Assembly (NCBI GenBank): GCA_944393745.1
Contig: CALYBD010000022.1
Coordinates: 1 to 40,888, forward strand
Source: an uncultured Alphaproteobacteria bacterium
Lineage (GTDB): Bacteria; Pseudomonadota; Alphaproteobacteria; CAAGCB01; CAG-977
DNA length: 40,888 nt
Reading direction: 5' to 3'
The notes under the pieces are model-generated. The model saw only the letters and a list, made by a program, of their open reading frames with translations. It was not told where the DNA came from and searched no databases. Positions 1 to 40,888 of this stretch are shown in pieces. Positions within the stretch are counted from its first letter, which is position 1. Each line of letters opens with the position of its first letter. Both the position numbers and the translations under genes were made by a program.

Positions 1-29
1 CGTGTTCGCAGTTTCGAGGTTTTATTTCC

Positions 30-77
30 ATTTCGTGCGATCCGGTCAGGCCATGTTTAAAAGGCTGTTTGAATCCC
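30..77 (+). repeat. Left arm of 48-bp window-terminal inverted repeat
   Basis: These 48 bases are identical to the reverse complement of 40841-40888. Similarity continues more loosely for about 20 bases inward. Inside the repeat the ATG at 53 opens MFKRLFES, the same residues that begin the gene at the right edge, but here the frame stops after 11 codons (TGA at 86-88). This looks like a truncated copy of the 5' end of that gene, or a multi-copy repeat. Confidence 0.85.
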
Positions 78-88
78 TGGGTCGTTGA
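53..88 (+). pseudogene. Truncated 5' copy of the right-edge small gene
   Basis: The reading MFKRLFESLGR followed by a stop matches the first eight residues of the protein at 40629-40871 and then diverges. No continuation of that protein is seen downstream in any frame. A genuine 11-residue peptide cannot be excluded, but a remnant of a duplicated gene is the simpler reading. Confidence 0.4.
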
Positions 89-328
89 TTGAAACAGCCT
101 GAAAATATTGTAGCAAAAACAAGAAACGATAGCCAGTTAAAAAACTTTTTCCGCTTTTTAAAAAATGAATTTTCGGGGGATAAGATGAAATTTTTATGTT
201 ATATGTTATCTGTTTGAAATAAAACAAAAAATCTATTTTTTTTTATGTTGTGTTGTGTACTTTTTGGCATGCTAAAAATCGCGCTTTTTTACCGTATTTT
301 GATGCTGTCTTTGGGAATAACGTCCTTC

Positions 329-531
329 CGGCTGGCAGCTACCCGTGCGGGGATCATGTCTTCCGGACAGGGGATCAGATCGTACCGGCGGGAAGAACCC
401 CAAAAAAACTGATGCCCCTGCGGCTGGCAGCTACCCGTGCGGGGATCATGTCTTCCGGACAGGGGATCAGATCGTGCCGGCGGGAAGAACTCCAAAAAAA
501 CTGATGCCCCTGCGGCTAGCAGCCCGTACGG
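329..531. repeat. Tandem 92-bp repeat, two full copies plus a fragment
   Basis: Copies lie at 329-420 and 421-512 and differ at only two positions (384/476 and 399/491). A third partial copy at 513-531 carries a substitution and a 3-base deletion. Each unit contains GGGGATCA twice, 22 bp apart, and ends in an A-run. The unit is GC-richer than the flanking DNA. Because 92 is not a multiple of three, the repeat cannot encode a repeated peptide. It sits immediately downstream of uup. Confidence 0.9.
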
Positions 532-537
532 CTAGTA

Positions 538-2325
538 CTACGGCAGCAGTTCCAGCCACCGGGTTTCCTTTTCGTCCAATCGTTGTTTTGCCGTTTCCAA
601 ATCAGCGGCGATTTTTTCAAATTCGGCCGGCGATTTGGCGTAAAAGTCCGGATCAGACAGCTTTTCTTCCATTACTTTAATTTGTTGTTCCAGATCGGCG
701 ATTTCGCCCGGCAGCATTTCCAACGCCCGTTTGTCATTGTAGGATAAACGGATTGCTTTCGGACGTTCCGGACGGTTTTGTTTTTTTACGGGTTCTTTGA
801 CGGGCGGAAGATTTTTCTGTTCTTTTTCTTTGATTTTTTCAAGCAGGTTTGAACACGAATCAACATATTCGACAACACTGCCGTCACCGGCCATATACAG
901 CAATGACGTTGCCGTATTGTCCAGAAAATCACGATCATGGCTGACGATTAAAACAGTGCCTTTGTAATCTTCCAAAGCGTCCTGCAATAAATCCAACGTG
1001 TCCATGTCCAAATCGTTTGTCGGTTCGTCCAGAACAAGAAAATTTGAAGGCCTGGCCAATTCGCGCGCCAAAATCAACCTGTTTTTTTCACCGCCCGATA
1101 AAACAAAAACAGGTGTGTTTGCCTGCGCCGGTGAAAATAAAAAGTCTTTTAAATAAGAATAAACGTGACGCAGTTCGCCTTTGACAAAGACATGATCCCC
1201 GCCTTCGGGACAAAGTGTTTCTTTCAGCGTTTTCGAACAATCCAAAACGGCTCTGTTTTGATCGAAATAAATTTCCTGAATCGTTTTCGCCAGACGTATG
1301 CTTCCCGTATCGGGTTCCAGCCTGCCGGTCAACAGCTTGATCAAAGTCGTTTTCCCGACACCGTTTGCCCCGATAATGCCGATTTTATTGCCTTGCATAA
1401 CGCGCAACGAAAAATCTTTCACAATCGGTCGACCGTTAAAAGATTTTGAAATATGCTTTGCATCAATAATCAATTTGGACTGGACGGAACCGTTATCAAT
1501 ATTAAAGTCTACCGATCCGGTCTTTTTTATCTGATTGCGTCGTTCGCCGCGCAGTTCGTGCAATCTGTGCAATCGTCCCTGATTGCGTTTGCGGCGCGCC
1601 GTAACGCCTTTGTGCAACCATTGCATTTCGGCATCTATTTTTTTATTCAGGCGATTTTGTTCGGCTGTTTCCTGTTCGTAAACGGCGTCCCGCCAGTCTT
1701 CAAAAGCGTCAAATCCTTTATCAAAAGTACGCGCAATACCGCGGTCAAGCCAGATCATACCGTCACAAACGTGTTTTAAAAAAGCGCGATCATGACTGAT
1801 AACAACCAAAGCGCCGTTGAATTTGGCAAGGATTTCTTCCAGCTTTTCAATTGTTGTAATATCCAAATGGTTGGTCGGTTCGTCCAACAATAAAATATCG
1901 GGATCATTGATTAAAGCGCGCGCCAGGGCGGCTTTTTTCTTTTCGCCGCCGGACGCCGTTTGCGGATCGGCGGTTTCGGCAATTTTCAGGCGTTCGATTA
2001 AGATGTCGGCTTTGTATGCCAAATCCGATTGATGTTCGCCCAGCCCGGATAAAACAACGTCGCGCAGCGTGGCAAAACCGGGCAGGTCGTCTTCTTGTGC
2101 CATATAGGAAACAATTGTTCCGGGCTGTAAAAAGATGTCCGCCTTGTCTGTTTCCGTCTGACCTGCAATGACTTTTAATAAAGTAGACTTTCCCGATCCG
2201 TTGCGCCCGATCAGGCAATATTTTCGCCCTTTGGACAAATACAATTCCAATCCGGTAAACAACGGATGTTCGCCGAATTGCAAATGGGCATTTTTGATTG
2301 TGTAAACCGGAATATCAAAATCCAT
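538..2325 (-). CDS. uup: ABC-F family ATPase, Uup-like
   Basis: This 595-residue soluble protein has two ABC ATPase domains and no membrane segments, the architecture of ABC-F ribosome- or DNA-associated ATPases. Domain 1 has Walker A GRNGSGKST near residues 40-48, signature SGGEKKK near 125 and Walker B DILLLDEPTNHLD near 143-155. Domain 2 has GANGVGKTT, SGGEKNR and LVLDEPTNDLD. After a Lys/Pro-rich linker, the last ~70 residues form a charged coiled coil (LEQQIKVMEEKL and following), as in Uup. Uup homologues affect precise excision of transposons and ribosome or DNA-branch handling. It is the last gene of a leftward run ppk-pap-uup, nine bases after the pap stop. The Uup assignment rests on the C-terminal domain. 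Confidence 0.9.
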   Translation of the reverse strand: MDFDIPVYTIKNAHLQFGEHPLFTGLELYLSKGRKYCLIGRNGSGKSTLLKVIAGQTETDKADIFLQPGTIVSYMAQEDDLPGFATLRDVVLSGLGEHQSDLAYKADILIERLKIAETADPQTASGGEKKKAALARALINDPDILLLDEPTNHLDITTIEKLEEILAKFNGALVVISHDRAFLKHVCDGMIWLDRGIARTFDKGFDAFEDWRDAVYEQETAEQNRLNKKIDAEMQWLHKGVTARRKRNQGRLHRLHELRGERRNQIKKTGSVDFNIDNGSVQSKLIIDAKHISKSFNGRPIVKDFSLRVMQGNKIGIIGANGVGKTTLIKLLTGRLEPDTGSIRLAKTIQEIYFDQNRAVLDCSKTLKETLCPEGGDHVFVKGELRHVYSYLKDFLFSPAQANTPVFVLSGGEKNRLILARELARPSNFLVLDEPTNDLDMDTLDLLQDALEDYKGTVLIVSHDRDFLDNTATSLLYMAGDGSVVEYVDSCSNLLEKIKEKEQKNLPPVKEPVKKQNRPERPKAIRLSYNDKRALEMLPGEIADLEQQIKVMEEKLSDPDFYAKSPAEFEKIAADLETAKQRLDEKETRWLELLP

Positions 2326-2334
2326 GAGCGGACG

Positions 2335-3906
2335 TCAGTTTTTTTTCTTTTTTTCTTTGCTTTTTTTGGATTTTTCCGCTTCATCGTTCTTTGAAGGCGG
2401 CGGAATATCGTTTTCCGGATTATAATCCAAGACCTTTTCCAAATGTTCGCACAGCAGCCGCATGGTTTGAATACGGCCGTATTTTTTGTTGTTATCCGCA
2501 ACGACAAACCAGGGGGCGTATTTTGTATTTGTTTTTTTCAGCATCTCTTCAAAGGCTTCGTCATACAAATCCCATTTTTCACGGTTACGCCAGTCTTCAC
2601 TGCCGATTTTCCATTTTTTATAGGCCGTTTCTTCGCGTGCTTTGAACCGTTCCATTTGTTCGTCTTTGGTAATGTACAGCAGGAATTTGACAACAATGTT
2701 TCTGCCGTCCGTTAATTGTTTTTCAAAATGGTTGATTTCGTCATAGGCGCGCTTCCATTCTTTGTCGGTCGCAAAGTGTTCAATGCGTTCGACCAAAACG
2801 CGCCCGTACCAGGTACGATCAAAAACGGTCAACAGTTTTTGATTTGTCAGACGCGTCCAAAACCGCCATAAATAGTTATGATTGATTTCTTCTTTTGTCG
2901 GGGCGGCAATCGGGAATATATCGCAGTCGCGAACGAAAATCGATGACGCCAGACGGCTGATCACGCCGCCTTTGCCCGAAGCGTCCGGGCCTTCAAATGC
3001 CAGAATGACTTTTTTGTTGCGTTTTTTGACCTCCATCAGCAAAGCATTCAACCGAGCGCGCAGATAAGGCAACATTTCACGGTATTCGTCTTTGGATAAA
3101 GAAGCGTTCATGTTTAACGTTTTGACGAAATCGGGCTTTTTGGGTTTTTCGTTTTTGTTTTTACCTTCATCGTTTTTCTTTTCTTTTGTTTTTAAATAAG
3201 CCTCGATTTGTTTTTCGACGCGGGTACATAAAATATCCAGGGCAAGGCGCAGACGTTCGGTAAAATTTCCCGTGTCGATTTCAAACCACGGCGCGTATTC
3301 TTTGTCGGTATAACGGATAATTTTCTTTGTCGTTGTTTCAAAATTTTCCGCCATGCAGCAGTTTTTCCAGTCGTCCGGCATGACCCGCCATTTTTCATAC
3401 GGATCATCGTCCAGCGCGCGTAAGAAAGCTTGCTGTTCGTTTTTATTTTTATGAAACCAGAGCTTGCAGAAAATGGCATTTGAATCGGCCAGCACTTTTT
3501 CAAAAGCGTTGCATTCGTCCAGACGTTCGTACAATTCGTCATCGTTGATTTTACCGTAAGCGTGCGAAACCAGCGGATCGGAATACCAGGAGCTGACGAA
3601 AATCCCCGTGTTGCCGTTAATCGGCGTATCACACCAGTAACGGCGGAATTCGATGGGATCTTTTTGAATATCGCGGCGTTCATAGGCGTGCAGATCCAGC
3701 TGGCGCTGATCCAGCCAATCGCGTAAAGTACCCAGCGCGGCGTTTTTTCCCGAACCGTTGACGCCGCATAACAACACGATGACGGGAACGTTTGCTTCCC
3801 GGATTTTTTCCTGCAAAGCGATCAGACGCGTGCGGATTTCGGCTTCTTCTTTGCCTGAAAAGTTTGCTTCAAATTCGATATCGTCTTCTTCGGAATGATG
3901 AGCCAT
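2335..3906 (-). CDS. pap: Polyphosphate:AMP phosphotransferase (tandem PPK2 domains)
   Basis: At 523 residues with two PPK2 domains in tandem, this matches class II PPK2 enzymes, which phosphorylate AMP to ADP using polyphosphate. The C-terminal domain has the canonical P-loop GPDASGKGG, a WRFWTRL segment and VFDRTWYGR. The N-terminal domain keeps the shape (GVNGSGKNAALG, FRRYWCDTP, SSWYSDP) but has Asn after GK and Ser for the Asp/Arg pair, so it is probably structural, as known for this class. The C-terminus is lysine-rich, which may help bind polyanion. The start lies 4 bases after the ppk stop, so the two are surely co-transcribed and probably translationally coupled. Substrate preference is inferred from the domain layout. 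Confidence 0.92.
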   Translation of the reverse strand: MAHHSEEDDIEFEANFSGKEEAEIRTRLIALQEKIREANVPVIVLLCGVNGSGKNAALGTLRDWLDQRQLDLHAYERRDIQKDPIEFRRYWCDTPINGNTGIFVSSWYSDPLVSHAYGKINDDELYERLDECNAFEKVLADSNAIFCKLWFHKNKNEQQAFLRALDDDPYEKWRVMPDDWKNCCMAENFETTTKKIIRYTDKEYAPWFEIDTGNFTERLRLALDILCTRVEKQIEAYLKTKEKKNDEGKNKNEKPKKPDFVKTLNMNASLSKDEYREMLPYLRARLNALLMEVKKRNKKVILAFEGPDASGKGGVISRLASSIFVRDCDIFPIAAPTKEEINHNYLWRFWTRLTNQKLLTVFDRTWYGRVLVERIEHFATDKEWKRAYDEINHFEKQLTDGRNIVVKFLLYITKDEQMERFKAREETAYKKWKIGSEDWRNREKWDLYDEAFEEMLKKTNTKYAPWFVVADNNKKYGRIQTMRLLCEHLEKVLDYNPENDIPPPSKNDEAEKSKKSKEKKKKN

Positions 3907-3910
3907 TGAT

Positions 3911-6196
3911 TTAATCCTTTTTGACTTGCGTTAAAGATTTTCTGACGATCTTTTTTTGTTTTTTGACAGGCGTTTTTTTTATGCCGGGACTTTTGGAAGA
4001 TTTTGTTTTTGTTTCTGTTTTTTTCGGTATCGGCGTCAAAGCGGCATTTTTTTCTTCTTTCCGAACGGCTTTTTTCTGTCGGGCGACAATGCCGCGCAGT
4101 TTGGCCGATCCCCGCCCTGACAAACTGGGGTGGGTCATAAAAAACTGATGACAGGAAAAAGCCTGCGGGCTTTCCGATACACGCGTATAAGTCATGTCTG
4201 GGTGTAAAATCCAGCTTAAAGCTTCATCTTTGATATTGCCCTGCATGATTTGTCCCATGATCTGTTCGTGTACGGTTTCGTTTTCTATCGGCACCAGTGT
4301 TTCGACCCGGTGCATCGTGTTGCGCTGCATCCAGTCGGCAGAGGAAATAAAGACCTTTGCCTTGGGGGAAGGCAGCTTGTTACCCGCGCCGAAACAGAAT
4401 ATCCGGGCATGTTCCAGGAAACGGCCGATAATGCTTTTGACTTTGATGTTATCCGAAAATCCGGGAATGCCGGGACGCAAAGCACAGATTCCGCGGACAA
4501 CCAGCGTGATTTTTACGCCGGCCTGCGACGCGCGGTACAAAGCATCAATCAGCTTGTCATCCAGCAAAGAATTCATTTTTGCCCAGATGTTTGCCGGTTT
4601 TCCTTTTTGAGCATAAGAAATTTCTTTTTCAATCAGTTTTATCAGTTTGTCACGCAGGTTGATCGGCGCGATCGAAAGCTTTTTTAATCCTTCGGGCTGC
4701 GCATAACCGGTCAGATAGTTAAAGACCAGCGCCGCGTCATTGCACAGATCTTTGTCACAGGTGAAAAAAGACAGGTCGGTATACAGATTGGCGGTGACTT
4801 CGTGATAATTGCCCGTGCCGAAATGCGCATAGCTTTTCATTTTGCCGTTTTCTTTGCGTGTGACCAGCGAAATTTTGGCGTGCGTTTTATAGTTCATCAG
4901 CCCGAATACGACATGAACGCCGGCTTTTTCCATGTCTTTGGCCCATTTGATGTTGGCTTCTTCATCAAAACGGGCGCGCAGTTCAACAACGGCCGTCACG
5001 TCTTTGCCGGCATGCGCCGCGTCAATCAGCGCTTTGACGATGGGAGAGTTTTTATTCGTCCGATAAAGCGTCTGTTTGATTGATACGACGTCCGGATCTT
5101 TGGCCGCCTGACGCAGAAACTTGACAACCACTTCAAAAGATTCATAAGGGTGATGAATGACCATGTCTTTTTTGCGGATTGCGGCGAAATGATCGCCTTT
5201 GAAATCGCGGACGCGTTCGGCATGGCGCGGCTTGTACGGTTTAAACAGCAGGTCTTTTCTGTCCGATAAAATCAAAGCGGACAACGACCGGGTTCCCAAA
5301 ATGCCGTTTCTGCGCACAACGCCGAAACTTTCAACGTCCAGTTTGTGCGTTAAATAGGCTGCCAGCTCCTGCGGCATATCCTGATTCATGACCAAAGCAA
5401 TGACATCGCCGCGTTTTTGCTGTGCCAAAGCCGTTTCAAACTGACTGACCAGATCTTCGGCGCGTTCGTCTACTTGCAAAAGGCTGTTGCGCACAATCGA
5501 AAACAAACCGGCTTTTTGTACCTTAAAGTTCGGGAAAATCGTTTCAATGAACTGCATGACAACGTCTTCCAGTGTAATAAAGCGTGCGGGCTTTTTATTT
5601 AAACGGATAAATCGCGGCAGGCTGGTCGGCAAAGGAATTAAGGCCTTGCGTTCCGTTCCTTTTTTATCCTTCATCGAAAGAATTAAGGAATGCGATAAAT
5701 TGGCCAGCCACGGAAACGGATGCGCGGGATCCAGCGCAATCGGCGTTAAAACCGGAAAAACAGATTCCTCAAAGACTTCTTTTAACGCTTTCATATCCTG
5801 TTTGGACAACTGGTCGCGCGAAATCAAAAAAATATTTTCTTTTTCCAGCTCTTTTTTCAGAATGTAGAAGTATTCGTCCTGCGTTTTACGCAAAACGGCA
5901 ACGCGTTCGTTAATGGCGTCCAATTGTTCCTGCGGCGTCAGACCGTCATCGGAACGCGTCGTCACGCCGGCGTAAATTTGCGCCAGAATACCGGCAACGC
6001 GCACCATGAAAAATTCGTCCAGGTTTGATCCGGAAATCGCCAGAAAACGCAGGCGTTCCAATAAAGGATAACGTTTGTTCATGGCTTCTTCCAGCACACG
6101 CTGATTAAAGGCCAGCCAGGAAAGTTCCCGATTGAAGAAACGTGACGGCGATGTCAAAGAGACGGGTTCTGAAAAAACAACGGCATCGGAAGTCAT
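3911..6196 (-). CDS. ppk: Polyphosphate kinase 1
   Basis: This 761-residue PPK1 makes polyphosphate from ATP reversibly. The N-terminal domain opens with FFNRELSWLAFNQRVLEEA and continues with SGSNLDEFFMVRVAG. The two conserved histidines are in KTHAK (H439, matching the autophosphorylated His of the E. coli enzyme) and YAHFGTGN (H458). RNTMHRVETLVPI is present near the end of the catalytic core. A ~70-residue tail rich in Lys, Thr and Ser follows the core; it is longer than in the E. coli enzyme and low in complexity. It is the first gene of the ppk-pap-uup operon. The 160-base gap to the divergent phosphatase gene at 6357 should hold both promoters. Confidence 0.95.
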   Translation of the reverse strand: MTSDAVVFSEPVSLTSPSRFFNRELSWLAFNQRVLEEAMNKRYPLLERLRFLAISGSNLDEFFMVRVAGILAQIYAGVTTRSDDGLTPQEQLDAINERVAVLRKTQDEYFYILKKELEKENIFLISRDQLSKQDMKALKEVFEESVFPVLTPIALDPAHPFPWLANLSHSLILSMKDKKGTERKALIPLPTSLPRFIRLNKKPARFITLEDVVMQFIETIFPNFKVQKAGLFSIVRNSLLQVDERAEDLVSQFETALAQQKRGDVIALVMNQDMPQELAAYLTHKLDVESFGVVRRNGILGTRSLSALILSDRKDLLFKPYKPRHAERVRDFKGDHFAAIRKKDMVIHHPYESFEVVVKFLRQAAKDPDVVSIKQTLYRTNKNSPIVKALIDAAHAGKDVTAVVELRARFDEEANIKWAKDMEKAGVHVVFGLMNYKTHAKISLVTRKENGKMKSYAHFGTGNYHEVTANLYTDLSFFTCDKDLCNDAALVFNYLTGYAQPEGLKKLSIAPINLRDKLIKLIEKEISYAQKGKPANIWAKMNSLLDDKLIDALYRASQAGVKITLVVRGICALRPGIPGFSDNIKVKSIIGRFLEHARIFCFGAGNKLPSPKAKVFISSADWMQRNTMHRVETLVPIENETVHEQIMGQIMQGNIKDEALSWILHPDMTYTRVSESPQAFSCHQFFMTHPSLSGRGSAKLRGIVARQKKAVRKEEKNAALTPIPKKTETKTKSSKSPGIKKTPVKKQKKIVRKSLTQVKKD

Positions 6197-6356
6197 AAAA
6201 AGAATCCTTCATAAAAAACAACGACTGAATTATTGGTAATATGTTTTGACGCGAAATGAAAGCACAAAAAGAATCTAAACCGATTGAACATCTGTCTTTT
6301 TAAACGAATTTTTTTTATTATGAAAAAGGATTTTTTTCATATTAAGAGAAACGAAC

Positions 6357-6962
6357 ATGGTAAAAACAGCCGCAAAAATAAAAAAAACGAATCGTCCGGA
6401 CGATATTAAACAGCCTCTGCCGGCAGATCTGTCGGAACCTGCAAAAGCGCGTCATTTATACCTGATGCGTCACGGCAAATCGGAAAAACCAAAGAAAAAA
6501 AACAAAGACGTTTTGCGTCCTTTGGAAAAACGAGGACGCAAAGATGTGAAAAAAATCAGAAAGTTGATGCGCAAACAGCATATCCGGCCTGATTTGATTT
6601 TGTGTTCGCCCAGTCTTCGGACGGTGGAAACGTTGAAAAAACTGAAAAAAGCTTTTCCGCCGACGGAAGTGGTTTTTATTGACGCCCTTTATATGGCAGA
6701 TGCCGATGAGATTATGCATATTCTGCATCAGATCGCGCCGGAAAAACATGACGTGCTGCTGATCGGTCATAATCCCGGACTGCAGGATTTTTTAACACAG
6801 ATTGAAAAAAGCGGGAACGAACGGCCCAAAAACGGTTCTCATCGTGTTTCGGAGGGGTTTCCGACGGCAGCTTTGGCGTGTTTGGAATTAACGCGGACAT
6901 GGCCGTTTTTGTCGGATCAATCTGCTCGCCTGACGAATTTTGTGTATTCCTCTGATCTTTAG
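6357..6962 (+). CDS. SixA-like histidine phosphatase
   Basis: This is a 201-residue member of the histidine phosphatase superfamily. LYLMRHGKSEKP (His39 is the predicted phospho-acceptor) begins the domain, and SPSLRTVET and LLIGHNPGL supply the other expected segments. SixA-type enzymes remove phosphate from phosphohistidine, but many small relatives have unknown substrates. The first ~32 residues are a basic, disordered-looking extension and the region after the first motif is also very Lys-rich. It is divergent from ppk, which suggests but does not prove a link with polyphosphate. It converges on the nucleosidase gene and the two stop codons overlap by four bases. Confidence 0.8.
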   Translation: MVKTAAKIKKTNRPDDIKQPLPADLSEPAKARHLYLMRHGKSEKPKKKNKDVLRPLEKRGRKDVKKIRKLMRKQHIRPDLILCSPSLRTVETLKKLKKAFPPTEVVFIDALYMADADEIMHILHQIAPEKHDVLLIGHNPGLQDFLTQIEKSGNERPKNGSHRVSEGFPTAALACLELTRTWPFLSDQSARLTNFVYSSDL

Positions 6963-7642
6963 ATTTTTCTTAACAGGGAAATCAACGCTTGTGCCGCTGT
7001 TTCACAGGCTTTCGGCGCGTTTGTTTCAAAGTCGCCTTCGGTCTGTTGTCTGCTGTCCGAAACGGCGCGCACGACGGTAAAAGGGATATTCCACAACGTG
7101 GCAATCTGTGCCACGGCAGCGCTTTCCATGTCAATACAGACGGCATTGAACGTTTTTTCCAGCCGTGTTTTTTCGTTTTCTTCGGCAAAGGAATCTATGG
7201 TGGCCAAAGTACCCGATCTGTACGGCGCGTTCAGCCGATCCGCCAAAAAAGCAGCAGAGGAAAATCCCGGTTTTCCGATAAACAAAGACACTCCGGATTC
7301 CGTAACGTCCGTCGGATTGTAAACGTCGCCGAACCGAATGTCGCCGTGAACGATGCGATCCGGTACAATGACGTCAAAAACGTTCAGATCTGCGGCAATG
7401 GCGCCGGCAACGCCGCAGACAAAAATATGATCGGGTTCATACATCTGGATGATTTTTTGTGTTTTGGCGGCAGCTAATGTTTTACCGACACCGCAGCGCG
7501 CCAGAACGATGTCCAGATTTTCGAAATCGATTTTTTTTTCTTCAAAAACGTTTTCCAAAGGTTCGCCCAATTTTCCGAAAGCTTTTTCAACGGTGTCGAA
7601 TTCCATGGGCATCGGGCAGAGGACGGCAATAATCGGTTTCAT
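6959..7642 (-). CDS. Purine nucleosidase, MTA/SAH nucleosidase-like
   Basis: This 227-residue protein is of the PNP/UDP phosphorylase fold. It has the features of MTA/SAH nucleosidases: a general-acid region PMPMEFD (E14), GVAGAIAADL near 77, CIDMESAAVAQI (E173, ribose binding) and VVRAVSDS (D196, purine contact). The likely reaction is hydrolysis of 5'-methylthioadenosine and/or S-adenosylhomocysteine to adenine plus the thioribose. Futalosine hydrolase and other nucleosidases share these motifs and no menaquinone gene is nearby, so the substrate stays open. It stands alone, with its stop overlapping that of the SixA-like gene. Confidence 0.82.
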   Translation of the reverse strand: MKPIIAVLCPMPMEFDTVEKAFGKLGEPLENVFEEKKIDFENLDIVLARCGVGKTLAAAKTQKIIQMYEPDHIFVCGVAGAIAADLNVFDVIVPDRIVHGDIRFGDVYNPTDVTESGVSLFIGKPGFSSAAFLADRLNAPYRSGTLATIDSFAEENEKTRLEKTFNAVCIDMESAAVAQIATLWNIPFTVVRAVSDSRQQTEGDFETNAPKACETAAQALISLLRKI

Positions 7643-7760
7643 TTTTCTTTTTCCTTTGAGTTTTTTCGGTTACTGTAACGGCCGTTAAACGATTTGTTAA
7701 GTCTTTTTGTTGTCGCATTGAAAAAAGACTGCTATGATTTTTTCAAAAAGGGAGTTGAAA

Positions 7761-8198
7761 ATGGATAAATGGCAGAAAAGATTTTTTGATCTGGCCCGTT
7801 TGGTTGCCACGTGGTCAAAGGATCCGTCTTCCCAGGTCGGAGCCGTGATCGTTGATGATAAAAAACGCATTGTGTCCGTCGGGTTTAACGGTCTGCCGAT
7901 CGGGGTGGAAGATACGGTTGAACGGTTAAACAAACGCGAATTAAAATATGAACTGATCGTTCATGCCGAAACCAATGCCATTTTAACCGCGCCGAAATCC
8001 GTTTCGGGCTGTACGATTTACGTTTATCCGTATCTGCCGTGTTCACGCTGTGCCGGTGCCATTATTCAATCGGGCATAAAACGCGTTGTTGTCGAAGATC
8101 GGCCGATCCCCGAACGCTGGATTGAAAATTTTAATCTGGCCAGCTCGATATTAAAAGAAGCCGGGGTTGATGTTGTAATCGTTCCTGCCGAAGACTAG
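7761..8198 (+). CDS. Deoxycytidylate deaminase family protein
   Basis: This 145-residue zinc-dependent deaminase has VHAETNAI (H68, E70) and LPCSRC (C94, C97), the expected zinc ligands and catalytic Glu. The N-terminal SSQVGAVIVD and GFNGLPIGVED segments are typical of dCMP deaminases, which feed dUMP to thymidylate synthesis. The start at 7761 is chosen because GGAG at 7751-7754 is well spaced from it; an in-frame ATG at 7734 has no ribosome site. A cytidine-type or tRNA deaminase is less likely given the spacing between the His-Ala-Glu and Cys motifs and the preceding segments. Confidence 0.85.
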   Translation: MDKWQKRFFDLARLVATWSKDPSSQVGAVIVDDKKRIVSVGFNGLPIGVEDTVERLNKRELKYELIVHAETNAILTAPKSVSGCTIYVYPYLPCSRCAGAIIQSGIKRVVVEDRPIPERWIENFNLASSILKEAGVDVVIVPAED

Positions 8199-8270
8199 CA
8201 GATTGGTGATCTTCTTTTTGAAAACGGGCTTGTTATAATAAAACCCGTGTTTTTCACTAAGGAGAGTTAC

Positions 8271-8597
8271 ATGAAAAAAATATTTTTGACAGGCTTGATT
8301 TTGTCTTGTTTGGCGTTACCTGCCAAGGCAGATGACAGTAAATCCAAAACGTTCGGAACGATTGATACCGTTACCGTGGCGGAAAATACGTTTACGCTGA
8401 AAGGCGATGACGGTAATACATATCTGTTTAACGTTAACGAAGCCACCGAAATGGAAAAAAACAGCAGCTGGTTTGACGAAGACATTACAATCACCGATTT
8501 AAAGACGGGCGACCGCGTCCAGATCGAATATTTTTCGGATAATCCGGACTTTCTGGTCGTTGACGAATTGGAAATCTTTCCGCCTCAGAAAAAATAA
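8271..8597 (+). CDS. Small exported protein, predicted periplasmic beta-barrel domain
   Basis: This 108-residue protein opens with a clear signal peptide (MKKIFLTGLILSCLALPAKA, cleavage expected after AKA). The mature part is about 88 residues, alternating strand-like segments around FGTIDTVTVAENTFTLKGDD and TDLKTGDRVQIEYF. This resembles small periplasmic proteins of the DUF1344/DUF5666 kind, but the match is by eye only. GGAGAG at 8261-8266 decides the start at 8271 over the upstream in-frame codon at 8247. A terminator follows. The function is unknown. Confidence 0.7.
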   Translation: MKKIFLTGLILSCLALPAKADDSKSKTFGTIDTVTVAENTFTLKGDDGNTYLFNVNEATEMEKNSSWFDEDITITDLKTGDRVQIEYFSDNPDFLVVDELEIFPPQKK

Positions 8598-8607
8598 TAC
8601 AAGCTGC

Positions 8608-8636
8608 AAAAGCCCGCATAAGCGGGCTTTTTAATT
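8608..8636. terminator. Bidirectional intrinsic terminator
   Basis: A GC-rich hairpin (AAAGCCCGC, loop ATAA, GCGGGCTTT) with a T-run on the right and an A-run on the left sits between the small exported protein and dapE, which converge here. The dapE stop codon lies in the T-run. Confidence 0.85.
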
Positions 8637-9758
8637 AAAAAATTTTTCTAAAATTCGCCGATAAATCCGGACCTGAATATCCAGATCGGCAATGGCAACA
8701 CTTTCGTTTGCGCCGTGCATTCCTTGTCCGCTGATTCCGCATTCCAAAACAGGGCAGTGTTTAACCATAAACCGCGCGTCCGAAGACCCGCCCGCGGTGC
8801 TTTCGACCGGATCCAGACCGGTAATTTCCCTGATGGCCTGTTTGACCAAAGCAGGCAGATGATGATCCCGGCAAATAAAAACATCGGCCATGCATTCCGT
8901 TTTAAAATCATAAGACACCCCGATTTTTTCCGCGGCGGTTTTTATTCTGGTGTCCAACAGCTTTGTTAAGCTTTCGACCGTATGTAATTCATTAAACCGG
9001 CAATTAAATTTTGCCGATGCCATTTCCGGAATAAGGTTCGGTGTCTGGTTGCCGACGTCAATCGTCGTGACCGATAAAGAGGAAGGTTCAAAATTATGTG
9101 TGCCGTTATCCAACGGTTTTCGGACTTCGTTCAGGATATCGCACAACGCTTCGACGGGATTGACGGCCAGCCGAACATAGCCGGTATGGCCGCTTTTCCC
9201 GGTTACGCTCAGTCGGGCGTTCAGGCTGCCGCGTCGTCCTGTTTTAATAACGGCGCCGGTCGGTTCCGTTCCGCCCGGTTCGCCGACAATTGCCGCCGTC
9301 CATTTTTCACCGCGTTCGGTCAGTTCTTTTAAAACTGCCGGTGTACCGTATGTCGGTATATCTTCTTCGTTGCCCGTGATTAACAGGGAAATCGTTCCGT
9401 TAAACGTAAAGTTTTCCAGTGCCTTAATAAAACAGGCAATGCCGCTTTTCATATCCATGGCGCCGCGGCCGTAAATTCTGCCGTCATGAATTTGTGCCCC
9501 GAACGGAGGATAATCCCAGTTTTGTCCGTCAACGCCAACAACGTCCACGTGTCCCAGAAAACAAAAGTGCGGATCGCCGTTTCCTTTTTTGGCATATAAG
9601 TTTTGTGTTTCGTTTTCGCCGGATCCGAAGACCATTCTTTCACAGGAAAACCCCAGATGCCTTAATGCGTTTTCAACAATATCCATGGCGCCCGCATCGC
9701 TGGGCGTAATGCTGGGGCATCTGATCAGATCCTGCAACAGATCAATCGTGTTGATCAT
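8631..9758 (-). CDS. dapE: Succinyl-diaminopimelate desuccinylase
   Basis: This 375-residue M20-family metallohydrolase acts in the succinylase branch of lysine/diaminopimelate synthesis, releasing LL-DAP from N-succinyl-DAP. Metal and catalytic segments are LGHVDVV (H70, D72), GRGAMDMKSG (D102) and ITGNEED (E131/E132). The C-terminal lid residues GGSSDARF and the ending GMHGANE are as in DapE. The length matches the family. Its ATG overlaps the stop of the upstream HAD gene by four bases (ATGA), so the two are translationally coupled. ArgE-type relatives are a possible alternative, but the GGSSDARF segment favours DapE. Confidence 0.92.
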   Translation of the reverse strand: MINTIDLLQDLIRCPSITPSDAGAMDIVENALRHLGFSCERMVFGSGENETQNLYAKKGNGDPHFCFLGHVDVVGVDGQNWDYPPFGAQIHDGRIYGRGAMDMKSGIACFIKALENFTFNGTISLLITGNEEDIPTYGTPAVLKELTERGEKWTAAIVGEPGGTEPTGAVIKTGRRGSLNARLSVTGKSGHTGYVRLAVNPVEALCDILNEVRKPLDNGTHNFEPSSLSVTTIDVGNQTPNLIPEMASAKFNCRFNELHTVESLTKLLDTRIKTAAEKIGVSYDFKTECMADVFICRDHHLPALVKQAIREITGLDPVESTAGGSSDARFMVKHCPVLECGISGQGMHGANESVAIADLDIQVRIYRRILEKFFN

Positions 9759-10450
9759 GCGCTTTTATCCAAAAACAACGAAGATAAAAACGTGGTCAGA
9801 TCAGGTGTTTCGTAATCGCAAAAATCTTTGGTGTCCACAGAGCAGTACCGGTTGTTCGTTACGTTGGAAGAAATCCATACGGTACGCATTCCGACCTTTT
9901 TTGCGGCCAATATATTGGCGGGACTGTCGTCGAACATAATGCTTTCCTGCGGCTTAATACCGAAGGTGTCCAGCATTTTTAAATAAGTTTGTTCTGCCGG
10001 TTTGGGGATATAGCCGGCTTCGCGAATTGAAAAAATTCCGGAAAAACACGCGCTGATGTTTAATTTTTTCAACACGCGTTCGGCATGATAACGCGCGCCG
10101 TTCGTAAAGACGTATTTCTTCCCGGGCAAAGCGTTCAGGCAGGCTTTCAGCTGCGGATTTTCCCGCAGTGAGGACAAATCCAGCTGATGGACGTATTCTG
10201 TAAATTCTTCCGGCGGGATATTGTGTTCAACCATCAGACCGTGCACGGTGGCACCGTATTTTTTGTAATAGTCTTTTTGCACGACGGAAGCCGTTTTTTC
10301 ATCAATATTTAAAACCCGCATGATATACGTACGGATCCGCTGCGCCATTTGTTCATAAATTTCCGGCGAAGGCGGATAAAGCGTGTCGTCCAAATCAAAG
10401 ATCCAGTTGCGGATCTCTTTTAATTCATTGCGTAAAACCTGATAATCCAT
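9755..10450 (-). CDS. HAD-family pyrimidine 5'-nucleotidase-like hydrolase
   Basis: This is a 231-residue HAD phosphatase with motif I FDLDDTLYP, motif II VFTNGA, the motif III lysine in GYIPKPAEQTY, and motif IV IMFDDSPANI. This pattern is that of the Pyr-5'-nucleotidase group, which dephosphorylates pyrimidine nucleotides. In alphaproteobacteria such a gene is often found beside dap genes, and here it overlaps dapE by ATGA. I take the ATG at 10450 because AGGAT lies just upstream; an in-frame ATG at 10480 would add ten residues but has no ribosome site. Confidence 0.85.
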   Translation of the reverse strand: MDYQVLRNELKEIRNWIFDLDDTLYPPSPEIYEQMAQRIRTYIMRVLNIDEKTASVVQKDYYKKYGATVHGLMVEHNIPPEEFTEYVHQLDLSSLRENPQLKACLNALPGKKYVFTNGARYHAERVLKKLNISACFSGIFSIREAGYIPKPAEQTYLKMLDTFGIKPQESIMFDDSPANILAAKKVGMRTVWISSNVTNNRYCSVDTKDFCDYETPDLTTFLSSLFLDKSA

Positions 10451-10515
10451 AGATACGTATCCTATTTTGGCAGAATACATATTCTAAAGGAAAGCTCTTA
10501 ACAAAACGTGTATTT

Positions 10516-11718
10516 TTAAAGGGCGTTAAACGTATAAAAAAGAGTTTTTATCAGTTCGAATCCTTTTTTCATGGACGGTATTTCAACATATTCGGCGGCG
10601 GAATGCATATTATATATGTTGGCCGCGCCGACCAGGTACGGTTTAAACGTTTTGCCCGCGGCATTTTTTCTTTGCGCGTAAAGATGGGTTTCCGCCCCGG
10701 CGTGGAAAGAAGAAACATTCAGCTTTATTCCCGTTTTTGCCGCAGCTTTTTCGGCCGTTTCGATCATGAACGTATCCTTTGATTTTTCAAACGGCGGCAT
10801 GTGTTCTTCGAAAACAACGGAAAAAAGAGCTCGGTTTTCATATTGCCGATTAAACGCCGCAACCGTTTTTTCAATATCGGCTTTCAGCTTGGCTTCAACG
10901 GCTTTGTCGGAACTGCGAATGGAATATAAAGCAAAAGCGTCCGTGTTGATAATATTGGACATTGCCTGTTCGGTCAGGAACAACGCAAAATCGGTGCCTT
11001 GTTTGTCTGTCGGCAGATTTTTAATGCCGCCGCCGACAACCGCGCCCGCATTGATGGACGTTACGACGCCGGTTTCGTCTTTGTGATAAACGCCCTGCGG
11101 AATTTGCGCCATCAGGTCGGCAATTAATTTGACGGCGTTGACGCGTTCGGGATCGGCGATGTCAATGCCGGAATGCCCGCCTTTTAAGGTTTTAACGCTG
11201 ATCAGCATTTTCGTATACCCCGCGCCGGCGATTTGAAAATCACCCAGCCGATCGCCGTCCAAAACAAGAATGTATTCGGATTTCAAACGATCAAATTGCA
11301 AAGCGCGGGCGCCGCTCATGTTTTGTTCTTCGTCACGGGTAAAGACGATTTCCAATCCGCCGTGTTTCAGATTTTTATCTTCGGCCACCGTTTTGGCCAG
11401 CAGCATTGCCGCGGCGACGCCGGCTTTGTCATCTGCTCCCAGCGTTCGTTGGCCGTCCGTTTTTAAAACAGAGTCCTGTTCGACAATATTAACGGGGCTT
11501 AAATCCCCGACGACGTCCATATGCGCAGACAGCATCAACGGCTGTTTTAAAGGATCCGTTGCGGGAATTTCGGCATAAACATTGCCGAACGAATCTTTTT
11601 TGGCATCAATGTTGTTTTCTGTGAAAAAAGCAATAATTTTATCGGCGACGGCTTCTTCCTGTAAAGAAGGCGAAGGAATCCGTGCCAAAGTACAAAACAA
11701 GTCAATTAAATCCGTCAT
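10516..11718 (-). CDS. pepT: Peptidase T-like M20 metallopeptidase
   Basis: At 400 residues this is an M20B peptidase of the tripeptidase T type, removing N-terminal residues from tripeptides in the cytoplasm. Motifs are LSAHMDVVGD (H66, D68), LGADDKAGVA (second metal Asp), TRDEEQNMSGA (catalytic Glu) and LDGDRLGDF. GGHSGIDI marks the dimerisation lid and a C-terminal His lies in NMHSAAEYVEI. It is a single gene, about 65 bases from the HAD gene and in the same orientation, but with its own spacing. The exact substrate range within the PepT group is not certain. Confidence 0.85.
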   Translation of the reverse strand: MTDLIDLFCTLARIPSPSLQEEAVADKIIAFFTENNIDAKKDSFGNVYAEIPATDPLKQPLMLSAHMDVVGDLSPVNIVEQDSVLKTDGQRTLGADDKAGVAAAMLLAKTVAEDKNLKHGGLEIVFTRDEEQNMSGARALQFDRLKSEYILVLDGDRLGDFQIAGAGYTKMLISVKTLKGGHSGIDIADPERVNAVKLIADLMAQIPQGVYHKDETGVVTSINAGAVVGGGIKNLPTDKQGTDFALFLTEQAMSNIINTDAFALYSIRSSDKAVEAKLKADIEKTVAAFNRQYENRALFSVVFEEHMPPFEKSKDTFMIETAEKAAAKTGIKLNVSSFHAGAETHLYAQRKNAAGKTFKPYLVGAANIYNMHSAAEYVEIPSMKKGFELIKTLFYTFNAL

Positions 11719-11831
11719 GACGTCCTCGCTTTAAAAATTTCTTTCAGGGTATTCCTTTTAACGGATTTACTCAACAAACAAAATGATGTCTAATCGGAAA
11801 GATTATTTTTTGTTTTTTTGGAAGAACCGAT

Positions 11832-12044
11832 ATGGGATATAACGAAACGGAAGAACGTTTTATTGCTTTGGAAAGCCTTTGTGCGGAATACGAACGCACG
11901 ATCAAAGATTTAAACGAGATTGTGGCGCAACAGGCATTAAAGCTGGATCGATTGGAAAGAGAAGTTTTCTATTTGATTCAGAATTTTGACGCAAGCGGAC
12001 AGGTTCGTCCTTTGTCCGAAGAAACACCGCCGCCGCATTACTGA
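11832..12044 (+). CDS. slyX: SlyX-like coiled-coil protein
   Basis: This 70-residue acidic protein is predicted to be one long coiled coil (ERFIALESLCAEYERTIKDL and following) and ends in PPPHY, the conserved tail of SlyX proteins. The role of SlyX is unknown. Its length agrees with the family. It is divergent from pepT, followed by a terminator, and convergent with infA. Confidence 0.85.
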   Translation: MGYNETEERFIALESLCAEYERTIKDLNEIVAQQALKLDRLEREVFYLIQNFDASGQVRPLSEETPPPHY

Positions 12045-12050
12045 ATAGTC

Positions 12051-12086
12051 CAAAAAAAATCCCTCCGGCGGGGGAGGGTGTTTTTT
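12051..12086. terminator. Bidirectional terminator between slyX and infA
   Basis: A CCCTCC/GGAGGG hairpin at 12061-12078 is flanked by an A-run (12052-12059) and a T-run (12081-12086), so it can end transcripts from both sides. Confidence 0.8.
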
Positions 12087-12312
12087 AAACCGGCGTTTTA
12101 TGCCTGAAGGTAATGCGTCCTTTTGTCAGATCATAGGGCGTCATTTCAATATCTACCTTGTCACCGACCATGACCCGGATACGGAACTTGCGCATTTTTC
12201 CGGCCGTATGCGCCAAAATTTCATGATCATTTTCCAGTTTGACCCGGAACATTGCGTTTGGCAGCTTTTCAATGACAGTGCCGCTGAATTCCAACAATTC
12301 TTCTTTTGCCAT
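12085..12312 (-). CDS. infA: Translation initiation factor IF-1
   Basis: This 75-residue S1/OB-fold protein contains [39 protein letters not shown] and ITFRHK, diagnostic of IF-1. It binds the 30S A site during initiation together with IF-2 and IF-3. The start has a good AGGAG about 8 bases upstream. Maf, at 26551, is not adjacent to it here, although the two are neighbours in many alphaproteobacteria. Confidence 0.97.
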
Positions 12313-12378
12313 AAAGGACTCCTTGAAAAATAAAGACAGGACGCTTATATACGCCTTTTTTTGCAGAAAGACAAGCCG

Positions 12379-12846
12379 TTAAAGATCATAAGAGTCCAAT
12401 TCTTCTTCGGACATATCGGCGGATCGGTAATCGGAAAAGATTTCGGCGCCTTCTTCTTCCCATTCGATGCCCCGGATCACCCAGTTACTGATCTGTTCCA
12501 TTTTTTCCAAAGGAATATTTAATGCCATGCCGACCTTTGAAATAAACAGGATTTCGGAATCCGACAAATCGCCGTCTTCATACCCCAGGTAAAACATTTC
12601 GCGAATTAAAACCAGAGCAAATCCTTTTTCGGTGATGGTTTTTACCAGTTCCAGCGCTTCTTCTTCGGATCTGGGACGAATCGCTTCTTTTGCCTGGTCT
12701 TTTGTCAGGTTATACAATTTCGCCAGATCGACAAAAAACTGTTTTTCATTGCCGTCAAATTCACCGTCGACACGCGCCAGATGAGCAATTGTGCCCAAAA
12801 AGGCAATACGCTGCGGCAAATCAACGTCTTCGAAAAATTCCATCAT
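12379..12846 (-). CDS. TerB-like helical protein
   Basis: This 155-residue acidic, all-helical protein resembles TerB/DjlA N-terminal domains: FLGTIAHLARVDGEFDGNE near residues 17-35 and a second acidic repeat, YLGYEDGDLSDSEILFI, near 107-123. Each repeat has the Asp/Glu cluster thought to bind a cation. The conserved family role is a stress or scaffold domain, and tellurite resistance itself should not be assumed. It has a strong GGAGGAG ribosome site and two adjacent ATG codons (12846 and 12843). The acidic tail (about 130-155) is disordered-looking. It is probably the upstream partner of infA, with a 66-base gap. Confidence 0.7.
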   Translation of the reverse strand: MMEFFEDVDLPQRIAFLGTIAHLARVDGEFDGNEKQFFVDLAKLYNLTKDQAKEAIRPRSEEEALELVKTITEKGFALVLIREMFYLGYEDGDLSDSEILFISKVGMALNIPLEKMEQISNWVIRGIEWEEEGAEIFSDYRSADMSEEELDSYDL

Positions 12847-12941
12847 GGATTTGTTCTCCTCCGTTTTATTAATAAGTTCTTATTTTTAGTTATCCTCTTT
12901 TTGCCGCTTATTACAAGCAAAAAGTAAAATACGAACATGAA

Positions 12942-12970
12942 TTGTAAGCATATTGTAACATATCTTACAA
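12942..12970. promoter_or_regulatory. Dyad upstream of the first cold-shock gene
   Basis: TTGTAAG (12942-12948) and CTTACAA (12964-12970) form a perfect 7-bp inverted repeat with a 15-base AT-rich spacer. It lies in the 209-base divergent gap between the TerB-like gene and the cold-shock gene, so it could be an operator for either. There is no T-run to make it a terminator. Confidence 0.35.
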
Positions 12971-13055
12971 CTAAGGGATAAAGTGACGTCGCTGCTTTTT
13001 CGTGTTAGCCTGCTTTTTGTCTGAATGATAACAGGCGGAATTTTTTAGGAAAGAG

Positions 13056-13271
13056 ATGAAAATGAGTGTTGGTACGGTAAAATGGTTTAATAATGCAAAA
13101 GGGTTCGGGTTTATCTGTCCGATTGACGGATCAAAAGATGTGTTCGTACACATTTCCGCCGTTCAAAAGGCCGGGATCCGCGGACTGCAGGACGGACAGC
13201 GCATAGAATATGATCTGCTGCCCGGTAAAGACGGCAGAATTTCTGCCGAAAATTTAAAAGTCCTCGGCTGA
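13056..13271 (+). CDS. Cold-shock domain protein
   Basis: This is a 71-residue single cold-shock domain with RNP1 KGFGFI and RNP2 VFVHISAV, an RNA/single-strand DNA chaperone. Both ATG codons (13056 and 13062) follow AGGA at 13047-13050; the second would give the usual N-terminus MSVGTVKWF and is nearly as likely. A leader of perhaps 100 bases or more precedes it, with a GCCTG/CAGGC hairpin at 13008-13036. This fits the structured leaders of cold-shock mRNAs, although cold induction is not shown by sequence. Confidence 0.93.
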   Translation: MKMSVGTVKWFNNAKGFGFICPIDGSKDVFVHISAVQKAGIRGLQDGQRIEYDLLPGKDGRISAENLKVLG

Positions 13272-13293
13272 ATGTTCAGCCTGCTTTGCCGGC

Positions 13294-13334
13294 GGCGGAT
13301 TTTTATGGCGTGTCCGAAAATCCGCCGTTTTTGT
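13294..13334 (+). terminator. Terminator after the first cold-shock gene
   Basis: A perfect 10-bp stem GGCGGATTTT / AAAATCCGCC (13294-13303, 13317-13326) is followed by GTTTTTG. A second short dyad, GGCTGAATGTTCAGCC, overlaps the stop codon at 13266-13281. Confidence 0.8.
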
Positions 13335-13410
13335 GTTTGCGGAAAATTTTGATGCGATTTTTGTCTTTTTGACGTACAATAGGCAAATTGTTTTCCTGCA
13401 GGAGTTGAAA

Positions 13411-13896
13411 ATGCCGTCTTTTGATATTGTTTCCAAAACGGATATGACCGAAATAACAAATGCCGTGGCCGGCGTGTCGCGCGAAATTTCTCAGCGTTTT
13501 GATTTTAAAGGATCGAAAAGTTCCGTGGAATTAAAGGATAAGGAAATAACGATTTTGGCCGATGACGCCCTGAAATTAAAACAGGTGCACGAACTGGTTT
13601 TAACGTATGCCGCACGTCGTAAAATCGACACTTCCGCCCTTGCGTTCGGCAAAGAAGAAAAGGCCGCCGGCGCCATGATTCGTCAGATTGTCCGCGTAAA
13701 ACAGGGAATAGATCAGGAAACGGCCAAAAAAATTGCCAAAGCGATCAAAGATTCCAAGAAAAAAGTGCAGGTTTCCATTCAGGGGGACGAACTGCGCGTT
13801 TCGGGTAAAAAACGCGATGATTTGCAGGATACGATTGCTTTTGTAAAAACACTGGGGATTAATCAACCGCTGCAGTTTGTTAATTTCCGCGATTAA
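13411..13896 (+). CDS. yajQ: YajQ-family nucleotide-binding protein
   Basis: This 161-residue protein starts MPSFDIVSKTD and carries FDFKGSKSSVEL and RVSGKKRDDLQ, typical of the YajQ (UPF0234) family. Some members bind cyclic-di-GMP and act with a transcription factor partner; others bind tRNA or GTP, so the ligand here is unknown. The start at 13411 has GGAG at 13401-13404. An in-frame upstream extension to 13333 overlaps the preceding terminator and is not used. Confidence 0.93.
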   Translation: MPSFDIVSKTDMTEITNAVAGVSREISQRFDFKGSKSSVELKDKEITILADDALKLKQVHELVLTYAARRKIDTSALAFGKEEKAAGAMIRQIVRVKQGIDQETAKKIAKAIKDSKKKVQVSIQGDELRVSGKKRDDLQDTIAFVKTLGINQPLQFVNFRD

Positions 13897-13914
13897 TGTT
13901 TAAGGAGCATTTGC

Positions 13915-14757
13915 ATGAAAAAAATATTTCTTCCGAACACGTCCGAATGGATTAATCGTTTTTTTGATTTTTTAAGCCGCAAAGTCAGCGGGAAAGTCTT
14001 ATCGGCGTGCGATTTTTTTGCTCGGATCGGTTTGGCCGGCTTGTTTGTCATTGCCGTTCTCAGTGTTGTTTTCGGGCTTGTTTTGATCGGGCGCTACGAT
14101 ATTCCGGTTGCTTCGGCCGTGATTTTTATACTGATGTCCGTTTTAGGATGCCTGTTTTTGCATTACGTTGCTTTTATGATGCTGCCGGCATTGAATACGC
14201 TGATTAAAAACGCGCCGACGAAAATGTCTTCGGCCGGTGTGTTGAAAGTCATGGCTTTGTTCGTCGGCATTGTCGGTATTCTGGCCTTGCTGTACGGTAT
14301 TTATTCTTCCATTGTGACGTTCAGAGCCGAAATCATGGGCATGATGGTTGTTGAATCGAACAATGTTTTCTTTGCCAGCCTGTTTTTGTTTATTTTCTGT
14401 GAATTCTGGCTGTTTTTATTGTTGGAACCTTCGGAACTGAATGTCGAAATAGTCGAAAAAACTTCTGTCGGCGAAGAATTTATCGGTCTGACCTCCTTTT
14501 TTGCCAAAGGGTGTCTGAAACTGGCGCCGGTTGTTTTCGGGACGGCCATTACTTTCGGTATTTTGCAGTTGGTTATTATGTTGTTTAATTCCGATGCTTT
14601 GATGGATCAAATGCAAGTACTTGTTTATTTGTGCTTGTCTGCGTTTTTGCCGTTGTTTGTTTATATCGCGTTTTTGTCGTATTACTTTACGCTGGATATT
14701 CTGACGGCGATTTTAAATCTGCCGGCAAAGCTGGATAAAATAGCTTCGAAAGAATAA
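13915..14757 (+). CDS. Polytopic membrane protein of unknown function
   Basis: This 280-residue protein has about six hydrophobic segments, near residues 36-58, 65-92, 108-130, 148-168, 200-220 and 231-255. A short cytoplasmic-looking N-terminus and a basic C-terminal tail flank them. No catalytic or transport motif is seen. The start follows AAGGAG at 13903-13908, 18 bases after yajQ in the same direction, so read-through from yajQ is likely. I do not recognise the family. Confidence 0.65.
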   Translation: MKKIFLPNTSEWINRFFDFLSRKVSGKVLSACDFFARIGLAGLFVIAVLSVVFGLVLIGRYDIPVASAVIFILMSVLGCLFLHYVAFMMLPALNTLIKNAPTKMSSAGVLKVMALFVGIVGILALLYGIYSSIVTFRAEIMGMMVVESNNVFFASLFLFIFCEFWLFLLLEPSELNVEIVEKTSVGEEFIGLTSFFAKGCLKLAPVVFGTAITFGILQLVIMLFNSDALMDQMQVLVYLCLSAFLPLFVYIAFLSYYFTLDILTAILNLPAKLDKIASKE

Positions 14758-14775
14758 AAATAACTGATTGAAATA

Positions 14776-14806
14776 AAAAAAGCAGCCGTATGGCTGCTTT
14801 TTTTTT
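14776..14806 (+). terminator. Intrinsic terminator
   Basis: An AAAAAGCAGCC / GGCTGCTTTTT hairpin with loop GTAT and a long T-run closes the yajQ - membrane protein unit. Confidence 0.9.
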
Positions 14807-14903
14807 GTAAAAGAGTTGAAATTTATTACATAAAAAAAGAATTATGCTTTATTTATAAAATATTTAATGATATTTTTTTACTTGAATAAAGGGGGATAGA
14901 ATT

Positions 14904-15221
14904 ATGGTCAGCATTCAGGAACAATTAGATCGTATTTTTCGCGGTGATTTCAAAGGGGTATTTAATCCGTCCAAAACCGTTTCAATTGAAAAAAATCAAG
15001 CCGACAAAAATTCTTTGCAGTCTGATCACCTGATTTCGCTTTGTGCAAAAGCCATGGACAATGTCGATGATCGGATCGCAATTGCCGAAACAACAAGGAT
15101 AGGATATAAGGCAGCTGTGACTTTTGTGCATGAATATCGGCATCAGTATCAGTTTAAGAATGACGATATCAATCATTATAAGGGAAATTTATCGCTGGCT
15201 GAAAATATTCTGGACGATTGA
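14904..15221 (+). CDS. Small HExxH-motif protein, possibly a frameshifted peptidase
   Basis: The 105-residue frame has a GGGGGA ribosome site upstream and ends at a TGA (15219-15221). Residues near 75-85 read VTFVHEYRHQYQF, an HExxH zinc-binding pattern in a helical context like that of small putative metallopeptidases (DUF6782-type). In that family a downstream Glu-containing helix supplies the third ligand. Here the frame ends too early, but the +1 frame continues at once with ESATQTFFYQNL, which looks like that helix. The gene therefore looks broken or recoded. DNA here is AT-richer than the neighbouring genes. Confidence 0.5.
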   Translation: MVSIQEQLDRIFRGDFKGVFNPSKTVSIEKNQADKNSLQSDHLISLCAKAMDNVDDRIAIAETTRIGYKAAVTFVHEYRHQYQFKNDDINHYKGNLSLAENILDD

Positions 15222-15306
15222 ATCTGCGACACAGACGTTTTTTTATCAAAATCTGTCTGAAATGAAGGACAGGTATCTGCTGATCAAAAACAATCGCGAC
15301 TTGTGA
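15219..15306 (+). other. Possible +1-frame continuation of the HExxH gene
   Basis: Skipping one base at the TGA gives about 28 further residues (ESATQTFFYQNLSEMKDRYL and on), ending at TGA 15304-15306. The acidic, aromatic helix resembles the Glu-bearing helix downstream of HExxH in related peptidases. This is inference from pattern only. Confidence 0.35.
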
Positions 15307-15377
15307 GTTTTGGAAAAATCGTTCAGAACTTTAGTCTGTCGGGGAGACATGGCTGTATTTTTGTGTATTAAAATCAG

Positions 15378-16232
15378 ATGCTGACAGTTATTACGGGATT
15401 TTTAATTGTTCTTTTTTATGCGTTGCGTCCGTTTGTTTACAAACCGGCCAGCAAGCTATTGGATCCTGCCGTTTCTTCTTATTTCACGGCGGTGTGGTGT
15501 TTGTTGTTTGCTTTGCCGACGTTGCCGTTTTGCGGGCATTATTTTTTTATTGACGGTCGGCTTGTTTTTCTGACGCCGGGAATTGTTTTTCCGTTGTTAA
15601 AAGGAATTTCTTTGTTTTGTTTTATGAAATTAAATCAGATTGTTAACAAAGAAAATACTTCCGGATCCGTATTTTGGGGCGTGATCAGTCTGGCTTTGGT
15701 GGCGTTGGTGACGACCTTTGTCTTTGATGTACCGCTGGCGCGTTTAAAACTGATGATTCTGTTATTTATCGGTGCGATGGGGGTGTTGTTTTTTGTTTTC
15801 GGAGAAGGACGCCGTTTATCTTCCCGCGGCAAAAAAGCCTTTGTAGGCCTGATTTTGTTTGCGGCGCTGAATAATATTTGCGATACGCTGGGGATCAGAG
15901 ACACAAACTGGTATGTTTTGTATACGGTACCGACGATCGGTATGTTGTTTTGTTCCGTCATTGCCGCAGGCAAGACGTTTCCGTTAAAGGCTTTTTTTAC
16001 GACACATCACATTGTTTTTGCCGGTATTGTTTATGCGGCCGGCGAAATGATTTTAATTTTTTCCATGCAGTCGTTTTTCCCCGTCGTTGCCGCGATTTTC
16101 CTGATTCGTTTGGCGCAAAGCCTTGATTTAATTCTGGCGTATCATCTGGAAAAAGAAGGCAAAGCCGGCGTCCAGTATTTCTTTGCGTTAGGGACGATCG
16201 TTTTGGCTTATTTTTTCTTTTTCGGAATTTAA
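15378..16232 (+). CDS. DMT/EamA-like membrane transporter
   Basis: This 284-residue protein has about ten short hydrophobic helices in two halves, as in the drug/metabolite transporter superfamily. Examples are MLTVITGFLIVLFYALRPFV, LMILLFIGAMGVLFFVFGEG and a last helix ending in FFFFGI. No substrate can be inferred. The ATG at 15378 has no obvious ribosome site, and a start slightly downstream is possible. Its stop overlaps that of rnd by four bases on the opposite strand. Confidence 0.65.
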   Translation: MLTVITGFLIVLFYALRPFVYKPASKLLDPAVSSYFTAVWCLLFALPTLPFCGHYFFIDGRLVFLTPGIVFPLLKGISLFCFMKLNQIVNKENTSGSVFWGVISLALVALVTTFVFDVPLARLKLMILLFIGAMGVLFFVFGEGRRLSSRGKKAFVGLILFAALNNICDTLGIRDTNWYVLYTVPTIGMLFCSVIAAGKTFPLKAFFTTHHIVFAGIVYAAGEMILIFSMQSFFPVVAAIFLIRLAQSLDLILAYHLEKEGKAGVQYFFALGTIVLAYFFFFGI

Positions 16233-17386
16233 GCTGAAATTAAATCAATACGGTGTTTTTCGGGATTATAGCGCAAAGCCGTTTTGCCGGCTTTTAATTC
16301 CAGAGCATCTTTGCCGAAAATTTCATAGCGCCAGCCTTTTAACGCATTTATGTTCGGTTTGTTTTCGCCGGCCAGCATATCCAGTTCGTCCGGGGTCGCG
16401 ATTAATTTTTCGGCAACATCGTTTTCGGCGGCTTTGATCATTAACAGCAACCGCAGCATTTTGGAAACGGAACGTGCCGAACGCGGCAATTCATAAGGCT
16501 TTGGCAAAACGGGATAAGTTGTTTCGTCCTGATTTTTTACGCTTGCAATAATTTTCAGAATGTCTCTGCCGATGCGCCCGTGAGCAAATCCCTGCGGCAA
16601 TCCGCGCATTTTTGCCATTTCTTCAACGGAATCGGGAACATTTGCGGCGATTTCCAGCAGGATTTCATCGCGTATAATATGTTTGCGCGGCCGGTTTAAA
16701 CGTTTTGCTTCGTTTTCCCGATACGCGGCCAAAGCCTGACACAAAGCCAGATAAAACGGTTTTGAACAGTTTAGTTTTAATCGTTTCCAGGCCAAAGAGG
16801 GATCATTTTCATATATCTGCGGATTAATTAAGGTCGCCATATCGTCATCAACCCAGTGGGTTCGTCCTGTTTGTTCCAGCAGTTCCGTCATTTTTTTATA
16901 GATATCGCGCAGGTGGGTGACATCGGCCAAAGCGTAACGAATTTGTTTGTCGGTCAGTGGTCGGCGCGACCAATCCGTAAAGCGCATGGATTTATCCAGT
17001 TCTATGCCCAGCAGCTTCTGCACCAGATTTTGATAACTGACAGATTCCCCGAATCCGCAGACCATAGCGGCCAGCTGAGTATCAAAAACGGGGAAAGGCG
17101 TTTTGGCATTTAAGTGATAAAAAATTTCGATATCCTGTCGGGCCGCATGAAAGACCTTAACGACATTTTTGTTTTGCATTAATTCAAACAAGGGTTTCAG
17201 ATCAATGCCTTTTGCCAGGGGATCAATGCAAACGGCTTCGTCAACGGAAGCGATCTGGATCAGGCACAATTGCGGCCAATAAGTTTTTTCACGGATAAAT
17301 TCCGTGTCAACGGTAACAAATTGATGGTCGGCCAATCGCTGGCAGAGCAAGTTAAGTTCTTCAGTTGTTTGAATGAATAAGCACAT
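16229..17386 (-). CDS. rnd: Ribonuclease D
   Basis: This 385-residue 3'-5' exoribonuclease is involved in tRNA 3' maturation. The DEDDy nuclease domain is in the first ~170 residues: VTVDTEF (D27, E29), VFHAARQDIEIF, and the third motif around YALADVTHL. An HRDC domain follows near 205-290 (LALCQALAAYRENEAKRLNR) and a second helical region completes it, matching the length of RNase D. It is a single gene, convergent with the DMT-like gene. Confidence 0.93.
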   Translation of the reverse strand: MCLFIQTTEELNLLCQRLADHQFVTVDTEFIREKTYWPQLCLIQIASVDEAVCIDPLAKGIDLKPLFELMQNKNVVKVFHAARQDIEIFYHLNAKTPFPVFDTQLAAMVCGFGESVSYQNLVQKLLGIELDKSMRFTDWSRRPLTDKQIRYALADVTHLRDIYKKMTELLEQTGRTHWVDDDMATLINPQIYENDPSLAWKRLKLNCSKPFYLALCQALAAYRENEAKRLNRPRKHIIRDEILLEIAANVPDSVEEMAKMRGLPQGFAHGRIGRDILKIIASVKNQDETTYPVLPKPYELPRSARSVSKMLRLLLMIKAAENDVAEKLIATPDELDMLAGENKPNINALKGWRYEIFGKDALELKAGKTALRYNPEKHRIDLISA

Positions 17387-17658
17387 TTTCTTCGCCGGAT
17401 AAAAATAAAAAAACCGCTCTTGTTTTACAGTTGAAAAATAAAAAAATAAAGACCGAAAAAGAAATTATTTTGTTTTTTATGATAAAAGTCTTGTTTTTAA
17501 TGGGGAAAGGCGTACACTTTTTAGTAAGATTTTATAGTCCTCTGCGATGTGGTTGCCGAAAGGCGTATACAAAGAGAGTTGTTCTGTTTTCGGGACAAAT
17601 ATAAACTCTTCCGTTTATTTTAAAACGGCTTTTTTCTTTATTTATCAGGAGATTCTAT

Positions 17659-17862
17659 ATGCCTAACGGTAAAGTTAAATGGTTCAATAGAAGAAAAGGT
17701 TACGGATTCATTGAACCCGAAGACGGATCAAAAGACGTTTTTGTTCATATCAGTGCGGTTGAAAAGGCCGGATTGCCGACTCTAAAGGAAAATCAGGAAC
17801 TCAGTTATGAACTGGTGACGCATAACGATCGTACCGCTGCGGACGAATTAAAACTGCTTTAA
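17659..17862 (+). CDS. Cold-shock domain protein (second copy)
   Basis: This 67-residue cold-shock domain has [20 protein letters not shown] containing RNP1 and RNP2. It is similar to but clearly distinct from the protein at 13056, so it is an old paralogue. CAGGAG at 17646-17651 sets the start. The 272-base gap upstream, shared with rnd, is AT-rich and may carry a leader RNA; no specific element is evident. Confidence 0.93.
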
Positions 17863-17880
17863 TCGTTTGATCTTGATGAA

Positions 17881-17915
17881 AAAGGGGCTTTGTTGCATAA
17901 AGCTCCTTTTTTGTT
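17881..17915 (+). terminator. Terminator after the second cold-shock gene
   Basis: An 11-bp stem AAAGGGGCTTT / AAAGCTCCTTT with one G-T wobble and loop GTTGCAT is followed by a T-run. Confidence 0.85.
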
Positions 17916-18088
17916 TTTTAATTTTATAAGAAGGCTAACAGTGTTTCGGTTCGGAAAGTTTTTTGAAAGCTTTCTTTTTGCTCGTTTATTCTGTAATCAG
18001 GAATTTAACGAAGGACATTTTTCTTTTTTATGTTTTTTTGACTTTGAACAAAAGAAAAGAGTATAATTAAAAAAATAAAGAGGTTTGA

Positions 18089-18808
18089 ATGATTAAATTT
18101 TTGTTTATTTTTTTATCTTTATTCCTTTTTTCGTCCGAAGGATCCGCCAGAGCCGTTAAGCTGGGCAGCAAAACAAATCAGCGTTCTTCGTTGGTTGTTC
18201 CGGGACAGACCGGTGCGGTCAGCGTGGGCATTTCTTGTTTTGACAATGATGATTGTTCTTATGATAAGGAATGCGTTGCGCTGCAATGTGTCGATGTGTG
18301 CAAAAATGCCAGCTGTCTGTCGGGAACATATTGTGCTCCGGCCGGGGAAGACAAGCCGCATCAATATCAATGTGCGCAGTGTGTTGTGAATTCTCATTGC
18401 CCCGAAGGAATGTTCTGCGACAGGGATTATACCTGTAAATATCCGGATCCGTGCGCCGATGCGGTTTGTCCGCCGGCCGCACCGTTTTGCCAGCCCAAAC
18501 CGTATAAGACATTACCCTATACGTGCGTGCAGTGCACACAGGACGATCATTGTCCGCCGGTTGCCGGATTAACCAGAAAATGTGTTGACGGCTATTGCCT
18601 GTTTAATATCGAAGGCAATATTCCTGCTTCCGCTCAGCCCGCACAAGGGCAGGCGGCGCAAAGTCAACCGGGGAACACTCAGCCTTCGCCCGCCGGACAA
18701 CAGACGGATCAACAACCGTTGCCGGAGGACGCGGGTTTGGATGAAACGGATTTCTATGACGAAGATCTTTATCCCTATGAGGACGAATACGAAGATATGT
18801 ATTATTAA
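18089..18808 (+). CDS. Secreted cysteine-rich protein with acidic tail
   Basis: This 239-residue protein has a signal peptide (MIKFLFIFLSLFLFSSEGSA). The mature part has 20 cysteines between residues ~50 and 172, all in a repeating pattern. A half-module C-x5-C-x5-C-x4-C appears three times (begun by SCFDNDDC, QCVVNSHC and QCTQDDHC), separated by C-x3-C-x5/6-C segments. This recalls small disulphide-bonded domains of the EB/Dickkopf kind. Residues 180-210 are Gln/Pro/Ala-rich and the last ~30 are almost all Asp, Glu and Tyr. An even number of cysteines and export suggest an oxidised periplasmic or surface protein. No function is assigned. It stands alone between terminators. Confidence 0.75.
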   Translation: MIKFLFIFLSLFLFSSEGSARAVKLGSKTNQRSSLVVPGQTGAVSVGISCFDNDDCSYDKECVALQCVDVCKNASCLSGTYCAPAGEDKPHQYQCAQCVVNSHCPEGMFCDRDYTCKYPDPCADAVCPPAAPFCQPKPYKTLPYTCVQCTQDDHCPPVAGLTRKCVDGYCLFNIEGNIPASAQPAQGQAAQSQPGNTQPSPAGQQTDQQPLPEDAGLDETDFYDEDLYPYEDEYEDMYY

Positions 18809-18810
18809 AA

Positions 18811-18834
18811 AAAAAGCCCCGATCGGGGCTTTTT
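18811..18834. terminator. Bidirectional terminator
   Basis: A perfect palindrome AAAAAGCCCC-GATC-GGGGCTTTTT serves both the Cys-rich gene and the converging flgL operon. Confidence 0.92.
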
Positions 18835-18835
18835 T

Positions 18836-21199
18836 CTAAAGATAATTCAATAAACTCAGCTGATTGATGGTTGATAAAACGGAATAAGAGACTTTCAGAT
18901 TTTCCGCTGCTTGTAACAGCATGGTGGCGGCTTCTGTTTTATCGACCTGCGTTAATGAGGAAATATACGTTTCCAGTGAATTTTGCAGATCGGTCTGATT
19001 GTCAATCGTTGTTTTTACCAGATCCAGTTTACTGATAACGGCATATTGCACACTGCTGACATCGCCGTTTTTTTCTTTCGAATTCGCGGTCAAAGCTTCG
19101 TCCAACAAATCCAAAGCTTCGGATACGCGCTGCGTTGCGCTGTCAATATTGTCCGGATCCAGCATATTGCCTTGCGCAATGGCGCCCAGTGCCCGGAATA
19201 CTTTTTCAAAAGCGGCAGAAGAAGCATTAACGTCATTGACAATATTTGTCGTTTCGCTGATGCGGTACGTTGATGACAGCTGCCCGCCGTTATAATAAGT
19301 ATCGGTTTCAAACCGGGCCGAATCAAAACTTTCGGTTTCGCCGTATTCGGGAAAATCTTCGGTTCGGACAATCAGTTGCTTGCCGTCGTCCGATACGCCC
19401 AAAACCGTATACAGCCCGTTATAAGCACCGTTCGTGCCGTTCATTTCTACCGTTGCGCCGACAGAATACGTTTTGCAAAATGTAATTCCGTCTCCGTTCG
19501 CAATGCTTTGGCCGTTTAACAGACTCATTTCTTCGGCAACCGGCGTTTCGTCCGAAAAATGAACCGTGCGCCCGTCTTCGGAAACAGAATCGACGATATA
19601 CATTTTGTCATTGCCGTCGGCGCCTTTGATGATCAAGCAATCCCCGGTTTTATAGGACGAAAAAGCTCCTTTGACCGTTGCGCTCATGGTATTTTGGTTG
19701 ACGCTGAAACTGACGTCTCCGGTTTGCAAAGCGCTGCCCTTCATGCTGGACGTGACAAATCCGCCGATATCGGAACGCGTCTGTACGGTCAATGGCACGT
19801 TTGTCAGATTGCCGGCCGGTACCGGCGTGCTGGTGGAAATATCCAACGTTGATCCGTCGGGGGAAACCGATTTGACGTACAAAGCATATTCGTTGCCGGC
19901 AGAATCCGTAATGGTAATGGTTTGGCCGCCGCTTAATTCGGAAAAGGTTCCCGCCGCCCCCATGATGGTATTATCGGCGGTATTGACGGTCAGAGCCGAA
20001 GGACAGTCAATCGTTTCAATAACGATGCCGACATTTTTATCTGCCGTAATCGTACCGACCTGCGTGCTTTGCTGAATATTGATTGTGCCGTCGGTCAGCC
20101 GTTCGACTTCGATTGTTTCCTCGACAACGTTTTCTTCAAAGATGATTGTTGATCCGTCTTCGGATATTTCTTTGACGGTCAGATAGCCGTTGTTGTTGTC
20201 CGTCCCGCTGATCAATACTTTTTTCCCTGTTTCCAAATCGGAAAAAGACCCCGGACGTCCGGTCAGCGAATTTGTCGTAATGCCGGTTGTCAGATCCGTT
20301 GACGACATAAAGACCCAACTGCCTTTTGTTATCGAGACGTTTGAGGAATCCGCAATCGTTTCATCGGCGATTGTTTCGGCAAACGTCAGGGTTGATCCGT
20401 CTTCGGAAACGGATTGGACTGTCAGCGTCTGATTGTTTCCGGCCGTTCCTTGGACGATAATCTGATCGCCGGGAAAAATACCGTTGAAGGTGTCCGGATC
20501 GGCGCTTAAAGACTGCGTGGCGGCATCAAAAGTCATTTGATTGTCAACGGATCCCTGATAGACAACCGTTTCGGGATCAAGTGTCTGAAATTCCTGTTCA
20601 ATTGTGATGCCGCCCAAAACGTCTGCGGACGTGGACATTTGCGACAGCGATGCCGAATAGCTGGTCGGATAAGTCAACACATCGCCGTCATAAACGGCCT
20701 GAAATTCTTCCAAAGTCGTATAGGGGAAATCGACCGGCGCAGTCGTTGTTTTTCCGCCGCCGAAGACATAATTGCCGTCTACCTGCGTATTAAGGTAATA
20801 GGCAATCAAAGACATGGCTTCAAAGGCGGCTTCCTGCACATTTTGTAGCGCCAGCAATTCTTCTTCCGTCGGGTTTTCGGACATTGCCGCCAAATCGTTT
20901 GAAAAAAATTCACGTACCTGGGATCGCACGTCCGTCAAAGCGGAACGAATGCCGTCAACGGAGGTTTGCTGTGCTTCCAGGACGACTTGCGTAATGGAGT
21001 TCGTTTCCAGGTATTTTGTCGTAACGGAACGTTCGTTTTGCAAAGACAGCAAACGATATGTCGATAGGCCGTATTTGTCATAGGAATCATATCTGTTTCC
21101 CGTCGTTGCCTGATACGAAACGTCCGTCATGGCCAGTTTTTGTTTGGCCATTTGCGACATATATAAGTTATAAGTAGCTGTTGTCGGGACTCTTGTCAT
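18836..21199 (-). CDS. flgL: Flagellar hook-filament junction protein FlgL, enlarged
   Basis: The N-terminal ~150 residues (MTRVPTTATYNLYMSQMAKQ, the D0/D1 helices) and the C-terminal ~140 residues (ending SYSVLSTINQLSLLNYL) are those of HAP3/FlgL, which joins FlgK to the filament. The usual length is 300-400 residues; this one is 787. The excess, about residues 220-615, consists of at least five beta-rich repeats. Their cores read VSEDGSTL (264), ISEDGSTI (345), VSPDGSTL (445), VSEDGRTV (539) and VSDDGKQL (602), preceded by segments such as GTAGNNQTLTV. These should form an outward-facing variable domain. It is the last gene of the flgI-flgL operon, with GGGAG before its start. Confidence 0.9.
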   Translation of the reverse strand: MTRVPTTATYNLYMSQMAKQKLAMTDVSYQATTGNRYDSYDKYGLSTYRLLSLQNERSVTTKYLETNSITQVVLEAQQTSVDGIRSALTDVRSQVREFFSNDLAAMSENPTEEELLALQNVQEAAFEAMSLIAYYLNTQVDGNYVFGGGKTTTAPVDFPYTTLEEFQAVYDGDVLTYPTSYSASLSQMSTSADVLGGITIEQEFQTLDPETVVYQGSVDNQMTFDAATQSLSADPDTFNGIFPGDQIIVQGTAGNNQTLTVQSVSEDGSTLTFAETIADETIADSSNVSITKGSWVFMSSTDLTTGITTNSLTGRPGSFSDLETGKKVLISGTDNNNGYLTVKEISEDGSTIIFEENVVEETIEVERLTDGTINIQQSTQVGTITADKNVGIVIETIDCPSALTVNTADNTIMGAAGTFSELSGGQTITITDSAGNEYALYVKSVSPDGSTLDISTSTPVPAGNLTNVPLTVQTRSDIGGFVTSSMKGSALQTGDVSFSVNQNTMSATVKGAFSSYKTGDCLIIKGADGNDKMYIVDSVSEDGRTVHFSDETPVAEEMSLLNGQSIANGDGITFCKTYSVGATVEMNGTNGAYNGLYTVLGVSDDGKQLIVRTEDFPEYGETESFDSARFETDTYYNGGQLSSTYRISETTNIVNDVNASSAAFEKVFRALGAIAQGNMLDPDNIDSATQRVSEALDLLDEALTANSKEKNGDVSSVQYAVISKLDLVKTTIDNQTDLQNSLETYISSLTQVDKTEAATMLLQAAENLKVSYSVLSTINQLSLLNYL

Positions 21200-21215
21200 G
21201 ATGTGTTACTCCCTG

Positions 21216-23420
21216 TTAAACAATGCTGTCCAGCATTTCCAACATTTCCAATGACGTGGTTAAAGCTTTTGCCGCTGCGCTGTATGAACGCTGGTAAATT
21301 AACAGCATGGATAATTCTTCGTCCAAATCAACGCCGCTGACTTCCTGTTCTTTTTTATAGATTGTCGTGACCAGTTCCGTTTGATAATCGGTGGTCGAGT
21401 TGGCTTCATTTAGATTAGTGGCCAGCCCGCTGACGATCGAAGCGGCATAATCGGACAAAGTGGTTGTGATTTTTGAAAAACTGCCGGCGGACCCGAAGTC
21501 AATCGATTGCGTAAAGATTTTGGCAAATTCGTTGGCTAACGTATTATCCGCATCGCTGAGGAAATATTCTCCCGTTTCCGAACTGTATTGGATTTTCCCG
21601 GTGTTCATTAAACCGGGAGAGGCCAGAATATCCGACCTGACTTCCAGTTCCGAAGCGTATCCGGCATGCGAGATTCCCAATTTCAATCGATTCAGAATAC
21701 TGCCGCTGGTCACGCCGTTGACGGTTGACGTTGTTTCCGTGATTTCCATTTGATTATCGTTAATATTGGTAATGCGCAGACGGTACCCCGATCCTTCTTT
21801 GACCAAATCGGCTTTAACGATTTGATTGCCGGCTTCGTCAACCAGCGTTGTATTGATTTTATCGGCAATCGTCTGCAGAGAATCGCCGGCGGTAATATCG
21901 ACGGATCCGAAATTTAAGCCGTTGGCCGTATCGGAAAAATGAAGGGTCGTTTTTCCTTTTATTCCCATCAAAGATCCCGCGGGAAAGATTTCGGATTCAT
22001 AAACGGAATCTTTTTTGGACGTAACGATTAAATCGTTTAATCCGAAAAAGCTTGTAAATCCCGAATACGTTTGATCAATCGTACCGTTGGCATCTGCGTC
22101 AAATCCGACGGAGACGCTGCTTTCTTCACTGCCGAGCAGCACAGAGCTTTCGTCCCTGAACGCAATGGAATATGTGCTGGCGCCCAGATCGATTTCCAGC
22201 TTTCCGTCCCGGTTTAATTCGACGCGAGCCATGGTTAAATGCGGGCCGTCAACGGCATTTTGCAGCCAGTCCTGAATTTTTTCGCACATTTCATTAATGC
22301 TGCCGGAGCTGAATTCCAGTTCACTGGTCAGGCTGACATTAAAAGCTTCGGATCCGTCGGCATTAAACAAAATGATTTTAACATCACCGCCCGATAAAGA
22401 AATCGTTTGTTCGTCGCCGTCGATAAATGTGCGCGTACCGGTCATTTCATACATGGTATTGGGATAGTTGACGCCTTTGTTGTGAACGGCATTTAACTGT
22501 TTGGTGATTTGAAACGCCAGTTCGTCCAGCTGTGTCTGCATATCCTGCAATTCCGTGTCGCGCAAAGAAATCAGGCCGCTTAATTCGCCGGAGGTGATTT
22601 CCCGGGTAATATCAAAAGATCCGGCATAAATCCCCGTAATGCTGCCGGACGAATAGGAAATCAAAGACCCCGTTGAGGCTGCCGGTTCATGGGAAACGAT
22701 CACGCCGTCTTTGTCCAGCAGCGGTTTTCCGCCGGCAGTTAAAATAACGGTTTCACCGGTTGAACGTTCATAGCTTTGAATGTCCATAATTTCCGATAAT
22801 CGCGTAATCAGCAAATCGCGTTGATCTTTGTAATTGTCGGCGGATTGTCCTTCCAACGCATTTGTACGTACGATGTCATCGTTTAATTTGTCCAGCTGTT
22901 CCAGAATTTCGGTTACTTCATCACATAAAGCAGAAATTTCCTGATCGATTTCCAATCGCAGCGCCTGAATCTGAGCACTGAGTTCCTGCATCTGCGACAA
23001 AGCGGTATCAACAGAGGTAACGGCCGTTGATTGCGCATTCAGCTTGTCCGCGTCAACGCCAAGACTTTCAAAAGCCGTCTGCATGGCGGCCACACGATTG
23101 GATACGGAATATTCCGATGACGGCTGTCCCATTTTTGCCTGGATTAAATCCAGATAGTATACCCGTACGCTGGACGCCTGTAAAATACCGGTTTCTTTAC
23201 GCAGCTGAGCCACCATTTTCGTATCGACCTGGCGCAGATCCGTGTTACTGATGGCACCGGACATCTGGCCGTTGGCTAAAACCAGAGTCTTTTGGGAATA
23301 GCTTTTTCTGACGTATCCTTCCGTATTGACGTTAGAAACGTTTTCAGACACGACATCAATTGCTTTTTGCGAAGTCCTGATGCCGTTTAAAGCACTGCTG
23401 ATTGCGCTGGAAAGAGCCAT
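21216..23420 (-). CDS. flgK: Flagellar hook-associated protein FlgK (HAP1)
   Basis: This 734-residue protein has the FlgK N-terminus (ALNGIRTSQKAIDVVSENVS, NVNTEGYVRKS) and C-terminus (LLIYQRSYSAAAKALTTSLE). These form the D0 coiled-coil of the hook-filament junction. It is longer than the ~550 residues of E. coli, with the extra length in the middle, surface-exposed part (about 290-600). It is exported by the flagellar type III apparatus, presumably with the FlgN-like chaperone encoded just upstream. The ribosome site is AAAGGAC. Confidence 0.93.
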   Translation of the reverse strand: MALSSAISSALNGIRTSQKAIDVVSENVSNVNTEGYVRKSYSQKTLVLANGQMSGAISNTDLRQVDTKMVAQLRKETGILQASSVRVYYLDLIQAKMGQPSSEYSVSNRVAAMQTAFESLGVDADKLNAQSTAVTSVDTALSQMQELSAQIQALRLEIDQEISALCDEVTEILEQLDKLNDDIVRTNALEGQSADNYKDQRDLLITRLSEIMDIQSYERSTGETVILTAGGKPLLDKDGVIVSHEPAASTGSLISYSSGSITGIYAGSFDITREITSGELSGLISLRDTELQDMQTQLDELAFQITKQLNAVHNKGVNYPNTMYEMTGTRTFIDGDEQTISLSGGDVKIILFNADGSEAFNVSLTSELEFSSGSINEMCEKIQDWLQNAVDGPHLTMARVELNRDGKLEIDLGASTYSIAFRDESSVLLGSEESSVSVGFDADANGTIDQTYSGFTSFFGLNDLIVTSKKDSVYESEIFPAGSLMGIKGKTTLHFSDTANGLNFGSVDITAGDSLQTIADKINTTLVDEAGNQIVKADLVKEGSGYRLRITNINDNQMEITETTSTVNGVTSGSILNRLKLGISHAGYASELEVRSDILASPGLMNTGKIQYSSETGEYFLSDADNTLANEFAKIFTQSIDFGSAGSFSKITTTLSDYAASIVSGLATNLNEANSTTDYQTELVTTIYKKEQEVSGVDLDEELSMLLIYQRSYSAAAKALTTSLEMLEMLDSIV

Positions 23421-23441
23421 GGTCGTGTCCTTTCGTTTAAA

Positions 23442-23882
23442 TTACAGTACCTGGTTAAAGGAAATTGCCGCCGGATTTCCGGCATCGTTTTCCATGCAGC
23501 CTTTTTTCGTATACAAAGGCGTTTTTGCGTGCGTCTGTTCGGTGATGTCCTGAACAATGGCGTTTAACAATCGCGACGTTGCTTCCATGTTGATTTTCAA
23601 CAGCCGGGCATTTTCGTTTGTCAAATCACCCAGCGTAACGGCGGCCTTGCGCAGCACGCGCTTTTGTTTTTCGGGCAGAGATTTTAATAAATCCCCGCGT
23701 TGGCTGAAATAAGCAAAAGATTCTTCATACGCCGCGGACAGCTTTGTTTTTTGTTCCAGCAGGTCTTTGCATTCGCTTTGACGCTGTTTTTTCAACAGCA
23801 TGTTTTCTTTTTTTAACAAGCCGCACAATTCGCTCATTAATGTCAGCAGGCGGCTGAGTTTTTTTTCGGGGAATTGTTCCAT
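23442..23882 (-). CDS. FlgN-like flagellar export chaperone
   Basis: This 146-residue, helical, charged protein has coiled-coil segments (LLTLMSELCGLLKKENMLLK at residues ~12-31 and LTNENARLLKINMEATSRLL further on). It is encoded between flgJ and flgK. Size, predicted structure and position fit FlgN, which escorts FlgK and FlgL to the export gate. It ends NPAAISFNQVL after a short loop. FlgN sequences are poorly conserved, so context carries much of the call. A good AGGAG precedes the start. Confidence 0.75.
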   Translation of the reverse strand: MEQFPEKKLSRLLTLMSELCGLLKKENMLLKKQRQSECKDLLEQKTKLSAAYEESFAYFSQRGDLLKSLPEKQKRVLRKAAVTLGDLTNENARLLKINMEATSRLLNAIVQDITEQTHAKTPLYTKKGCMENDAGNPAAISFNQVL

Positions 23883-23898
23883 GGTTTTTCTCCTTGTT

Positions 23899-24237
23899 TT
23901 ATTCCGCTTTGGCCGGCGCGGTCGTATCGGCTTGCTGTTGGCGCAGGATTTGCGTCATGATCTGATCTGTCAACCCGATGCCGCCGGATTTTGCCGTCAT
24001 TTTGCCGTATTCGTCAATCATCATGGATCTGAATATCTTTTCCGCATTGCCGCCGCCAAATGTTTCGTTGATCGGAACGGTGGCATACATTTGTTCAAAA
24101 GTCTGCGAAATAAAGAAAGCTTCGAAATCCTGAACGGCCTGCCGGGTTTTTTCCGGATCAAAAGATTTGTTGATCTTCGGTGCGATTTTCTGCGGCATGG
24201 CAGAAGAAATAAAATCCGTTGACAAAATATCAGACAT
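23899..24237 (-). CDS. flgJ: Rod-binding protein, FlgJ N-terminal domain only
   Basis: This 112-residue protein corresponds to the rod-capping half of FlgJ: RQAVQDFEAFFISQTFEQMY, then FGGGNAEKIFRSMMIDEYGK and GGIGLTDQIM. The peptidoglycan hydrolase domain of enterobacterial FlgJ is absent, as usual in alphaproteobacteria, where a separate enzyme cuts the wall. The ATG at 24237 overlaps the flgI stop (TGATG). A GTG one codon earlier is also in frame. AGAGGTG inside the end of flgI is the ribosome site. Confidence 0.88.
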   Translation of the reverse strand: MSDILSTDFISSAMPQKIAPKINKSFDPEKTRQAVQDFEAFFISQTFEQMYATVPINETFGGGNAEKIFRSMMIDEYGKMTAKSGGIGLTDQIMTQILRQQQADTTAPAKAE

Positions 24238-25367
24238 CACATCACCTCTATTTCAGCTTGAAGAGCGCCGGCGGCTTTGACAGCCTGTAAAATACTGATC
24301 ATGTCTCGTGGCCCGACCCCCAGAGCATTCAGCCCGTCCACCAATTCCTGCAGGGAAACACCGCTTTTTAGAATATTTAATTTATTGCCGGACTGTTCGT
24401 CGACTTCGATATCCGTTCTGGGAACGGTGACGGTTTCACCTGTCATTGAAAACGGAGCAGGCTGGGAAACCTGCGGCGTTTCCGTTATTCTGATCGTTAA
24501 ATTGCCCTGGGCAATCGCAATCGGATTGATACGCACGTTTTCCCCGATGACGATAATGCCCGATTTTTCGTCAATGATGACTTTGGCGATCTGATCAGGT
24601 TGAATGCGCAGCTGTTCTATATCGGTCAAGACCTGAATTAAATCTTCGCGTCTGGTGCGGTCAAGGTTTAAAACGACCGTTCCCGAATCCAGCGTTGTCG
24701 CCGCAACGGAACCCAAATAGGAATTAATGGCATCGGCAATGCGCGACGCCGTTGTAAAATCCGGATTGCGCAAGGCCAGCTTGATTGATTTTTGGTTGGC
24801 AAAATCGAACAGGATTTCACGTTCGATGATTCCGCCGTTGGCAATTCTGCCGGAGGTCGGAACCCCTTTGACAATACTTTGCGCATCTCCTTGGGCGGAA
24901 AATCCGGCAATGGCAACCTGTCCTTGGGCAATGGCATAGACTTCGCCGTCCGCGCCCAGCATCGGCGTGACCAGCAGCGTGCCGCCCTGCAGGCTTTTCG
25001 CATCGCCCAAAGCGCTGATGGAAACGTCAATGCGCGTTCCCTGCCGCGCAAAAGCCGGCAGACTGCCCGTGACCATGACGGCCGCGACATTTTTTGTTTT
25101 AATTTTGCCGTCGCGTGTATTGACGCCCAATCGTTCCAGCATGCCGATCAGACTTTCTTCGGTAAAAGCCATGGAGGAAATACTGTCACCCGTCCCGTTT
25201 AATCCGACAACCAGCCCGTAACCGATTAAATAGTTTTCCCGCACGCCTTCGATATCCGAGATATCTTTGATGCGCGAACTGGCAAAAGCCTGCGAAGAAA
25301 ACAGTAAAACGGCGGCGGCCGTTAAAACGGCGGCATTTTTTCGCAGAGTTGTTATAATGTTTTTCAT
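24237..25367 (-). CDS. flgI: Flagellar P-ring protein FlgI
   Basis: This 376-residue periplasmic protein has a signal peptide (about residues 1-30, ending SSQAFA) and typical FlgI text: VRENYLIGYGLVVGLNGTGD, KNVAAVMVTGSLPAFARQG, and the C-terminal region LQELVDGLNALGVGPRDMIS. It forms the P ring around the rod. The start at 25367 has AGAGG upstream and gives a proper signal peptide; an in-frame ATG at 25400 would spoil it. It is the first gene of the flgI-flgJ-flgN-flgK-flgL unit, divergent from fliX. Confidence 0.95.
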   Translation of the reverse strand: MKNIITTLRKNAAVLTAAAVLLFSSQAFASSRIKDISDIEGVRENYLIGYGLVVGLNGTGDSISSMAFTEESLIGMLERLGVNTRDGKIKTKNVAAVMVTGSLPAFARQGTRIDVSISALGDAKSLQGGTLLVTPMLGADGEVYAIAQGQVAIAGFSAQGDAQSIVKGVPTSGRIANGGIIEREILFDFANQKSIKLALRNPDFTTASRIADAINSYLGSVAATTLDSGTVVLNLDRTRREDLIQVLTDIEQLRIQPDQIAKVIIDEKSGIIVIGENVRINPIAIAQGNLTIRITETPQVSQPAPFSMTGETVTVPRTDIEVDEQSGNKLNILKSGVSLQELVDGLNALGVGPRDMISILQAVKAAGALQAEIEVM

Positions 25368-25413
25368 TTTCGGCCTCTTTATGATTGTCGGGCAAAACAC
25401 TTTGCGTAAACAG

Positions 25414-25431
25414 ATGCGAAAAGTATGCCAA
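25414..25431 (-). promoter_or_regulatory. Candidate sigma-54 promoter of the flgI operon
   Basis: On the minus strand TTGGCATACTTTTCGCAT has GG and GC exactly 12 bases apart, with flanks close to the -24/-12 consensus. Transcription would begin around 25400, some 35 bases before the flgI start. Many alphaproteobacterial flagellar operons are known to use sigma-54. Confidence 0.55.
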
Positions 25432-25484
25432 TTTTTATTTTCTTAAGAACTGCGGGCTTTGGGGAAGACAAAAAGAAATGACCG

Positions 25485-25497
25485 GGCAAAATTTGCC
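25485..25497. promoter_or_regulatory. Palindrome GGCAAA-A-TTTGCC between flgI and fliX
   Basis: This perfect 6-1-6 inverted repeat lies about 60 bases upstream of the sigma-54-like element and 62 bases before the fliX start. The position suits an enhancer or operator for a flagellar activator such as an FlbD-type protein; the identity of the binder is inference. Confidence 0.5.
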
Positions 25498-25558
25498 GAT
25501 TTTTAACTTCATCGGAATAGGATATACTGTAGACATTTAATTTTTCAGGAGAAGTCTG

Positions 25559-25996
25559 ATGAGTATGAAAATCGGATCAACGGGGGCGGCAAAGTCAGTC
25601 GGATCAACGCGCAAAACTTCCCGGTCTTCGTCGATGGAAGGGGATTTTTCCTCTTTTTTGGAAGAAACCGAAGCAACATCGACGGCATCGGTCGGTGCGG
25701 CCGGCGGAGTTTCCGGTATTGAAGCGTTGCTGGCGGCGCAAAGTGTCGGCGATGCGTTACAGGACGGGGCAAAAAAACGTCGTGCCGCTGCGCACGGCAA
25801 CGATATTTTGGATAAACTGGAGGATCTGCGCGCCGCCATTTTGGCCGGTGTCGTTTCTAAATCCAAATTAATTGCGCTGGCGCAGACATTGCGGGATAAA
25901 AGAGAACCCGGATTGGACAAAGAATTAAATCAGATCCTTGACGATATCGAATTAAGGGCCGAAGTTGAACTGGCCAAGCTGTCACACAGCGTTTGA
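25559..25996 (+). CDS. fliX: Flagellar assembly regulator FliX
   Basis: This 145-residue protein has a Ser/Thr/Gly-rich N-terminal half and a conserved helical C-terminal half (GNDILDKLEDLRAAILAGVV, then LAQTLRDKREPGLDKELNQI). This is the arrangement of FliX. In Caulobacter FliX couples assembly of the basal body to activation of sigma-54-dependent flagellar genes through FlbD. Its divergent position next to flgI is the same as in Caulobacter and relatives. AGGAGA at 25547-25552 sets the start. Confidence 0.88.
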   Translation: MSMKIGSTGAAKSVGSTRKTSRSSSMEGDFSSFLEETEATSTASVGAAGGVSGIEALLAAQSVGDALQDGAKKRRAAAHGNDILDKLEDLRAAILAGVVSKSKLIALAQTLRDKREPGLDKELNQILDDIELRAEVELAKLSHSV

Positions 25997-26055
25997 TTTT
26001 TGAATCGCTTTGGTGTAAAAATAATACAATTGTGTTGAAACAAAGAGGACTTCTC

Positions 26056-26472
26056 ATGGGAATAAAACTGCCTAAAGGTTACAGACCTTCTGCCGACGAA
26101 CCGTTTATGAACGATATGCAGAAAGAATATTTCCGCCAGAAATTACTGGCATGGCGTGAAGAATTACTGCGTGATTCCGAAGAAACCTTGGATAATTTAA
26201 AAGAAGGCGGCATGACCGTGCCCGATATTTCGGATCGTGCCTCTGCCGAAGCTGACAAGGCTTTGGAGCTGCGTACGCGCGACAGAATGCGCAAAGTTAT
26301 TTCCAAAATTGATGTTGCTCTGGGCAAAATTGATGACGGGACTTACGGGTATTGCGAAGAAACCGGTGAACCGATCGGATTGGAACGTCTGATCGCGCGC
26401 CCGATTGCAACGCTGTCAATCGAAGCGCAGGAACGTCATGAACGCATGGAAAAAACATACAGTGACGATTAA
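26056..26472 (+). CDS. dksA: DksA-type RNA polymerase regulator
   Basis: This 138-residue protein works with ppGpp on RNA polymerase. The coiled-coil tip carries DISDRASAEAD (D57, D60, A62), matching the functional DxxDxA tip. The zinc-finger region reads YGYCEETGEPIGLERL, with only the first cysteine of four retained (C100). Loss of the others is usual in alphaproteobacterial DksA and suggests independence from zinc. The C-terminal ATLSIEAQERHER is conserved. The start at 26056 follows AGAGG. A terminator follows the gene. Confidence 0.93.
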   Translation: MGIKLPKGYRPSADEPFMNDMQKEYFRQKLLAWREELLRDSEETLDNLKEGGMTVPDISDRASAEADKALELRTRDRMRKVISKIDVALGKIDDGTYGYCEETGEPIGLERLIARPIATLSIEAQERHERMEKTYSDD

Positions 26473-26502
26473 CGGTGTTTTCGGCCGATGCCTTTAAAAC
26501 GG

Positions 26503-26527
26503 GGCGGGTCGTCGTGATCCGCCTTTT
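26503..26527 (+). terminator. Terminator after dksA
   Basis: An 8-bp stem GGCGGGTC / GATCCGCC with one G-T wobble, loop GTCGT, is followed by TTTT. Confidence 0.65.
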
Positions 26528-26550
26528 CAATTTGAAAACAGGAGCTTTCC

Positions 26551-27123
26551 TTGACTGATCTTATTCTTGCTTCCGCTTCGCCGCGCCGTCTGGCTTTGCT
26601 GGAACAAATCGGCGTTGCGCCCGATAAAGTTTGCCCGGCCGATATTGACGAAACGCCTTTGGCCGGCGAAGCGCCGCACCGCTATGTTGTTCGTATGGCC
26701 GCAACAAAGGCAGAAAAAATTGCCGCGGATAACCCGGGATATTTTGTTTTGGCCGCCGATACGGCCGTTGCATGCGCCAGGCGTATTTTGCCCAAGGCTG
26801 AAACACGCGATCAGGCGGCGGCTTGTCTGGATCTGTTGTCCGGCAGACGGCATTCGGTGTACGGGGGCATTTGTCTGATGACGCCGGACGGAACAAAGCT
26901 GACGCGTTCGGTAAAAACGGCTGTGATTTTTTCCCGCCTTCATTCGTCGGAAAAGCGGTCTTATCTGGACAGCGGCGAATGGCGGGGAAAGGCCGGCGGC
27001 TATGCGATTCAGGGACAGGCGGCTTTGTTCGTGCGCAAAATAATCGGCTCTTATTCCAATGTGGTCGGCCTGGGATTGTTTGAAACGGCACGTTTGCTTA
27101 AAGGACGCGGAGTAATAAAATAA
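26551..27123 (+). CDS. maf: Maf-family nucleotide pyrophosphatase
   Basis: This 190-residue protein has the Maf motifs: LILASASPRRLALL at the N-terminus, DIDETP near 31-36, VLAADTAVA (catalytic Asp) near 69-77, and GKAGGYAIQGQA near 151-162. Maf proteins hydrolyse non-canonical or canonical nucleoside triphosphates and influence division. The start is TTG, with AGGAG at 26540-26544. It opens a maf - RNase E/G-like - yacG unit with very short gaps. Confidence 0.93.
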   Translation: MTDLILASASPRRLALLEQIGVAPDKVCPADIDETPLAGEAPHRYVVRMAATKAEKIAADNPGYFVLAADTAVACARRILPKAETRDQAAACLDLLSGRRHSVYGGICLMTPDGTKLTRSVKTAVIFSRLHSSEKRSYLDSGEWRGKAGGYAIQGQAALFVRKIIGSYSNVVGLGLFETARLLKGRGVIK

Positions 27124-27125
27124 AT

Positions 27126-28379
27126 ATGCGTCTGGTTCACAGCTTTTCCCCCTTTGAAGAAATTTGCGTCTTGTTTGATGAAAACGATACGCCGGCGACT
27201 GTTTCGGTCTGGCGGGAAAATGATTTGTCCGTCGGAACGATTTGTCTGGCGCGAGCGGTTCAAGCCGTTCCTTCCGGTTGGTTTCTGGATACGGGCCGCG
27301 GCGAAACGGTTTATTTGAACACGCCATCGTCTTTTATCAAAGCGGACGGAACCGTCAGTACGACAAAATTAAGCGAAGGGGATTTGTTGTTGGTTGAAAT
27401 CAGCCGGCAGGCGTCCCGGGAAAAAAAGGCGGAAGCGCGCACACGCATTAATTTACCCGGAAAAACAATTGTTTTCCGTCCGGGGACGGATCAGGTGTCT
27501 TTTTCAAAACGCCTGTCGGCCGAAGCGGCGGATCGGCTGAATTCTTTTTTGCCTTCCGGCGGCGTTTTGTTCAGGACGGCGGCCGAATTTGAAACGCGTC
27601 AAAATATTTGTGCCGAATTTTCCGCATTGAAACAGCGCTGGCAGTCGATTTTAAAATCGGCCGGAAAACCGGGGATTTTGTATCGTCCCGAAAAGGACGT
27701 TTTTGTGCTGGCGGATCAATACGAAAAAAGCTTGACGCAGATTATAACGGACGATGCGTCAACGGCCGCGCGCCTGAAAGAAAAGGGGGCGCCCGTTTCT
27801 TTTTGCCTGAACGGCGTGTGGAAACGGGAAAACATGGCTGAAGCGTTGGACGCCGCCTTGTCCGAAACATCGGATTTACCTTCCGGCGGAACGTTGATTA
27901 CGCAGCAAACGGCCGCGTGTGTTTGTTTTGACGTTAATGCCGGTTCGGGATCGCCAGGATCAGCCAATGCCGAAGCCTGCCGTGAAATTTTGCGTCAGAT
28001 CCGCTTAAAAAGTCTGGGCGGACAGATGATTATTGATTTTGCCGGCCGGAAAGAAAAAAAATTTTTACATACGTTATTGCCTCGTTTAAAGCAGGACGGC
28101 GTTTTTGTCGCCGGTTTTTCTTCTTTGGGGCTGGCGGAAATAACGGTTGAAAAAACGCGCCGATCCGTTTTTGATGCGTTCGGGGCCGAACAAAGGGAGG
28201 CTGCAGAATTAATTCGCCGATTGTGGTTTTCTTTGCCGGTTTCAGAGGTAAAGGTCCTTGCCCCGCAACATGTTCTGAATATCATTCGTTCTTATTCGGA
28301 ACAGCTTGAAGAGCGTTTGAAAACAAGTATAAAATTACAGCCGTCCGACCGTATCGGACTGGAAGGATTGAAAAAATGA
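27126..28379 (+). CDS. RNase E/G family protein, short form
   Basis: This 417-residue protein is related to the catalytic core of RNase E/G. The DNase I-like subdomain has the two metal-binding Asp residues in [10 protein letters not shown] (D269) and MIIDFAGR (D304). Just before them lies [10 protein letters not shown]. The C-terminal zinc-link (CPxC) and scaffold of RNase E are missing, and the N-terminal S1-like part (residues ~35-95) is degenerate but recognisable. Such short forms sit between maf and yacG in many alphaproteobacteria. No good ribosome site is visible, so translation is probably coupled to maf. Whether it is an active endoribonuclease is not shown. Confidence 0.82.
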
Positions 28380-28576
28380 AAATTCCCAATGTACGAGAAC
28401 GCCCCTCGGATCTGCCGGAACTGGAAACAAAATGCCCGGTTTGCGGCAAACCGTCCGTTTTTGTTTATAAACCGTTTTGTTCAAAACGCTGTGCCGACAT
28501 TGATCTGAATCGATGGCTGACGGGCGTTTATACGATTGAAACGGACGAAGAACCGGAAAGCGAAGAAAAAAATTAA
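28376..28576 (+). CDS. yacG: DNA gyrase inhibitor YacG-like zinc protein
   Basis: This 66-residue protein has four cysteines, CPVCGK (C20, C23) and FCSKRC (C35, C39), then [13 protein letters not shown], which is the YacG family pattern. E. coli YacG binds GyrB and inhibits gyrase. The start overlaps the stop of the preceding gene by ATGA. The tail is acidic. Confidence 0.92.
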
Positions 28577-28627
28577 AAAGACTATAGACAGATCATTTTG
28601 AATCGGGTATAACCTTCCCTGTACGGC

Positions 28628-28703
28628 GCCTGGGTAGCTCAGTTGGTAGAGCAGGGGACTGAAAATCCCCGTGTCGGCGGTTCGATTCCGTCCCCAGGCA
28701 CCA
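28628..28703 (+). tRNA. tRNA-Phe (GAA)
   Basis: This is a 76-base cloverleaf. The acceptor GCCTGGG pairs with CCCAGGC. The D arm is GCTC-AGTTGGTA-GAGC. The anticodon stem GGGGA/TCCCC encloses CTGAAAA, giving anticodon GAA, and the T loop is TTCGATTC. The terminal CCA is encoded. A terminator follows at once, and the AT-rich island begins just beyond. Confidence 0.97.
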
Positions 28704-28705
28704 TT

Positions 28706-28734
28706 AAGCCCCAATCAGGGGCTTTTATTTTTTT
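28706..28734 (+). terminator. Terminator of tRNA-Phe
   Basis: An AAGCCCC / GGGGCTT hairpin with loop AATCA is followed by TTTATTTTTTT. Confidence 0.85.
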
Positions 28735-29105
28735 GCGGGTTTGAATAAAAGCTGTCTTTGACCGAATCCTTTGTACGGTGTACTTTTTTGTCCGGATTGA
28801 TTTGCCCGAATAGATAGATTATTTTGGTAAAGTTGGCTTTGTGTGGGCGTTTTTGGGGTCGGAAAATAAGTTTACCCAAAAAATTAAACCGGAAAACAGG
28901 ACTTTTTCTGGACTGTACGGATAGATTGAGTTTTGCTGAATTTCAGTGAGATATGCGCCGTTTTTGAATTGTACGGATAATTTGATTGTTTCGGAATATT
29001 CCGGTTCTGCAAATTTTCAAAAAAAGCAAAAATTTTGTAAATTTTCAGAATAAAGCCGGAAAAATTTTCAACAGTAAATTTTTGTAACGTTATCAATATA
29101 AAAGT
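28735..29105. other. AT-rich non-coding gap
   Basis: There is no believable gene in about 370 bases. The decamer TGTACGGATA occurs twice (28914-28923 and 28970-28979), and GTACGG occurs once more at 28773. A 70-residue minus-strand frame lies over AT-rich sequence and has no ribosome site, so it is rejected. The gap forms the left edge of the foreign-looking pair that follows. Confidence 0.6.
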
Positions 29106-29897
29106 TTAATTCTTATATGAAAAATTAAGAATTTCTCCATCTTCAGGGATTAATAGATTATCAAAATTGTTTTTATTTTTAAATTCTTTTAAATCATTTC
29201 TTGTAACCGAAAGATGACTGACTGTATCCATGTGGCTTGCAATTACTTTTGCATCAGGAACAGCGTTCAAAACATTTTTTACATCTTCAATATTCATAAT
29301 TATACGTTCTCCATTCAATAGAGTTGCAGCACAGGCATTTACAACTATTATATCTGGATGGTATTTTGTAAGAGCTTCAATTACTTCTTCACACCAAATC
29401 GTATCGCCTGCCAGATACAAGTTTTTTTCATTCTTTGATTTAAAAACAACACCCATTGCATCATAAGGCATGCCGACAGAAGCACATAACGGTTTAATTA
29501 TTTCTCTTTTTCCGTGCTGAGTACCTGTTTTGTACAAAGTTATACCATTATATTTCGTTCCGGATTCCTGAATAGATTCAACATTTGTAAATCCTTTTGA
29601 AATAACGTAATCTTTATCAATAATTGACTGCACAAAAACTTTTATATTTTTATCTAATGCTTTTTCAGCAAATTCATCCCAGTGGTCAGGATGAATATGA
29701 GTAATGATAACGGCGTCAACATCAATAATTTTTTCAATTTCAAAAGGCAATTCCACTCTTGGTTGTCTAATCTCGGAATTTATTGCAACATCAAATCCCG
29801 GCATATAATCTTTAGGCATAAGCCAAGGGTCTATTAAAAATTTTATATTATTATATTCTACTGTAATTGTTGCATTCCTTATTTGTGTAATTTTCAT
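29106..29897 (-). CDS. Metallo-beta-lactamase-fold hydrolase
   Basis: This 263-residue protein has the MBL-fold ligands: THIHPDHWDE (near 91-100), GTQHGK, YLAGDTIW and a C-terminal SHMDTVSH. It resembles the UlaG/RomA-type branch acting on phosphoesters or lactones rather than beta-lactams, but the substrate is unknown. The coding sequence is markedly AT-rich and rich in AAA/ATT/TTA codons, unlike the flanking housekeeping genes, which suggests acquisition. It is divergent from an HxlR regulator across a ~106-base promoter region, an arrangement often meaning regulation by that protein. The gene starts with GGAGG upstream (minus strand). Confidence 0.85.
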   Translation of the reverse strand: MKITQIRNATITVEYNNIKFLIDPWLMPKDYMPGFDVAINSEIRQPRVELPFEIEKIIDVDAVIITHIHPDHWDEFAEKALDKNIKVFVQSIIDKDYVISKGFTNVESIQESGTKYNGITLYKTGTQHGKREIIKPLCASVGMPYDAMGVVFKSKNEKNLYLAGDTIWCEEVIEALTKYHPDIIVVNACAATLLNGERIIMNIEDVKNVLNAVPDAKVIASHMDTVSHLSVTRNDLKEFKNKNNFDNLLIPEDGEILNFSYKN

Positions 29898-29945
29898 TTA
29901 AATTTCCTCCATACAATAAAGCAATTTTATATAATTATTGTTATT

Positions 29946-29973
29946 TTGACAAGAATGTACTTTTTTGTATAAT
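29946..29973 (+). promoter_or_regulatory. Strong promoter of the HxlR gene
   Basis: TTGACA (29946-29951) and TATAAT (29968-29973) match the -35 and -10 consensus exactly, with a 16-base spacer. It is the clearest housekeeping-type promoter in the window. Confidence 0.8.
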
Positions 29974-29992
29974 ACTTACTAAAAAGTAAGTA
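29973..29992. promoter_or_regulatory. 20-bp palindrome, probable HxlR operator
   Basis: TACTTACT-AAAA-AGTAAGTA is a perfect 8-4-8 palindrome beginning at the last base of the -10 box and covering the expected transcription start. Binding there would block the promoter, which fits autorepression. A role in controlling the MBL gene is inferred from the divergent layout. Confidence 0.7.
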
Positions 29993-30003
29993 GGGATTTT
30001 AAC

Positions 30004-30363
30004 ATGATAAAACAGAGAAAAGAGGAATATCAATGCCCGTTAGAGGTAACCATGGAAATAATCGGCGGAAAATACAAAGGGGTTATAATCGGGCACCTTA
30101 TAGGCAAGACATTGAGATATAACGAGCTTCAAAAATTGATTTCATACGCTACTCCTAAAATGCTCATTCAACAGTTAAAAGAACTTGAAGCGGACGGTAT
30201 AATTGAGCGAAAACTTTATCCTGTCGTACCGCCCAAGACAGAATATTCCCTTACAAAAAGAGGAGAAACGCTGATTCCTGCAATTATTGAATTAAACAAG
30301 TGGGGAATGAACTATTTAAAAGAAGAAAATATCCCGTGTTTATATAAAGGGAATATAGATTAA
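30004..30363 (+). CDS. HxlR-family transcriptional regulator
   Basis: This is a 119-residue winged helix-turn-helix protein. CPLEVTMEIIGGKYKGVIIG (with a conserved N-terminal Cys, residue 11), LRYNELQKLI, ATPKMLIQQLKELEADGIIE and YSLTKRGETLIPAI are the standard HxlR/DUF24 segments. Many members sense electrophiles or oxidants through that Cys. It is AT-rich like its divergent MBL partner. AGTAGGG ahead of the start is a possible ribosome site. The gene ends in a ~246-base gap with no clear feature before the DHH genes. Confidence 0.9.
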   Translation: MIKQRKEEYQCPLEVTMEIIGGKYKGVIIGHLIGKTLRYNELQKLISYATPKMLIQQLKELEADGIIERKLYPVVPPKTEYSLTKRGETLIPAIIELNKWGMNYLKEENIPCLYKGNID

Positions 30364-30609
30364 ATTTTAGCAATTTATTTTAATTTTCAGGTACAACTTG
30401 CCGAAAATAATCAAACCATGTGTTCTTTTACATACGGTTAAAAAGATTCTATTCCTTAAATTAGACTTTGACCTGCCGGATATCCCGGGAAATAAACAAA
30501 CCAAAATCCCTTAAAATCTTAATGAAACATCCGTCAATGTCGGCTTGTTTGGTCTGTACGCGACAAAAATTCGAAGTACGGTCAGGTCAGTACGGAACGA
30601 TAGGTTTTC

Positions 30610-31578
30610 TTAGTCGGATTGTTTTTCCGGGTTGTCCGGAATTTCCGTATATTGCGGATCGGTCAAAATGGCGATCAGTTCGTCTTTTACCGCTGCCGCC
30701 TGATCCAGATCAATTTGACAGGTGCCGACATTTGCGTGCCCGCCGCCGCCGTATTGCAACATTAATTCGCCGATATTGATAATATTTGACCGGTTCAGAA
30801 TGGATTTGCCGACCGCATAAACAATCCGCTGACCGTTAATACGCCACATTGCGTGCATGGAAACATTAATATCGGGATACAGCGCATAGATCATAAACCG
30901 ATTGCCGGCATAGATGATGTCTTCGTTCAGCATATCGATATAGGCCAGGTTTTTATAAATGGTCGTCTGGCGTTTCAACTGTTCAATAAATTTTTCCTGA
31001 TGAGCAAAGTACAAATCGACGCGTTCTTTGACATCGGGCATTTCCAACACTTCCGCCGGATCGTGTTCGCGGCAGAAATCAATCAGGTTCATCATCAGCT
31101 GATAGTTTGAAATTCTGAAATTGTGGAATCGTCCCAGCCCCGTCCGGGAATCCATAATAAAGCTCAGTAACGTCCAGCCGGTCGGGTGCAGAATATCGTC
31201 AATCGTGTAATCGGCGCTGTCGGCTTTGTCAACGGCGGTCATCATTTCTTCGGAAATATTTTTAAAGCGTTCTTTGCCGCCGAAAGTTTCCCAGACAATG
31301 CGTGCTGCCGACGGCGCCTGCGGATTTAAGTAGCTGTTGCTTTTCTTTCCGACGCGCGCCAGTTCGCTGATGTGATGATCAAAAACATAAGAAGCTGCCT
31401 TGGAATAAGGCAGATTTGTAATGATATCGCCCTGTTTTATATCGACCAATCCGTCCTGTACGTCTTTGGGGTGGACGAATTTAATTTCATCGATTAAGTC
31501 TAATTCTTTCAGTAAAATCGCGCAAACCAGACCGTCAAAATCGCTGCGCGTGACCAAGCGGAATCTGTCATCAACCAT
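30610..31578 (-). CDS. DHH-family phosphoesterase (paralogue B)
   Basis: This 322-residue protein has the DHH superfamily layout. RSDFDGLVCAILLKE near residues 11-25 stands in for the usual DxDG metal motif. FDHHIS near 66-71 is the DHH signature, and a DHHA1-type end has LQYGGGGHANVGTCQI. The family includes exopolyphosphatases, NrnA nano-RNases and cyclic dinucleotide hydrolases. The ppk operon elsewhere in the window makes polyphosphate tempting, but nothing here settles it. It lies 17 bases downstream of a close paralogue in the same direction and probably shares its transcript. Confidence 0.78.
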   Translation of the reverse strand: MVDDRFRLVTRSDFDGLVCAILLKELDLIDEIKFVHPKDVQDGLVDIKQGDIITNLPYSKAASYVFDHHISELARVGKKSNSYLNPQAPSAARIVWETFGGKERFKNISEEMMTAVDKADSADYTIDDILHPTGWTLLSFIMDSRTGLGRFHNFRISNYQLMMNLIDFCREHDPAEVLEMPDVKERVDLYFAHQEKFIEQLKRQTTIYKNLAYIDMLNEDIIYAGNRFMIYALYPDINVSMHAMWRINGQRIVYAVGKSILNRSNIINIGELMLQYGGGGHANVGTCQIDLDQAAAVKDELIAILTDPQYTEIPDNPEKQSD

Positions 31579-31595
31579 AAGAAAAAAGCCTTGTT

Positions 31596-32522
31596 TTATA
31601 CGTCTTGAACCATAGCGGTAATAATTTCTTTGCGAACCTTTTCGGCCTGATCGACAGGCACCTGACAGGTTCCCGCGGCGATATGTCCGCCGCCGTTGTA
31701 TTGCAGCATAAATTCACCGATATTCATTTTTGATGTTCGGTTGAAAATGGATTTTCCGGCGGCAAACACAACGTTGCGTTTGTTTTTTCCCCAGATTTCA
31801 TGAACGGAAATATTGATCTGCGGGAACAAAGCATAAACCATGAATCGGTTGCCGGCGTAAATGACCTCTTCATCGCGCAGATAGATATGAGCGGCCGTTT
31901 TATGGATTCGCGTGCATTTTTTCAGCTGTTCGATGAATTTGTCTTTGTGTTCGAAATACAGATTGACGCGTTCTTTGACATCTTCGTCTTGCAGAATTTC
32001 GTCAACGCTGTGTGTGCGGCACAAGTCTACCAGCTTCATCATCAAAGCATAATTGGTAATGCGGAAGTTTTTAAACCGTCCCAATCCGGTTCTGGCGTCC
32101 ATGATAAAAGCCAGCAACGTCCACCCGGTCGGATTCATGATTTGATCTATCGTATATTTTGCGGAATCGGCAACGTCAACGGCTTCCATCAACGAAGCGG
32201 GAATATTTTTAAATCGTTCTTCGGCACCGTAGTATTCGTAAACAACGCGTGCGGCAGAGGGCGAATTCGGATAAACGATATGATTCGGCGGACTGATGAC
32301 GCGGGATAATTCACTGATATGATGATCAAAGGCAATAAAAACGCCGTCCACATAAGGCAGATTTGCCGTAATGTCCATATCCGTAATGGATATTCGGCCG
32401 TCCTGCATATCTTTGGGGTGAACGAACCGGATTTCATCAATAATATCCAGTTCTTTCAACAGTGCCGCGCAGACCAACCCGTCAAAATCGCTGCGTGTCA
32501 GCAGTCGTTTTTTTGCCAGCAT
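31596..32522 (-). CDS. DHH-family phosphoesterase (paralogue A)
   Basis: This 308-residue protein is collinear with the downstream gene (RSDFDGLVCAALLKE, FDHHIS, and PTGWTLLAFIMDARTGLGRF against PTGWTLLSFIMDSRTGLGRF). The C-terminal motif is NGGGHIAAGTCQ, with Asn for the first Gly of the partner. It has a good AAGGAG ribosome site and is probably the promoter-proximal gene. The pair may form a heteromer or have split substrates. Both lack membrane segments, so they act in the cytoplasm. Confidence 0.78.
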   Translation of the reverse strand: MLAKKRLLTRSDFDGLVCAALLKELDIIDEIRFVHPKDMQDGRISITDMDITANLPYVDGVFIAFDHHISELSRVISPPNHIVYPNSPSAARVVYEYYGAEERFKNIPASLMEAVDVADSAKYTIDQIMNPTGWTLLAFIMDARTGLGRFKNFRITNYALMMKLVDLCRTHSVDEILQDEDVKERVNLYFEHKDKFIEQLKKCTRIHKTAAHIYLRDEEVIYAGNRFMVYALFPQINISVHEIWGKNKRNVVFAAGKSIFNRTSKMNIGEFMLQYNGGGHIAAGTCQVPVDQAEKVRKEIITAMVQDV

Positions 32523-32664
32523 TCAAAACTCCTTAAGATCAATAGCCTCTTTTTTCAGGATAAGCGAAATATATATATAAAATCAACCAAAGCTTTGAAG
32601 AAATGAAAAAAAACGTTTTCCGTATTGAACATCTTTTGTTTTTCGGAGATGATTGGTCATTATC

Positions 32665-33003
32665 ATGTTTGAAAAGAGCGGGAAAATGTCCACCGGTAAA
32701 AAGCTTTTTTTTGTTGTACTGTTGTGTTTAAGCGGGTGCATACAGGTGCCGTTTGTCGATTCCAGACGCGAAGCCGGCTATTCGGGGACAATCGGCGAAT
32801 CGACCGATGACCGGGTGGCAATTTGTTATAATCCGTATTCCACAAACGCCAATGAAATTATCAAACTGGCTCAGGACGCTTGTGCCAAAACCGATCGTGA
32901 ACCGGCTTATGACGGACACAAGTATTGGTCATGCCGCGTTTTTTTGCCGCACCGTGTTTATTTTCGCTGTCAGGACAAACCGGCAGAAGAAACGGAAGAA
33001 TAA
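32665..33003 (+). CDS. Small lipoprotein
   Basis: This protein of up to 112 residues has an N-terminal lipobox: KKLFFVVLLCLSGC places the lipidated Cys after SG. Starts at 32653 (TTG), 32665 and 32686 are all in frame; the last would give the most typical lipoprotein signal, starting MSTGKK. The mature part, with VAICYNPYSTNANEI and four Cys, resembles a small conserved alphaproteobacterial lipoprotein domain of unknown role ending in a FRC motif. It lies three bases upstream of pdxY in the same direction. Confidence 0.7.
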   Translation: MFEKSGKMSTGKKLFFVVLLCLSGCIQVPFVDSRREAGYSGTIGESTDDRVAICYNPYSTNANEIIKLAQDACAKTDREPAYDGHKYWSCRVFLPHRVYFRCQDKPAEETEE

Positions 33004-33006
33004 CCG

Positions 33007-33849
33007 ATGGCCGTTCTGTCCGTCCAATCCAGAGTCGTGGCCGGTTATGCCGGTAATTCGGCGGCGGTATTTTGTTTGCAGCGCGCCGGCATTGACTGTT
33101 GGGGATTGGATACGCTGCAGTTTTCAAATCATACGGGATATGAAGGATTTTCAGGGCGCGTTTTTTCACAAGATCAGTTGCAAACGGTCTATGACGGAGT
33201 AAAAAAATACATCGGACTGAAAAAATGCCAAGCCGTGTTGTCGGGATATCTGGGAACAAAAGAAACCGGGGAACTGGTAGTGCGTATTGCAAAAGACGTA
33301 CGCAGTCAAAATCCGTCGGCCGTTTATTGCTGTGATCCGGTGTTGGGCGATGACGAAGGGATTTATGTTGCGCCGGACATTCCCGCTTTTATGCGTGAAA
33401 AAGTCCTGCCGGCGGCCGATATTATTATACCCAACCGCTTTGAATTAAGCGTTTTGTCAGGCTGTCCCGCGGACAACGAAGACGAAATCGTTACCGCGGC
33501 ACGTTCTTTGCTGAAAAAAGGCAGGACAAGCGTATGCGTTGTTACCGGAATCGGCATAAAACAAGGAATTGGCGCTGTGGCGGTTTCGGATTCGTCGGCA
33601 TATTGTGTTGAAACGCCTTTTATTGAAAATCTGGACGACATCGGCGGGGCCGGAGATATGACAACGGCTTTGTTTTTGGCGGAATTTTTAAAAACGCATG
33701 ATGTCTCTGCCGCTTTATCCAAGGCCGTGTCTTCGTCGTTCGGCATTTTGCGTGAAACGGCTTTGCGCGGATCATCGGAATTGTGCCTGACGGAAGCGCA
33801 ACAGGAAATTCAGCAGCCGTCGCAGTTGTTTAAGGTTCGAAAAATCTGA
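33007..33849 (+). CDS. pdxY: Pyridoxal kinase
   Basis: This 280-residue ribokinase-fold enzyme phosphorylates pyridoxal in the B6 salvage pathway. Motifs are SRVVAGYAGNSAAVF, the substrate loop TLQFSNHTGY, VYCCDPVLGDDEGIYV, IIPNRFELSVLSG and the catalytic anion-hole segment DIGGAGDMTTALF. The length fits the PdxY/PdxK group. It is probably co-transcribed with the lipoprotein gene. A weak hairpin, GGCGAT/ATCGCC at 33898-33914, lies before the next gene and may be its terminator. Confidence 0.92.
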   Translation: MAVLSVQSRVVAGYAGNSAAVFCLQRAGIDCWGLDTLQFSNHTGYEGFSGRVFSQDQLQTVYDGVKKYIGLKKCQAVLSGYLGTKETGELVVRIAKDVRSQNPSAVYCCDPVLGDDEGIYVAPDIPAFMREKVLPAADIIIPNRFELSVLSGCPADNEDEIVTAARSLLKKGRTSVCVVTGIGIKQGIGAVAVSDSSAYCVETPFIENLDDIGGAGDMTTALFLAEFLKTHDVSAALSKAVSSSFGILRETALRGSSELCLTEAQQEIQQPSQLFKVRKI

Positions 33850-33942
33850 TTATTTACTGGACAGTTTTTCAAAATTTTTGTATATTTTTGTCAAGAAGGC
33901 GATGTTGAATCGCCGTAACCGATTTTTTTGAGGTGAAATCTG

Positions 33943-34764
33943 ATGCGGGAAGATAATTTTGTTCACGTTAAGCGCGAACGTAAAAAAGGAAAAGGTCACG
34001 GGAAAAACGGCCAAAGACAACAAAATAATGCTGCCGGCGGTTTTTATTCCGACGGTCATCATAACAAAGACCAGCGGGAGGGTAATTTTTCTTTTGATAC
34101 GATACACGGCCTGAAATTAAAGGAAGTCGAATATACGGTTCCTTCAAAGGCGGAACGCGTTGCCAGACGGGCAGAATTTAACGGCGTTCGTGATGAAGAC
34201 GGCAATGTCGTTGTTGAAGGTGTTCGGTCCAAATTTTTAAAAATGCTGGCAAACGAACATGAAAAAGAACTGGTTGAACGCTTAGGGCTGACCGAACGTG
34301 ACATTCAGGGAATGCGCGAAGGCTATACGCCGAACGGTTTTAACGTACATCACAAGCTGGCTTTGCACGGCGGCGGCAAAAATGAATTTTCGAATTTTAT
34401 CTTAACGCCGCTTTATCCGCATGACCAATGGCACAAGGACGTGATGGACGCCCAGTTGCTGGGGATTCGCGAAGGCGAAACGCGTAAAATTAAAATTCCT
34501 TGGACGGACGAAATGATTTACGATCCGAAACAGTTCGGCTTTACCAAAGAAAACCAGCCGGTTAAGCCGAATTACACATCAAATGTCAATCCGGCCAATT
34601 ATCCCGAATTATATAAACCGGAACACATCAGCGTAGCGAAACGTCAGAAAGACATGGCGGAATTTTATGCTTCTCTTGATGCGAAAAAGGCCGAAGGACA
34701 GAAAAAACAGGCGCCGATGAAAACGGCCGTCCGTCAGATTGTCCGCAACAGACAGCGGGGATAA
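33943..34764 (+). CDS. Putative HNH endonuclease (copy 1)
   Basis: This is a 273-residue protein with no signal peptide. Residues 134-164 carry an HNH (beta-beta-alpha metal) signature like that of colicin-type DNases: NVHHKLALHGGG (H136, H137), FSNFILTP (N151) and YPHDQWH (H160, H164). Before it lies a helical block ending RSKFLKMLANEHE (~95-107), and after it YDPKQFGF and a basic tail. The first ~48 residues are a low-complexity region rich in Lys, Gly, His and Gln. GAGGTG precedes the start. A paralogue lies 1.3 kb downstream. Nuclease activity is inferred, and no immunity gene is recognised nearby. Confidence 0.65.
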   Translation: MREDNFVHVKRERKKGKGHGKNGQRQQNNAAGGFYSDGHHNKDQREGNFSFDTIHGLKLKEVEYTVPSKAERVARRAEFNGVRDEDGNVVVEGVRSKFLKMLANEHEKELVERLGLTERDIQGMREGYTPNGFNVHHKLALHGGGKNEFSNFILTPLYPHDQWHKDVMDAQLLGIREGETRKIKIPWTDEMIYDPKQFGFTKENQPVKPNYTSNVNPANYPELYKPEHISVAKRQKDMAEFYASLDAKKAEGQKKQAPMKTAVRQIVRNRQRG

Positions 34765-34782
34765 AAAATCTGTTTGTATAAC

Positions 34783-34817
34783 AGCGCAGAAATCTGTAAG
34801 GTTTCTGCGCTTTTTGT
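34783..34817 (+). terminator. Terminator after HNH copy 1
   Basis: A perfect 10-bp stem AGCGCAGAAA / TTTCTGCGCT with a 9-base loop and T-run insulates the MFS gene from the nuclease gene. It also argues against the MFS start at 34774. Confidence 0.92.
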
Positions 34818-34842
34818 TTGTATTGATGTGAGCCTGTCAAAA

Positions 34843-36006
34843 ATGCAACGCAACCTTGTTTTGTTTAAATGGGATTATTTTTTCGGCGGTATGTGGCCGA
34901 TGACGGCTGTCATGGCCGTTTATTTTCAGGAAATCACGCGTTCGTATACCGCGGCAATGTCTGTTTTTTCTTTGTGTTGTTTGTCTCAGGCCGTTTTAGA
35001 GGTGCCGACGGGCATTTTTTCCGATAAGATCGGCCGTCGGCAAACACTGATTTTGTCGGCGCTTTCTTTGATTATTTGTCTGACGGCCTGGGCGGCGGCG
35101 GGACAATTGAATTGGACCGCATTGCTGTTTGCGGGCGCTTTGTTCTGGGGTATGAGCGATGCACTGATGTCGGGCACACTTGATGCGCTGATTTTTGAAA
35201 CCGTTGAAGAGTTGGATCAAAAGCAAAACTTCGATCTGATTTATGCTTCCTGCCGGTTGTATAATCAGGCCGGACTGTTTATCAGCGTTCTTTTGGGAAC
35301 GGGAATAATGTATTTCTGGTCCTTGCAGGCATTGGCCTGGATATCGATTCTGCCGATGACGGGACAGCTTGTCGTCGCTTTGTTTTACAGGAATCCCCGA
35401 AAAGAAAAATCGGAACCGGCGACAACAACGGCGCATTTTAAACAAGCCTGCCGTCAACTGTGGGAAAATAAACGGTTGCGCTTGTTCGGTTTGATCGAAA
35501 TTTTGGATACATCGGTTAATATGACGATCCACCGTTTCGAAGGATTGTATTTTGAAAATCTGATAGCCGTCTGGCTGATTAATGTTGTACGCGCCGTCAA
35601 ACAGCTGGCCGGAATAATCAGTTATGCCGCAGTTGCCCGATTGCGCCGTTTCGGTTCGCTGACGTTATTGCAGTTTTCTGTCGGTGCCTGCATTGTTTTG
35701 CAAATGACGGCGCTGATGATTAATAATGTGTTTTCGGCGGTGTTAATGCCGTTAACGAATTTGTTTTTCGGCGTGACGACAACGGCAAAGACCGATTTGC
35801 TTCAACGGGAATTTCCCGATCGTCAGCGGGCAACGGCCGGATCGATTCTTTCTTTGCTGAGTGCCGTTTTTCAGGCCGTACTTTATGCCGTTATCGGATT
35901 GCTGGCTGATTTTCGGGGTGTTCGTACGGCTTTGTTTTGCTGCGTTTTTTGCCATATAAGCGTTGTTTTTTTGGGAAGAACCGCGCAGAAAAAAGAAAAA
36001 TTATAA
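34843..36006 (+). CDS. MFS transporter
   Basis: This protein of about 387 residues has around 11-12 transmembrane helices. It starts MQRNLVLFKWDYFFGGMWPM and has the motif-A-like loop FSDKIGRRQTLIL between helices 2 and 3, diagnostic of the major facilitator superfamily. The charged middle loop (RNPRKEKSEPATTT) separates the two halves. The 34843 start comes after the preceding terminator. Its own ribosome site is poor. Substrate is unknown. It sits between the two HNH genes in the same direction and may be unrelated to them. Confidence 0.85.
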   Translation: MQRNLVLFKWDYFFGGMWPMTAVMAVYFQEITRSYTAAMSVFSLCCLSQAVLEVPTGIFSDKIGRRQTLILSALSLIICLTAWAAAGQLNWTALLFAGALFWGMSDALMSGTLDALIFETVEELDQKQNFDLIYASCRLYNQAGLFISVLLGTGIMYFWSLQALAWISILPMTGQLVVALFYRNPRKEKSEPATTTAHFKQACRQLWENKRLRLFGLIEILDTSVNMTIHRFEGLYFENLIAVWLINVVRAVKQLAGIISYAAVARLRRFGSLTLLQFSVGACIVLQMTALMINNVFSAVLMPLTNLFFGVTTTAKTDLLQREFPDRQRATAGSILSLLSAVFQAVLYAVIGLLADFRGVRTALFCCVFCHISVVFLGRTAQKKEKL

Positions 36007-36086
36007 AATTTTTGTTGATTTTTTTGTCTATTTTCTCGTACACTTTTCTTAAAGGCTTTATATTTGCTCTAAAGGAGTTAAAAAAA

Positions 36087-36821
36087 ATGATTTCCGAATA
36101 TCGTTTGGTTCATGCGAAACGCAGTCACAAAGGCAGCAAAGGCGGCAAAGAAGGGAAAAAAGCGTCTTATAGTGCCCAACAGCGTGCAGGAGAATTTAAT
36201 TTTGACACGATTCACGGCATGAAATTAAAAAAGGTCGTCTATCATGTGCCTTCCAGTGCCGAACGCAAAGCCAGACGTGCGGAATTTCAGGGGCACGACG
36301 GCAAGGAAGGAATGCGCTCCAAATTTTTAAAAATGCTGGCAAACGAACATGAACAAGAATTGCGGGATCAGTTGGGATTCACGGACGTTGAAATTAATTT
36401 AATGAAGCAGGGCCGTTCCGTTCCCGGATACAACGTGCATCATAAACTGCCGATTCACGGCGGCGGCAAAAACGAATTTTCGAATTTTATCTTAACGCCG
36501 CTTTATCCGCACGATCAGTGGCATCACGATATTTTGGATCCGCAGATTGCCGATTGCATGGGGGCCGGACAATCCAAAGAAGTCATGCTGCCCTGGACGG
36601 ATGCCATGATTTATGATCCGAAACAGTTCGGGTTTACAAAGGATAATACCAAAGTACAACCGAATTATACGTCTCGCGTTAATCCGAATAATTATCCCCG
36701 GATTTATACGGCCGAACAGGTTGCCGATGCGGCTAACCGCAAAAAGGAACTGGCGAAGTTTGCTCCGCCGGCACAAAATAACATTGCTTTGGCCGCATTG
36801 AATAACGCCAGACAGCGCTGA
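36087..36821 (+). CDS. Putative HNH endonuclease (copy 2)
   Basis: This 244-residue paralogue of the gene at 33943 has NVHHKLPIHGGG (H118, H119), FSNFILTP (N133) and YPHDQWH (H142, H146), the same HNH layout. RSKFLKMLANEHE and YDPKQFGF are shared. The N-terminal ~35 residues are again Lys/Gly/Ser-rich but differ in sequence. The start at 36087 has AAAGGAG nine bases upstream. A longer in-frame start at 35937 would add a hydrophobic stretch but lies inside the MFS gene. A terminator follows. The role is unknown, as for copy 1. Confidence 0.65.
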   Translation: MISEYRLVHAKRSHKGSKGGKEGKKASYSAQQRAGEFNFDTIHGMKLKKVVYHVPSSAERKARRAEFQGHDGKEGMRSKFLKMLANEHEQELRDQLGFTDVEINLMKQGRSVPGYNVHHKLPIHGGGKNEFSNFILTPLYPHDQWHHDILDPQIADCMGAGQSKEVMLPWTDAMIYDPKQFGFTKDNTKVQPNYTSRVNPNNYPRIYTAEQVADAANRKKELAKFAPPAQNNIALAALNNARQR

Positions 36822-36824
36822 TAT

Positions 36825-36855
36825 AAAAGACGGCTTTAAAGCCGTCTTTTTCTTT
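36825..36855 (+). terminator. Terminator after HNH copy 2
   Basis: A perfect palindrome AAAAGACGGC-TTTAAA-GCCGTCTTTT is followed by more Ts. Confidence 0.9.
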
Positions 36856-36862
36856 GCAGAAC

Positions 36863-37366
36863 ATGAAAATTTTTTTTGTCAGTCATTGCCTTTTAAATTC
36901 AGCAGCCGTTGTTCGACAGGGCGGGCAGAAAACAGCGTTAAAGCAGCGATTTTTAGAAAACACTTTGCGCTTGGGGATTCAGTTAATTCAGTTGCCGTGT
37001 CCTGAATTTGCTTTGTACGGGCATTTGCGCTGGGGGCATACAAAGGAACAGTTTTTAACGCCTGCTTTCATGCGTCAATGTAAAAAAATTGCCAGCTATG
37101 CAGCGCAGCAGGCGGCCGAATATCAACGTTTTCCAGAACAGTTTGACATATTGGGCTTTGTCGGTATGGACGGCAGTCCGACTTGCGGTGTTTCCGTGAC
37201 TTGCAGTGGTTTTTCAGGCGGAGAGTTTTTGCCCGATACATCTTTGCCAAAAGCCGAAAAAGTACAAGGTCGGGGCGTGCTGAGCGACATTTTGGCCGAA
37301 ATGCTGCCGATACCGTTATATTCTTTGGAACAGGCGGTGGAGCTGCTTGAATCGGGGCGTTTTTAA
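36863..37366 (+). CDS. TudS-related putative desulfidase (DUF523-like)
   Basis: This 167-residue protein has SHCLLN near the start, then IQLPCPEFALYG, RWGHTKEQF and VGMDGSPTCGVSVT. This is the cysteine set (SHC, PCPE, SPTCG) of the CD3072-type relatives of thiouracil desulfidase TudS, thought to hold an iron-sulphur cluster. The sulphur substrate is unknown. The ATG at 36863 comes only ~8 bases after the previous terminator and has no ribosome site; a TTG at 36854 is an alternative. The stop overlaps that of the convergent kinase gene by four bases. Confidence 0.75.
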   Translation: MKIFFVSHCLLNSAAVVRQGGQKTALKQRFLENTLRLGIQLIQLPCPEFALYGHLRWGHTKEQFLTPAFMRQCKKIASYAAQQAAEYQRFPEQFDILGFVGMDGSPTCGVSVTCSGFSGGEFLPDTSLPKAEKVQGRGVLSDILAEMLPIPLYSLEQAVELLESGRF

Positions 37367-37854
37367 AACAGCGGCAGCGTGTTTTTGTAATAGATCACGT
37401 TCAGATTTTCTTCGGGACTGATCGGTTCATACCGCGCGGCAAAAAAATCAAATGTGTTTTCATCGATTTCCAAAGCCGTCTGATCCTGTAATGTTCTGTT
37501 TAAGACGCGTTTTTTTGCCGTTTCCATATCGCATTCGATTTGATGGAACAATAAAGAATCACAAAAATATTTTGCGCGTTCGACGGCCGCCGATCGGCTT
37601 TCTTTTGACCAAAAGCCGCGGTCGAAAATGACATTTCCGCCGGCGGAAACAATTCGTTCGCCCAATTTCCAGGTAAATTCGGATACTTTTGCATGCGCTG
37701 CGCGAAATTGTTTTTCTGGCAGGTTACGACCGAACAGTTCGCGCATAAACTCATCGTCGTTTAAAATGACAGCGTTATATTGTACGGCCAGTTTCCGGGC
37801 GATTGTTGTTTTGCCGAATCCCATATATCCGCAAAGAAAGTGAACCGTTGCCAT
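37363..37854 (-). CDS. Small P-loop kinase-like protein
   Basis: This 163-residue P-loop protein has GYMGFGKTT (about residues 9-17) and VIFDRGFWSKESR near 93-105. The pattern is that of AAA_33/zeta-toxin-like small-molecule kinases (chloramphenicol phosphotransferase, nucleoside or sugar kinases). Substrate is unknown. I take ATG 37854 because a TTG at 37869 has no better ribosome site. The stop of the upstream small gene lies two bases before this ATG, so translation is likely coupled. Confidence 0.7.
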   Translation of the reverse strand: MATVHFLCGYMGFGKTTIARKLAVQYNAVILNDDEFMRELFGRNLPEKQFRAAHAKVSEFTWKLGERIVSAGGNVIFDRGFWSKESRSAAVERAKYFCDSLLFHQIECDMETAKKRVLNRTLQDQTALEIDENTFDFFAARYEPISPEENLNVIYYKNTLPLF

Positions 37855-37856
37855 AT

Positions 37857-38066
37857 TTAATGCAGCCAATGTTTAAAAGAATGAAAAAAGCCGTTGATTT
37901 GTCCCCGTGCGCCGGCGATATCGGCAAAATACAAAATCAACAAAATAACGATAATCCATAAAGCGTACATTCTGATAACGCGCAGCGTTTCGGTTATAAA
38001 GCGCAGGGTTCCTTTGATTAACCCCGGGATCATTTCGTTCAGCAGATAATTCAGATAATTTTTCAT
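37857..38066 (-). CDS. Small single-span membrane protein
   Basis: This 69-residue protein has one hydrophobic helix (about residues 34-48, MYALWIIVILLILYFAD) between an amphipathic N-terminal helix and a short basic tail. It has no recognised family. Tight coupling to the downstream kinase gene suggests they are expressed together. Confidence 0.6.
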   Translation of the reverse strand: MKNYLNYLLNEMIPGLIKGTLRFITETLRVIRMYALWIIVILLILYFADIAGARGQINGFFHSFKHWLH

Positions 38067-38123
38067 GATAATATTTTTGTTATATCAATCAGGCGTTGAT
38101 CGCAAGAAAAAAGCGATAAAAAA

Positions 38124-38150
38124 TTCAGCTCTGAAGGTCTCAGAGCTGAA
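38124..38150 (-). terminator. Terminator of the small exported Ser/Thr-rich gene
   Basis: A perfect 11-bp stem TTCAGCTCTGA / TCAGAGCTGAA with an A-run on its left, hence a T-run on the minus strand, lies about 60 bases after the gene. A second short hairpin, GGGAC/GTCCC, lies at 38198-38211. Confidence 0.88.
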
Positions 38151-38212
38151 CCTTAAGAAGTTAAGGTGACAGCAGATAACTGTGATTTGGTTTCAGGGGA
38201 CATCCGTCCCTG

Positions 38213-38440
38213 TCAGTCACTGTTATCTTTTTCGCCAGTAATCGATGTGCTCGTTCCGCCGGTTGCCAAAGAAGCTGTACTTGACGTAGCACTGATATGG
38301 CCGCGTCCCAATTTAACAGCCTTGGCAATCACGATTGATGAAGAATCATCAAACGTTCCGGAGGGAAGAGCAGCCGCATTAGCGCTGTGGCTCATCGCCA
38401 TCAGGCAAACGCCGGCCAAAATCAGACCTGATTTTTTCAT
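38213..38440 (-). CDS. Small exported Ser/Thr-rich protein
   Basis: This 75-residue protein has a clear signal peptide (MKKSGLILAGVCLMAMSHSA, likely cut after NA). The ~52-residue mature part is rich in Ser, Thr, Gly and Ala (SSTASLATGGTSTSITGE) with no Cys. A strong AAGGAGG ribosome site and a solid terminator show a real gene, probably well expressed. The family is unknown. The long non-coding region upstream belongs to this gene or to tRNA-Met. Confidence 0.75.
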   Translation of the reverse strand: MKKSGLILAGVCLMAMSHSANAAALPSGTFDDSSSIVIAKAVKLGRGHISATSSTASLATGGTSTSITGEKDNSD

Positions 38441-38545
38441 CTTATTTCCTCCTTACTACAGAAGATCGAAATATTCTTTCAAATCTTCATCTATCATTTT
38501 GACCAAAAAATGTAACAAAATCAAGTAAAAAGAGGGTAGATTTGT

Positions 38546-38599
38546 TTTATTCTATACTATGAAAAAAATACAAAAGTTTATTTTTTTTCATAGAATAAA
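38546..38599. promoter_or_regulatory. Long AT-rich hairpin upstream of the exported Ser/Thr-rich gene
   Basis: Arms TTTATTCTA-(TACT)-ATGAAAAAAATA and TATTTTTTTTCATAGAATAAA pair over about 20 bases apart from a 4-base bulge. It is 106 bases upstream of the start at 38440. It may be an operator, a leader structure or a terminator of a small RNA. Confidence 0.35.
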
Positions 38600-38984
38600 C
38601 ATGAAGCGAATCCGAACGGGAAAAAATAACGTTACAAATACTCTGCAATAAAAGGGTTTGTTTTTTTTGTTTTTTTTAGTTTTTTGTAGGGATATACGGT
38701 CGGATTAACAGAAAATTATTTGAAATTCCGCGGATTTTTCAGGTTTTGGAAAAGAAAAAACGCATAAAAACGTTACCTTATGGATATAAAAATTAAAAAA
38801 AACAGGCAATCTGCTGTTTTTATCCCGTTATATCCCCGAATATCCCGTTCTGTCCCACTTCACTTAAAAAAGATAAAACAATCTTTCGTCTTACAGGTCT
38901 GAAAATGATTGTCAAAAAGTCTAAAAATAATTGTCGCGCCACAACAGCGTTAAAGAAAAGGGGGTGAAAAAAGTTTTTTTTCAT

Positions 38985-39008
38985 AAAAAAACGTCCTTAC
39001 GGACGTCT
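38985..39008 (-). terminator. Terminator of tRNA-Met
   Basis: An ACGTCC-TTAC-GGACGT stem with an A-run on the left gives a T-run on the minus strand, directly after the tRNA. Confidence 0.88.
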
Positions 39009-39014
39009 TGTATA

Positions 39015-39091
39015 TGGTAGCGGAGGGGGGATTCGAACCCTCGACACGCGGATTATGATTCCGCTGCTCTAACCAACTGAGCTACTCCGCC
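39015..39091 (-). tRNA. tRNA-Met (CAT, elongator type)
   Basis: This 77-base cloverleaf has acceptor GGCGGAG pairing with CTCCGCT (one G-T), the D arm with AGTTGGTTA, and anticodon stem GCGGA/TCCGC around ATCATAA, giving CAT. The encoded CCA is present. Overall it matches elongator tRNA-Met of alphaproteobacteria rather than the initiator, which has a mismatched acceptor and GGG/CCC anticodon stem. It lies 20 bases downstream of cysE on the same strand and may share its transcript. Confidence 0.93.
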
Positions 39092-39111
39092 GCCGGTTGA
39101 TGAGGGGATTT

Positions 39112-39834
39112 TTAACGTGTTTTGGCGGTTCTGTCAATACGTTTCTTTGTTGTTTGTTCTTTTTTTCCGCTTTCGGTGCCGGTTGCCGAAATTTGTTTTT
39201 CCAGCGTTTTTACCTGCGCTTTTAATTCTTCCAGGGCTTTCATCATCGGGTCCGTTTTTTCCGCGGCATAGGCTTCGAAACATTTTTCCGTCTTTTTGCG
39301 GCAGCGCACGATTTGCGCCGGTACCCCGACGGCGGTGGCCGAATCGGGAACGTCTTTTAGTACGACGGCATTTGAACCGATCCGCGCATCATCACCGATT
39401 ATGATCGGTCCTAACAGCTTTGCGCCGGCGCCGACGATAACGCGATTGCCCAGTGTCGGGTGACGTTTGCCCTGGCTGGTTGATGTGCCGCCCAGTGTAA
39501 CGCCGTGATACAGGGTAACATCATCACCGATTTCGGCCGTTTCGCCGATGACCACGCCGGTGGCATGGTCAATGAACAGATTTTTTCCGATTCGGGCGGC
39601 CGGGTGAATATCGACTCCGGTTAAAAAACGTCCGAAAGCGGAAATCAACCGTGCCGTTGTAAAAAAATTTTTTTTCCATAAATAATGAGCCAGGCGGTAA
39701 AGCATTATTGCGTGAAGGCCCGGATAACAAAGAAATACTTCGATTTTTGACCGTGCGGCCGGATCGCGTTGCAAAACCGAATCGGAATATTCGGCGGCTT
39801 TTGAAAATATTTCTTTTGTCAAATGCTTGAACAT
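39112..39834 (-). CDS. cysE: Serine O-acetyltransferase
   Basis: This 240-residue enzyme makes O-acetylserine for cysteine synthesis. The left-handed beta-helix of hexapeptide repeats runs from about residue 75: [18 protein letters not shown] (catalytic His), [36 protein letters not shown] and [18 protein letters not shown]. The N-terminal helical part is short, as in the compact class. The C-terminal ~40 residues are basic and low in complexity, and the conserved feedback-inhibition tail is not obvious. It is divergent from the hydrolase across 66 bases. Confidence 0.93.
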
Positions 39835-39900
39835 TGTACCTTCATTTCGTTAATATGAACATTCTTACAGCTTATAACTCACCCTTTGCAAGGTTTCAAT

Positions 39901-40608
39901 ATGCCAGAAATTATTTTTAACGGTCCCGAAGGACGATTGGAAGGCCGATATCAGCCGGGAAACAGTGAAGAAGCTCCGTTGGCGCTTATTCTTCATCCCC
40001 ACCCGCAGATGCCGAACGGCACGATGAACAATCGGGTAACATACACGTTGTATCAAACATTTAATGCGTTAGGGTTTGCCGTGATGCGATTTAATTTCCG
40101 CGGGGTCGGGCGTTCGCAGGGAACCTATGATGAAGGTCAGGGGGAATTAGGCGATGCCGCTGCCGCGTTGGACTGGATGCAAATGATGAACCGTAACGCT
40201 AAAACGTGCTGGATTGCCGGATATTCTTTCGGAGCATGGATCGGTATGCAGCTGTTGATGCGTCGTCCGGAAATTTCCGGTTTTATTTCTGTGGCACCGC
40301 CGGCCAATTCAAAGGATTTTTCATTTTTGGCGCCTTGTCCCGCTTCCGGTCTGATTATTCACGGCGGAGAAGATGCACTGATCCCCGAGGCTTCTGTCGC
40401 GGCTTTGGCCGATAAGCTGTCGGGACAGCGTAATATTCATATACGTTATGCGATGTTTCCCCATGCCGGACATGAATTTGAAAATCATTTAAAGGATATC
40501 AGCCTGGCCGTACGCGGTTATGTCACGGACATTATGACCAGGAAACATAAAAAATCGCTTAAAGGAAAGGGCGGAAAGAAAATCCGACCGAAAGAAAAAG
40601 AAGCCTGA
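39901..40608 (+). CDS. Alpha/beta hydrolase (COG2945-like)
   Basis: This 235-residue alpha/beta hydrolase has HPHPQMPNGTMNNRV near the N-terminus, RFNFRGVGRSQG, the nucleophile elbow GYSFGAW, GLIIHGGEDALIPE (acid) and PHAGHEFE (catalytic His). This pattern is that of the COG2945 group of predicted esterases of unknown substrate. AAGG at 39889-39892 favours ATG 39901 over an in-frame TTG at 39886. The C-terminus is very Lys-rich. A strong terminator follows. Confidence 0.85.
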   Translation: MPEIIFNGPEGRLEGRYQPGNSEEAPLALILHPHPQMPNGTMNNRVTYTLYQTFNALGFAVMRFNFRGVGRSQGTYDEGQGELGDAAAALDWMQMMNRNAKTCWIAGYSFGAWIGMQLLMRRPEISGFISVAPPANSKDFSFLAPCPASGLIIHGGEDALIPEASVAALADKLSGQRNIHIRYAMFPHAGHEFENHLKDISLAVRGYVTDIMTRKHKKSLKGKGGKKIRPKEKEA

Positions 40609-40610
40609 AC

Positions 40611-40640
40611 AAAACGCCTGAACGATCTTCAGGCGTTTTT
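40611..40640. terminator. Bidirectional terminator at the right edge
   Basis: A 12-bp perfect stem AAAACGCCTGAA / TTCAGGCGTTTT with loop CGATC separates the hydrolase gene from the converging edge gene, whose stop codon lies inside the stem. Confidence 0.92.
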
Positions 40641-40871
40641 GTTTGGATAACCTTTTGGCGGAATATCGCCTGACAGATCAAGCCGTAAACTTGTATACGG
40701 TTGGTAATATCCGCCCGTCCTTACCGGCGGGTTTTGTTTGACCGATAAAATAAAGGCTTGTTCCATAAAGCTCAGCTTATGCTGGTGTTTATAGTTTGTT
40801 TCTGTTATAATTTTTTTTAAGTCGTTTAAATCAACGGCTTGGGATTCAAACAGCCTTTTAAACATGGCCTG
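40629..40871 (-). CDS. Small protein of unknown function at the right edge
   Basis: This 80-residue frame starts MFKRLFESQAVDLNDLKKII (a GTG at 40883 would add six residues and the frame may begin beyond the window). The second half contains PPVRTGGYYQPYTSLRLDL and ends SGDIPPKGYPNKNA. It has no signal peptide or membrane segment, and I do not recognise the family. Its first codons lie in the inverted repeat that also occurs at 30-77, where a truncated copy of the same start is found. The gene is likely one of several copies in the genome. Confidence 0.55.
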   Translation of the reverse strand, partial: QAMFKRLFESQAVDLNDLKKIITETNYKHQHKLSFMEQAFILSVKQNPPVRTGGYYQPYTSLRLDLSGDIPPKGYPNKNA

Positions 40872-40888
40872 ACCGGATCGCACGAAAT
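40841..40888 (-). repeat. Right arm of the 48-bp window-terminal inverted repeat
   Basis: This is the exact reverse complement of 30-77. The match runs to the last base of the window, so the true repeat may be longer; the left copy has 29 further bases that have no counterpart here. It covers the start region of the edge gene. Confidence 0.85.

What the first reader, a model, noticed from the sequence alone, without database searches (positions are those of the whole stretch)
33943..36821. Two paralogous HNH-type nuclease genes flanking an MFS transporter
Both proteins share HHK...N...H...H residues in the colicin-DNase arrangement, plus a conserved block outside it (RSKFLKMLANEHE, YDPKQFGF). 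They have different low-complexity basic N-termini. Two DNA blocks are identical (34228-34263 = 36318-36353, and 34384-34421 = 36474-36511) while other codons differ synonymously, which points to an old duplication under selection, perhaps with gene conversion. Each nuclease gene has its own ribosome site and terminator. No immunity gene or secretion signal is seen, so this is not a standard bacteriocin or toxin set. It could be a self-targeting, DNA-uptake, defence or phage-derived nuclease family.
Basis: partly seen in the sequence, partly recalled or inferred. Interest (0 to 1): 0.65.

Follow-up and report, generated by a model that had tools for sequence, protein, structure and literature searches.

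The report
Secretion-linked HNH nuclease toxin family
The two genes belong to a seven-member family of DNA-cutting toxins that a gut bacterium probably injects through a type IV secretion machine, and a dead copy of the toxin together with its 'antidote' protein seems to have become a fixed part of that machine.

Summary
Two HNH nuclease paralogues (HNH-A 33943-34764, HNH-B 36087-36821) flank an MFS gene and share two identical DNA tracts that fit repeated gene conversion. They are not an isolated pair: the genome encodes seven copies, and every genome searched in this rumen/horse-gut alphaproteobacterial family carries several. The core is the C-terminal nuclease domain of LXG/RHS polymorphic toxins (Bacilli, Photobacterium, Pantoea), where a YrhA-type (SUKH) immunity gene follows. 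The 'missing' immunity gene exists elsewhere: nearly every genome has two YrhA/SUKH genes. One (SUKH-S), fixed beside queA, is more conserved than the nucleases and persists in three genomes without an adjacent nuclease. The other follows a catalytically degenerate paralogue ('V') placed directly after the VirD4 coupling ATPase of a chromosomal T4SS. VirD4-V-SUKH order holds in nine alphaproteobacterial families; V and this VirD4 clade co-occur (Fisher p about 1e-29). All 58 active-type tails examined are net basic (56 with Arg in the last three residues). Best reading: nuclease effectors of a T4SS with a shared SUKH immunity/chaperone, and a dead toxin-immunity pair domesticated at the coupling protein. 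Delivery, target and adaptor role are inferred. The MFS gene is incidental.

The parts
33943..34764 (+). HNH-A, active-type HNH/colicin-DNase-like nuclease of the family (273 aa, pI 9.5)
33930..33936 (+). ribosome-binding site GAGGTGA of HNH-A
   Evidence: read directly
34342..34434 (+). catalytic NVHHK...N...N...HxxxH segment of HNH-A
   Evidence: invariant columns
33958..33996 (+). N-terminal FVHVKRERKKGKG motif of HNH-A, shared with other family members
34732..34761 (+). basic C-terminal tail RQIVRNRQRG of HNH-A (putative T4SS signal)
34783..34811 (+). intrinsic terminator after HNH-A
36072..36077 (+). ribosome-binding site AAGGAG of HNH-B
   Evidence: read directly
36087..36821 (+). HNH-B, active-type HNH/colicin-DNase-like nuclease of the family (244 aa, pI 9.6)
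36432..36524 (+). catalytic NVHHK...N...N...HxxxH segment of HNH-B
36105..36122 (+). N-terminal LVHAKR motif of HNH-B
36801..36818 (+). basic C-terminal tail NNARQR of HNH-B
36826..36849 (+). perfect palindrome followed by T-run after HNH-B (terminator)
   Evidence: read directly
34228..34263 (+). gene-conversion tract 1 (identical to 36318-36353)
36318..36353 (+). gene-conversion tract 1, copy in HNH-B
34384..34421 (+). gene-conversion tract 2 (identical to 36474-36511)
36474..36511 (+). gene-conversion tract 2, copy in HNH-B
34840..36006 (+). MFS transporter (MFS_1), a neighbour and not part of the system; between A and B only in G000 and G003

Best explanation
HNH-A and HNH-B are two members of a lineage-wide arsenal of HNH (beta-beta-alpha-metal) DNase effectors. 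The warhead is the same domain that ends LXG (T7SS) and RHS polymorphic toxins. In these Alphaproteobacteria it stands alone, between a basic N-terminal HxKR motif and a basic, Arg-ended C-terminal tail. Proposed mechanism: the tail is recognised at the VirD4 coupling ATPase of a chromosomal T4SS, which carries a long acidic C-terminal tail in this lineage, and the nuclease is passed into a neighbouring cell (bacterium or protist), where it cuts DNA. In the producer, the strongly acidic YrhA/SUKH protein (SUKH-S, on another contig) holds the active copies inactive and serves them in common. A catalytically degenerate paralogue (V) and its own SUKH partner, encoded directly after VirD4, are a former toxin-immunity pair domesticated as a coupling or adaptor component. 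Shown here: family, fold, paralogue set, SUKH-family match, gene orders, degeneration of V, T4SS genes, tail bias, selection and conversion. Inferred: nuclease activity, SUKH-S protecting A and B, secretion, target cell, adaptor role of V.
For: Domain: outside the lineage it is the C-terminus of LXG, RHS and pre-toxin-TG proteins followed by YrhA/SUKH genes. HNH fold. Seven copies in the genome, 3-7 in each of 12 family genomes at the E cut-off used. SUKH: two per genome in 12 of 13 genomes (one found in G010), both NF038335 in the home genome; SUKH-S averages 88% identity in the genus against 61-80% for the active nucleases and stays beside queA without an adjacent nuclease in G005, G009 and G010. 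In SZUA-500 (G061) the order is pheA-nuclease-nuclease-SUKH-queA. T4SS: VirD4, VirB6, two VirB8, VirB9, a 2348-aa VirB10, VirB11. V found beside 20 of 24 VirD4-clade loci and 0 of 6 distant VirD4 loci; co-occurrence p = 1e-29. V replaces the second His of HH by I/V/L/M or other residues. Tails: Arg in the last three residues in 46/53 family proteins against 84/370 other genes, p = 1e-19; 56/58 and mean charge +3.2 in the core lineage. VirD4 has 17-35 D/E in its last 50 residues in f1 and f51. Literature: LXG toxins YobL/YokI destroy DNA in B. subtilis (PMC8321402); a T4SS-delivered GHH DNase kills bacteria (TfdA, PMC11253643); Agrobacterium T4SS effectors carry C-terminal Arg motifs (PMC10025392).
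Against: No experiment exists. Neither A nor B has an adjacent SUKH gene; protection in trans is inferred. The acidic VirD4 tail is not strictly linked to the tailed nucleases: G013 has one such nuclease and no acidic tail, G058 (f48) a moderately acidic tail (21 D/E) with no active nuclease found. Basic termini are also expected in nucleic-acid-binding proteins. V lies apart from VirD4 in f69. Structural matches are modest (best Z 5.9, a range that can reflect a common arrangement), as is usual for a small HNH core. The sigma-70 scan found no excess of promoters, so expression is untested.
Confidence: 0.55

Rival explanations
1. The nucleases are T4SS effectors aimed at eukaryotic cells (rumen or gut ciliates or other protists), not at bacteria; SUKH-S acts mainly as a secretion chaperone that keeps them silent in the producer. 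Same machinery, different target.
For: The best-annotated relatives come from rumen and horse faeces; several V-bearing genomes are small (0.9-1.6 Mb), as in host-restricted lineages; the SUKH genes are few and conserved rather than polymorphic, unlike competitive toxin-immunity loci.
Against: The warhead family belongs to antibacterial toxins elsewhere (LXG, RHS); immunity-type partners are what competition between bacteria needs. No eukaryotic-type domain was found, though localisation signals were not searched for specifically.
Confidence: 0.25
2. The HNH proteins act inside the producer in DNA handling by the T4SS (transfer or uptake of DNA, nicking in place of a relaxase), with SUKH proteins as regulators.
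For: One member is encoded directly after VirD4; HNH proteins can nick DNA; the proteins are strongly basic.
Against: The VirD4-linked member is the one that lost its catalytic His; active copies lie in unrelated loci; the domain's relatives are secreted toxins with immunity genes. Relaxases were not searched for.
Confidence: 0.1
3. Immobilised toxin-immunity remnants kept as an intracellular defence, addiction or self-targeting system without secretion.
For: Standalone toxin domain and antidote on the chromosome; no Sec signal apparent.
Against: No PADLOC match; A and B have no linked antidote; strong conservation and shared tails in different genomic positions; linkage of a paralogue to VirD4.
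Confidence: 0.07
4. Phage-derived or homing HNH endonucleases.
For: PHROG profiles 31266/14497 match.
Against: The phage relatives are LXG toxins with SUKH genes in SPbeta-like phages; the alphaproteobacterial copies sit in conserved gene orders (pheA, queA, VirD4) with no phage genes recognised around them.
Confidence: 0.03

Closest known systems
LXG / RHS polymorphic toxins with colicin-type HNH domain and SUKH/YrhA immunity (Tox-ColE7 + Imm-SUKH of Zhang et al. 2012, PMC3482391; LXG toxins of Bacillus, PMC8321402)
   Same: Homologous nuclease domain (tblastn E 1e-11 to 1e-7 at residues 42-176) and homologous YrhA/SUKH partner family (NF038335).
   Different: Here the domain stands alone with its own basic termini, exists as several paralogues per genome, has no LXG or RHS carrier, and most copies have no adjacent immunity gene; linked to a T4SS instead of a T7SS.
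Antibacterial (X-type) T4SS effectors, e.g. Stenotrophomonas TfdA GHH DNase with XVIPCD (PMC11253643)
   Same: HNH-superfamily DNase linked to a chromosomal VirB/VirD4 T4SS with an immunity-type partner.
   Different: Different HNH subfamily; no XVIPCD-like domain was recognised, only a short Arg-ended tail; immunity appears shared and unlinked.
Agrobacterium VirF/VirE-type T4SS effectors (C-terminal Arg motif; PMC10025392)
   Same: Basic, Arg-containing C-terminal tail.
   Different: No sequence relationship of the proteins was seen; the tail here is short and Arg is often the very last residue.
Legionella Dot/Icm coupling complex (DotL-DotM-DotN, IcmSW; PMC5802825)
   Same: Proteins attached to the coupling ATPase recruit effectors, in part through charged C-termini.
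   Different: Charges are reversed (acidic effector tails, basic DotM); no homology between V/SUKH and DotM, DotN or IcmSW was shown.
Colicin E2/E7/E9 and pyocin AP41 DNases
   Same: HH...N...HxxxH arrangement and HNH fold (VIA Z 3.5-4.6).
   Different: Here there are no receptor-binding or translocation domains and no Im-type immunity protein was seen.

Membership tests
HNH / colicin-DNase-type beta-beta-alpha-metal nucleases | HH general base/metal His, Asn, HxxxH in the right spacing | tested here: met
   Invariant or nearly invariant in alignments A1/A2
HNH / colicin-DNase-type beta-beta-alpha-metal nucleases | beta-beta-alpha-metal fold | tested here: met
   AF2 model pLDDT 90.4; top structural neighbours are HNH nucleases, though Z is only 4-6
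HNH / colicin-DNase-type beta-beta-alpha-metal nucleases | DNA cleavage in vitro | not testable with these tools
   needs purified protein
Polymorphic-toxin nuclease domain with SUKH immunity | sequence homology to toxin C-termini | tested here: met
Polymorphic-toxin nuclease domain with SUKH immunity | immunity gene directly downstream | tested here: not met
   met for the C26 single copy and for V, not met for HNH-A, HNH-B and the C26 trio
Polymorphic-toxin nuclease domain with SUKH immunity | N-terminal trafficking domain (LXG, RHS, PAAR etc.) | tested here: not met
   Pfam/NCBIfam scans find none in A or B
YrhA/SUKH immunity family (NF038335) | score over the curated cut-off | tested here: met
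   SUKH-S 104.8, SUKH-V 64.1 bits against 55
T4SS effectors | protein-exporting T4SS in the genome | tested here: met
   VirB6, VirB8, VirB9, VirB10, VirB11, VirD4 genes; VirB4 not searched, so completeness is not proven
T4SS effectors | C-terminal export signal | tested here: inconclusive
   Statistically strong basic Arg-ended tail; export not tested
X-type antibacterial T4SS effectors | XVIPCD domain | tested here: inconclusive
   No such domain hit in A/B in Pfam or NCBIfam; the presence of an XVIPCD model in those libraries was not verified
Known anti-phage defence systems | match to a PADLOC model | tested here: not met

The most novel reading that the evidence does not exclude
A toxin-immunity pair became part of a secretion machine: a catalytically dead HNH toxin and its SUKH partner, encoded directly after VirD4 in nine alphaproteobacterial families, form an adaptor at the coupling ATPase that recruits and silences a family of related live nuclease effectors, served by one shared SUKH protein.
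Probability: 0.4. Interest if true: 0.88.

Novelty: new variant of a known kind. Interest (0 to 1): 0.68.

Why it matters
If true, it joins two fields: polymorphic toxins and type IV coupling complexes. It would show an immunity protein and a dead toxin turned into secretion machinery, name a T4SS effector family and its export tail in a little-studied group of gut (and other) Alphaproteobacteria, and give a short list of binding tests (SUKH-nuclease, SUKH-V-VirD4, tail-VirD4) that can be done with recombinant proteins. How T4SS adaptors arise is an open question that this makes testable.

Tried and rejected
MFS as partner: rejected, between the pair in 2 genomes only and near it in one more. 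Phage origin: PHROG hits trace to LXG toxins. Defence: no PADLOC hit. Fold comparison of V (AF2 pLDDT 70, core above 90) gave only weak matches, Cas8f-HNH among them; no Legionella DotN in the listed hits, which does not exclude a relation. Full-text search for SMI1+VirD4+HNH gave one Pseudovibrio genomics paper, not read; DotN+HNH+coupling protein gave none. A paper on rumen ciliates and their prokaryotes gave nothing on this lineage. The notebook entry that speaks of '17+ families' is too high: the checked figure is nine families with VirD4-V-SUKH order and two more with V-SUKH.
Full report
OBSERVATION. The two ORFs, the shared motifs and the two identical DNA blocks are as described. HNH-B most likely starts at 36087 behind AAGGAG. 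Synonymous sites between A and B are near saturation (pS 0.54-0.74 within a genome), but identical tracts of 20-48 nt occur within genomes against 11-32 nt between genomes (p = 4e-4). In both blocks the G000 A and B copies agree, while copies of other genomes differ at 4-12 sites. This is repeated short-tract gene conversion on top of an old duplication: both clades contain members from several genomes, and the A side from several genera, of the family (tree). dN/dS (0.064 and 0.145) says both proteins are kept.

FAMILY IN THE GENOME. A search of the home genome finds seven members: A and B here, four on contig C26 (a tandem trio T1-T3 and a single copy S) and one on C9 (V). All 12 genomes of family f1 searched have 3-7 hits at the cut-off used, many in orthologous positions. 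The MFS gene lies between A and B only in G000 and G003. In G004 the B copy is broken by stops. The tree separates A, B, T1, T2, T3, S and V clades; V is one clade with support 100/99, the LXG/RHS toxins another with 100/98 (midpoint root, several long branches).

WHAT THE DOMAIN IS. No Pfam or NCBIfam model reaches its cut-off. tblastn finds the core (B residues 42-176) in Listeria, Cytobacillus, Bacillus SPbeta-like phages and Pantoea; the genome scan adds further Bacilli, Pseudomonas, Photobacterium and Myroides. These are the C-termini of LXG, pre-toxin-TG, RHS or other HNH proteins, and in the four loci opened with annotation the next gene is a YrhA/SUKH protein or, in the phage, an unnamed protein of the same family. 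Zhang et al. 2012 list Tox-ColE7 (HH,H,H) with Imm-SUKH in LXG systems (PMC3482391). The AF2 model (pLDDT 90.4) aligns best to HNH nucleases: Cas8f-HNH Z 5.9, Rhs2-CT 4.9, pyocin AP41 4.6, ColE2/E7 4.1.

THE ANTIDOTE. Two NF038335 (YrhA) proteins exist in the genome, 104.8 and 64.1 bits over a cut-off of 55. SUKH-S follows copy S and precedes queA; a close relative of it is found in all 13 genomes tested, with one second SUKH gene in 12 of them. In G005, G009 and G010 SUKH-S is still beside queA with no nuclease next to it, although other family nucleases remain in those genomes. Identity to the home copy within the genus averages 88% for SUKH-S, 89% for SUKH-V, 85% for QueA, 93% for VirD4, and 61-80% for the active nucleases. 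An antidote that outlives its neighbour and evolves more slowly than all the toxins is best explained by a shared job. In SZUA-500 (G061) the order is pheA-nuclease-nuclease-SUKH-queA; in f1 the trio lies beside pheA and SUKH-S beside queA, as if one ancestral cluster had been split. (pheA and queA are named here from their sequences by eye, not by a family search.)

THE SECRETION SYSTEM. The genome has two VirB8, VirB9 with a SPOR domain, a 2348-aa VirB10 with beta-flower repeats and TrbI end, VirB11, VirD4 and VirB6. Right after VirD4 come V and SUKH-V. Of 24 genomes in the class sample with a close VirD4 relative, 20 have V beside it, usually with SUKH behind; none of six more distant VirD4 loci does. 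Of 385 genomes, 26 have the nuclease family, 24 this VirD4 clade and 22 both (p = 1e-29). The order VirD4-V-SUKH was seen in families f1, f3, f22, f32, f39, f48, f51, f70 and f90; f157 and f69 have V-SUKH without VirD4 at hand. V keeps the domain but loses the second His of the HH pair (HI, HV, HL, HM, HQ, or no His at all), the position whose mutant (H103A) appears among the colicin E9 crystal structures with DNA (titles) and which is, from general knowledge, the general base of that enzyme. In small genomes V remains although active copies there are few or divergent.

SIGNALS. Family proteins begin with a basic HxKR-type motif (35/53 against 15/370 other genes) and end with basic, Arg-rich tails (46/53 against 84/370 with Arg in the last three). 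In the core lineage, 58 tails have a mean charge of +3.2 and none is neutral or negative. V proteins often end in a similar way (IALKTMPGR, MIAQKSSLGR). VirD4 of f1 and of G061 ends in a long acidic tail (17-35 D/E in 50); most other relatives do not, with G013 and G058 as exceptions to a strict link. Arg-rich C-termini direct Agrobacterium effectors to the T4SS (PMC10025392), and charged tails are read at the Legionella coupling complex (PMC5802825).

MECHANISM AND LIMITS. The parts suggest: nuclease made, held by acidic SUKH-S, tail read at VirD4 with help of V/SUKH-V, export, DNA cleavage in the recipient. Support by analogy: LXG toxins YobL/YokI destroy DNA in B. subtilis (PMC8321402; whether their warheads are this exact domain was not tested), and a T4SS-delivered GHH DNase kills bacteria (PMC11253643). 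No step after gene content has been shown for this family. The target cell is open.

NOVELTY. Warhead and antidote families are known; T4SS delivery of DNases is known. Not found in what was read: the standalone multi-copy form, the shared unlinked SUKH, and the dead toxin plus SUKH fixed behind VirD4.

Noticed in passing
L132:8847-15893 (G000:C5): Giant VirB10: 2348 aa with about 20 beta-flower repeats before the TrbI domain; open frames of 1300-2800 aa at the TrbI hit recur in many relatives.
   Followed up: partly
L139:4535-8532 (G005:C4): Four tandem, strongly diverged family members with the same basic N-terminus and ...AARDGR-like tails.
   Followed up: partly
G000:C2:21994-24102: A second VirD4-like gene (37% identity), also present in most genomes of the group.
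   Followed up: no
L037:2038-3129: Lys-rich 363-aa protein in the T4SS locus ending ...AVAASKKRAATR, a possible further substrate.
   Followed up: no
window 250-680 and L003:2147-2467: A repeated stretch whose translation reads GDHVFRTGDQIVPAGRTPKK-like units, on different contigs.
   Followed up: no
window 30610-32522: Two tandem paralogous proteins (322 and 308 aa, starting with ...RLLTRSDFDGLVCA), conserved next to the HNH pair in nearly all family genomes.
   Followed up: no
G004:C2:53719-54423: HNH-B orthologue broken by in-frame stops while HNH-A beside it is intact.
   Followed up: no
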